Assembly (NCBI RefSeq): GCF_028290885.1
Contig: NZ_JAQGIZ010000002.1
Location: forward strand, 1-40,709
Length of the DNA stretch: 40,709 nt
Origin: Phenylobacterium sp.
GTDB taxonomy: Bacteria; Pseudomonadota; Alphaproteobacteria; Caulobacterales; Caulobacteraceae
Direction of reading: 5' to 3'
Below the pieces are notes generated by a model that was not told where the DNA came from, made no database searches, and saw only the letters and a list, made by a program, of their open reading frames with translations. The translations under genes were made by a program, and so were the position numbers. Below, in pieces: positions 1-40,709 of this stretch (positions within the stretch are counted from its first letter, which is position 1; the number at the start of each line of letters is the position of its first letter).

Positions 1-94
1 GCGGCCCTTCGGGCCCCGGCGGGACCTCCTGGGCCCAGGCGCCGGCGGGCGCGATCAGGCCTGCCGCCAGGCCGGCCAGCATCAACTTACGCAT
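1..94 (-). CDS. Exported protein, N-terminal fragment (cut by window edge)
   Basis: Only the first 31 codons are inside the window. The gene starts with ATG at 94 and reads leftwards off the edge. An AGGAGA ribosome-binding sequence lies just upstream. The visible peptide is a typical Sec signal: MRK, a hydrophobic Leu/Ala/Gly core, then an AWA cleavage site near residue 21, followed by QEVPPGPEGP. The mature protein is therefore probably periplasmic or outer-membrane. Nothing in the visible part identifies a family. It is divergent from the DUF1345 gene at 230. Confidence 0.6.
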   Translation of the reverse strand, partial: MRKLMLAGLAAGLIAPAGAWAQEVPPGPEGP

Positions 95-229
95 CCTTCT
101 CTCCTCGGCCCGACTCGGTCGAGGCAACTCAACGCCCTCGCACAGCGGGAGGTTCTGGTCCCGCTTGCGCCGCCCTAGCGCGGTCTACCGGACTCGCGCG
201 ATGCTGCGCCCTCCTGAAGGGAGCGGCGG

Positions 230-925
230 ATGGCGGACGGCAAGGCCCTGGGATGGCGGCGGTTTCTGGGGCCCCTGGGCCCCAGGCCGCGGCTTACCGC
301 CGCCATCGGCGTCGGCCTGGTGGTCGGCGTGGCGCTCACCTGGCTCGCGCCGCATATGGTGCTCTCGACCCGGCTGATCCTGGCCTGGGACGCGCTGTCC
401 GTAACCTTCCTGGGCGCCATGCTGACCAGCATGGTCGAGCACAGCCCGACGGAGATCCGCGCCCAGGCGGCTATCGACGACGAGGGCCGCGGCGCGATCC
501 TCGGCCTGGTGCTGATCGCCTCGGCCGCCAGCGTCTGGGCGGTGGGGGCCGAGCTGTCGCTGGCGAAGGACGCGCACGGCGTCATGAAGGTCGCGCGCAT
601 CGTACTCGCCTTCGGCACCGTCGTCGTCTCGTGGATGATGATGCAGATGATCTTCGCCATCCACTACGCCCACGAATACTACGGCGTCGACGAGGACGAC
701 GGGATCCGCGACGCCGAGGGGATCGACTTCCCGGGCACGGAGCCGCCCGACTATTGGGATTTCATCTACTTCGCCGTCGTCATCGGCGTGGCCTGCGCGA
801 CGGCCGACGCGGACTTCACGTCGAAGGGCCTGCGCCGGATCGGCACGGTGCACAGCCTGGTGGCCTTCGCGTTCAACACGATCATAGTCGCCCTCACCAT
901 CAACCTGACGGCGGGGTTGTTTTAA
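230..925 (+). CDS. DUF1345 family inner-membrane protein
   Basis: A 231-residue integral membrane protein of the DUF1345 family; the molecular function of this family is not known. Hydrophobic segments are visible around residues 24-42, 48-66, 85-104, 122-145, 178-192 and 208-228, so about five or six membrane spans are likely. The family signature is clear in the second half: a FAIHYAHEYY segment, then F-P-G...PDYWDFIYFA, a TSKGLRRI turn, and the closing VAFAFNTIIVALTIN helix. Start ATG at 230 has GGGAG at a normal distance upstream. It stands alone between a divergent exported-protein gene and a convergent cold-shock gene, with a hairpin between the two stops. Family assignment is firm; role unknown. 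Confidence 0.85.
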   Translation: MADGKALGWRRFLGPLGPRPRLTAAIGVGLVVGVALTWLAPHMVLSTRLILAWDALSVTFLGAMLTSMVEHSPTEIRAQAAIDDEGRGAILGLVLIASAASVWAVGAELSLAKDAHGVMKVARIVLAFGTVVVSWMMMQMIFAIHYAHEYYGVDEDDGIRDAEGIDFPGTEPPDYWDFIYFAVVIGVACATADADFTSKGLRRIGTVHSLVAFAFNTIIVALTINLTAGLF

Positions 926-1034
926 CTCACCTCCCACGCGGAGCGGGGGACGGGGACCGCTCGCCGAAGAGCGAGTGGCGGAGGGGGCGAGTTCAAGCGC
1001 CAAGCCCGGCCTCGCCCCTTCAGCCGATGGTCCC

Positions 1035-1056
1035 CCTTCCCCGTGAACGGGGAAGG
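1035..1056. terminator. Hairpin between convergent genes
   Basis: A perfect 9-bp stem (CCTTCCCCG / CGGGGAAGG) with a TGAA loop lies between the stops of the DUF1345 gene and the cold-shock gene. It could end transcription from either side. It has no clear T-run, and similar GC-rich CCCTTCCCC palindromes occur as intergenic repeats in these genomes, so the terminator role is inferred. Confidence 0.45.
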
Positions 1057-1068
1057 TAAGGTCGGATC

Positions 1069-1650
1069 CTAGTCGTTGACCCGCAAGTTGGTGGCCGAGG
1101 TCTTGCCGCTGCGGCGGTCGGCTTCCAGGTCGTAGGCGACCTGTTGGCCTTCGTTCAGGCCGCGCAGGCCAGCCTGCTCGACCGCCGAGATGTGCACGAA
1201 CACGTCCTGGCCGCCGTCGTCAGGCTGGATGAAGCCGAAACCCTTCGTCGGGTTGAACCACTTCACCGTGCCCGCGCCCGCGCCGGCCGGATCGCCGGAG
1301 GGTCGGCCACCGCCACCGCCGCCGCCACCACCGAAGCCGCCGCCCCGCGGACGGTCAAAGCCGCCCCCGCCGCCGCCGCCACGCGGACGGTCGAAGCCGC
1401 CGCCCCCGCCACCGCCGCTGCGCGGCGGAGCCGCGCCCTGGCCGGTGACCACGAGCTGGCCCGCCGAAAGCTTGCCGGACCTGCGGTCCTGCTCGAGTTC
1501 GAAATTGACCAGATCGCCTTCGTTCAGGCCACGAAGGCCTGCTTGTTCGACCGCTGAGATGTGGACGAAGACGTCGCTTCCGCCGTCGTCCGGTTGGATG
1601 AAACCAAAGCCCTTAGCGGTATTGAACCACTTGACTGTGCCGCTCGCCAT
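1069..1650 (-). CDS. Double cold-shock-domain protein with Gly-rich linker
   Basis: A 193-residue protein of two CspA-type cold-shock domains, residues 3-70 and 126-193, each with an RNP1 motif (KGFGFI) and an RNP2 motif (VFVHI) for single-stranded nucleic-acid binding. The domains are nearly identical, indicating an internal duplication. Residues 71-125 form a low-complexity linker of Gly runs with FDRPRGG units, reminiscent of RGG-type RNA-binding segments. Alphaproteobacteria commonly have two-domain Csp proteins of about this size; the long Gly/Arg linker is longer than usual. The expected role is RNA chaperoning in cytoplasm during cold or stationary phase. No cold-shock leader structure was recognised upstream. 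Confidence 0.9.
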
Positions 1651-1839
1651 TCGCCTGACCTAACCGAGATAGAGTCTTGCGCCGGCAAAAACGCAGGCGC
1701 CCGGACCCCGATTTTGGCGGTCCGTGAAGTCTATGTAGCGGGCGAAAAGCCGTGAGGCCAGCCGCACCGTGACATAAGCGCGCAATCGGCTTATTGGAGC
1801 GCCCCTTCATTTCTTCGCGAGAAGGCGGGAAGACGCCCC

Positions 1840-2427
1840 TTGAACAGCATTTGTGTGTACTGCGGATCGGCTCCCGGCGCCGACCCCGCCTTCCTCGACG
1901 AGGCGGTCCGGGCCGGCACGCTGATCGCCAGGCAAGGCCTGACGCTGGTCTACGGCGGCGGCCGGGTGGGGCTGATGGGGGCGGTGGCCGACGCGGCGCT
2001 AGCCGCCGGCGGCAAGGTGGTGGGCGTCATGCCCGCCGACCTGGTCAACCAGGAGATCGGCCACACGGGGCTCACCGAGCTCAAGGTGGTCAATTCGATG
2101 CACGAGCGGAAGTGGGCCATGGCCGAACTCGCCGACGGTTTCCTGTGCCTGCCGGGCGGGCCTGGCACCTTCGAGGAGATCTTCGAGCAGTGGACCTGGG
2201 CGCTCCTGGGCTTCCACGCCAAGCCCTGCGGCTTCGTCAACGTGAGGGGCTACTACGACCCCCTGCGCAAGACCGTGCAGCACATGGCCGACAACGGCTT
2301 CCTGGCCCAGCAGTATGTCGACATGCTGGTCTACGCCGACACCACCGCCGCCGCGATCGAGGCCTTCCGCGCCTACGTCCCGCCGCCGCCGAAGTGGGGC
2401 CTGGCGCCGGTCGAACAGCGCTACTAA
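1840..2427 (+). CDS. LOG family protein (TIGR00730), nucleotide 5'-monophosphate phosphoribohydrolase-like
   Basis: A 195-residue Rossmann-fold protein of the lysine-decarboxylase-like/LOG family. Members hydrolyse the N-glycosidic bond of cytokinin riboside 5'-monophosphates or of AMP and other nucleotide monophosphates. The family hallmarks are present: CVYCGS at residues 5-10, LVYGGGRVGLMG at 36-47, the Arg-Lys pair at 90-91, and the PGGPGTFEE phosphoribose-binding and catalytic motif at 105-113. The likely start is a TTG at 1840, since MNSICVYCGS aligns with the family N terminus; AAGGCGGGAA lies upstream. It is single-gene. The older label lysine decarboxylase is misleading for this family. 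The real substrate cannot be told from sequence. Confidence 0.88.
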   Translation: MNSICVYCGSAPGADPAFLDEAVRAGTLIARQGLTLVYGGGRVGLMGAVADAALAAGGKVVGVMPADLVNQEIGHTGLTELKVVNSMHERKWAMAELADGFLCLPGGPGTFEEIFEQWTWALLGFHAKPCGFVNVRGYYDPLRKTVQHMADNGFLAQQYVDMLVYADTTAAAIEAFRAYVPPPPKWGLAPVEQRY

Positions 2428-2598
2428 GCCGACGGCGGCAAAAACCGGCCGCGATTAACCGTCCGTTACCGCCTTTCACGCCTTGCTCTCGCCTGGACGC
2501 TCGCAGCGATCGCGGGCGGACACGGCCCGTGAAGAAGCTCCGCGCCAAACCCGTTCATCTGGCGAACGCCGGCGGTCCGCGCCGGGTTTGGAGCTTCC

Positions 2599-4086
2599 GT
2601 GCCGGCCGCGCTTCCCGCCCATCGACCTGACCTCGGGGACACCGGACTCGACCCGCAGGACTGGGGCGAAATCCGCGCTCAGGGCCACCGGATGCTGGAC
2701 GACATGTTCGACCACATGCAGGGCCTGCGCGACGGCCCGGTCTGGCGTACGCCGCCCGCCGAGGCCCGCGCCCGTTTCCGCAGCCCCCTGCCTGTGGCGC
2801 CCAGCGACCTGGCGCAGACCTACGAAGCCTTCCAGCGTGACGTCCTGCCGTTCGGCGGCGGCAACGCGCACCCCGGCTTCATGGGCTGGGTGCAGGGCGC
2901 CGGCACGGCGGTCGGCATGCTGGCCGAGATGCTGGCGGCGGGCCTCAACGCCAACCTCGGCGGCCGCGACCACATGCCGATCGAGGTCGAGCGCCAGATC
3001 CTCGCCTGGGTCCGGGGGATGTTCGGCTTTCCGCAAAGCGCCAGCGGCCTCTTCGTGACCGGAACCTCGCAGGCCAATTTCCTGGCCGTACTGGTCGCCC
3101 GCACCCGGGCCCTGGGCGCCGACGCCCGGCGGGCGGGCCTTGGCGTCGAGGGCGCGCGCCTCGTCGCCTATGCCTCGAAGGCGGTCCACAGCTGCGTACC
3201 GCGGGCGCTCGACATGGCCGGGATCGGCGCCGACGGCCTGCGGCTGGTCGAGGTCGACGCCGACCACCGCATCGACCTGGCGGCCCTCAAGGCCGCCATC
3301 GCCCGAGACCGCGCGCTCGGCCTGACGCCCTTCCTGATCGTCGGCGCCGCCGGCACGGTCGACGTGGGCGCCATCGACGACCTCAACGGCCTGGCCGACA
3401 TCGCGGCCGCCGAAGGGCTCACCTTCCACGTGGACGGGGCGCTGGGCGCGCTGGCCGTGCTCTCGCCGGAGCTGGCGCCGAAAGTGGCCGGCATCGAGCG
3501 CTGCGACTCCCTGGCCTTCGACTTCCACAAGTGGGGCCACGTCCCCTACGACGCCGGCTACATCCTGGTCCGCGACGGAGCGCTTCACCAGGCGACCTTC
3601 GACAATCCCGCCGCCTACCTGGCGCGCGCCGACCGCGGCCTGGCGGCCGGCGACTGGTGGCCCTGCGACTACGGCCCCGACCTGTCGCGCGGCTTCAGGG
3701 CGCTGAAGACCTGGTTCACCCTGCGGACCTACGGCGTCGCGGCGCTGGGCGAGGCCATGGCCGCCAACTGCGCCCTGGCCCAGGCCCTGGCGGCCCGCGT
3801 GGACGCCGAGCCGGAGCTGGAGCGGCTGGCGCCGGTGGCCCTGAACATCGTCTGCTTCCGCTACCGGCGCGGCGCCTCGGACGCCATGAACGCCGAGATC
3901 GTCGCCGACCTGCAGGAGGCCGGCCGGGTCGCGCCGTCGCTGACTACGGTGGGCGGCCGAAAAGCCATCCGGGCGGCGATCGTCAATCACAGAACCCGCG
4001 TCGAAGACATTGAAGCGCTTGTGGATTCCGTGCTCGCGCACGGGCGCCGCGCCTTGCAGACCCTAGCCATGGAAGCCGCCCGATGA
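2599..4086 (+). CDS. PLP-dependent group II amino-acid decarboxylase
   Basis: A 495-residue fold-type I PLP enzyme of the pyridoxal-dependent (aromatic amino acid / glutamate type) decarboxylase family. These enzymes remove CO2 from amino acids to give amines. Visible landmarks are the N-terminal dimer helix, GGGNAHPGFMGW at 86-97, TGTSQANFLA at 154-163, the His stacking on the cofactor ring (H197 in SKAVHS), HVDGA with the pyridine-binding Asp279, and the Schiff-base Lys311 in FDFHKWGH. Length is normal. Start is GTG at 2599 with GGAG eight bases upstream. The stop overlaps the start of the ATP-grasp gene (ATGA), so the two are translationally coupled. The substrate is not determinable; aromatic amino acids are a reasonable first guess. 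Confidence 0.85.
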   Translation: MPAALPAHRPDLGDTGLDPQDWGEIRAQGHRMLDDMFDHMQGLRDGPVWRTPPAEARARFRSPLPVAPSDLAQTYEAFQRDVLPFGGGNAHPGFMGWVQGAGTAVGMLAEMLAAGLNANLGGRDHMPIEVERQILAWVRGMFGFPQSASGLFVTGTSQANFLAVLVARTRALGADARRAGLGVEGARLVAYASKAVHSCVPRALDMAGIGADGLRLVEVDADHRIDLAALKAAIARDRALGLTPFLIVGAAGTVDVGAIDDLNGLADIAAAEGLTFHVDGALGALAVLSPELAPKVAGIERCDSLAFDFHKWGHVPYDAGYILVRDGALHQATFDNPAAYLARADRGLAAGDWWPCDYGPDLSRGFRALKTWFTLRTYGVAALGEAMAANCALAQALAARVDAEPELERLAPVALNIVCFRYRRGASDAMNAEIVADLQEAGRVAPSLTTVGGRKAIRAAIVNHRTRVEDIEALVDSVLAHGRRALQTLAMEAAR

Positions 4087-5306
4087 GCGCCGTCTACGCC
4101 CCGGAAGCGCCGATCCCGCCGGCGCGGTCCGACGTCACCATCGGCCTGGCCGCGATCCTGCGCCTCGCCTACGAGGGCAAGGACCTGCAGGGCCTGTGGG
4201 CGGAGCTCCACGCCCGCGTCTCCGCCGATCCGCTGGACACCGCGGCGCTGATGGATATGTCGGTCGTCGCCCAGGCCGCCAACAACCGCGACCAGAGCCT
4301 GGCGCTCCAGGCCGCCGCTCTGCAGTTCAACCGCGTCTACCGCCGCCCGCACGGCCGCGGCGACGGCCTGAAGGTCGCAGCCTTCGTGACCCTCGGCGAC
4401 TTCATGGCCAACACGCCCATCGACTTCCTGCTGGCCGGGTCGGACATCGACCTTCGCCTCTGCTACGTCGACGCCGAGACGCCGGACCTGAGCTTCGTGC
4501 CCGAGCACGACGTGGCCTTCCTGGCTGTGGGCGAGTCCGCCGAGAACCGGCTCGTCCTGGAGAACTGCGCCCGCCTGCTGGCCGGTCGCCGGGTGCTGAA
4601 CGGCGATACCGCCCGGATCGCCGGCCTCACCCGCGACGGGGTCAGCACCCTCCTGGCGGGCGAACCCGCGCTCTATGCGCCGGCGGCCTACCGGATCGAC
4701 CGCCAGGACCTGAGCCGGCTGGCCCTCGGCATCCTGCAGCCGTCGGAACTGCAGGCCGAATTGGCGTGGCCGCTGATCGCCCGCCCGATCGGCACCCACG
4801 CCGGCCAGGGCATGGGGAAGCTCGACAGCCGCGAGGCGGTCGCCGCCTACCTCGAGGGGCGGCCCGAGCCGCGCTTCTACGTCTCGCCGTTCGTGGACTA
4901 CAGCAGCCCCGATGGCCTGTTCCGCAAGCAGCGCATCGCCTTCATCGGCGGCCGCGCCTTCCCCAGCCACTATGCCGTCCAGCCGCACTGGATGGTTCAC
5001 TACCTGAGCGCCGAGATGACCGATCGCCCGGAGCGCCGGGCCGAGGAGGCCGCCTGGATGGCGGACTTCGACACGGACTTCGCCCGGCGCCATGCCGCGG
5101 CCTTCGAGGCGCTCAACCGCCGTATCGGCCTCGACTACTTCGGGATCGACTGCGCCGAGGCCCCCGACGGCCGGCTGCTGGTCTTCGAGGTCGACGTGGC
5201 GATGATCGTCCACGACCTCGATCCGGTGGAGGTGTTCCCCTACAAGAAGCCCGCCATGCGCCGGCTGTTCGAGGCCTTCCAGGCGATGCTGGCGTCGGCG
5301 GCCTGA
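4083..5306 (+). CDS. ATP-grasp-like protein coupled to a PLP decarboxylase
   Basis: A 407-residue protein. Residues about 20-85 are helical and TPR-like (YEGKDLQGLWAEL...LMDMSVVAQA). The middle region (95-200) resembles the N-terminal Rossmann-like lobe of ATP-grasp ligases. The C-terminal 205-400 has features of an ATP-grasp domain: LIARPIGTHAGQGMGKL (nucleotide-binding loop), a KQRIAFIGGRAFPSHY strand, LDYFGIDCAE, and FEVDVAM in the place of the metal-binding ExN motif, here E-V-D. ATP-grasp enzymes of the RimK/glutathione-synthetase type join a carboxylate to an amine through an acyl phosphate. The ATGA overlap with the decarboxylase suggests the partner's amine product could be the acceptor. 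That is inference; no exact family is recognised. Confidence 0.65.
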   Translation: MSAVYAPEAPIPPARSDVTIGLAAILRLAYEGKDLQGLWAELHARVSADPLDTAALMDMSVVAQAANNRDQSLALQAAALQFNRVYRRPHGRGDGLKVAAFVTLGDFMANTPIDFLLAGSDIDLRLCYVDAETPDLSFVPEHDVAFLAVGESAENRLVLENCARLLAGRRVLNGDTARIAGLTRDGVSTLLAGEPALYAPAAYRIDRQDLSRLALGILQPSELQAELAWPLIARPIGTHAGQGMGKLDSREAVAAYLEGRPEPRFYVSPFVDYSSPDGLFRKQRIAFIGGRAFPSHYAVQPHWMVHYLSAEMTDRPERRAEEAAWMADFDTDFARRHAAAFEALNRRIGLDYFGIDCAEAPDGRLLVFEVDVAMIVHDLDPVEVFPYKKPAMRRLFEAFQAMLASAA

Positions 5307-5313
5307 GGCACGC

Positions 5314-6195
5314 CTACTCCGCCGCCACCCGCGCCTGCGCTTGGGCCGGCATTCGCGAGCGGTGGTAGGGCCGGTCGCCCAGCACGGTCGCGCGGTTCAT
5401 GATCCGCTGCTGCGGCAGGTAGTCGTTGACGGCGTAGTGCTGGGTCACCCGGTTGTCCCAGAAGGCCACCGCGTTGGGGGTCCAGCGCCAGCGGACCAGG
5501 AACTCCGGCTGCTGGATGTGGGCGAACAGCATGGTCAGGATCGCGTCGCTCTCCTTGCGCCTCAGGCCCTTGATCCGCTCGGTGAAGCCGTAGTTGACGA
5601 ACAGGCCGTCCTCGCCGGTTTCCGGATGGGTGCGGACCACCGGGTGCAGCACCGGCGGATGCTCGTCCAGGGCCCGGCTGTGCTTCTCAGCCCCGGCCGC
5701 GCCCGCCACCCGGCCGCGCGCCGGGAAGCCGCGGGCGAAGTCGTGCACCGCGTCCAGCCCGGCCAGGAAGTTCCGCAAAGGGGCCGACAAGGCCTCGTAG
5801 GCCGCCTTCATGTCCGAGAATACCGTGTCGCCCCCCAGCGGCGGCAGGCGCCTGGCATAGAGGATCGAGCCCATCGGCGGGGTCTCGATGAAGGTGATGT
5901 CGGTATGCCAGGCGTCGTTGTCGGTGGGATTGCCGGCGTGGTTGTCGAGGATGAACAGTTCCGGCGCCTCGGGCACCCCCGGATAGAGCGGATGGGTGTG
6001 CAGCGGCCCGAAGCGGGCGGCGAAGTCACGGTGCTGGACGGGCGTCAGCTGCTGGTCCTGGAAGAAGATCACCTTATGGCGCAGCAAGGCCTGCCGGATG
6101 GTCTGCAGCAGGTCGTCCGACATCGGCTGGGCAAGGTCGACGCCTTCGATCACCGCGCCGATGGCGGGCGTCAGGGGCTGGATCTGGAACGGCAT
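5314..6195 (-). CDS. TauD/TfdA-family Fe(II)/2-oxoglutarate dioxygenase
   Basis: A 293-residue non-haem iron dioxygenase. The iron-binding facial triad is visible: H97 and D99 in WHTD, and H253 in DNRVTQHYAVNDY. R264 and/or R268 in the following QQRIMNRATVLGD probably bind 2-oxoglutarate. The N terminus (IGAVIEGVDLAQPM) and the FGPLHTHP segment are typical of TauD-like enzymes. Family members hydroxylate sulfonates such as taurine, alkyl sulfates or phenoxyacetates. No sulfonate transporter or sulfur regulator is nearby, so taurine should not be assumed. It converges with the ATP-grasp gene, the stops being seven bases apart, so it is not co-transcribed with the decarboxylase pair. Confidence 0.88.
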   Translation of the reverse strand: MPFQIQPLTPAIGAVIEGVDLAQPMSDDLLQTIRQALLRHKVIFFQDQQLTPVQHRDFAARFGPLHTHPLYPGVPEAPELFILDNHAGNPTDNDAWHTDITFIETPPMGSILYARRLPPLGGDTVFSDMKAAYEALSAPLRNFLAGLDAVHDFARGFPARGRVAGAAGAEKHSRALDEHPPVLHPVVRTHPETGEDGLFVNYGFTERIKGLRRKESDAILTMLFAHIQQPEFLVRWRWTPNAVAFWDNRVTQHYAVNDYLPQQRIMNRATVLGDRPYHRSRMPAQAQARVAAE

Positions 6196-6272
6196 GGCTC
6201 AGGCCTCCGCGAAGGCGCCAGCCAACTCCATCCGCGGTCCGCCGTCAAAGGCGGCGTCGACGGAACGCCGAA

Positions 6273-6298
6273 AGGCCCCCGGCGCGAGCCGAGGGCCT
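6273..6298 (-). terminator. Candidate intrinsic terminator of the glycine-zipper gene
   Basis: On the minus strand, AGGCCC pairs with GGGCCT around an inner GGC/GCC stem with a tetraloop, followed by TTTCGG. It sits 22 bases past the stop at 6321. The T-run is short, so strength is uncertain. Confidence 0.5.
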
Positions 6299-6320
6299 GA
6301 TGGTTCGATAGGGTCAGGAC

Positions 6321-7028
6321 TTAGTAGCGGCGGCCCCCGTCCTGGCGGTCCCCGTCGTGCCGGTCCATGCGGACCTGGGCCGAGAGGTCGTCGAGGCGCG
6401 CCTGCAGGGTGGCCCGCTCACGCGGGTCCAAGCGCCCGTCGCGGCCGCGGTATTGCTCCTCGCGACGGATGTCGGAGAGCGTGCGCTCGGCCCGGCGGCT
6501 TTCGCCGGGCGAAAGGCTCCCGTCGGCGCGGCCGCGCTGGATGCGGTCGGCGATGCGGTTGATCTGGGTGTCGATATCCCAGGTGTTGGCGCGGCTGTCA
6601 TAGGAGGCGTTGCGGCCATAGACGCCGCCGTTGGCGACCCAGGCGCCGCGGCTGTCGTAATAGCCGTTCGGCTGGCCGTCGACCCAGGCCCCGGTGCGGT
6701 CGTAGTAGCCGACCGCCGCGCTGCGATCGACGGAATTGGCGTGCCAGCGGCCGTTGTCGTCGTAGTAGCCGTAGGCGTGGGCGCAGTCGCGCGAGCCGCG
6801 GGACAGCTGGTTGCCGACGACCGCGCCGCCGACCCCGCCGACGACCGCGCCAGTGCCCCTGTCATGGCGGCCGGCCACCGCGCTGCCCAAGAGGGCGCCG
6901 GCGACCGCGCCCACGGCCGTGCCGGCGGCGCGGTTGGCGCTGCGCTGTTCGCAGGTCTCCTGGGCCATGGCCAGGGACGGGATGAGGGCCGCGACGGCAA
7001 AGCCGGCGAGGAGAAGATTCTTACGCAT
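6321..7028 (-). CDS. Exported glycine-zipper envelope protein
   Basis: A 235-residue exported protein. The chosen start is ATG at 7028, with AGGAG nine bases upstream. Residues 1-22 are a Sec signal ending AMA. Residues 35-73 form a glycine zipper (GTAVGAVAGALLG...GAVVGGVGGAVVGNQ), a motif that packs helices in or on membranes. Residues 85-135 carry three spaced YYD repeats (YYDDNGRW, YYDRTGAW, YYDSRGAW). The C-terminal 80 residues are charged and helical, with an EF-hand-like spacing (RGRADGSLSPGE; RDGRLDPRE), which might bind calcium. Glycine-zipper proteins of this type are common in Caulobacterales envelopes but their function is unknown. A predicted EcfG promoter lies just upstream, suggesting stress induction. 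Confidence 0.8.
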   Translation of the reverse strand: MRKNLLLAGFAVAALIPSLAMAQETCEQRSANRAAGTAVGAVAGALLGSAVAGRHDRGTGAVVGGVGGAVVGNQLSRGSRDCAHAYGYYDDNGRWHANSVDRSAAVGYYDRTGAWVDGQPNGYYDSRGAWVANGGVYGRNASYDSRANTWDIDTQINRIADRIQRGRADGSLSPGESRRAERTLSDIRREEQYRGRDGRLDPRERATLQARLDDLSAQVRMDRHDGDRQDGGRRY

Positions 7029-7075
7029 GGGGTGCTCCTGGGTCGGGGACATCCGTCCCTCCCTTTGGCCTTCAC

Positions 7076-7101
7076 AACGTAAGCTGGAGCACCGAGGTTC
7101 C
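7076..7101 (-). promoter_or_regulatory. Predicted EcfG (general stress) promoter
   Basis: On the minus strand GGAAC (7101-7097) and CGTT (7079-7076) are separated by 17 bases, matching the alphaproteobacterial general-stress consensus GGAAC-N16/17-cGTT. Predicted transcription would start near 7070, about 40 bases before the glycine-zipper start codon. Prediction by eye only. Confidence 0.6.
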
Positions 7102-7150
7102 GCACGTAACCGGAGCCGACTAGGTTGCGGCAGCCATGGAGGAGCAGCGG

Positions 7151-8239
7151 ATGCGTGGGATTCGGGGACGTTTTGCGGGCGTGTTTGGGGGCCTGGCCGC
7201 GGGCCTGCTGGCCGTGACGGGGGCTATCGCCGCACCGCAGCCCGAGCCGCATGACTTCACGATCAGGGATTTCCGCTTCCGGTCCGGCGAGAGCCTGCCG
7301 GAGCTGAAGCTGCACTACTATACGCTGGGCCAGCCGAAGCGGGACGCGGCCGGCCGGGTGGTCAACGCGGTGCTCATCCTGCACGGCACCGGCGGCACGG
7401 GCCGCCAGTTCCTGGCCCCGCAGTTCGCCGACGTGCTGTTCGCGCCCGGCGGCCTGCTGGACCCCGCCAAGTACTTCATCATCCTGCCCGACGGCATCGG
7501 CCACGGCGGCTCGTCCAAGCCCTCTGACGGCCTGCACGCCCGCTTCCCGCACTACGACTACGCCGACATGGTCGAGGCCCAGCACGCCCTGGTCACTAAG
7601 GCGCTCGGCGTCCAGCAGTTGCGGCTGATCATGGGGACCTCCATGGGCTGCATGCACGCCTTCGTCTGGGCCGAGACCTATCCGGACGGCGCCAAGGCGC
7701 TGATGCCGCTCGCCTGCCTGCCGATCCAGATCGCCGGGCGCAACCGATTGTGGCGCGAGATGTCGATCGCCGCCATCAAGTCGGACCCGGCCTGGAAGGG
7801 CGGCGACTACACGGCCGAGCCCGTCCAGGGGCTGCGGACCGCCGAGAGCCTGCTGATCCTGGCTGGGGCCGCGCCCTGGCCAATGCAGCTTTCCATGCCC
7901 ACCCGCGAGGCCGTCGACGCCTATGTCGCCAAGGAGGTCCCGGCCAGGGTCGACGCCGCCGAGGCCAACGACCTGATCTACCAGCTCGACGCCTCGCGCA
8001 CCTACGACCCCTCCAGGGACCTGGAGAAGATCGCCGCGCCGGTGACCTGGGTGAACTCCGGCGACGACTTCATCAACCCGCCGGAGCTCGGCGTCGCCCA
8101 GCGCGAGGTGAAGCGCATCAGGCAGGGCCGCTTCGTCCTGGTCCCCGCCGGCCCCGACACCCACGGCCACGGCACCCACACCTGGGCGAAGTTCTGGCAG
8201 AGCGACCTGGCGGAGCTTTTGAAGCGGTCCGGCGGGTAG
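7151..8239 (+). CDS. Exported alpha/beta hydrolase (homoserine O-acetyltransferase-like fold)
   Basis: A 362-residue alpha/beta hydrolase. An in-frame ATG exists at 7136, but the second ATG at 7151 is preferred because GGAGGAG stands seven bases before it and a signal peptide then starts normally (MRGIRGRF, hydrophobic core, AIA cleavage near residue 27). The nucleophile elbow is GTSMGCMHAF with Ser164. A downstream SGDDFINPPE supplies the acid and THGHGTHTW the His. The sequence order (LHYYTLGQP, LHGTGGTGRQF, PDGIGHGGSSKPSDG) resembles the MetX-like hydrolase subfamily. A Sec signal argues against a role in methionine synthesis, so a periplasmic esterase or acyltransferase is more likely. 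Substrate unknown. Confidence 0.85.
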   Translation: MRGIRGRFAGVFGGLAAGLLAVTGAIAAPQPEPHDFTIRDFRFRSGESLPELKLHYYTLGQPKRDAAGRVVNAVLILHGTGGTGRQFLAPQFADVLFAPGGLLDPAKYFIILPDGIGHGGSSKPSDGLHARFPHYDYADMVEAQHALVTKALGVQQLRLIMGTSMGCMHAFVWAETYPDGAKALMPLACLPIQIAGRNRLWREMSIAAIKSDPAWKGGDYTAEPVQGLRTAESLLILAGAAPWPMQLSMPTREAVDAYVAKEVPARVDAAEANDLIYQLDASRTYDPSRDLEKIAAPVTWVNSGDDFINPPELGVAQREVKRIRQGRFVLVPAGPDTHGHGTHTWAKFWQSDLAELLKRSGG

Positions 8240-8244
8240 GGCGG

Positions 8245-8272
8245 CCCGGCGCGACCCGGACCACCCGCCGGG
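8245..8272. terminator. Possible hairpin between convergent genes
   Basis: A 7-bp stem CCCGGCG / CGCCGGG with a 14-base loop lies between the hydrolase stop (8239) and the receptor stop (8274). No T-run is present, so a terminator role is only possible. Confidence 0.25.
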
Positions 8273-8273
8273 A

Positions 8274-10739
8274 TCAGTATTTGACGCGCAGGGTTGCGCC
8301 GTAGAACCGCGGCGGGGCGGGGAAGTAGTAGTAGTTGTTCTCGGTCGAGTTGAGGGCCGGCGGGGTCGAGAAGGTCTGGATCACCCCGTCGAAGGCGGTC
8401 TGCTTGTAGAACTGGTTGAACAGGTTGGTGGCCCAGATGCTGAGCGAGTAGCGCTGGTCATGGCTGGTCACACCCACGCTGGCGTTCACCAGCGAATAGC
8501 CCTTCTGCATCTTCACCGGGTCCTCGTCGGAGCCGATCTGGTAGCTGGAGGTGTACTTCGCATCGACGTTGAAGAAGGCGTCCCAGCCCTCGGTGATTGG
8601 ATGGCGATAGGACCCGCCGCCCACCAGCGACCACAGCGGCCCGTAGCTCAGCCGGCTGCCGGGCAGGTTGAACAGGTTCGACCCCGGCGCCTGCAGCACC
8701 AGCCGGTTGCGCGAGTCGTCGGGATAGCGGCTGTAGGCGTAGGTGACGCCGCCGTTGAGCGTCAATTCGGGGGTCACGGCGAACATGCCTTCGAGCTCGA
8801 CGCCTGAGGTCACCGCCTCGGGAATAGTGAACTCCACGAACTGGGTGCCGGTGAAGGCGTTCAGCTGGTGATTGCGGTAGGCCTGGTGGAAGATCGCGGC
8901 GTTCAAGGAGAGCCGCCGGTCGAGCCACTGGGTCTTGGCGCCCGCCTCCCAGGCGTTCACCCATTCGGACGGGAAGCTGGTGTCCGTCTGCGGCGCGAGC
9001 GAGGTGTTCGGCGCTCCGCCCTGGAACGGCAGGGTCACCTCCGCCAGGTTGAAGCCGCCTACGAGGTTGCCCTTAGAATAGGAGGCGTAGACCATCTTCT
9101 CGTCGTTGAACTTGTACTGGAGCTTCAGCGTCCCGGTGAACGCCTCTTCGTCCAGTTTCTGGAAGTTGCTGAGGTTCTTGAACGCCGGGTTCACCAGGCA
9201 GGCGGTGCCGAAGATCGACTTGGGGAAGTTGATGTAAGCCGAGAACGGTATGGGCGTCGGGCTGTGCGTCGCGGCCTGTAGCACGTTTGCACATAGGTTC
9301 GCCGTGTCGTTGTTCGTGAACAGAGAGTTCAGGTCCTTGTGTTCCCAGGTGTAGCGCAGGCCCCCGATGATCGAGAACTGATCCGTGAGCTTGAATTCTT
9401 CCTGAGTGTAGATCGCGTAACTGTGCTCTTTCTGGTGGTAGACGTCGATCGGTCCCTGGTTGGGCGGATAGCCGGCGGCCGGCAACACGCCTGCGCTGAG
9501 CACGTTGAGGTAGGGGCCGATCGCCGGGCCGTTTTCCACGAAGTTGCCGGTGTCCAGCAACTCGTGGGAGTAGAAGAAGCCAACCAGCCAGTTCACCATC
9601 GACGTCGAGCCGGCGTACTGCAGTTCCTCCGAGAACTGGCGGAAGTGGGTGAAATTGCCGTTCGTCGTCGTGAAGGCGATGTCCGCAAGCGTCGAATCCG
9701 TGTCGCCGCCGAATGACTCGCGGTTGTCGCGATAGGCGGTGATCGAGGTCAGCGTCGCGTTGTTGAAGTAGGGCGTCTTCCAGTGCGCCGTGGCCGAAAT
9801 CCCCTGGTCTTCGATCCGGTTGACCGAGGAGTGGTTGAGGTAGGCCGTGCGGTTCTCAGGGTCCACCGGGTTGGGGATGGTGCCGGGGAACACCAGGTTC
9901 TGGATGGTCGCCGGCGTGCCGTTGTGGAAGTCGATCGCCACGCAGCAGTGGTCGTTGCGGCGCGTGTAGTCGACGATGAAATTCACGTCGAACACATCGT
10001 TGGGCTGCAGGAGCAGCTGGTCGCGGGTCGTGAAGACGTTCTCGTCGTTCTGCGGGTGCACGTCGCTGCCCGGCGTCGTCCGCACGGGGATGAACCCGTC
10101 CCGCTGGCGGTCGGCCACATAGAGGCGGATGGCGATCTTGTCGCCGAGGACCGGTCCGGTCACCGACACCGATCCGCCATAGCCGCCATAGTTCTGCACG
10201 GTCACCTCGCCCTGGGCCCCGAAGGTGAAGGAGGGGCGCTTGGTGGTGATCTGGATGACGCCGGCGATGGTGTTCTTGCCGAACAGGGTGCCCTGCGGCC
10301 CCTTGAGGATCTCGATGTCGTTGAGTTCGCCCAGGTCTTGGAACGAGACCCCGTTCCTCGGGCGGTAGACGCCATCGATGTAGAGGCCCACCGCGTCCTC
10401 AAGGCCAGGGTTGTCGGCCACGTTGCCGACCCCGCGGATGCGGGCGATGGTCGTGCCCTCGGTGGCGTTGGTGGTGGAGGTCAGGCCCGGCGTCAGGGTG
10501 ACCAGGTCGGCCACCGAGTGGACGTTGTTGTCGGTGAGCTTCTTCTCTGTCAGCACCGTCACCACCACAGGCACGTCCTGCAGCCGCTGCTCGCGCTTCT
10601 GGGCGGTGACCACCAGTTCGGTGACCGAGGTTGGCGGCGGGCTCGGGCTCGGGGCGGGGGCCTGGCCCCAGGCCGAGCCGGCGGCGAACGCCAGGGTCAG
10701 CGCCGAAGCGCCTCCGAAGAACAGTCGGGAACGCAGCAT
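8274..10739 (-). CDS. TonB-dependent outer-membrane receptor
   Basis: An 821-residue outer-membrane receptor. Start is ATG at 10739, preceded by GGGAGAGGA; this start gives a clean Sec signal (residues 1-25, ending AWG). A TonB box-like TELVVTAQK follows near residue 40. The plug domain shows the usual landmarks: DVPVVVTVLTEKKL, DLVTLTPGL, RIRGVGN, VGLYIDGVYR and IEILKGPQGTLFGKNTIAGVIQITTKRPSF. The barrel ends in GATLRVKY, an aromatic C terminus fit for BAM insertion. Such receptors import iron complexes, vitamins, carbohydrates or aromatic compounds with ExbBD-TonB energy. This type with the VVTAQKREQ plug is abundant in Caulobacterales and sphingomonads. No substrate-indicating gene is adjacent except the convergent exported hydrolase. 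Confidence 0.93.
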   Translation of the reverse strand: MLRSRLFFGGASALTLAFAAGSAWGQAPAPSPSPPPTSVTELVVTAQKREQRLQDVPVVVTVLTEKKLTDNNVHSVADLVTLTPGLTSTTNATEGTTIARIRGVGNVADNPGLEDAVGLYIDGVYRPRNGVSFQDLGELNDIEILKGPQGTLFGKNTIAGVIQITTKRPSFTFGAQGEVTVQNYGGYGGSVSVTGPVLGDKIAIRLYVADRQRDGFIPVRTTPGSDVHPQNDENVFTTRDQLLLQPNDVFDVNFIVDYTRRNDHCCVAIDFHNGTPATIQNLVFPGTIPNPVDPENRTAYLNHSSVNRIEDQGISATAHWKTPYFNNATLTSITAYRDNRESFGGDTDSTLADIAFTTTNGNFTHFRQFSEELQYAGSTSMVNWLVGFFYSHELLDTGNFVENGPAIGPYLNVLSAGVLPAAGYPPNQGPIDVYHQKEHSYAIYTQEEFKLTDQFSIIGGLRYTWEHKDLNSLFTNNDTANLCANVLQAATHSPTPIPFSAYINFPKSIFGTACLVNPAFKNLSNFQKLDEEAFTGTLKLQYKFNDEKMVYASYSKGNLVGGFNLAEVTLPFQGGAPNTSLAPQTDTSFPSEWVNAWEAGAKTQWLDRRLSLNAAIFHQAYRNHQLNAFTGTQFVEFTIPEAVTSGVELEGMFAVTPELTLNGGVTYAYSRYPDDSRNRLVLQAPGSNLFNLPGSRLSYGPLWSLVGGGSYRHPITEGWDAFFNVDAKYTSSYQIGSDEDPVKMQKGYSLVNASVGVTSHDQRYSLSIWATNLFNQFYKQTAFDGVIQTFSTPPALNSTENNYYYFPAPPRFYGATLRVKY

Positions 10740-11049
10740 GAGGATCCTCTCCCTATGTCCGTCCGCGACCGCTCTGACCGGCGGGCTCCGACGGCATGAC
10801 GGCGATCCGGCCGGGGAACCCCTCGCGACCGAGAAGGGTAGGATCCGGCCCCCGCCAGACCGCCACGGCATCGCCGCATTGTGGCGAACCTCGGGTAGGT
10901 TCGCGTCGAAACTGAAATATTACGCCGTTCCGCGGCGACCGCGTCCAAGATGCAACAGCGCTGGGCGGCGGGCCGCGCCAGGATCCTGGCTCAATTGGCC
11001 TTGCAGATCTCAATCCCGCCGGCCATGGGCCGGCGTCCGCGGGCTGACC
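10740..11049. other. Non-coding stretch between receptor and SDR genes
   Basis: About 310 bases without a supported gene. It holds the leader of the TonB receptor (right part of its Shine-Dalgarno at 10740-10755), a moderately AT-richer patch near 10908-10925 that could be part of the receptor promoter, and the hairpin at 11017-11035. No sigma-factor consensus was convincing here. Confidence 0.5.
11017..11035 (-). terminator. Hairpin after the SDR gene
   Basis: A perfect 8-bp GC stem (CGCCGGCC / GGCCGGCG) with a three-base loop sits 15 bases past the SDR stop at 11050. It lacks a T-run, so termination is inferred from position. Confidence 0.4.
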
Positions 11050-11781
11050 CTAGCGCACGTAGCTCGCGCCGTTGATGTCGAGCACCGCGCCGGTCATCGA
11101 GGCGGGCGCTTCGAGGGCCAGGTAGACGACCGTGTTGGCCACTTCCGCCGGCGACGCGACCCGGCCCAGCGGGATGTCGGCCAGTAGCTTGTCGCCGCCG
11201 CGGCTCGACAGGTAGCCCTCGGCCATGCCCGTCATGGTGAAGCCCGGGCAGACCGCGAAGGCCAGGATCCCTTCCGCCGCATAACCGCGGGCGATCGACT
11301 TGGTCATCGCCACCATGCCGGCCTTCGACGCGGCATAGTGCCAGTGGGCCGGCGAGTCGCCGCGATAGGCCGCCCGGCTCGCCACATTGACGATGCGGCC
11401 CCCCCTTTCAGCACTTGCAACGCAGCGCTCGCGCCAGTGCAGCACCGCGCGCCGGCACAGGTCCGCCGAGGCCTGCAGGTTGATCTGCAACGTCCGCCCC
11501 CACGCCGCCTGCCATTCGTCGGCGGGCGCTTCGACGGCGATCGGCTCGAACACGCCGGCGTTGTTCACCAGCACGTCGATGCGCCCATCCAGCCGCTCCA
11601 GCGCGCGCTCCCAGAGCCGATCCGCAGCGCCGGCCTCCGCCAGGTCCACGCCGACGGCGTCCGCCCCATCGGCCCGTCCATGCCCCACCACTCGCGCGGC
11701 GCGCCCGCTCAGCGCCTCGGCGATCGCCGCGCCGATGCCGCGCGTGGAGCCGGTGACGAGGATGTGGGCCGAGTCAGTCAT
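11050..11781 (-). CDS. SDR family oxidoreductase
   Basis: A 243-residue classical short-chain dehydrogenase/reductase. Cofactor motif TGSTRGIG at residues 11-18, the NNAG motif near 73-76, the catalytic Ser in NVASRA and the YAASK catalytic Tyr-Lys near 148-152 are all present, followed by the PGFTMTGM segment. The C terminus (TGAVLDINGASYVR) is typical of the FabG-like group. The Arg in HGRADGAD after the second beta strand favours NADP(H). Start ATG at 11781 has AGGAG upstream. It follows the FkbM gene by 39 bases on the same strand, so it could be the last gene of that transcript. Substrate unknown. Confidence 0.88.
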   Translation of the reverse strand: MTDSAHILVTGSTRGIGAAIAEALSGRAARVVGHGRADGADAVGVDLAEAGAADRLWERALERLDGRIDVLVNNAGVFEPIAVEAPADEWQAAWGRTLQINLQASADLCRRAVLHWRERCVASAERGGRIVNVASRAAYRGDSPAHWHYAASKAGMVAMTKSIARGYAAEGILAFAVCPGFTMTGMAEGYLSSRGGDKLLADIPLGRVASPAEVANTVVYLALEAPASMTGAVLDINGASYVR

Positions 11782-11820
11782 GGCGCTCTCCTAGCCGCGG
11801 AGAGCCGTCGCGCCTAGCGC

Positions 11821-12606
11821 CTAGGCGCCCGCAAGCCGAGCGTGCGTGTCATACCAATCGGGCCGCATCCCCAGGCCCCACGCGAGGCTTCGGACCGGTC
11901 CGCTGAAGATGGGATCGTCGCCCACCAGGGCGTAGGTCACGAAGATGGGCTTGTAGGCCTCGATCGCCTGCCCGGCTGAGAGCCACTTGCCGGGTGCATC
12001 CTCGCCGAACTGGCCGCTGGAGCCCCGCGGGAAGGTGTGGTCGAGCCCCTTGCAGCTCTGCTTCGGGACCTTTTCCTGGGACACCACCTTGAAGCGGTCA
12101 TAGCCGAGCGACGTGAGGACATCGAACTCTCGGCGCAGGCCCTTGAAGGAGTCCTTCTCGGACTCGATGGAGACATACAAAGGGCGATCCCGCGCGGCGC
12201 GGAGCCCCTCGACGCCGACCATGTCGAACCCTTCGATGTCAAACTTGGCGTAGTAGGGCACGCCGAATTCCGCAGTCAGCGCCTCGATGGTGGTCGCCTC
12301 GACGGTCATGGGTTGGTTGGGGACGCCCATCCGCGCATTGCGCTCGGCCCACAGCGGGTCGATCGTGCCCCACGCGCTTCTCTCGCTGCGATAGAAGGTG
12401 ACCTCGCCCGGCTGAGTGGCGACGGCCTTGTTGACCAGCGTTAGCCGCCCGTCCTCGATCGGACCTCGAAGCCGTTCGCGAGCCTCGCTGCAAAGCTCGC
12501 GATTGGCCTCGACGCCGATGACCCGAAAGCCCTTCTTCAGATAAAATTCGGCGTCCTCTCCTTTGTGGAAGCCGACATCGAAGATCAGGTCCTGGCGCAC
12601 GGCCAT
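11821..12606 (-). CDS. FkbM-type SAM-dependent methyltransferase
   Basis: A 261-residue class I methyltransferase. The S-adenosylmethionine-binding glycine motif is FDVGFHKGEDAEFYL, followed by VIGVEAN (acidic ribose-binding residue) and the FkbM hallmark VEATTIEAL...YAKFDIEGFD near residues 105-135. FkbM-type enzymes O-methylate sugars, polyketides and other secondary products. The frame is open further upstream, but the conserved domain begins right after the ATG at 12606, and the longer N terminus is low-complexity Arg/Pro/Ser. A TGA of an upstream small membrane ORF ends five bases before this start, so the two may be coupled. It lies at the downstream end of the envelope locus; a surface glycan target is a guess. 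Confidence 0.82.
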   Translation of the reverse strand: MAVRQDLIFDVGFHKGEDAEFYLKKGFRVIGVEANRELCSEARERLRGPIEDGRLTLVNKAVATQPGEVTFYRSERSAWGTIDPLWAERNARMGVPNQPMTVEATTIEALTAEFGVPYYAKFDIEGFDMVGVEGLRAARDRPLYVSIESEKDSFKGLRREFDVLTSLGYDRFKVVSQEKVPKQSCKGLDHTFPRGSSGQFGEDAPGKWLSAGQAIEAYKPIFVTYALVGDDPIFSGPVRSLAWGLGMRPDWYDTHARLAGA

Positions 12607-12610
12607 CCCG

Positions 12611-12838
12611 TCACCCGGTACGAGACCGAAGGACCGCCCGCGTGGCATGCGCGACAATGACCAGGCCAAGCGGCGCGAGAGCCGCCAGGGTGACCGGCAC
12701 GGCGTACCAGGGGGGCGTGGCGCGGGTAACGAGATATGCCGCCCAGATGACTGCGATCTCCGCTGCAATGGTCAGGGAGGCGCTGGTGCAAAGGAGCCAG
12801 ATCTCCCCGTTCGTCGGCGTCACATCACCTTCGCGCAT
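12611..12838 (-). CDS. Small two-span membrane protein (putative)
   Basis: A 75-residue candidate gene on the same strand as, and immediately before, the FkbM gene. It contains two clear hydrophobic segments: about residues 14-38 (IWLLCTSASLTIAAEIAVIW) and 44-64 (VPVTLAALAPLGLVIVAHA), with a basic end (RAVLRSRTG). ATG at 12838 is chosen; a TTG six codons upstream is possible, and neither has a strong ribosome-binding site. The stop is five bases from the next start, which supports a real gene. No family is recognised. Confidence 0.5.
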   Translation of the reverse strand: MREGDVTPTNGEIWLLCTSASLTIAAEIAVIWAAYLVTRATPPWYAVPVTLAALAPLGLVIVAHATRAVLRSRTG

Positions 12839-12907
12839 CGCTTGAACCTGGGCCAAGCGGTTTTGCAGCGCAAGGCGGGCGACCGATGATCAGCGATGGA
12901 CCGGGCT

Positions 12908-14011
12908 TCAATGGAACCGGATCGGCACTGAGACCTGCAGCGCATAGTCCGGCGCATCGCGCGTCAGGCCTACCCCGAGCGACACGTCCAGCAGCACGTT
13001 TCGCGTCAGCACGCGGGCCACGCCCAGCTCCAGGGTCGCGGCAAGGGTGTCGGTGCCAGGCGCCCCCACGCGATCGATGCTGGCGCGGCCCCGGAACTCC
13101 TGGGCCACGCCGAAGGTGAACGAGGTCTCAGGGCTCACCGCCAGCACCGTCCCCAACTCGAGGCCGATGGCGTCGCCGGGCTGAAAAGCGCCGAACGCCT
13201 GGTGAACGGCCTGGTCACGCGCGTAGGAAAGCGTCCCGAAGAACACCAGCGGATCGCTGCTCTTCACGGCCGTCACGCGGGCGCGGAATTCCGGAACACC
13301 CGAGCCGGTGGCCACCGCGGCCAGCTGACTGCGGAAGGGGTCGTGTCCGGTGGTGAAGCGCCAGGAGACGCCGCCCACCAGATCGGGCCACCACCCGGAC
13401 TCGCGCAGGAACTGGTGGCTGAACGCCACCTCGACGTCGCCCGCGCCGGAGTCCTCGTTGACGGCATGGGTGCCGTCTCCGAGGGTTCGAGATTGGCGCA
13501 GCCAGGCGTAGGGCGCCCGCACCTCGATCTGGCTCGACCAAGGCAAGCCCACGCGCAGCGCCGCCGTGGCCCGCACCTGGTCCTGCCGCAGGCGCTGGTC
13601 GGCGACGGTCGGGATGCCCTCAGGCGTCTGGGCCAGAGCCAGGCCCTGCACCTCGCGGTTGCTGTAGGCGAAGCTCGGCACCAGCTCCATGCGCCACGGC
13701 GGCAAGACCAGGCCGCCGCGCTGGACCAAGGTCCGTGAAAGCGCCTGGAGCTCCGCCTCGTCCTCGCCGGCCGGCGAGGACGAGGCCCCGGGTGCGGGCG
13801 GCGATGTCGTTGCGGGGGCCGGGACCAAGGACGGGACCGAGGACGGAATCGCGGCGCGTTCGTGCTCCAGGGTTTCGACGCGTCGCTCCAAGGCGGCGAT
13901 CACCTGATCGCGGGACTTCAACGCTTCGATCAATTCCTCCCGGGTGAGCGGCTGGGCCTGGGCGGATCCCGCCGCGAGCGCCGCCGAGGTCGCCAGCAGC
14001 ATGAGCTTCAT
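12908..14011 (-). CDS. FapF-like outer-membrane barrel with N-terminal coiled coil
   Basis: A 367-residue exported barrel protein. Residues 1-19 are a signal peptide (AQA). Residues 21-53 form a coiled coil (LTREELIEALKSRDQVIAALERRVETLEHE), residues 54-85 a Pro/Ser linker, and about 95-367 a run of amphipathic strands ending in PIRFH, as expected of an outer-membrane barrel. This layout, coiled-coil plug, linker and barrel, is that of FapF, the export pore of the functional amyloid in Pseudomonas, and the preceding coupled gene encodes a FapD-like C39 protease. The barrel also resembles the MetA-pathway (phenol degradation) transporter family, to which such proteins are often assigned. Start ATG at 14011 has GGGAGG upstream and overlaps the protease stop (ATGA). 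Confidence 0.7.
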   Translation of the reverse strand: MKLMLLATSAALAAGSAQAQPLTREELIEALKSRDQVIAALERRVETLEHERAAIPSSVPSLVPAPATTSPPAPGASSSPAGEDEAELQALSRTLVQRGGLVLPPWRMELVPSFAYSNREVQGLALAQTPEGIPTVADQRLRQDQVRATAALRVGLPWSSQIEVRAPYAWLRQSRTLGDGTHAVNEDSGAGDVEVAFSHQFLRESGWWPDLVGGVSWRFTTGHDPFRSQLAAVATGSGVPEFRARVTAVKSSDPLVFFGTLSYARDQAVHQAFGAFQPGDAIGLELGTVLAVSPETSFTFGVAQEFRGRASIDRVGAPGTDTLAATLELGVARVLTRNVLLDVSLGVGLTRDAPDYALQVSVPIRFH

Positions 14012-14694
14012 GACGCGCCTCCCGCAGTCCGAAGCGCAGAGTCCGCAGCGCGCAGAGCCGGTCCTGGAGGCGTCAGAAACAGTTCTGCGGGTGCTCCCAT
14101 GCGGTTCGGCGGGTGCGGATCGTCGGAACGGTAGAGCACGAAGCCAATTCGGCTGGTCCAGGCCTGCATGAACGCCTCCATGGTCATCGTGCGATTGCCG
14201 AAGGCCGGGTCGCCCAACAGCAACCTGTCTCCACGCCGGCCACGGACGACCACGAAATGCCCGAAGCCGTACACCCGGATCGGGGCCACGGCGGGCGCCA
14301 TCGCGACCAGCTCGTCCAGAGTGAGATTGGCGTAGCCGGCGGCGGCGAACCCGCGGCTCGCCGCGAACCGCTTCAGATCAAGCAGCGAAAAGCCCAGGCG
14401 GGCGCGCACCAGGCGGATATCGCTTGTCCGCAACATGCCGCGCGCCGCCTGTCGCTCGCTCACCGGATCGCCGAGCTGGAAGGTCAGCAGGGTCGCGACG
14501 GCGGCGGCCCCGCACGTGAGGTCCCAGTGCTGACGCACCAGCTTGTCGTCACGCAGCTCAAGCAGGCTGCGGACCGGCTTGGCGTCCGGTGCGGCATGGT
14601 CGGGCGCGGCGCGGATCTGAGGTGCGAGTGTGAGCACAAACAGCGCCGCGCCGGCCCAGGCCAAGCGACACGCGCCCGGGTCCTTGAGGCTCAC
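14008..14694 (-). CDS. FapD-like periplasmic C39 cysteine protease
   Basis: A 228-residue exported peptidase of the C39 (bacteriocin-processing) fold. The active site is visible: Gln55 (oxyanion hole) and Cys61 in VRQHWDLTCGAAAVATLL, His146 in GFGHFVVVRG, Asp162 in GDPAFGNRTM. The GFSLLDLKRFAASRGF helix is characteristic of the FapD branch. There is no ABC transporter domain, and a signal anchor or peptide covers residues about 10-29, so it acts outside the cytoplasm. FapD is the protease of the Pseudomonas functional-amyloid operon. C39 enzymes cut after Gly-Gly or Gly-Ala type leaders. Start is GTG at 14694; the gene follows the TIGR03118 stop by ten bases and overlaps the FapF-like start, so all three are likely one transcript. 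Confidence 0.75.
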   Translation of the reverse strand: MSLKDPGACRLAWAGAALFVLTLAPQIRAAPDHAAPDAKPVRSLLELRDDKLVRQHWDLTCGAAAVATLLTFQLGDPVSERQAARGMLRTSDIRLVRARLGFSLLDLKRFAASRGFAAAGYANLTLDELVAMAPAVAPIRVYGFGHFVVVRGRRGDRLLLGDPAFGNRTMTMEAFMQAWTSRIGFVLYRSDDPHPPNRMGAPAELFLTPPGPALRAADSALRTAGGAS

Positions 14695-14703
14695 AGCAGG
14701 GCC

Positions 14704-15822
14704 TCAGTGCGGCCGCATCTCGGTCATGCGCACCATCTCGTCGGCCGCCCAGGTGGTCGGAGCCGCCCCGATCGAGCCCACCAGACCATGGCTCTCATCG
14801 GCGGGGCCGGCCGAGAAGGTGATCGTGCCGGCCGGCCCGGTCCGCAGCGCCCACAGCCCGTCGATCTCGACGCGGTTCTGGTCGTCCCTCAGGACGCCGA
14901 TGTAGTTGCCGGTGGTCGGGTCGTAGGCGTTGATGCGGCCGTCGCCGAAGTTGCCGACCAGCAGGGCGCCGGCGAACTTGCCGAAGGTCGCCGGCGCGAT
15001 CGCCAGCCCCCAAGGCGCGTTCAGTTGGCCGTGCTGCGCCAGGCGGCGCACCAGATGGCCGTCCGTGTTGAACACGTCGACGAAGCCGAGCCCTTGTCCG
15101 GCGGTTTCGTCGGTGGCCCCCGGCTCCCGCTTGGCGAAGGTCACGTAGAGCTGACCGTTCAGGTTCTGCACGTTGAAGGGCGCATAGTTGGGCGGCAGGT
15201 TGGGGTCGGTGAAGCTGCCGACCTTGTTGAAGCCGGCGTCGTAGATGCTGACCACGCCGTGGGCGAAATCGGTGGCGTAGAGGCGGGGCGAGGTCCCGCT
15301 CATGCCAAGCGTCAGGCCCTTGAACACAGCGCCGCTGGCCGACTCGTCCACCCCCACGACAGCATGGGTGGCGTCCACTGTTGGATTCCAACCGAGGATC
15401 TGCCCGCCTTCCGTGGCGAAGGCGAACAGGGTGCGGCCGGTGTTGGCGCCCTCGGTGATGTTGAAGGCGCCGGTGATCCCGATAAAGGTGGTGCCGGTCG
15501 GCCCGCCGGGCACGGTCACAGTGAGCCCCACCTTGGCGAAGGTGTCCTTGTCGTAGAGCGTCGAGGTGTCGGTGCCGTTGTTGGCCACCCACAACGGCGA
15601 GCCGGGCGCCTGTGACAGACCCCAGGCGTTGACCAGCAGGGGATCGGTGACCGGGGCCACGCCGCTCAAATCCGCCACCTGATTGGTGACCGTGAACCGC
15701 AGGCCCGCCGCGACGGCGTCCAGTTGGGCATCCGTCAGTGGGATGGGCGCGCTCGAGGCCGGGGATGTGAGCATGCCCGCGGCGACAGCGATCGCGGCGG
15801 CGCTTCCCAGGAGACGCAACAT
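14704..15822 (-). CDS. TIGR03118-family exported beta-propeller protein with leader-like motif
   Basis: A 372-residue exported protein of the TIGR03118 family, a group of unknown function seen partly in PEP-CTERM species; no PEP-CTERM tail is present here. Residues 1-24 are a Sec signal. Directly after it, residues 28-40 read PLTDAQLDAVAAG, which looks like the C39-type leader consensus (L-[ST]-x-x-E/Q-L-x-x-V-x-[GA]-G). The rest shows repeated strand-turn units with propeller-like motifs (LWVANNGTDT, GRTLFAFATEGGQILGWNP, YDPTTGNYIGVL). GGAGGG precedes the ATG at 15822. The coupled downstream C39 protease makes this protein its natural candidate substrate. That link is inference. Confidence 0.78.
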   Translation of the reverse strand: MLRLLGSAAAIAVAAGMLTSPASSAPIPLTDAQLDAVAAGLRFTVTNQVADLSGVAPVTDPLLVNAWGLSQAPGSPLWVANNGTDTSTLYDKDTFAKVGLTVTVPGGPTGTTFIGITGAFNITEGANTGRTLFAFATEGGQILGWNPTVDATHAVVGVDESASGAVFKGLTLGMSGTSPRLYATDFAHGVVSIYDAGFNKVGSFTDPNLPPNYAPFNVQNLNGQLYVTFAKREPGATDETAGQGLGFVDVFNTDGHLVRRLAQHGQLNAPWGLAIAPATFGKFAGALLVGNFGDGRINAYDPTTGNYIGVLRDDQNRVEIDGLWALRTGPAGTITFSAGPADESHGLVGSIGAAPTTWAADEMVRMTEMRPH

Positions 15823-15930
15823 CGTTCCCTCCTTCGCATGGCCGAGCCGGGCGCCCGGCGAATAAGGGTAAATTGCCGCTCGCGCGCCGGGCGTTCAAAG
15901 CGCGCGCAAGAATTAGTTGAAGGCCTGGCT

Positions 15931-16701
15931 TCAGAAGGCCTTGGTGACGCCGAACACCAGGGCCTCCCTGCTGTGCCGGTCGGCGCCATCCCGGTCCGTG
16001 TCGGGCCCGACCCCAGTCACGGCCAGCTGCAGGTTCAGTCCTTTGAACTGGGTGGCAAGGCCAATTCGCCAATCGTAAAGCGTTCGCTGAAGCCCCGGCC
16101 GTCGGGAGCCGTTCAGGGCAGTGAGCATGCCGAGGCGCCCGGTCAGTCGCCAGTCCCGCGCAGGCTGAATGACGCCCTCGACTTCCCCGTAGAGGGTTTG
16201 CAAGGGGTATCCGAAATATCTAGGAGAATAATATAGATGCGTCGAAAAATGGCGAGTGATCAATCCAGCATAGATTTGGCCATAATCCGTTTCAGAATGT
16301 CCGACGTAATATTCTGAATAATTCGAGTGTGTCAGCCCAACGTCTGCCGTCAATCCCGTGTTCAAGCGGCGAGCGTAGCCGGCGTATTCCTGAAAACCGA
16401 GAATGCGCAACCCCGAGTGGGCCGTGGCGACGCCGACGACGGATGCGCCAAGATATGCCCCGCTTGCATGATCGTATGACGCGGCGACGTCCAACACTGG
16501 CCGGTCCCCGCTCAAGGAAATGCCGCGGAATCTGTAGTCGGATAGGAGCGACAGGCTCGCGCCAACCTCTGCATAGGCCGGCGCCGCGAGGCCCAGGGCC
16601 AGCGCGGCGAAGACCGCTTCCGCTGCGAGGCGGCGCCCGCCGACCAGACTATGGGCGTGCGATCGACAGTTCTCCGCGGGCGAAGGCGCACGTACAGTCA
16701 C
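15931..16701 (-). CDS. TorF-type putative porin
   Basis: A 256-residue outer-membrane barrel of the TorF/TIGR02001 putative-porin type. After a long N terminus (signal core about residues 25-44, AYA cleavage) comes the hallmark EVGASLSLLSDYRFRGISLSGDRPVLD, then alternating amphipathic strands and a closing LVFGVTKAF. The start is GTG at 16701, overlapping the end of the S8 protease gene by 53 bases; no later in-frame ATG fits before the signal core. The stretch coding residues about 124-165 uses many codons rare in this genome (AAT, TAT, AGA, CTA), unlike the rest of the gene. The family has no established substrate. Confidence 0.75.
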   Translation of the reverse strand: MTVRAPSPAENCRSHAHSLVGGRRLAAEAVFAALALGLAAPAYAEVGASLSLLSDYRFRGISLSGDRPVLDVAASYDHASGAYLGASVVGVATAHSGLRILGFQEYAGYARRLNTGLTADVGLTHSNYSEYYVGHSETDYGQIYAGLITRHFSTHLYYSPRYFGYPLQTLYGEVEGVIQPARDWRLTGRLGMLTALNGSRRPGLQRTLYDWRIGLATQFKGLNLQLAVTGVGPDTDRDGADRHSREALVFGVTKAF

Positions 16702-17905
16702 AGGGCTTGGACGATCGCAGGAGGGTGCCGCACGCGTCGATCACTCCACCGCCGGGGCGCGCCGACACCAGCGACAGCGAGCCTTCGGCGGCCCTGCGGT
16801 GCTCGCGCAACAGGGCGAGAAGTCCGCTGACGTGCGCCGCCGAATAGGAGCTGCCATTGACGAGAGACCACCGTCCACCCGGCTGCGTGGTGGGCACGTC
16901 GCGCCCCGGCGCAATGTAGACGCCGGGCGGCAGCGCTGCCAGCGACTCGTCGGACACCGCGATCACGCCCGGCTGGGAGGCCGGAAATCCGCCATGGGGG
17001 AGGTCGCGATCGAACGCCGCCACCACGGTGCTTCCGCGGTCGAGGGCGATCGTGAGAAGCTTGCTCAGCAAGGGGTCGGGCGGGCCACTGAGGCTCAGAT
17101 TGACCACCTGCGCCTTCTGATCGATGGCGAAATGCAGCGCCATGGCCAGGCTCAGGCTGTTGCAGACGGTGGCGACCGCTCCAGCCTCGGTCACCTGCCA
17201 GCAGGCACGCAGAGCCATTAGCCGGGCGTGGGGCGCGACACCGACTATGCCTAGGCCGTTGTCGGCCCTCGCGGCGATGATGCCGGCCACGCCGGTCCCG
17301 TGTTGCTCCGCGGCGGTGGGGCGCCCGGCGACGAAGTCCTCGCGACTAATCACCTGGCCTATGAGGTCGGGATGGTCGCTTTCGACCATGCTGTCGATCA
17401 CCGCGACCACGACGCCGCGGCCGGTCGCAAGCTGGTGCAGGTCCGCCAGGCGCCAGGCATGGGCGGCAGGCTGGGCGCGGAACAGCGGGTCGCTGTGCGC
17501 AGGCGCAGGTCCTCGCGCGCGATAGACATGCATCGGCTGGGACCAGGCGACGTTGCGATCCTGCGAGACGAGCGCGGCGACCTCTTCCGCCGACTGACCG
17601 GCAGGCACGGACATGATGAAGCAGTCCAGTCCCAGGAGGGGCATGGGCCAGTCGTCGACGATGGTGAGGCTATGGTCGCGCGCGATCTGACCGGCCAGCC
17701 GCTTTCGGCTACTGCGCGACAGGACGTCGCCGTAACCGCCGCCATAGTCAGAGTTCGGACGATAGTGCGCCGGCGATTGCCTCAGGAGAACCAGCACCTC
17801 TTCACGGGAATCTGGAGGTGGCTGCGCGCCGGCTGTGCAGGCCCAGGCGAGGCCCAGCCATAGGCAGAGCAAGAAGCCAAGCCTTCGGCCGGAGCGACGC
17901 CTCAT
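16649..17905 (-). CDS. S8 (subtilisin-type) serine protease, exported
   Basis: A 418-residue exported protease. The signal peptide covers residues 1-27 (AGA|QPPP). Residues about 35-125 form an I9-like propeptide (VLVLLRQSP...LLGLDCFIMSVPAGQSAEEVAAL). The catalytic domain shows Asp in VVAVIDSMVESDHPDL, His in EQHGTGVAGIIAA and Ser in VNGSSYSAAHVSGLLALL. In place of the usual AAGN oxyanion-hole motif there is VVAAFDRDLPHGGFPAS, with Asp where Asn is expected. The C terminus has a Cys-rich tail (CGTLLRSSKPCDCTC). Its ATG overlaps the anti-sigma stop (ATGA), so it is the third gene of a sigma/anti-sigma/protease operon. Whether it acts on the anti-sigma factor or on a surface substrate is unknown. 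Confidence 0.85.
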   Translation of the reverse strand: MRRRSGRRLGFLLCLWLGLAWACTAGAQPPPDSREEVLVLLRQSPAHYRPNSDYGGGYGDVLSRSSRKRLAGQIARDHSLTIVDDWPMPLLGLDCFIMSVPAGQSAEEVAALVSQDRNVAWSQPMHVYRARGPAPAHSDPLFRAQPAAHAWRLADLHQLATGRGVVVAVIDSMVESDHPDLIGQVISREDFVAGRPTAAEQHGTGVAGIIAARADNGLGIVGVAPHARLMALRACWQVTEAGAVATVCNSLSLAMALHFAIDQKAQVVNLSLSGPPDPLLSKLLTIALDRGSTVVAAFDRDLPHGGFPASQPGVIAVSDESLAALPPGVYIAPGRDVPTTQPGGRWSLVNGSSYSAAHVSGLLALLREHRRAAEGSLSLVSARPGGGVIDACGTLLRSSKPCDCTCAFARGELSIARP

Positions 17906-18543
17906 TGGACCTCCCCAGGGTCGATCGGCTCGGCCAGCACGACGTCGGCGTCACCGCGCAGCCTGGTCAAGGCCGCGGGCCGTTCCGCGGCGGGGACGCT
18001 GAGCACATAGGCGTCAGCGGCGGTGGGGCCGCCAACCAGGCGCGCGCCGGAGGCTCGCAGGATTTGGCGCAAATCCCGTTCGCTGGCGTCCGGGCGGAAG
18101 ATGACCATCACATTGCCGGCCGGCGCAGGCGCAACGGTCCCAAGTGCGCGGTAGGGCGCCGGCCTGGCGAAGGGCAACAAAAGCGCGCCCACGACCAGCA
18201 CCGCGGCGATCTGAGCCGCCAACACCCAGCCGAGACTCGCGCGCCGGCCAAGCCTGCGCCAGAGCCGCGCGACGGCCGCAGCGGCGCGGGAGCGGCCGGT
18301 CGAGGCCCCCCGCAGACGCCGGCGAAACTGCGCCCAGTCCTGCTCAACACCCAGGGGCAGGCCGGCGACATCGGCGTCGAGATGTCGCTCGAGCGACAGC
18401 TCGGCCTGGCACTCGGCGCAATCGGCGAGGTGGGCTTCCACCCGCGCGAGATCGGCCGCGTCCAGCTGATCGGTCACGTACCAGGGCAGCAGCGTCTGGA
18501 CTTCCCGGTGGCGGTCGAGGTTCAGGCGAATGATGCTGGCCAT
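17902..18543 (-). CDS. Membrane anti-sigma factor with zinc motif and propeptide-like outer domain
   Basis: A 213-residue single-span protein. The N-terminal cytoplasmic part has a ZAS-type H-x3-C-x2-C motif (H38, C42, C45 in HLADCAECQ), which binds zinc and holds an ECF sigma factor. One membrane segment spans about 104-126 (LGWVLAAQIAAVLVVGALLL). The periplasmic residues 143-208 (VMVIFRPDASERDLRQIL...AYVLSVPAAERPAALTRL...VVLAEP) resemble the propeptide or inhibitor domain found in front of S8 proteases. It starts ten bases after the sigma gene and overlaps the S8 protease start. The anti-sigma role is well supported by motif and position; the function of the outer domain is inference. Confidence 0.82.
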   Translation of the reverse strand: MASIIRLNLDRHREVQTLLPWYVTDQLDAADLARVEAHLADCAECQAELSLERHLDADVAGLPLGVEQDWAQFRRRLRGASTGRSRAAAAVARLWRRLGRRASLGWVLAAQIAAVLVVGALLLPFARPAPYRALGTVAPAPAGNVMVIFRPDASERDLRQILRASGARLVGGPTAADAYVLSVPAAERPAALTRLRGDADVVLAEPIDPGEVQ

Positions 18544-18553
18544 CGTCGCGACC

Positions 18554-19153
18554 TCACAACCAGTCCGACAGGCCGCCGGTCAGCATGCGCTTGAGGTGGC
18601 GCCTCGCGTGAAACATGCGGGTCTTCACCGTATCGACGGGGCACTCCATGATCTCGGCGATCTCGCGATAGCCGATCTCATGAAAATAGGTGAGGTCCAC
18701 GACCGCGCGGTGATCTGGCGAAAGCTGCCGCATCGCCTTCAACAGCACCTCCTGCACTTGCCGACCGCCGACCTCCTGCTCGGGACCAGCATCGGCGCTG
18801 GCTCGGATTTCGGGGTGCTTGTCTTCCAGGGGCTCGTCCTGGCGCTGCAGCGCCTTGAGCGCCTTGCGGTAGGCGATGGCGAAGATCCAGGTCGAGAGCT
18901 TGCTCGCGCCGTTATACCTGTCGGGCCGGTTCCACACGACCAGCATGGTGTCATTGAGGACTTCCTCCACCAGGTTCGGCCGGTGGATCAGGTTGATCAG
19001 AAAGCGGGTCAGGCGAGGGTGGTAGTCCCGATATAGCCTCTCGAACGCGCGCAGGTCGCGCGCGCGGACACGGGCGATCAGTTGAGCTTCCTCGTCCCGA
19101 CCAGACCGCGCAGGCGCTCGGTCCCGCTCGCTTGCGACGCCTTGCCCACGCAC
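18554..19153 (-). CDS. ECF-type RNA polymerase sigma factor
   Basis: A 199-residue sigma-70 family ECF factor. Region 2 covers about residues 35-105, with FERLYRDYHPRLTRFLINLI, VEEVLNDTMLVVWNRPDRYNG and STWIFAIAYRKALKAL (core binding and -10 recognition). Region 4 lies at about 130-190 (LSPDHRAVVDLTYFHEIGYREIAEIMECPVDTVKTRMFHARRHLK), a helix-turn-helix for the -35 box. The start is GTG at 19153 with GGGAGG upstream. It heads the sigma/anti-sigma/S8-protease operon. A TGAACC-N17-CACTAAC motif upstream, repeated before the cytochrome operon, suggests autoregulation. The ECF subgroup is not assigned. Confidence 0.9.
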   Translation of the reverse strand: MRGQGVASERDRAPARSGRDEEAQLIARVRARDLRAFERLYRDYHPRLTRFLINLIHRPNLVEEVLNDTMLVVWNRPDRYNGASKLSTWIFAIAYRKALKALQRQDEPLEDKHPEIRASADAGPEQEVGGRQVQEVLLKAMRQLSPDHRAVVDLTYFHEIGYREIAEIMECPVDTVKTRMFHARRHLKRMLTGGLSDWL

Positions 19154-19179
19154 TATCGCCTCCCTGTGGGGGTCGCGGT

Positions 19180-19209
19180 GTTAGTGCCTTCAGCCGCCGA
19201 AAAGGTTCA
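19180..19209 (-). promoter_or_regulatory. Predicted ECF promoter of the sigma-factor operon
   Basis: On the minus strand TGAACC (19209-19204) and CACTAAC (19186-19180) are 17 bases apart. An equal motif with the same spacing occurs at 21271-21300. Position, 27 bases before the sigma GTG, fits an autoregulated ECF promoter. Confidence 0.6.
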
Positions 19210-19268
19210 TTGCAGTCGCGACCAACTTCCCTGTGCGCAGCTTACCGCGCCGGGATGGGCCGAACCGA

Positions 19269-19661
19269 TCACTTCAGCGTTTCGAGATAGGCGATGAGGT
19301 CGTTCAACTGGGTCGGATTCTTCAGGCCAGGATAGGTCATCTTCACGTTCGGCAGATACCGCCGCGGCGCGGGCAGGTAGGCCCGCAATTGATCCGCGGT
19401 CCAAACGAAGCCGGCGGCCTTCATCGTGGACGAATAGGAGAAGTCGGGTATCGACCCCGCCTTGCGGCCGACGACGCCGTACAGCGGCGGACCCACCACG
19501 ACCCCCCCGTTGCGGGTGTTGGAATGGCAAATACTGCATTGGCTCCCGAAAACGGCCTGTCCGCGCGCGGCGTCCGCGGCCGTAGCCGAGCCCGTGAAGG
19601 CTCCGACGTCGCCGAGCACGCCCGCGACGCCCGCCGCGAGGATGGCTAGAAGGCGAGCCAT
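19269..19661 (-). CDS. Periplasmic class I cytochrome c
   Basis: A 130-residue exported monohaem cytochrome c. Signal residues 1-29 (ATA|AD). The haem-binding motif is C42-S-I-C45-H46, and the likely axial Met108 lies in NVKMTYPGL. Spacing and size (about 100 mature residues, GPPLYGVVGRKAG and FSYSSTMKAAG in between) are those of soluble cytochrome c of the mitochondrial/c2 group. It carries electrons between periplasmic partners. Its start overlaps the stop of the Cyc2-like gene by 16 bases, so the two are coupled and the small cytochrome is the natural electron partner of that outer-membrane protein. Confidence 0.9.
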   Translation of the reverse strand: MARLLAILAAGVAGVLGDVGAFTGSATAADAARGQAVFGSQCSICHSNTRNGGVVVGPPLYGVVGRKAGSIPDFSYSSTMKAAGFVWTADQLRAYLPAPRRYLPNVKMTYPGLKNPTQLNDLIAYLETLK

Positions 19662-21007
19662 GTGAATAACCTCAGGGTGTCGTTGTCAGAAGCGTTGCGC
19701 CCCGATCCGTCGAAGTTGCGGGCGGCCCCGTCGAACTGCAGGTAGTGCGTATACTGAACGCCAACCCGCAGATTGATCCGGCGGGCCGGTTGCGAGCCGC
19801 CGCCAAAGGGGGTCCCATCGACCTGGAACACCAGCCCCGAGCTGTTGGGCCGAAGGGTGCGATTGTCCGCATGGAGGACCGGATTGGCCGAGCCGAAGGT
19901 ATCGAACGCGCCCGCCGTGACCCCAATCTGGTTTCGCCAGTAGTAGGAGGCGTCGAGGCGCAGATCGTCGAGGTCGTTGCGCGCGCAGTCCGACTCCGAA
20001 GAGCCCGCCAGGCTGCACGTCGCGTCCAGCCTTTGACGCTCGTGGATGTAGCGCCCGTTGAGCGTCACCACGTCGTGGTTGGACAAGGCCCGATAATACG
20101 AGGCGTCCAGCCCCAGATCGGTATAGCGGTCGACGAGGGCGCTGGTTCGGTCCCGACCCGGGTGGATGTCCGCGCGCAGGCCGAAGGCGCCGACCTCCAC
20201 GGTGCCGCCCCCGAGCTTCTTTTGAAACGCGACGCGCCCATAGGGCGCGAGACCATTGAGGTCGCCGGGGTCCGCCGGATCGACACCTAATCGCCTGAGA
20301 GCGCTCGCGCCGACTGAGCCGTATGCGCCCCCTTCGAGATAGAATTCGGAATTGATCCAGGCGTAGCCGGTGACCCCCAACGTGTTCTGGGCCAGCGCCC
20401 CGGACAGCAAGGGCGAGGTGGACGGCGAGGGGGCTAGCGCCGAGTCCGTGTAAGGGAAGCCCCAGGCTGGAAGCGTGTTCCACGGGTCCTGGACGCCCGG
20501 CGAGTTGTTAAGACTGAGCCCGAGGACCACGTCGGTGTTCTTCACCTGGGTGGCGGTGGTGAGGCGCAGGTCGAGATTGTCCCAGGCGAAGGCCTTGGCG
20601 ACCCCGTCGTAGGTCGCCTGCACGAAGGCCCCCACGTGCTGGCCGAAACCCCCGGCGAAGAACAGGCTCAGCTGATCGAGGGCGAAGTTGTCGTTGGTCC
20701 TGAATCCGTCGGCCGGCGGCTCGGCCTGGGCCTTCGCGGTCCGCACGTAGGAGGCGATCGCCATGGCCGCCAGCGGCACGTTGAAGTTCGTCGCCCGTTG
20801 CGTGTAGCCCGTGAGCTTGAAGTCGCGGCCATAGGGCGTCAGCTGCGGCCCGAAACCGCCCACATGGCACATCTGGCAGGGCTGCCCCGTCTGAACTGCG
20901 AACGCCGGGACGGCTCGCGCCGGCGTGCCTGCAAATACAAGCACCGTCAGGCACAACGCCGCGCAGGCCGCGGGGCCAAGGGCCAGGCGGAGGTTGGCCA
21001 TCCTCAT
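19646..21007 (-). CDS. Cyc2-like fused monohaem cytochrome-porin
   Basis: A 453-residue exported protein. After a signal peptide (residues 1-32, ARA) the mature N terminus reads VPAFAVQTGQPCQMCHVGG, with one haem site C44-Q-M-C47-H48, followed by FGPQLTPYGRDFKLTGY. The rest is rich in amphipathic strands and ends LRLFTWLAF, as in an outer-membrane barrel of about 16 strands. A short N-terminal haem domain fused to a porin is the layout of Cyc2, the outer-membrane iron oxidase, and the PAFA-QTG-CxxCH-x-PxLTPxGRxFKLxGY pattern agrees. Many homologues in non-iron-oxidising proteobacteria are uncharacterised, so iron oxidation is not claimed. ATG at 21007 has GAGG upstream. Coupled to cytochrome c. 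Confidence 0.72.
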   Translation of the reverse strand: MRMANLRLALGPAACAALCLTVLVFAGTPARAVPAFAVQTGQPCQMCHVGGFGPQLTPYGRDFKLTGYTQRATNFNVPLAAMAIASYVRTAKAQAEPPADGFRTNDNFALDQLSLFFAGGFGQHVGAFVQATYDGVAKAFAWDNLDLRLTTATQVKNTDVVLGLSLNNSPGVQDPWNTLPAWGFPYTDSALAPSPSTSPLLSGALAQNTLGVTGYAWINSEFYLEGGAYGSVGASALRRLGVDPADPGDLNGLAPYGRVAFQKKLGGGTVEVGAFGLRADIHPGRDRTSALVDRYTDLGLDASYYRALSNHDVVTLNGRYIHERQRLDATCSLAGSSESDCARNDLDDLRLDASYYWRNQIGVTAGAFDTFGSANPVLHADNRTLRPNSSGLVFQVDGTPFGGGSQPARRINLRVGVQYTHYLQFDGAARNFDGSGRNASDNDTLRLFTWLAF

Positions 21008-21270
21008 CGTGACCTCGCTCGTGGGTGCGACTGTCGTCCGTCATGTCCGTGGACCGGACCGACGGCGCGACGAAGGCGGTCTATTGGAGCGGAGGCGCTG
21101 GATCAGTCACTATCGCGCGCGCGCACGCGACCGCGTTGCTCTATGCGAGACAGTCATTCGTGCGCGCCTGCGAGTATGACCTGGCATCTGCGCCGCGCTC
21201 CGTTCGGAAACGCTACCTTCGTTGTTCGTGAATTCTCATCGGCGTGATGTCGGCTCCTCTCCTCTTGCCC

Positions 21271-21300
21271 GTTAGTGCCGCCGCGCCGCGAAGAGGTTCA
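21271..21300 (-). promoter_or_regulatory. Predicted ECF promoter of the cytochrome operon
   Basis: TGAACC (21300-21295) and CACTAAC (21277-21271) on the minus strand, 17 bases apart, identical in both boxes and spacing to the site before the ECF sigma gene. Transcription would run to the Cyc2-like gene with a long leader. Confidence 0.55.
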
Positions 21301-21317
21301 ATTGAAAACCGTCATCT

Positions 21318-21343
21318 CCGGCTTGGCGCGTCCGCCAAGCCGG
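21318..21343 (-). terminator. Strong hairpin after the thiolase gene
   Basis: A perfect 11-bp inverted repeat (CCGGCTTGGCG / CGCCAAGCCGG) with a four-base loop. It lies about 60 bases beyond the normal thiolase stop at 21404, the right place for its terminator. The frameshifted frame reads through it. Confidence 0.55.
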
Positions 21344-21403
21344 GCAACGGGAGCGCTGTGCAGCGCGCCCCACCGGGGCGGCTGGGGGGGCCAACGCTCG
21401 GAC

Positions 21404-22653
21404 TTAGATCCGCTCGATGATGATCGCAGGCGCCATGCCGCCGGCGCGCACATGGTGACGAGGCCGCGCTTGAGGTCCCGGCGTTCGAGCTCGTCGAGGA
21501 CCGTGCCGATGAGCATCGAACCGGTGGCGCCGATGGGATGGCCCAGCGCCATGGCGCCGCCGTTGACGTTGACCTTTTCGCGGTCGAGCCCGAGGTCGCG
21601 GATGAACTTTTCGGCGACTACCGCGAAGGCCTCGTTGATCTCCCAAAGGTCGATGTCCTCGACGGTCAGGCCGGCCTTGGCCAGCACCTTGCGCGCCGCG
21701 GGGACCGGGGCGTTGAGCATCAGGGTCGGGCTGTCGCCGACGTTGGCCATGGCGACCACTCGGGCGCGGGCCTTGAGGCCGTGCCTGGCCGCGTAGCCGG
21801 GCGAGGCCAGCAGCACCGCGCCGGCGCCGTCCACCACGCCCGAGGAATTGCCGGCATGGTGGAAGTGCTGGATCTTCAGGTCCGGATAGACCTGGTTGAT
21901 CAGGCCGGCGAAGGTGGTTCCCTTGTCGTCCAGCGGCACATTGGCCATGGCTTCGAACGAGGGCTTCAGCGCCGACAGGCCCTCCAGCGTGGTTTGCGGG
22001 CGGGGGAATTCCTCGCGGTCGAGGGCGATGGAGCCGTCCTCGCGGTACACCGCCACCAGCGACTTGTCGAAGTGACCGTTGCGGATGGCGTGGTCGGCGC
22101 GCTGCTGGCTGAGCAGGGCAAGCTCGTCCAGCGCCTCGCGTGAAATCCCTTCCATCGTGGCGATGGCGTCGGCGCAGACGCCCTGGTGCGACTGCGGGTG
22201 CTTGGCGCGCAGGGAAAGGTTGCCGCTATCCATCAGCATCGGGCCGGCGTTGGGGTCGCGGGGCGGGGCGCTGGAGGCGGTGTAGGACATCATCTCGGTG
22301 CCGCCGCCGATCACCAGGTCTTCCATGCCCGACATGATCTGCGCCGCGGCCAGGTTCACCGCGGTGATGCCGGAGCCGCAGTAGCGGTCGAGGGTGACGC
22401 CTGAGGCGCGCACGTCGTAGCCGGCGTCGAGGGCCGCCATCCGGCCGAGGTCGCCGCCCTGCTTGCCGCGCTGGGAGGAGGTGCCCCAGATGATGTCGTC
22501 GACCTCGGCGGTGTTCAGGTTGTTCCGCTCGGCCAGCGCCTTGAGGACGGTGGCGCCGAGGTGCTGGGGATGGTGGTCGGCGAGGGCGCCCTTGCCGACC
22601 TTGCCGATCCCACGAGGCGTGCGGGCGGCGTCAATGATGAGGGCTTCGGGCAT
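21404..22653 (-). CDS. Acetyl-CoA C-acyltransferase (thiolase), frameshifted near the C terminus
   Basis: A thiolase of about 415 residues that would cleave or form 3-ketoacyl-CoA in beta-oxidation or ketogenesis. Start is ATG at 22653 with AGGA upstream. The nucleophilic Cys92 is in LDRYCGSGITAVN, a middle HHAGNSSGVVDGAGA loop is intact, and the catalytic His is in NGGAMALGHPIGATGS. The last motif should read TMCAxGGMAPAIIIERI and stop at 21404. In this sequence one base is missing near 21446, so the reading frame changes right after the second active-site Cys and runs on to 21298 with a 49-residue unrelated tail. The coordinates given are those of the repaired gene. The shift is either a sequencing error or a real inactivating mutation. 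Confidence 0.8.
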
Positions 22654-22894
22654 GGCGTTTCCTGACAAGGCCTGTCGTTGTTGGCCTGCGACCTTCCGCC
22701 ATGGCCGTAACGTCAGTCCAGCCCTTTGGAACGTGGATGTCGTCTCCAGGCGCTTTGCAGGCCTGCGGACGGCATCACGCTCAAGCTGCGCACCAACGCC
22801 AGGTCACGTCGCTGACTGGCTCGGTGAGGCGCCCGCGATCGATGGGAGTTCCAGGTCCAGCATGCCCAAGTTGGTCGCCTGCTGGCCGCGCCGG

Positions 22895-25081
22895 TCACGC
22901 AAGGGCGGCGAGGTCCGCCTTGAGTTCCCTGCGCCAGTAGCGCAGCTGGCCGCAGGTCTCGATGAAGCCGGCGGCGTCCTTGGCCTTGTCCAGGGCGACG
23001 CATCCTTCGTCCAGTTCGGCCCGCACGCCGGCCTTTTCCAGCAGGGGCTGCGCCGCGGCGGTGAAGGCGATGAACTTGCAGTGGCCGAAGGCGTCGGCGA
23101 CGAAGTCCCGCGCGGCTCCGTCGTTGGCCAGCAGCGCCGCGCCATTGTCCGAGACCAGCAAGGCCACGGCGTCGAACAGCACCGAGGGGCCGCCTTCGAC
23201 GCTCTGCTTGCCCGGAACCGTCGTTCCGTCCGACAGCACGGCGCCGGAGATCCTTGGCGTTACCGCCTCGACCACCGCGCCGCCCTTCGCCGCCGCCTTG
23301 ACCAGCGCCTCAAACAGGCCGGCGTCCGCGCCGTCAGTCAGCAGAACGCCGAGCTTGCGGCCCCGGAAGCTGTTCGGACCCCGCTTGACGATGCTCAGCG
23401 CCTCCGACGGCGGCAGGTCCTCGCGGGTTGGCTGCGCCGCCTGGGCGGCTTGCGGCAATTCGGCGAGGCCCAGGCCGCCCGCCACCGTCGACGCCAGGTC
23501 AGGGTGGATGTTCCTGAGGTGAGAAACCATGCGCGCGCGGATATCCGGCCGCTCGACCTTGCTCAGCTCGAACACCAGGGCGTCGCCGATGTGCTTCTGC
23601 TCGATGGGCGTCTGGCTGATGAAGAACTGCCGCGCCTGGCTGTAGTGGTCGGCGAAGCTCTCCGGCCGCAGGCGCGCCTTGGGTCCGGCGTCTTCGGCTG
23701 CGAAGCTACGGAAGCCGCGCTTGGGATCCTCGCGCGGACCGCCCTCGGCGCCCCAGCTGTTGGGTTCGTAGTTCACTCGCCCTTTGGGGTTGTGCATGGC
23801 CATGTGGCCGTCCTGTTGGAAATGGGCGAAGGGGCAGCGGGGCGCATTGACCGGGATGTGGGTGAAGTTCGGGCCGCCCAGACGTTTGACCTGGGTGTCG
23901 AGGTAGGAAAAATTGCGACCCTGCAGCAGCGGGTCGTTGCTGAAGTCGATGCCCGGCGGCACGTTCTGGGTGCAGAAGGCCACCTGCTCGGTCTCGGCGA
24001 AGAAGTTGTCGGCCGTGCGGTCAAGCACCAGCCGCCCGACCACCCGCACCGGCAGGATTTCCTCGGGGATCAGCTTGGTCGGGTCGAGAACGTCGAAGTC
24101 GAATTTGTCGGCGAAGGCCTCGTCGAACAGCTGCAGGCCCAGCTCCCACTCGGGAAAGGCGCCCGTGTTGATGGCGTCCCACAGGTCGCGGCGGTGGAAG
24201 TCCGGGTCTGCCCCATTCAGCTTCACCGCCTCGTTCCATGCGACCGACTGCAGTCCCAGCCTGGGCTTCCAGTGGAACTTGACGAAGGTCGAGCGGTCTT
24301 CGGCGTCGAGCAGGCGGAAGGTGTGCACCCCGAAACCTTCCATGAAGCGGAAGGAACGCGGGATCGCCCGGTCGGACATGATCCACATGACCATGTGCAT
24401 GCTCTCGGGCGTCAGCGAGATGAAGTCCCAGAAGGTGTCGTGCGCCGTCTGCGCCTGCGGGAAGTCCCGGTCCGGCTCAGGCTTGGCCGCGTGGATAACG
24501 TCTGGGAATTTGATGGCGTCCTGGATGAAGAAAACCGGAATGTTGTTGCCGACCAGGTCCCAGTTGCCCTCGCGGGTGTAGAGCTTCACGGCAAAGCCCC
24601 GTACGTCGCGTGCGAGGTCCGCAGAGCCCTTGCTGCCCGCCACTGTTGAGAAGCGCACGAAAGCTTCGGTGCGCTCCCCGACCCGCTGGAAGATGTCCGC
24701 CCGGGTGATGTCGGCTAGGGACTCGGTAAGCTCGAAGAAGCCGTGGGCGCCGTACCCCCGGGCGTGCACGACCCGCTCCGGAATGCGCTCGTGGTCGAAG
24801 TGGAAGATCTTCTCGCGGAGGTGGAAGTCCTCGAGCAGGCCTGGGCCGCGCGGACCGGCGCGCAGGGAGTTCTGGTCGTCGGCGACGGGCGCGCCTTGCT
24901 GGGTGGTGAGCACAGGGCGCGCGCCGGTCGCCGTCTGGTGGGTCTCGCCGCCGGGGCCCTGGGGCTCGGCATACGACATTGAGATCTCCGGACCCGCGGC
25001 AGGCTTGGACGGCTTTGCGCCCGCGCCCTTGAGCTTGCGGTCAGTGTTCGCAGGCTTCGCGTCGGTGGGCGTCCTAGCCAT
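22895..25081 (-). CDS. katE: Large-subunit catalase (HPII/KatE type)
   Basis: A 728-residue clade 2 catalase, converting H2O2 to water and oxygen in the cytoplasm. ATG at 25081 with GGAGGG is chosen; the open frame upstream is not conserved. The haem pocket is visible: the distal His in [12 protein letters not shown], Asn in [20 protein letters not shown], and the proximal Tyr in [18 protein letters not shown] and NYEPNSWG are further catalase hallmarks. Residues from about 575 onward form the flavodoxin/DJ-1-like C-terminal domain that distinguishes large catalases ([18 protein letters not shown]...[12 protein letters not shown]). The first 45 residues are low-complexity Lys/Pro/Ala. A predicted EcfG promoter ends about 34 bases before the start, fitting stress induction. 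Confidence 0.92.
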
Positions 25082-25896
25082 CGGGGTTCCCTCCGGTCCG
25101 TGTGGAGTGCAACCAACTGAGTCCGCTCGGCGATGTTCCTTGGGTGCTGCGCCTGAGGTTCCGTCAGTGGTGAAGGACGCAGGTTCGATGGTTCGATGGC
25201 TCGCGGGTCCTCGGCGCGACAGGCAAAGGCGGCCACGAGGTCCGAGGTGGCCATCACTGTCCGCCGGTGGACCGGCTGGCACACGCAGCGCCGATCGCTG
25301 CTGACGCTGACCCAGGGATATCCGGCGTTCTGGGCGCGGCGAAGGTGCTCATGGGTCCTGCGCCATTCCGCGACGAGGTCGACAAAGCGCTCGTCGATCG
25401 TGCCGATGAGACCATCTCTCGCGTCGGATGCTGGCCATTTGTCCGGGCCGGTGGCGATGTAGAGGCGATTCAGAAGCGCGCGATCGAGCGGACCGATGAT
25501 CTGGGCCAACAGACGTCCCACAATCTGGTCGAAGGCTTCAGCGGGCATGACGTAGGAACTGAGCAGCACCGCGCGCCGCGCGCCTTGCCGAGCAGCGAGC
25601 TCCCGTCGCTCGGCTTCGAGAGCTTCTGGGGTGAGCCAGCCCTTGGCCTCACTCTCTGCGATGTGCCTCTGCCACTGGGCCTGCATGCGCCTCCAGCGAG
25701 CCTGCGTAAGAGGGGTGTCTCGCGGGAGGTAGCGTTGGACCCAGTACTCGCTGATCTCCATCAAAGAGGCCACGTCAGTCGGCCTGTCCTTGAGACGGGC
25801 TTCTAGCTCGGCCTTGCGGACCTTGAGCTCCTCATCTGACCACCGCCGGACAACCCGCCAGCCGGCCAGGCCAAACAGCACCTGTTTGAAGTTCAT
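24715..25896 (-). CDS. Unrecognised protein; open frame runs into catalase gene
   Basis: The start is ATG at 25896, with GAGGG upstream. The first 200 residues look like a real protein: [22 protein letters not shown], then helical, charged sequence ([46 protein letters not shown]) and [19 protein letters not shown]. No family is recognised. Coding character continues to about 25195. From there the frame stays open another 160 codons as Arg/Ser/Pro-rich sequence, overlapping the catalase N terminus in another frame down to 24715. That tail is probably not natural: the true stop may have been lost by a frameshift or substitution. Treat the right-hand two thirds as the gene and the left end as unknown. 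Confidence 0.5.
25115..25139 (-). promoter_or_regulatory. Predicted EcfG (general stress) promoter of the catalase gene
   Basis: On the minus strand GGAAC (25139-25135) is followed after 16 bases by AGTT (25118-25115), close to the consensus GGAAC-N16/17-cGTT; the first base of the -10 is the least conserved. Predicted start of transcription is about 25 bases before the catalase ATG. Confidence 0.5.
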
Positions 25897-25925
25897 CTGA
25901 CGCGGCCCTCGCCCTCGGCGATCAT

Positions 25926-25949
25926 TATGGAAAATCGTCATATGGAAAA
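25926..25949. promoter_or_regulatory. Direct repeats upstream of the XRE regulator
   Basis: TATGGAAAA occurs at 25926-25934 and again at 25941-25949, a 15-base period, in the short gap between the divergent unrecognised gene and the XRE regulator. Position and AT-richness against a GC-rich background suggest a binding site, perhaps for the XRE protein itself. Confidence 0.35.
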
Positions 25950-25993
25950 GGCGCATTTAGTTCTTCGGCCCCTTGCGCACCGGCGGGCCGCGA

Positions 25994-26251
25994 ATGCCGA
26001 AGACGATTTTCACGGGCGCAAATCGGGCCGTCGTCGACGTGTTGCGGCAGGCCCGCCTCGACGCCGGCCTAACCCAGCAGGATCTGGCGCTCAGGATTTC
26101 GAGGGACCAAAGCCACGTCTCGCTGATCGAGGGCTCTCAGCGGCGCCTCGACTTAGTCGAATTCCATCGCCTGGCGCGGGCCCTTGACCGGGACCCTGTG
26201 CAGCTGTTTGCGATGATCTCCGCCAAGCTCGACCATCATCGCGTCGACTAA
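25994..26251 (+). CDS. XRE-family helix-turn-helix regulator
   Basis: An 85-residue protein that is almost only a Cro/C1-type HTH: VVDVLRQARLDAGLTQQDLALRISRDQSHVSLIEGSQRRLDLVEFHRLARALDRDPVQLF covers about residues 14-73. ATG at 25994 is preferred over an in-frame TTG at 25973. Such small XRE proteins act as repressors, often of themselves or a neighbouring gene. It is divergent from the unrecognised gene at 25896, and the DUF6880 gene follows 97 bases downstream. The nearby TATGGAAAA repeats are possible operators. Confidence 0.75.
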   Translation: MPKTIFTGANRAVVDVLRQARLDAGLTQQDLALRISRDQSHVSLIEGSQRRLDLVEFHRLARALDRDPVQLFAMISAKLDHHRVD

Positions 26252-26347
26252 GTCGAGCCCCGGACGTCCACGGTCGCGGGCGCACTCTCGAGCGGAGAGC
26301 CAGATACGCGATTTGACGTGGGGGGCAGCCTGGTCGATCCGGAAGCC

Positions 26348-27607
26348 ATGAAGACTCCCACGGTCGCGAGCCTCAAGCGCGTCAACGTCGAGAACCTCAC
26401 AAACCTCGGCGCCGAGCGGCTGGCCGAAATCCTGGTGCAGGCCGCGGCCAGCCGCCCGGATCTGAAGCGTCGGCTGCGCATGGAACTTGCCGCCGAACAG
26501 GGGGCGGACCACCTCGTTCTGGAGATCGACCGGCGAGTTGCCTCGCTTGAGGCCAGCCGCTCGAAGGTCTCCTGGCGCAAGCGCGCCAGCTTTGTCGGCG
26601 ACCTGGATATCCTGCGAAGCCTGATCGCCGAGCGGCTGGCCGCACTTGATCCGACCTTGGCGCTGGATCGGATGTGGGCCTTCATGGAGCTAGCCCGCCG
26701 GCTGGGCCTGCGCGTCCGCGATCGGGACGGGGCGCTGGCGGAGATCTTCGCGCGCGGCGCTGGGGATATCGGCGAGCTGGCGGTCGGGTTCGACCCAATG
26801 CAGGTCGCCTCGACCCTCGTGGAAGCGCTCGCCCGCGATCCGAACAGCTGGATCGACTGGCTGCCGCGGCTGACCGCGACCGCGCCGCGCCCGGTGCTCA
26901 AGGCTGCGCTGGCCCTGTTGCCGGTGCGCGTAGGCGCCGTGCCGGGGTGGGGTGAGCTCACCCGCGCGCTGGCCGACGCGGTGGGGGACGCCGCGGCCTA
27001 CCGCGCCACTTTCTCGCCCAACGCCCTCCGCGACCCTTCGGCGGCCGCCGAGGTGGCGCAGCGGCTGCTCGCCGCGGGTGACGTGGAGGAGGCCGGCCGC
27101 CTGCTGAGCGCCGCCCAGGCCGCCGGGCTGGCCGCCCGCGGCCAGCCGATCGCGCCGGACTTCGGCTGGGAGAGCGCCTGGATTGACTACCTCGAGCAGT
27201 CCGGCCAGGGCGAGGCCGCCCAGGACGCGCGCTGGAGCTCGTTCGAACGGACGCTGTCGGCGGAACGCGCGCGGGCGTTCACCCAGCGGCTCCCCGACTT
27301 CGAGGATGTCGAAGCCGAGAGCCGGGCCTTTGCCTACGCGGCGGCCCATGCGGATGTCGAAAAGGCCTTGGCGTTTCTGGTCGGCTGGCCGGCGCTGCCG
27401 GAGGCAGCCCGGCTGATCGCCGCCCGCGGCGACGAGATCAAGGTTGGGGCCGAGACGGCCGAGCTTTGGGCGCGGCGCCTGCAGGCGCGACAGCCGGCCG
27501 CGGCGCACAGCCTTCTGCGCAAGGCGGCCGCGGCGGCCTTCCGGCGCCGCGACTTCGCCACCTGCGACCGGCTGACGGCGGAGGCCGAAGCGATAAATGG
27601 CACCTAG
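26348..27607 (+). CDS. DUF6880 family protein
   Basis: A 419-residue all-helical cytoplasmic protein of the DUF6880 family. The conserved N terminus MKTPTVASLKRVNVENLTNLGAERLAEILVQAA followed by RPDLKRRLRMELA is clearly seen. The remainder consists of Ala/Leu-rich helices with repeat character (LLAAGDVEEAGRLLSAAQAAGL, LPDFEDVEAESRAFAYAAAHADVEKALAFL), resembling TPR/HEAT-like solenoids. ATG at 26348 begins the conserved part. Function is unknown; the family is widespread in alphaproteobacteria as a single gene. Plus-strand companion of the XRE regulator. Confidence 0.78.
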   Translation: MKTPTVASLKRVNVENLTNLGAERLAEILVQAAASRPDLKRRLRMELAAEQGADHLVLEIDRRVASLEASRSKVSWRKRASFVGDLDILRSLIAERLAALDPTLALDRMWAFMELARRLGLRVRDRDGALAEIFARGAGDIGELAVGFDPMQVASTLVEALARDPNSWIDWLPRLTATAPRPVLKAALALLPVRVGAVPGWGELTRALADAVGDAAAYRATFSPNALRDPSAAAEVAQRLLAAGDVEEAGRLLSAAQAAGLAARGQPIAPDFGWESAWIDYLEQSGQGEAAQDARWSSFERTLSAERARAFTQRLPDFEDVEAESRAFAYAAAHADVEKALAFLVGWPALPEAARLIAARGDEIKVGAETAELWARRLQARQPAAAHSLLRKAAAAAFRRRDFATCDRLTAEAEAINGT

Positions 27608-27943
27608 CCCAGGCCGCCATGCCGAGACGGGTGGACATGGAAGAGTTCCGCCAGGGCTACGTTGGCCAATTGGTGGCGGGCGTGGACCGGGTCGAAATCG
27701 ACGCATGTAACCGCAGTTGGGCGCGAAGGGTTCGAGTCCGGGTCCGTCGGCCTGTAATGCCGGCTCCTGACTCATCTCTCCCGTTGGGAACGTCCGGATT
27801 CGGCGCAGTCGCGATGAGTCTGCCAACGGCGAGCTTCCGGCGCTGAGCCAACGGGCGAAATCGGGGGGTTAGCGGAAGTTGGCCCGCCGCCAACGAACGC
27901 CCGCTTCTGACTCGTCTTGCAGACATTCGCCGTTCCGCATCAG
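27608..27943. repeat. Gene-free stretch with hairpin and imperfect repeat
   Basis: About 336 bases between the convergent DUF6880 and aldo/keto-reductase genes. It contains a short hairpin at 27878-27894 (GTTGGC-CCGCC-GCCAAC) and two similar words, CTCCTGACTCATCT near 27764 and CTTCTGACTCGTCT near 27904. An isolated tRNA T-arm-like word occurs at 27728-27739. No ORF with coding character was found. It may be a decayed intergenic repeat element. Confidence 0.35.
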
Positions 27944-28825
27944 CTAGGTCTCCCGCCGGCCGCCGAGCGCCCAGAGGTCCCGCATATGTCGGTCGGTCAG
28001 AACCACCTCGCAGGCTGCGAGATTCTCCTCCAGGTGCGCCACCGAGGCGGTACCGGGGATCAGGATCGTCGCGGGGGATGTCTGGAGAAGCCACGCAAGC
28101 GCCACCTGCCGGGGCGACGCGTCTGCCTCTCGTGCGATCCTCGCCAGGACTTCCGACCCCGCCACGCTCTCGATATGCAGCGGCCAGAAGGGAATGAAGG
28201 CGATGCCGTTCGCCTCGCAATGGACCAGGACGTCCGCGTAGTTCCGGACGGCAAGGTTGTAGATGTTCTGCACCGTGGCGATCTCGACGACGGCACGGGC
28301 GCGCTCGATTTCCTCGACGCTGACCTGGGACAGGCCGACGTGGCGGATTTTCCCCTCATCCCGCAGCGTGCGGAAAACGCTCATCGTCTCCTCGATCGGC
28401 GTCGCGGGATCCACGCGGTGCAGCTGGTAGAGGTCGATCCGTTCGACGCCCAGGTCGCGCAGGCTGCCCTCCACCGCCGCACGGATGTGGGCCTCCGTTC
28501 CGTTCATCGACATGCCGGGGTTCTCGCGGGTCGCCGGACCGCTGCGCAACAGGCCGCCCTTGGTGGCGATCACCAGGCCCGGCGAATAGGGGCTGAGCGC
28601 CTCGCGGATCAGGCGCTCATTGTCGCCGGGGCCGTAGACGTCGGCGGTGTCGATGAAGTCGACGCCCCGCTCCACTGCGCGGCGCAGCACCGCGCGCGCA
28701 TTGTCCGGATCGAGGGGCGGTCCCCAGACACCCGGCCCGGTCAGTTGCATGGCGCCGAAGCCCATGCGGTGGACGGGGAGGTCCCCGCCAATATGAAACA
28801 CGCCGTCCTGGTCCGCCGATGTCAT
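27944..28825 (-). CDS. Aldo/keto reductase
   Basis: A 293-residue NADPH-dependent aldo/keto reductase with a TIM-barrel fold. The catalytic tetrad is visible: Asp59 and Tyr64 (FIDTADVYGPG), Lys89 (IATKGG), His136 (YQLHRVD). The C-terminal ILIPGTASVAHLEENL is the cofactor phosphate-binding segment. ATG at 28825 has AAGGGA upstream; the longer open frame is not conserved. Family members reduce aldehydes and ketones. It is the last gene of a minus-strand group that starts with a broken SDR gene at 31703, so it likely belongs to a carbonyl detoxification or degradation operon under the divergent GlxA-type regulator. Confidence 0.9.
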   Translation of the reverse strand: MTSADQDGVFHIGGDLPVHRMGFGAMQLTGPGVWGPPLDPDNARAVLRRAVERGVDFIDTADVYGPGDNERLIREALSPYSPGLVIATKGGLLRSGPATRENPGMSMNGTEAHIRAAVEGSLRDLGVERIDLYQLHRVDPATPIEETMSVFRTLRDEGKIRHVGLSQVSVEEIERARAVVEIATVQNIYNLAVRNYADVLVHCEANGIAFIPFWPLHIESVAGSEVLARIAREADASPRQVALAWLLQTSPATILIPGTASVAHLEENLAACEVVLTDRHMRDLWALGGRRET

Positions 28826-28909
28826 CGCTTTATCCCTTCGCCTTGCAACGACAGACGGCCTTCGACGGTCCGTCCGCGATGGCCCCATGGACCGAGGCTC
28901 GATCGCCAT

Positions 28910-29401
28910 CTAGGACGCGGCTTTCTCCAGCGCCGCCTGCAAGTCGCGATCGAGCTGCTGTGCTACAAGATCGACCGCCTCGTCGCGGAATTGGCCAAAG
29001 ACAGAAGCCGGCCGGTCATACTCGAAGGCGACGCCCGCTTCGCTGTCCTCGCGCAGGAGCACGCGGATGGGCGCGTAGAGGCCGGCCGAGATCTGGTGTC
29101 GGGTCATCCGCGACGCGGTGAGCGGATTGCCGATGTCATATAGCAACGCGCGGCGCCGAAGGCCGGCCACGGCGACCAGGGCGCCGTGATCCCGGAAGCC
29201 GAAGATCAACAGGGGCGCCGCGGCCTCAAGCTCTCGCAAGGCGCGCTCGGCTTCGCCATAGCGCAGGAGCGTGAAGATCCCATCGTCGATCCGCGGCAGC
29301 AGCCCCTCCAGGCTGGTCCTGACGCGGTCGAACGCGTGGCTGGAGCGGATCGTGACGTGCTCGATGGAGACCGTCTGCTGGCTGTAGCCTTGATGTGTCA
29401 T
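28910..29401 (-). CDS. DUF302 domain protein
   Basis: A 163-residue soluble protein of the DUF302 type. The typical layout is seen: an N-terminal strand with SIEHVTIRSSHAFDRVRTSLEGLLP, a middle segment FGFRDHGALV, and IGNPLTASRMTRHQISAGLYAPIRVLLRED, which matches the conserved NP..A......P..A...P.R.L.... core. The function of DUF302 is unknown; a lipid or small-molecule binding role has been suggested for the fold. The start ATG overlaps the stop of the alpha/beta hydrolase gene (ATGA), so the two are translationally coupled. The aldo/keto reductase gene follows 84 bases later. Confidence 0.75.
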   Translation of the reverse strand: MTHQGYSQQTVSIEHVTIRSSHAFDRVRTSLEGLLPRIDDGIFTLLRYGEAERALRELEAAAPLLIFGFRDHGALVAVAGLRRRALLYDIGNPLTASRMTRHQISAGLYAPIRVLLREDSEAGVAFEYDRPASVFGQFRDEAVDLVAQQLDRDLQAALEKAAS

Positions 29402-30231
29402 AGCAGGTCATCCTTCCGAGGTTGCGGGTTCGACCCAGGGCCGTCCGAGCGCGCGCCCTGGGCGCGCGCCGCCTCCAGGATCAGGGTCGTGATGTCCGCG
29501 GGATGCGAGATCATCGACAGATGGCTGGCCTTCACCTCGATCGTCCTGGCCCCCATCCGACTGGCCATGAACCGTTCGAGATCCGGATTGATGGTCCGAT
29601 CCTCCGTCGAGACAGCGTAGAAGCTCGGCTTCGAGCGCCAGGCCGCGCGCGTGGTCCTGCCGGTCAGGAGTGCCCTGTTGAAGGGCTGCTGTACGGCGTA
29701 GAGCACCCTCGCCTTGGCGGCCGGCACGTCACCTGCGAAATCGCGCAGGAACGCGACCTCGGTGAGGCGACCTTCATCGCCATCGAATACGATCCCGGCG
29801 GTGGCCGGCGGCGTGGGAAAGGTCTTGGCCAAGGCCGCGTAGTCCTCGGCCGCGTCCGGCGCCCGCGCCGCCACATAGACCAAGGCCGAGACGTTGGGGT
29901 GCAGGCCGGCCTCGGTGACGATCATCCCGGAGAAGGAATGCCCCACCAGAACCGTCGGTCCGTCCTGCCGCGCCAGCACCCGCTCGGCCGCGGCCACCGC
30001 GTCGGGAAGCGTCGTCAGCGGGTTCTGGACGGAAGTCGCGTTGAGCCCCGCCGCCTGCAACCGCGCGATCACCTCGGACCAGCATGAGCCGTCGGCGAAC
30101 AGCCCATGCACAAGCACGACGTTGCGGGCCTTCGGCGGCGGGGACGCCGCGACGGCGCCGACCGGGGCGGCGAGCGAAGCGGCAGCGCCGGCGAGCAAGG
30201 TCGCCGACAGGACACGTCGGTTGATCAGCAT
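29398..30231 (-). CDS. Exported alpha/beta hydrolase
   Basis: A 277-residue alpha/beta hydrolase. Residues 1-29 look like a twin-Arg or Sec signal (MLINRRVLSATLLAGAAASLAAP). The oxyanion motif VHGLFADGS at 41-49, the nucleophile Ser99 in VGHSFSGMI and the His in KASHLSMISHP are visible; the acid is probably Asp in STEDRTINPDLE. This signature (HGLFADGSCW... GHSFSG) is typical of small esterase-like hydrolases often annotated as alpha/beta fold hydrolase or haloperoxidase-like proteins. The gene lies in a minus-strand operon; stop overlaps DUF302 start; the NTF2-like gene precedes it by 34 bases. Confidence 0.87.
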   Translation of the reverse strand: MLINRRVLSATLLAGAAASLAAPVGAVAASPPPKARNVVLVHGLFADGSCWSEVIARLQAAGLNATSVQNPLTTLPDAVAAAERVLARQDGPTVLVGHSFSGMIVTEAGLHPNVSALVYVAARAPDAAEDYAALAKTFPTPPATAGIVFDGDEGRLTEVAFLRDFAGDVPAAKARVLYAVQQPFNRALLTGRTTRAAWRSKPSFYAVSTEDRTINPDLERFMASRMGARTIEVKASHLSMISHPADITTLILEAARAQGARSDGPGSNPQPRKDDLL

Positions 30232-30265
30232 GAGGCCTCTCCTTGGCTCGACGCCCTGAGCCCGA

Positions 30266-30805
30266 TCACCGGTTGGCGGCGGGCGCCGGCGGCGCCGGCG
30301 GAACGGGAAGGATGATCTCGGTGGCCACCTTCCAGTCCGGACCGACCTTGATCCAATTGAGGATCAGCAGGAACGGCTTCGGGGTCCCGTCCTGTCCGGC
30401 ATAGGAAACGGTGATGGTCGCCGGCGCATAGGATTCCGCGGTCTCCGGCGTCAGGCCTACGACCTTGAGCTTCGAGAAGTCCGGCTGAAGCACGACCGGC
30501 CCGGAGGCCGCGATATCGTGCAGCTTCTGGTCGATCGCCGCGTTGCCCCAGAAGCCGGCCCATTGGCCCTCCGATGGGATCGCGCTCTTCGCGACCAGCA
30601 GGGCGGACGGCGATTGCCAGAACATCTGGTGCAGGGCCTTGATGTCGTGACGGTTAGCCAGCGCGATGAGCCTGCCGAAGTTCGATCGGATGGTGCTCAG
30701 GGTGGCCGGCGACAGCGGTTCCGCAGGGTGGGCGGGCGCCGCCGAGACGGACCCGGCGGACAAGGCCGCCACGGCGAGGGCGGCGAGGTAGAGCGTTTTG
30801 CGCAT
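30266..30805 (-). CDS. Exported NTF2/SnoaL-like protein
   Basis: A 179-residue exported protein. ATG at 30805 with CCGGAG upstream gives a clear Sec signal (MRKTLYLAALAVAALSAGSVSA). The mature part has the cone-shaped NTF2-like pattern: a first helix (ATLSTIRSNFGRLIALANRHDIKALHQMFW), then strands ending in FLLILNWIKVGPDWKVATEIIL. The ANRHDIKALHQMFW segment resembles the ration of SnoaL-like domains, which bind or convert small hydrophobic molecules. A Pro/Ala tail ends it. The assignment to the superfamily rests on the pattern only. Same-strand neighbours suggest one operon. Confidence 0.6.
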   Translation of the reverse strand: MRKTLYLAALAVAALSAGSVSAAPAHPAEPLSPATLSTIRSNFGRLIALANRHDIKALHQMFWQSPSALLVAKSAIPSEGQWAGFWGNAAIDQKLHDIAASGPVVLQPDFSKLKVVGLTPETAESYAPATITVSYAGQDGTPKPFLLILNWIKVGPDWKVATEIILPVPPAPPAPAANR

Positions 30806-30899
30806 GGCCAACTCCGGAGCTGCGGGCCCGGACATCCGAGCCCTCTGGTGAGCCGAACCGCGGCGGGCGCGCGGGGGTGCGCGCCTGCCGCGAACGTCG

Positions 30900-31703
30900 C
30901 TAGGCTGCCGCCGTCTGCCGATACCTCGCGGCCGGCGTGTTCCGCGACAGGTTGGGCATCAGCTTCTGGCGCGCCGCCTCGTAGTCGTCCCAATCGGCAG
31001 CGTCCGGCAGCGACGGGATGGTGACGAGTTCGCCCTGGTCGAAGCCCGCTAGCGCCGCATCGACCACGTCCTCGGCGTTCATCACGATCTCGGCCGGCAG
31101 GTTCGAGATCGGCAGGCCGGCGCGCTCCCAGAGTTCCGTCGCCGTCGCGCCCGGGAGGACCGCCTGGACCCGCACCTTCTTGTCCGCGAGTTCCTTGTGC
31201 AGCGACAGCGAGAGCGCCAGCACGAACGCCTTGGTGCCCCCGTAGACGCCATTGAGGATTTCCGGGGCGATGCCGACGATCGACCCGATATTGATGATCG
31301 CGCCGCCGCCGCGCTCGACGAAGGCGGGGACCGCCGCATAGGCCAGCCGCATGGGCGCGCGGACGTTGATGGCGATCAGCTCGTCCATCTTGTCGACGTC
31401 GGAGGCCAGCAGGGGGGCCGCAGCGCCGATGCCCGCGTTGTTGACGAAGAGGTTGATGCCGGCGTTCTGCTTGAGGACCGCCTCGACCTTCGCCAGGCCG
31501 TCGCCCGCGAGATCCGCCACGATCACCTCGACCTAGCGGCCGTATTGGACGCAAAGATGTTCGGCCAGCACGGCGAGCCGTTCGTGGTTGCGAGCCACCA
31601 GGATCAGGTCGTAGCCGCGCGCCGCCAGGCGGTCGGCGTAGATGGCGCCGATCCCCGAGGATGCGCCGGTGACGAGGGCCGTCCCTTTGGATGCGCCGCT
31701 CAT
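30900..31703 (-). pseudogene. SDR oxidoreductase gene interrupted by an in-frame amber codon
   Basis: A 267-codon classical SDR. ATG at 31703 with GGAG upstream starts [19 protein letters not shown], the cofactor motif. Codon 57 (31535-31533) is TAG, directly before V-E-V-I-V-A-D-L. The same frame then continues through NNAGIG, NIGSIVG and VYGGTK (catalytic Tyr/Lys) to a normal end at 30900. One base substitution (CAG or AAG to TAG) explains the break. Either the gene is a fresh pseudogene, or the base is a sequencing error. It would be the first gene of the operon ending with the aldo/keto reductase. A GTG restart at 31526 would lack the cofactor site. Confidence 0.82.
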
Positions 31704-31766
31704 TTTCTTCTCCTCAAAAAGTGCGCCCGCGATCTGCGTGCAGGCCCTGAACATGAAGGGTCTGGC

Positions 31767-31816
31767 GCGTGTCTCAAATGTCATATATGCAGCGATTTAG
31801 GCCATAGAGGACACGC
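31767..31816. promoter_or_regulatory. Inverted repeat in divergent promoter region
   Basis: GCGTGTC (31767-31773) and GACACGC (31810-31816) face each other around an AT-rich core containing CATATATG (31782-31789). The position between the divergent SDR and GlxA genes suits a regulator site, but the arms are far apart. Confidence 0.3.
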
Positions 31817-31818
31817 CT

Positions 31819-32757
31819 GTGCAGCAGATCGGCTTCGTTGTCTTCCCGAACTTCCAGGTGATGAGCTTCGCCGCGATCTCCGTCTTCGAGATGGCCAACG
31901 TGGTCCTCGATAGCCCCGCCTACGCCGTCACCCTCCTGTCGGAGACAGGCGGATTGGTGCACTCGTCCGCGGGCTTCTCGGTGGAAACGCAAACGTTCGC
32001 GCGAACGCGCTTCGACACCCTGATCATTGGCGCCAGCAACGTGGTGGAGCCCGTGTCGACGGGGCTGCTCGAGTTCGTGCGGCGATCGATGGAGAGGTCT
32101 CGCCGCGTCGCGGCGCCCTGCACCGGCGCCTTCGTCCTAGCCGAAGCCGGCGTGCTCGAAGGGCGCAAGGTGACAACCCATTGGCTGTTCGCCAGGGAAC
32201 TCCAGGCCCGCTTTCCCGGCTTGCAGGTGGAGGAGGATCGCATCTACATCGTCGACGGACCGGTGTGGACCTCGGCCGGCATGACTGCGGGCATCGATCT
32301 GGCGCTAGCCATGGTCGAAGGGGATCATGGGCCAGAGGTGGCCCGTTCGGTCGCGCGCAAGCTCGTCGTCTATCACCGGCGGGCGGGCGGCCAGTCGCAG
32401 TTCTCGGCGCTGCTGGAATTGGCGCCGAGGTCCGACCGGATCCAGAAGGCGCTCGAGCACGCGGCGGCGAACCTGCGAAGCGAGTTGTCGGTGGACGAGC
32501 TCGCGGCCGCCGCCCGGCTCAGCCCGCGCCAATTCAGCCGGGCGTTCAAGGACGAGACCGGCCAGTCCCCGGCGAAGGCCGTCGAGAACATCCGCGTGGA
32601 GGCCGCGCGCCTGATGATGGAGCAGGGGCGCCACTCCATGGACGTCATCGCCGACGAGACCGGCTTTGGCGACCGGGAGCGCATGCGGCGGGCCTTCCTG
32701 AGGACCCTCGGCCAGCCCCCGCAGGCGATCCGTCGTAGCGCACGAAACGCCGCCTGA
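31819..32757 (+). CDS. GlxA-type AraC regulator with DJ-1/PfpI domain
   Basis: A 312-residue transcription regulator. The N-terminal half (residues 1-170) is a DJ-1/PfpI-like amidotransferase fold, with Cys in VAAPCTGAFVLAEAGVL at the nucleophile elbow and TTHW after it. The C-terminal part (about 215-310) is an AraC double helix-turn-helix: LSVDELAAAARLSPRQFSRAFKDETGQSPAKAVENIRVEAARLM and IADETGFGDRERMRRAFLRTLGQPP. Such GlxA-like regulators control local catabolic genes in response to small molecules. Start is GTG at 31819. It diverges from the SDR-to-aldo/keto-reductase operon across 115 bases, so that operon is its likely target. Confidence 0.9.
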   Translation: MQQIGFVVFPNFQVMSFAAISVFEMANVVLDSPAYAVTLLSETGGLVHSSAGFSVETQTFARTRFDTLIIGASNVVEPVSTGLLEFVRRSMERSRRVAAPCTGAFVLAEAGVLEGRKVTTHWLFARELQARFPGLQVEEDRIYIVDGPVWTSAGMTAGIDLALAMVEGDHGPEVARSVARKLVVYHRRAGGQSQFSALLELAPRSDRIQKALEHAAANLRSELSVDELAAAARLSPRQFSRAFKDETGQSPAKAVENIRVEAARLMMEQGRHSMDVIADETGFGDRERMRRAFLRTLGQPPQAIRRSARNAA

Positions 32758-32768
32758 GAGCGCGCCGG

Positions 32769-33236
32769 TTAGCCGCCGGTTTGGGACGCCGCATAGCGTT
32801 CGAGGGACTCGCGCAGCCGGACAATATCGTCCTTCAGGCTCTCGAGTTCCGCGTCGCTCAGCCCCGAGGCCTCCTGGATGCAGGACGGAAGGCGGGACGC
32901 CCTCTGCTGCAGCGCCGCGCCCTGGGCGGTCAGCCGCACCCGAACCTGGCGCTCATCCGCGAGATCGCGGCGACGGCTCACCAGGCCGAGACCCTCCAGG
33001 CGCTTCAGCAGTGGCGTCAGCGTGCTGTACTCTAGCGACAGCTGGTCGCCGAGGTCGCCGACGGTCTGGTCGTCCTTTTCCCACAGCGCGGTCATCACGA
33101 GATACTGCGGATAGGTCAGGCCGAGGTCGTCGAGCAACGGCTTGTAGACGCGATTGAAGGCGTGGCCGGCCGCATAGACGGCGAAGCAGAGAAAGTCGTC
33201 CAGCTTCAGCCCGTCGAGGCTCTTGGTCTTCGGCAT
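32769..33236 (-). CDS. OhrR-like MarR-family redox regulator
   Basis: A 155-residue winged-helix repressor. ATG at 33236 with TGGAG upstream. The N-terminal segment LDDFLCFAVYAAGHAFNRVYKPLLDDLGLTYPQYLVM is the OhrR signature, with Cys17 at the site that peroxides oxidise in OhrR. The wing and recognition helix follow (TVGDLGDQLSLEYSTLTPLLKRLEGLGLVSRRRDLADERQVRVRLTAQG). OhrR proteins repress organic peroxide resistance genes until the Cys is oxidised. Here the divergent gene is an HSL-type esterase, not Ohr. Two copies of ATCGTGCACGA(T) lie between the genes and are the likely operators. Confidence 0.88.
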   Translation of the reverse strand: MPKTKSLDGLKLDDFLCFAVYAAGHAFNRVYKPLLDDLGLTYPQYLVMTALWEKDDQTVGDLGDQLSLEYSTLTPLLKRLEGLGLVSRRRDLADERQVRVRLTAQGAALQQRASRLPSCIQEASGLSDAELESLKDDIVRLRESLERYAASQTGG

Positions 33237-33267
33237 CGGTGGCTCCAGGTGGTTCGCAAACAGAGAT

Positions 33268-33281
33268 AATCGTGCACGATT
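33268..33281. promoter_or_regulatory. MarR operator candidate 1
   Basis: The perfect palindrome AATCGTGCACGATT lies 32 bases before the MarR start codon. The core recurs at 33325-33335. A dimeric MarR protein would bind such a site; binding here would shut off its own gene. Confidence 0.6.
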
Positions 33282-33324
33282 TAACCGCAAGCGCCTTGAT
33301 TGCCGCGGAGCCGCACCCAGATAG

Positions 33325-33345
33325 ATCGTGCACGAGGAAATCGTG
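33325..33345. promoter_or_regulatory. MarR operator candidate 2 plus half site
   Basis: ATCGTGCACGA at 33325-33335 followed by a further AATCGTG half site at 33339-33345, close to the esterase start (33377). The centre is 56 bases from the first palindrome. Confidence 0.55.
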
Positions 33346-33376
33346 TAAGTTCTAATTTCAGATAGAGATCACTCCG

Positions 33377-34393
33377 ATGACCAAACTCCGCGCCACGGCC
33401 GCAGCTGCGGCCCTTTCTGTCGCCACCGCCGGCTCAGCCTTCGCAGCTCCGGTCCTGGAGCCGACCACGCAGGCCTTCATCGACAGCCTGGCGGGCAGCC
33501 CCCCGATCTACACCCACACCCCCGCCGACGCCCGCAACGTCTTGCTCGGCGCCCAGTCGTCGCCGATCGCGAAGCGGGCCGCTCGGATCGAGGACAAGGT
33601 GCTGCCGATCGGCCCCACCGGACAGACGCGGATCCGTGTGCTGCGGCCGGAGGGCGTCGAGGGCGCGCTGCCGGTGGTCGTCTACTTCCACGGCGGCGGC
33701 TGGGTGCTGGGCGACGCGGCGACCCACGACCGTTTGGTGCGAGAACTGGCCGTGGGCGCGAACGCCGTGGTGGTCTTCGTCGACTACGACCGCTCGCCGG
33801 AGGCCCGCTACCCGGTCGCCATCGAGCAGGACTATGCGGTCACCACCTATGTCGCCGCCCATGCCGGCGAATTCGGCGTCGATCCGACACGGCTGGCGAT
33901 CGCCGGCGACAGCGTCGGCGGCAACATGGCGGCCGTGGTCAGCTTGATGGCCAAGGAGCGCCGCGGTCCGGCGATTGCCGCCCAGGTGCTGTTCTACCCG
34001 GTCACCGACGCCAGCCTCAGCCAACGCTCCTATCGGGAATTCGCGGATGGCCCCTGGCTCACGACCAAGGCCATGGTCTGGTTCTGGGACGCCTATCTTC
34101 CCGACCGCGCCGCGCGAAAAGATCGCCACGTCTCGCCCCTGAACGCGACGCTCGACGAGCTCAAGGGCCTGCCGCCGGCGCTGGTGATCACGGATGAGAA
34201 CGACGTCCTGCGCGACGAGGGCGAGGCCTACGCGCGCAAGCTGACCCAAGCGGGCGTTCGGGTCACCGCGACGCGCTACGGCGGCACGGTCCACGACTTC
34301 GTCATGCTCAACGCCCTGGCGGAAACGCCAGCCGCCCAAGGCCCGGTGTCCCAGGCGGTGACGTTCCTGCGGGGGTCGCTGGCCGCCCGCTGA
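33377..34393 (+). CDS. Exported HSL-family esterase/lipase
   Basis: A 338-residue alpha/beta hydrolase of the hormone-sensitive lipase family (bacterial family IV). A Sec signal occupies residues 1-23 (AFA|AP). The HGGGW oxyanion motif is at 105-109, Ser179 in GDSVGGNMAAV is the nucleophile, the acid is in DENDVLRDEGEAYA, and the His in GTVHDFVML. The expected reaction is hydrolysis of short acyl esters in the periplasm. ATG at 33377 has only a weak ribosome-binding site. Control by the divergent OhrR-like regulator is likely from the shared palindromes, an unusual pairing for this regulator type. Confidence 0.88.
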   Translation: MTKLRATAAAAALSVATAGSAFAAPVLEPTTQAFIDSLAGSPPIYTHTPADARNVLLGAQSSPIAKRAARIEDKVLPIGPTGQTRIRVLRPEGVEGALPVVVYFHGGGWVLGDAATHDRLVRELAVGANAVVVFVDYDRSPEARYPVAIEQDYAVTTYVAAHAGEFGVDPTRLAIAGDSVGGNMAAVVSLMAKERRGPAIAAQVLFYPVTDASLSQRSYREFADGPWLTTKAMVWFWDAYLPDRAARKDRHVSPLNATLDELKGLPPALVITDENDVLRDEGEAYARKLTQAGVRVTATRYGGTVHDFVMLNALAETPAAQGPVSQAVTFLRGSLAAR

Positions 34394-34419
34394 CCCGCGG
34401 TCGGCAACCGACGCCGGCG

Positions 34420-34509
34420 TACGCAAGCTCAAATGCGTACCGCGACGGGGCGATGCGCTTCGACCGCAATGGGGGAGGGGCGGTCAACTACGAGCCCAAC
34501 GCGGGCTGA
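34420..34509 (+). pseudogene. Catalase gene remnant
   Basis: A 30-codon fragment just after the esterase gene. In one frame it reads N-A-YRDGAMRFDRNGGGAVNYEPNAG and then TGA. This matches the conserved YxRDGxMRxDGNxGGxxNYEPNS segment of small-subunit (clade 3) catalases. The flanks show no further catalase sequence, so it is an isolated remnant of a deleted gene. It is not derived from the KatE-type gene at 22895-25081, which reads differently at this point ([17 protein letters not shown]). Confidence 0.65.
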
Positions 34510-34581
34510 TCGTCGAGGGTCTACAACGTCCAGGCTCGAATAGGAGGCGATGTAGCTCGAACCCGTCCCTGAAACGTCAGC

Positions 34582-36963
34582 CTACGGAACCCGATAGCTG
34601 AGCGTCAGGCCATAGGTCGCCGGCATGCCGGCGAACCGCACGGTGGTGTCGAGATCCCGGTTGATCGTCGTCGCGTAGAAGGTGTTCCCCACGTTGCGAC
34701 CCCAGGCCGAGACTTTCCACCGGCGGTCCTGCGACTCCACGCCGGCCCGCAGGTCGACGAGCGTGTAGCCCTTCACGTTGAGCAGGGGGAGATTGCCCAG
34801 CTGGCTGTTGGTTTCGCTCTGGTAGGTCACGCCGCCGCCGACGAAGGCGTCGAGGTTCCCTGATACTGGCCAGCGGTAGTTGGCGTCGGAGACGAGTTGC
34901 CATTTCGGCGTGTTCGGAAAGGCTTCGCCCTTGAAGTCCACCAAGGCGCCATTGGGGTCGTAGTTGATGAAGCTGCCCCGGACCTGGGAGTCGATGTAGG
35001 AGCCGCCGGCCGTGATGTTCAGGCCGCGGATCGGGACCCAGGTCGCCTGGAGTTCTGCGCCGGTAATCTCCGACTTTGGAATGTTGACCAGCTTCAGGAG
35101 CGGGCCGAACACCGGATCGAGCACTCGCCCAAGAACCTGCTTGTCGCGGTAGTCGTAGTAGAAGACAGCGCCGTTCAGCTGCAGCGTGTTCTCCAGCAGG
35201 GTCGATTTGAATCCGCCTTCATAGGCGACGACGGATTCCTGCCGCGCGGGCAGATATTGCGTCGCCGCAGTGGCGCCGAGGGAGGGATAGCCGCCGGCTT
35301 TGAAGCCCTTGCTGACGTTGGCGTAGAACAGAGTGCGGTCCGCGGCCTTCCACTGCGCCCCGAACCGCCAGGACAGATTGTTCTCGTCCAGGGAGCTGAC
35401 GACCAGGCCGGGAAGCTGGGCTGCGTCACCTGTGACGCAGCCGCCGGCGCGAATCGGCGCATGGGCCGGCAACCCGAGATGCCCGCGAACGAAGTTCTGG
35501 AAAATGGTGAAGTCAGCGGCCGCGACGCCGTCGCCGGAATCTGAGGAACAGCCGTTAAACCGGTTGCGGGTCTGCGTGTACCGCGCCCCGCCATAGACGT
35601 TCACCGTGTCGGTCACATCGTAGTCGAGGTTGCCGAAGACCGCGGAGGTCTTGACCCGTTGGTTGTTGGAATCGTTGAAGTCGGTGAACAGCGGTCCGCC
35701 CAGGGGCACGAACAGGAAGGCCTGGGTGCTCTGGGCCAGGACGTCGTGGTTCAGCTCCCGCACATTGTCGTCGGCATAGTTGAGGCCGACCGTGAAATGC
35801 CCCCGGCTGAACAGGGCGCCGCTTGCCCGGAGTTCTTCCGAGATCGACTCGATCTTGCCGTTCGTCTGCTGGTTCAGGTTCGACAGGGTCGTGCCGTCGA
35901 TGTCCTGCAGCTGGTCCTCGCGATAATGGCTGTAGGCCGTCAGCGAGGTCAGGGTCACGTCATTGGCCAGGGTGTAGTCGATCCGGCCGACCGCCTGGAT
36001 GAAGGCGTTGTCGCGGGCGTAGCTCGGGCCCGGATTGAAGTCCGCCGCGCGGGCGTTGTTCGGGGCCAGCGGATAGGTGAGCAAGCCGGGCACGAATGCC
36101 GCTGCCGCCGGAACCGAGGGGGTGATGGCGATCGCCTGTCCAGCCTGGACATCGGACTTGTCGAGATAGCCGCTGACCGTGAGCTCCGCCTTGAGACGGC
36201 TGGTCGGCGTCCAGGCGAGGATCGCCCGAGCCTCGGAGAAATCCACCGCGCCGTTCTTGGCCCCGGTGGTGTAGCTCTTCTGCCAGCCGTCGGCGCTGTC
36301 GTGTTCGACCGCCAACCGGACGTCGAGCGTGTCACTGATCGGGCCGCTCACGAAGCCGGATCCATTCAGCGTGTTGAAGTTGCCGTAGGTGGCTTCAGCG
36401 CGGGCCTTGAAGTCGGCGGTGGGCTTGGCCGCGATGAAGTTGATGGCGCCGCCCGTGGCGTTCTGGCCGAACAGGGTGCCTTGCGGTCCCTTCAGCACCT
36501 CGACTCGATCGAGGTCGAAGTTCGCGCCGCGAGTCTCGATGGCGAAGGGGATCGGGGCTTCGTCGGAATAGATGCTCACGGTCGGGCGGCCGCCGAGGCT
36601 GATGTCGCTGAAGCCCACCCCCCGAAGGGTGTAGATCGGAGACCCCACATAGGAGTCGGCGAAGCTGAAGCCCGCCGTCAGCTTCACCAGGTCGCGGACC
36701 TGGGTCACCCCTGCGGCGGCGAGCTGCGCGCCCGTCACCGCGGTGATCGACATCGGCACGCTGTTGACCTTCTCCTCGCGTTTCTGCGCCGTGACCACGA
36801 TCTCGGTGACCTGGGCCGTGTCGCCGGCGGCGGGCGCTGCGTCCGCGGCCCGGACCGCATGGGGCGTTGCCGCCAGCACAAGCGCGGACGCCGTGGCCAA
36901 GGCGGCTGTGCGCCGGCCGAGCGTCTCAATGGAAATGGATTTCGAGCCCGTGCCGGACGTCAT
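34582..36963 (-). CDS. TonB-dependent outer-membrane receptor
   Basis: A 793-residue receptor. ATG at 36963 follows GGGGGAAG. The signal peptide covers about residues 1-39 (RAA|DAAP). The TonB box region TEIVVTAQKREE and plug motifs are typical: NSVPMSITAVTGAQL, DLVKLTAGFSF, YTLRGVGF, VSIYSDEAPIPF, VEVLKGPQGTLFGQNATGGAINFIAAKP. The barrel ends in YGLTLSYRVP. The CVTG and CSSDSG loop cysteines may form a disulfide. It faces the tandem-TetR gene over 231 bases holding two copies of an AATTTGACGC repeat. With the serine hydrolase behind that regulator, import and hydrolysis of an ester-type compound is a reasonable guess. Confidence 0.92.
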   Translation of the reverse strand: MTSGTGSKSISIETLGRRTAALATASALVLAATPHAVRAADAAPAAGDTAQVTEIVVTAQKREEKVNSVPMSITAVTGAQLAAAGVTQVRDLVKLTAGFSFADSYVGSPIYTLRGVGFSDISLGGRPTVSIYSDEAPIPFAIETRGANFDLDRVEVLKGPQGTLFGQNATGGAINFIAAKPTADFKARAEATYGNFNTLNGSGFVSGPISDTLDVRLAVEHDSADGWQKSYTTGAKNGAVDFSEARAILAWTPTSRLKAELTVSGYLDKSDVQAGQAIAITPSVPAAAAFVPGLLTYPLAPNNARAADFNPGPSYARDNAFIQAVGRIDYTLANDVTLTSLTAYSHYREDQLQDIDGTTLSNLNQQTNGKIESISEELRASGALFSRGHFTVGLNYADDNVRELNHDVLAQSTQAFLFVPLGGPLFTDFNDSNNQRVKTSAVFGNLDYDVTDTVNVYGGARYTQTRNRFNGCSSDSGDGVAAADFTIFQNFVRGHLGLPAHAPIRAGGCVTGDAAQLPGLVVSSLDENNLSWRFGAQWKAADRTLFYANVSKGFKAGGYPSLGATAATQYLPARQESVVAYEGGFKSTLLENTLQLNGAVFYYDYRDKQVLGRVLDPVFGPLLKLVNIPKSEITGAELQATWVPIRGLNITAGGSYIDSQVRGSFINYDPNGALVDFKGEAFPNTPKWQLVSDANYRWPVSGNLDAFVGGGVTYQSETNSQLGNLPLLNVKGYTLVDLRAGVESQDRRWKVSAWGRNVGNTFYATTINRDLDTTVRFAGMPATYGLTLSYRVP

Positions 36964-37067
36964 GTCGCTTCCCCCTTTTTGGCGGCTTTGACCGCCGCCT
37001 GTTGTCTGGGAGCGTCTCCGGAGTCCTTGCGGGACGTGCCGTCGGCCCCGCTCGGATCCCAAACAAT

Positions 37068-37144
37068 AATTTGACGCTACCGTATGTCAGGAAGACACCA
37101 TGTCGGTTTGTCACCGTCAATGAAAATTTGACGCAAGAGTATGT
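37068..37144. repeat. Two 20-base direct repeats in the receptor/TetR gap
   Basis: AATTTGACGC followed by a variable 4-base stretch and GTATGT occurs at 37068-37087 and 37125-37144, start to start 57 bases. Next to the second copy, CGTCAA (37115-37120) and TTGACG (37128-37133) form an inverted repeat. The TTGACG can also act as a -35 box with TGATAT (37152-37157) for the tandem-TetR gene. These are the probable operators of that regulator. Confidence 0.55.
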
Positions 37145-37194
37145 TGACATCTGATATCGACAGGTCGCATTCGCTGCGCATGGGAAGAGGTGCG

Positions 37195-38475
37195 ATGACC
37201 AAAGCGACGTCGCCGGCGCGGGCTGACAAGGCGCACCACAAACGGCAGAGCAAGCGTGAAGCCCTGCTCGCGGGCGCCGCGACGCTGTTCAACGCCCGCG
37301 GCATCGCCGGCACCTCGCTGGCGGACGTGGCGGAGGCGGTCGGCCTGACGCGGGCCGCGGTCTACTACTACGTCAACGACCGCGCCGAACTGGTCTTCCA
37401 GTGCTATTCGAAATCCTGCGACCTGACGGCCGATGACCTCGCCACCGCCAGCCAGGAGGCCAGCGGGCTGGCGCGGATCCTGGCCTTCGTCCGCTGCGCC
37501 TTCGCGCCGGAGCGCCCCCAGGTCGCCGTCCTGAACGACATCAACGCGCTCGGCGAGCCGCTCGCGTCCATGGTCCGGGCCGCGGATGACCGCAACACCA
37601 CAGCCTTGATCGGCTTTGTCCGCGAGGGCGTCGCGGACGGCTCGGTCCGCGTTTGCGATAATGAGATCGCGGCCCAGTCTCTGATCGGCATGATCAATTT
37701 CGCCCGCCTGTCCCCGCTCTGGGGCGGCGGCGCCAGCCGGACCTACCGGATCCACCTGCGCGACGCCGTGCTCGCCCTGGTCGAGCAGGGCGTGGCCGCG
37801 GGCCCGGTCGCATTCGATTGTCCGCTTGATGCCGACGCGTTCCTGCCGCAACGGTTCAACGCCTTCGACCGCAAGCGAGCGGCGGAGCTGAAGCAGGACC
37901 AGTTGCTGGCCCAGGCCTCCCGCCGGTTCAACCGGGACGGCATCGAGGCGACCTCCATTGACGAGATCGCCGGGGAGCTCGGCGCGACCAAGGGCGCGGT
38001 CTATCACTACGTGAAGGACAAGCCCGACCTGGTCGTCCGTTGCTACGAGCGGGCGTTCGACATCTACGAGCGGATCGGCGCCGCCGGACGGGAACACGGC
38101 CGCAACGGCTTGGAGCGTGGCCTCCTGATCACGCACCTCTTCACCCAGGCCATTCTCGGGCCGGTGTCGCCCCTGATGGCGCAACCCGGGTTGGAGGACC
38201 TTCCGGACGACCGGCGGGAGGCCTTCCGGAACCGGGCGGTCGGGATGAACAAGCTGTCGGCGCGCTTCTTTCGGGAAGGCATGGCCGACGGCTCCTGCCG
38301 GCCCTGTGATCCGAGGAACACCACGCACGTGTTCGCCGGCACGTTTGGCTGGCTGCCGAAGTGGGTCCGGACGGATGACCCTCGGCCCCCGCGCCGGTTT
38401 GCCGATGAGATCTGCAACTTGCTGGCGTTCGGCCTGGCGGCCACGCCGACGAAACCTGACCAGGAGCACCCATGA
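37195..38475 (+). CDS. Tandem TetR-family regulator (two HTH/ligand units in one chain)
   Basis: A 426-residue protein made of two complete TetR-like units, about twice the usual 200 residues. The first HTH covers residues 24-66 (ALLAGAATLFNARGIAGTSLADVAEAVGLTRAAVYYYVNDRAEL), the second 233-276 (LLAQASRRFNRDGIEATSIDEIAGELGATKGAVYHYVKDKPDL). Both keep the VYxYV recognition end. ATG at 37195 is chosen because AGAGG precedes it; earlier in-frame starts lie within the operator repeats. The stop overlaps the serine hydrolase start (ATGA). It diverges from a TonB receptor with repeated operator-like sequences between. A single chain with two HTHs may bind as a pseudo-dimer. Confidence 0.85.
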   Translation: MTKATSPARADKAHHKRQSKREALLAGAATLFNARGIAGTSLADVAEAVGLTRAAVYYYVNDRAELVFQCYSKSCDLTADDLATASQEASGLARILAFVRCAFAPERPQVAVLNDINALGEPLASMVRAADDRNTTALIGFVREGVADGSVRVCDNEIAAQSLIGMINFARLSPLWGGGASRTYRIHLRDAVLALVEQGVAAGPVAFDCPLDADAFLPQRFNAFDRKRAAELKQDQLLAQASRRFNRDGIEATSIDEIAGELGATKGAVYHYVKDKPDLVVRCYERAFDIYERIGAAGREHGRNGLERGLLITHLFTQAILGPVSPLMAQPGLEDLPDDRREAFRNRAVGMNKLSARFFREGMADGSCRPCDPRNTTHVFAGTFGWLPKWVRTDDPRPPRRFADEICNLLAFGLAATPTKPDQEHP

Positions 38476-39611
38476 CCCGCGAGCCTCCCGATTTCGTCGC
38501 GCCCGGCTTCGAGCGGGTCCGCGACCTGTTCCACGCGCAGTTCGGGCGGGATGAAGCTGTGCCGGCCGTGGGCGCCTCCCTGGCGGCCTACCGGCATGGC
38601 GAACTGATCCTCAGCCTGTCTGGCGGCCATCGCGATCTGACGCGGCGCGTCCCGTGGACGCCGGACACGCTGGTGAACATCTGGTCGGCGACCAAGGGGG
38701 TGACCGGGATCGCCATGGGCCTGCTCGTGGACCGGGGCCTGGTCCGCTACGACGCGCCCGTCGCCGCCTACTGGCCGGAGTTCGCCCAGAACGGAAAGGC
38801 GCAGATCACGGTCTCGCAGCTGATGTCCCACCAGGCGGGCCTTCCCGGCTTTGCCGAGCCCACCGCCCTAGAAGACTTCTACGACTGGGACCTGGTCACC
38901 CGGCGACTGGCTGCGCAGGCGCCAATATGGGCGCCGGGGACGGTGAATTCGTATCACGCCATGACGGTCGGGTTCATGGTCGGGGAGGTCATCCGGCGCG
39001 TGAGCGGGCGGCCGGTCGGCGCCTTCATCGCGCAGGAGCTGGCGGAGCCCCTGTCCATCGACCTCTACGTTGGTCTGCCGGAGGCGCTCGAAGATCGGGT
39101 CGCGCCCCTCATCGCGCCGCCGAGCGGCGGGGATGTCGCGCTGGAAGGCGCGCCGAAGGAGGCTGTGGCGGCCATGACCAATCCCTTGATGTCCCCCACC
39201 CTGCCCAACAGCCGGGCGTGGCGCGCCGCGCAGATACCGGCCGGCAACGGCCACGCGACAGCGCTCGCGCTGGCGAAACTGTACGGCGCCCTCGCCTACG
39301 GCGGCGAGATCGGTGGCGTCCGTCTCGTCTCGGCCGAGACGATCACCGCCATGTCGACCACGCAGACGACCCGCGTCGATCTGCTGCAAGGCTTCGCCCC
39401 GCTGTGGTCCAACGGCTTCACCGGCAATCCGAACGGAATGTACGGTCCCTCCAAGAGCGCCTTTGGCCATCCGGGCTGGGGCGGATCGTTCGGATCCGCT
39501 GACCCCGTCACGGAGGTCTCGGTCGGCTATGTGATCAATCAGATGGCCGAGGGCATCGCGGGCAACCCGCATGCGACGGCCCTGTGCCAGGCCATCCACG
39601 AAGCCCTGTAA
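38472..39611 (+). CDS. Beta-lactamase-fold serine hydrolase (family VIII esterase-like)
   Basis: A 379-residue serine hydrolase of the class C beta-lactamase/penicillin-binding protein fold. The nucleophile and base are S72 and K75 in SATK, Tyr161 in NSYHAM is the second base, and HPGWGG near the end takes the place of the KTG box. This H-x-G-W-G version is typical of family VIII esterases such as EstB rather than beta-lactamases. LMSHQAGLPGF is another family landmark. No signal peptide is seen, so it is cytoplasmic. It is translationally coupled to the tandem-TetR gene and so shares its control. Ester cleavage of an imported compound is the likely role. Confidence 0.88.
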   Translation: MTREPPDFVAPGFERVRDLFHAQFGRDEAVPAVGASLAAYRHGELILSLSGGHRDLTRRVPWTPDTLVNIWSATKGVTGIAMGLLVDRGLVRYDAPVAAYWPEFAQNGKAQITVSQLMSHQAGLPGFAEPTALEDFYDWDLVTRRLAAQAPIWAPGTVNSYHAMTVGFMVGEVIRRVSGRPVGAFIAQELAEPLSIDLYVGLPEALEDRVAPLIAPPSGGDVALEGAPKEAVAAMTNPLMSPTLPNSRAWRAAQIPAGNGHATALALAKLYGALAYGGEIGGVRLVSAETITAMSTTQTTRVDLLQGFAPLWSNGFTGNPNGMYGPSKSAFGHPGWGGSFGSADPVTEVSVGYVINQMAEGIAGNPHATALCQAIHEAL

Positions 39612-39668
39612 CCGCCTCATCAGCCCCACTCGCGCCGCCAAGCCCGGGAGCCTGCACCCACAACGATC

Positions 39669-39687
39669 TTGAATGATTGTTCCAGAA
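39669..39687. promoter_or_regulatory. TetR operator candidate upstream of the TetR gene
   Basis: TTGAATGATTGTTCCAGAA, an imperfect palindrome of the halves TTGAATG and GTTCCA, 17 bases before the TetR ATG. The same word in the opposite orientation (15 of 19 bases equal) precedes the quinone oxidoreductase. Confidence 0.6.
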
Positions 39688-39703
39688 TGCCTACCTAGCT
39701 TCC

Positions 39704-40270
39704 ATGGCAAGACCACGGGAGTTCGATGCGGACGCGGCGCTCGATGGCGCGATCGGCGTCTTCCGCGAGCACGGGTTCGAGGGCGCCTCGGCGGAGATGC
39801 TCGTGGGCGCCATGGGGATCGGACGCCAGAGTCTCTACGACACCTTCGGCGACAAGTGGCGGCTCTACCGCTCGGCGGTGCGCCGCTACGGGTTGGGCGA
39901 ATGCGCCGCCCATTTCGAGGCGCTCCGGAGCGGCGTTCGGGCCATCGACGGGATCGACGCAACGCTGCGTCGGGTCGTCGAGACGGCGGATCAGCCTTGC
40001 CTGGGCGTCGGCTCGATCTGTGAGTTCGGCGTTTCCCGCCCCGATCTCGCCGAGGTCCACGCGCCGTTGGCAAAGGCCCTTGGCGATGCGATCGCCGCCC
40101 GAGTCCGCGACGCGCAGCGGGACGGTGACGTGGCGTCCGAGCTCGACCCTGAGGCGGCCGCCGAGTTTCTGATCTCGAATATCGCCGGCATCCGCGTCGC
40201 CGGGCGTGGCGGCGCCGACAGCGCCGCTTTGACCGGCCTCGCCGACATGGCGCTCAGGGCGCTGCGCTAG
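39704..40270 (+). CDS. TetR-family transcriptional regulator
   Basis: A 188-residue TetR/AcrR repressor. MARPREFDADAALDGAIGVFREHGFEGASAEMLVGAMGIGRQSLYDTFGDKWRLY is the N-terminal HTH (residues 8-55), with the AMGIGRQSLYDTFGDK recognition part typical of the YbiH/NemR-like branch. The C-terminal part has a Cys-containing segment (DQPCLGVGSICEFGV) as seen in regulators that sense electrophiles or aldehydes. ATG at 39704 is chosen over an upstream TTG inside the operator. A 19-base site occurs before this gene and before the following quinone oxidoreductase, which supports autoregulation and control of that gene. Confidence 0.88.
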   Translation: MARPREFDADAALDGAIGVFREHGFEGASAEMLVGAMGIGRQSLYDTFGDKWRLYRSAVRRYGLGECAAHFEALRSGVRAIDGIDATLRRVVETADQPCLGVGSICEFGVSRPDLAEVHAPLAKALGDAIAARVRDAQRDGDVASELDPEAAAEFLISNIAGIRVAGRGGADSAALTGLADMALRALR

Positions 40271-40290
40271 GCGTCCTCTTTTTTGACCAA

Positions 40291-40309
40291 TTATGGAACG
40301 GCCATTCAA
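40291..40309. promoter_or_regulatory. TetR operator candidate upstream of quinone oxidoreductase
   Basis: The minus strand reads TTGAATGGCCGTTCCATAA, matching the site at 39669-39687 in 15 of 19 positions. It stands 16 bases before the oxidoreductase ATG. Confidence 0.6.
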
Positions 40310-40324
40310 ATAAGGAGCAGGTCG

Positions 40325-40709
40325 ATGAAAGCCATTGTGATGAACGGCACGGGCGGCCGCGAGATGTTGGAGCATGTCGAGCGCCCGGACCCGGTGGCGG
40401 GTCCGGGCCAGGCGCTGGTCGAGATCGCCTTCGCGGGCGTCAACTTCATGGACATCGGCGTCCGGCAGGGCATGGCCTGGACCGATATGCCCAACCCCAA
40501 GGTCCTCGGCGTCGAAGGCGCCGGCAGGGTCCTGGCGGTGGGCGACGGCGTCGAGGGCGTCTCGCCCGGCCAGCGCGTGGCGTGGGTCTATGCGCCGGGA
40601 AGCTATGCGCAGCGGATCGCGATCCCGGCGGCCTCGCTCGTGCCGGTCCCCGACGCGATCGACGATCGCACGGCCGCCTCGGTGATGATGCAGGGGCTCA
40701 CCGCCAGCC
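40325..40709 (+). CDS. Quinone oxidoreductase (zinc-independent MDR family), N-terminal part
   Basis: The first 128 codons of a medium-chain reductase; the gene runs off the right edge. ATG at 40325 has AGGAG seven bases upstream. The N-terminal catalytic domain matches NADPH:quinone reductase: MKAIVMNGTGG, VEIAFAGVNFMDIGVRQG, LGVEGAGRVLAVGDGVEGVSPGQRVAW, GSYAQRIAIPA, and AASVMMQGLTA at the cut. Zinc ligands of alcohol dehydrogenases are absent (GVNFMD in place of GICGSD). Such enzymes reduce quinones or reactive enones, fitting control by the TetR regulator just upstream. Confidence 0.88.
   Translation, partial: MKAIVMNGTGGREMLEHVERPDPVAGPGQALVEIAFAGVNFMDIGVRQGMAWTDMPNPKVLGVEGAGRVLAVGDGVEGVSPGQRVAWVYAPGSYAQRIAIPAASLVPVPDAIDDRTAASVMMQGLTAS

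Follow-up and report, generated by a model that had tools for sequence, protein, structure and literature searches.

A run of genes for envelope proteins in a Phenylobacterium genome raises the question of whether one ECF sigma factor governs an outer-membrane electron conduit, a protease circuit and a protein-export pair together, as the original prediction held. In the window (the whole analysed stretch of 40,709 nucleotides), positions 11821 to 21300 hold eleven open frames, every one of them on the minus strand, and their order is the one first proposed. The frames, domains and predicted sites are as follows.

21272..21302, minus strand: predicted ECF-type promoter before the Cyc2-like gene, TGAACC-N17-CACTAA (perfect pattern match; PWM 29.3)
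19646..21007, minus strand: Cyc2-like fused cytochrome-porin, 453 aa, one CxxCH near the start
19269..19661, minus strand: cytochrome c, 130 aa (PF00034, 2.2e-10)
19181..19211, minus strand: predicted autoregulatory ECF promoter (perfect pattern match; PWM 25.8)
18554..19153, minus strand: ECF sigma factor, 199 aa (PF08281, 3.3e-14; PF04542)
17902..18543, minus strand: anti-sigma factor with a zf-HC2 front (7.7e-9), one hydrophobic helix and a prodomain-like end
17905..18120, minus strand: subtilisin-prodomain-like domain of the anti-sigma factor, residues 142-213
16649..17905, minus strand: S8 subtilisin-like protease with its own prodomain (PF00082, 1e-23; triad D171, H202, S353)
15931..16701, minus strand: TorF family putative porin, start uncertain (TIGR02001, 80.5 bits, cut-off 47)
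15864..15899, minus strand: weak promoter-like site before the TIGR03118 gene (PWM 12.8, within the range of shuffles)
14704..15822, minus strand: TIGR03118 family protein, named a propeller in the original prediction (323.7 bits, cut-off 79.95)
15703..15738, minus strand: double-glycine-type leader LTDAQLDAVAAG of the TIGR03118 protein, behind a Sec signal (from the sequence)
14008..14694, minus strand: C39 peptidase, FapD/FilB-like (PF03412, 8.9e-12; FapD profile 2.1e-28, below cut-off)
12908..14011, minus strand: FapF/FilC-like coiled-coil barrel (FapF profile 3.5e-16, below cut-off)
12611..12856, minus strand: small membrane protein, an open frame outside the conserved block
11821..12768, minus strand: FkbM methyltransferase, start uncertain, outside the conserved block (PF05050, 6e-10)

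Seven of the ten junctions are tight, which agrees with the claim that many overlap or lie within ten bases. The frame coordinates give overlaps of 16 bp (Cyc2/cytochrome c), 4 bp (anti-sigma/S8) and 4 bp (C39/FapF-like); S8 and TorF overlap by up to 53 bp and the small protein overlaps FkbM, with an uncertain start in both cases; and gaps of only 9 and 10 bp separate TIGR03118 from C39 and ECF from anti-sigma. The three remaining gaps are wider (cytochrome c-ECF, 115 bp; TorF-TIGR03118, 108 bp; FapF-like-small protein, 51 bp).

Phenylobacterium hankyongense (locus L160) has counterparts of nine of the eleven genes, arranged in the same order and 47-86% identical at the protein level. Because this order recurs in a second species between different flanks, the nine-gene locus, known from two Phenylobacterium genomes, is real and beyond chance. 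A tblastn search of the 19-kb L160 stretch gave no match to the small membrane protein, for which the NCBIfam scan returned no informative match either, or to FkbM, and both genes were therefore discarded as members of a whole-locus unit. The proposal of a single ECF-linked locus thus stands for the Cyc2-like conduit, the protease circuit and the C39/barrel pair and fails for these two genes. The ECF module, Cyc2 and the TIGR03118-C39-FapF-like unit are also found apart; the last stands alone in L159, and neither C39 nor a FapF-like protein was matched in 46 stretches carrying the ECF module, some of which end at contig ends. Separate occurrence of the subgroups in related genomes, without joint regulation, had been named beforehand as the outcome that would speak against unity; the subgroups do occur apart, but the promoters described below argue for joint regulation.

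The ECF-anti-sigma-S8-TorF module extends well beyond the nine-gene block. Among 46 loci located through the anti-sigma factor, S8 adjoins the anti-sigma gene in all 46, ECF is present in 45 and TorF in 44; we take the genera of these loci, at least 46 in number, to be alpha-, beta- and gammaproteobacteria. In L014, S8 is kept even where the ECF and the front half of the anti-sigma factor differ. S8 genes can also lie near other anti-sigma factors, and the query P0121, run against 385 genomes, had a match in 17 (its own included), mostly through the generic anti-sigma front half. The catalytic Asp, His and Ser of S8 are present in all 47 aligned sequences, and the best match of its structure model is pro-subtilisin E. 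Cys95, Cys235 and Cys248 are likewise conserved (47/47), and a redox switch acting through Cys95 was considered. The C-terminal CxCxC motif, found in only 16 of 46, was rejected as a general feature.

The sigma factor has ECF regions 2 and 4, and the anti-sigma factor combines a zf-HC2-type domain with a hydrophobic helix (residues 104-126), taken by eye as the membrane span, as is expected of an ECF/membrane anti-sigma pair. From sequence and structure model, the periplasmic end of the anti-sigma factor resembles a subtilisin prodomain. It has a beta-alpha-beta-beta-alpha-beta fold superposable on subtilisin prosegments, which are its best structural matches, although the fold itself is common and ferredoxin-like domains with other roles come close in score; the C-terminus falls about where a prosegment ends. 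The subtilisin prodomain profile PF22148, with which some relatives are annotated, matches 35 of 59 anti-sigma relatives at E 0.01 (best 5.3e-8), the window protein itself scoring 19.5 bits, below the curated cut-off of 21. The structural matches include 1itp and 1v5i, both of POIA1. POIA1 and a propeptide-like inhibitor of SUB1 described in the malaria parasite (PMC6993865) likewise resemble a prodomain and work in trans against a subtilisin, as is predicted here, but both are stand-alone proteins, whereas here the domain makes up the periplasmic half of a regulator of transcription. An anti-sigma factor bearing a prodomain was the subject of no paper in the part of the literature searched, a large ECF reclassification paper being outside that scope. 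The prodomain-like end, the promoter motif and the leader peptide had all escaped the original prediction.

The motif TGAACC-N17-CACTAA precedes the ECF genes of the four-gene module, and a PWM was built, with the window excluded, from the regions upstream of 44 other ECF genes. The window genome contains exactly two perfect copies, one before ECF and one before Cyc2, and the motif precedes both genes in P. hankyongense as well; there the counterpart of the Cyc2 promoter lies at 15702(-) with a PWM score of 24.8, and that of the weak TIGR03118 site at 10361(-) with 16.9. At the four closest Cyc2 homologue loci, in genomes where the anti-sigma factor was not found, no site scored above 17 and one reached 15.6; this comparison left out two more distant Cyc2 paralogues, L033 and L034. 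Because the only two perfect motifs of the genome precede ECF and Cyc2, these genes are predicted with good confidence to be jointly regulated. Elsewhere, G013, G040 and G069 each have two motif matches at module loci and G017 has one; many one-mismatch matches in G017, G009 and G013 have the look of a dispersed repeat and not of promoters. Two remote perfect matches lie upstream of a sodium:dicarboxylate-symporter-like frame (G040, contig C57) and of a short exported-looking frame (G013, contig C158).

Neither Pfam nor NCBIfam has a model that matches the Cyc2-like frame. Its single CxxCH and 453 aa agree with the FeGenie definition of Cyc2 as a heme motif in at least 375 aa (PMC7005843), and the protein is likely an electron-carrying outer-membrane channel. 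Like the Cyc2 conduits of iron oxidation, it has an N-terminal CxxCH joined to a chain of porin length and a partner cytochrome c; it differs from them in standing behind a predicted ECF promoter. Relatives also occur where the anti-sigma factor was not found, in four genomes. Three other loci have TIGR03118 next to a Cyc2-like frame, and in L059 it lies near one; L059 also encodes a protein of the Iro type (53 bits, short of the cut-off of 100); no paper treating Cyc2 and TIGR03118 together appeared in the part of the literature searched. As to cupredoxins, a script search gave one clear case and others were picked out by eye, the frame in L072 having no NCBIfam match.

The label 'Fap-like' for the C39/barrel pair holds as a resemblance and not as membership. 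The pair shares with Fap (FapD, FapF) and FilB/FilC a C39 peptidase adjoining a coiled-coil barrel and double-glycine-type leaders, and is likely a protein-export pair. Its scores, however, are far below the FapD, FapF, FilB and FilC cut-offs (C39 against FapD, 99 bits, cut-off 330; barrel against FapF, 59 bits, cut-off 700), which ruled it out as a true Fap member, and the NCBIfam scan of ten locus proteins named no amyloid subunit (FapB/FapC), FkbM having been scanned with Pfam only. The likely cargo here is instead the TIGR03118 protein. A double-glycine-type leader is present on this protein in all three loci with the C39/FapF-like pair and in none of 13 without it; L142, one of the 13, was checked at its N-terminus by pattern only, and L145 was counted as lacking C39, its weak 46-residue match (1.5e-4) being on the opposite strand within a Cyc2-like stretch. 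Four leaderless loci (L054, L141, L147 and L150) were excluded because their stretches end too soon behind TIGR03118 to reveal any C39. A loose leader pattern occurs in 100 of the 120 closest TIGR03118 homologues listed. The sequences thus make this protein a reasonably likely cargo of C39.

Window-type C39 peptidases (E<=1e-30) occur in 5 of 299 genomes of the order, the window's own included; among three others, L168 pairs C39 with a FapF-like protein, L169 looks Fap-like, and L170, a short contig, carries C39 alone. FapF-like matches were found in 12 other genomes, and C39 is nearby in 10 of the 11 examined (G118 was left out).

On balance, the explanation favoured for the locus as a whole is that S8 docks on the prodomain-like end of the anti-sigma factor and degrades it, and that the freed sigma factor, through a shared promoter motif, activates the operon it belongs to as well as the one for Cyc2 and cytochrome c. 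Since that end looks like a subtilisin inhibitor domain, S8 probably does dock there. Mature S8, its own prodomain removed, would bind the bait in the periplasm and, because subtilisins digest their own prodomains, its action could amount to site-1 cleavage, to be followed by ordinary intramembrane proteolysis. The released sigma factor would raise the levels of S8, the anti-sigma factor and TorF, joined in this lineage by the Cyc2-like conduit and the cytochrome. C39 would cut the TIGR03118 protein behind LTDAQLDAVAAG, the FapF-like barrel would take this cargo to the surface, and there it would serve the Cyc2 conduit.

Whether sigma is activated through cleavage is an evenly balanced matter. 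Prodomains are product-like inhibitors, and bound S8 could instead shield the anti-sigma factor while itself inactive, so that substrates drawing S8 off would expose the anti-sigma factor to a DegS-like protease and lead to more S8. The locus would then be a gauge of protease capacity, which fits an operon encoding the protease itself and an anti-sigma factor ending about where a prosegment does; with nothing observed that favours it over activation by cleavage, and with prodomains being digested as well as bound, this reversed sign appears rather unlikely. Still less probable is a generic ferredoxin-like sensor of another ligand, with S8 as a mere regulon member and the prodomain likeness reflecting a shared fold. 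The near-equal scores of other ferredoxin-like domains, the sub-threshold Pfam score of the window protein and the S8 genes near other anti-sigma factors would suit such a sensor, but not the profile matches across more than half of the relatives or an S8 gene that is invariably next door, even in L014.

Relatives' Fap-like clusters contain similar leader motifs (by eye), and five of the six FapF-like clusters read hold amyloid-like repeat proteins; L168 has C39 and a FapF-like protein with no TIGR03118 match. The pair, which does match the FapD and FapF profiles, might thus export an amyloid encoded elsewhere, the TIGR03118 leader being unrelated. This is unlikely given the low scores, the joint occurrence of leader and pair, and the lack of any amyloid-like frame among those listed around the TIGR03118-C39-FapF-like genes of L159 and L160. 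That the grouping of the ECF module, the Cyc2 pair and the TIGR03118-C39-FapF-like unit in two related species reflects descent only, with no functional unity, is very unlikely: each does occur apart, but the block has been kept while its flanks changed, the sigma motif precedes ECF and Cyc2 in both species and exceeds 17 at none of the four closest Cyc2 homologue loci, and TIGR03118 keeps company with Cyc2-like frames in other loci.

The favoured reading, docking and degradation by S8, has parallels in RpoE-RseA-DegS and SigW-RsiW, which share the ECF, the single-pass anti-sigma factor (its zf-HC2-type front as in RsiW-like proteins) and the autoregulated operon; a proteolytic trigger would be a further likeness. 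The ligand of DegS is an outer-membrane protein. DegS itself is described as an HtrA-family PDZ protease (PMC8103513), whereas the operon here encodes a dedicated subtilisin, and it is a subtilisin prodomain that the periplasmic part of the anti-sigma factor resembles. These features allow the tentative proposal of a new class of anti-sigma factors that would sense a protease directly, a periplasmic prodomain bait read by a dedicated subtilisin setting the level of electron-transfer proteins at the surface; the regulon of one Phenylobacterium lineage may have absorbed a C39/FapF-type exporter of a TIGR03118 protein, not of amyloid, beside Cyc2. Many ECF systems are without a known signal, and an anti-sigma factor with an inhibitor-like sensing end would name partner and trigger together, in at least 46 located loci. 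The promoter motif provides a ready-made predicted regulon, and the locus gives a regulatory entry point to a Cyc2-type conduit from outside the classical iron oxidisers, together with a likely non-amyloid cargo for a Fap-type export pair.

All eleven genes of the proposed ECF-linked envelope locus lie on the minus strand in the order originally predicted. The gene families also agreed with that prediction, with two exceptions: the Cyc2-like frame was covered by no Pfam or NCBIfam model, and the NCBIfam scan gave no informative match for the small membrane protein. Upstream of the Cyc2 promoter, an acetyl-CoA acetyltransferase-like frame (window 21298-21650) shows, by eye, an apparent frame change near its end, the usual C-terminal residues continuing in another frame.

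A TIGR03118 search (E 1e-60) of 101 genomes of the genus found the protein in three, including the window's own. In Phenylobacterium hankyongense (genome G504), locus L160 carries Cyc2, cytochrome c, ECF, anti-sigma, S8, TorF, TIGR03118, C39 and FapF-like genes on one strand in the same order as the window. In local alignments, the respective identities were 73.9, 66.7, 74.6, 50.5, 68.1, 47.2, 72.9, 86.0 and 72.7%. Nucleotide similarity to the 19-kb L160 stretch was restricted to window positions 12907-15902 and 16510-20926; no match to the window proteins on either side of the block was found within that stretch. A second TIGR03118-C39-FapF-like unit stands alone at a different site of G504 (L159). 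The proposal of a single locus holds for these nine genes, their joint regulation being a prediction from sequence. Fap-like clusters also occur at 11 loci from the same order (L035-L045), with a C39 match near the FapF-like gene in 10 and an ECF-like match in 8; five of six inspected loci encode amyloid-like repeat proteins, with GG-type leaders recognized by eye.

The anti-sigma factor was matched in 7 of 119 related genomes, the window's own among them. S8 and TorF genes adjoin it in all six others, and a similar ECF gene lies upstream on the same strand in five; in the sixth (L014), the ECF gene is divergently transcribed and its product is 30% identical to that of the window. Cyc2, cytochrome c, TIGR03118, C39 and FapF-like proteins had no match at 1e-4 in these six stretches. 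Named genomes were also scanned with an alignment of 59 anti-sigma factors; this wider scan, based on one peptide pattern and not exhaustive (P. hankyongense is absent from it), yielded 46 loci, five of them on the same contigs as in the 119-genome search. S8 lies directly downstream of the anti-sigma gene in all 46, ECF upstream in 45 (the exception, L092, starts at the stretch end) and TorF is present in 44 (absent from L062 and L064). TIGR03118 was found in two of these stretches, Cyc2 in one, and C39 and FapF-like genes in none, several stretches ending at contig ends. Hosts include Caulobacter, Phenylobacterium, Asticcacaulis, Sphingomonas, Sphingobium, Novosphingobium, Dyella, Rudaea, Rhodanobacter, Pseudoduganella and Undibacterium. 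Because S8, ECF and TorF are near-constant and the other genes rare or absent, the conserved core is the four-gene module ECF–anti-sigma–S8–TorF.

The most surprising part of the locus is the pairing of a prodomain-like anti-sigma factor with a dedicated subtilisin. The periplasmic end of the window's anti-sigma factor gave a match just under the cut-off (E 0.0013) to the Fervidolysin_NPro-like prodomain family, and the corresponding profile, PF22148, matched 35 of 59 relatives at 0.01 (best 5.3e-8). In the AlphaFold model, a beta-alpha-beta-beta-alpha-beta domain (residues 144-207) follows one hydrophobic helix. In VIA, the four rows with the top Z (8.2-8.6) correspond to subtilisin prosegments or to pro-subtilisin E; the 1spb_P alignment reaches residue 213, the last of the protein, opposite prosegment residue 76. 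The fold by itself is not decisive, since other ferredoxin-like entries score up to 8.0 and Foldseek returned no match at E<=0.001. The S8 protein, whose predicted model is structurally closest to pro-subtilisin E, has its own N-terminal domain of the same topology, and hhalign of the two profiles gave E 1.2e-4 (probability 54.6). All 47 aligned S8 sequences retain the catalytic triad. Three cysteines (95, 235 and 248), one of which lies in the S8 prodomain itself, are also invariant in the S8 family (window 16649-17905), and CxCxC forms the C-terminus of 16 of 46 relatives.

Among seven aligned anti-sigma factors, 18 of 20 invariant columns fall within residues 131-208, partly because the front half of L014 is different and truncated in this alignment. 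By eye, the same prodomain-like end follows differing front halves. PF22148 was unreported for L014 and for L180, which contains a remote ECF-anti-sigma-S8 set. At 3 of 17 other loci (L174, L183 and L188), S8 was matched close to anti-sigma or ECF genes with no visible prodomain end, which counts against uniqueness. On balance, the prodomain-like end seems to go with S8 and not with a given ECF factor. We infer docking of S8 on the anti-sigma factor, and likewise export, electron transfer and the direction in which control runs. The anti-sigma factors near S8 in L183 and L188, lacking the prodomain-like end by eye, hint at further protease/anti-sigma pairings.

Regions upstream of ECF were analysed for 44 of the 46 loci (L071 and L092 were left out), with the window outside the training set. 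TGAAC[CT] occurs within 180 nt upstream of ECF in all 44, and a second box at the same spacing in 43, under a fit that penalizes other spacings. The two best sites in the window precede Cyc2 (29.3) and ECF (25.8), the top of 20 shuffles being 21.3. The 4.0-Mb genome contains two perfect copies of TGAACC-N17-CACTAA, the predicted ECF promoter, at these same two places and one copy with a single mismatch; the reversed control motif gave four matches with up to one mismatch. In L160, sites precede ECF (28.9) and Cyc2 (24.8), with one elsewhere (19.3), and a weaker site precedes TIGR03118 (16.9; window counterpart, 12.8). Module stretches (543 kb) contain 84 matches above 17, 39 of them identified by score as training sites, and stretches without the module (286 kb) contain none. 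Nothing above 17 was found in L014, with its different ECF, or at the four closest Cyc2 homologue loci of genomes in which no anti-sigma factor was found (one site at 15.6).

Second sites lie, for example, in front of a PEPxxWA-CTERM protein, of TIGR03118 in both L054 and L059, of frames that look cupredoxin-like by eye, and of an L090 frame with a weak resemblance to cytochrome c (8.3e-4). Judged from such examples rather than from a count, the regulon appears rich in exported electron carriers. At ten loci (L052, L056, L058, L060, L061, L068, L069, L073, L082 and L093), a conserved exported protein with a D.TGDFL-like motif, and PEPxxWA-CTERM in L052, is encoded beside the module downstream of a motif match. 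Perfect copies remote from the module precede a sodium:dicarboxylate-symporter-like frame (G040:C57:58908) and a short exported-looking frame (G013:C158:27185). The promoter pattern search also returned many occurrences of a dispersed repeat, TTGAACCACGAAG..CACGAA, in G017, G009 and G013.

The window's TIGR03118 protein carries LTDAQLDAVAAG immediately after its Sec signal, and 100 of the 120 closest homologues among the matches listed fit a loose LTDAQLDAVAAG pattern. Because this leader is present at all three loci where the C39/FapF-like pair adjoins (the window, L159 and L160; two genomes) versus none of 13 without the pair (11 from the class sample with enough downstream sequence, L059 and L161), the TIGR03118 protein is, with moderate confidence, predicted to be the C39 cargo. 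Of 385 genomes sampled from the class, 11 had a TIGR03118 match, the window's own included. Cyc2-like frames adjoin TIGR03118 at 3 of 14 non-window loci (L144, L145 and L151), cytochrome c also being matched at two of these three, and L059 has the order ECF-anti-sigma-S8-TorF-TIGR03118-Iro-like-Cyc2. TIGR03118 and Cyc2-like proteins may be functional partners more generally, as the arrangement at L144, L145 and L151 is seen in two other alphaproteobacterial families.
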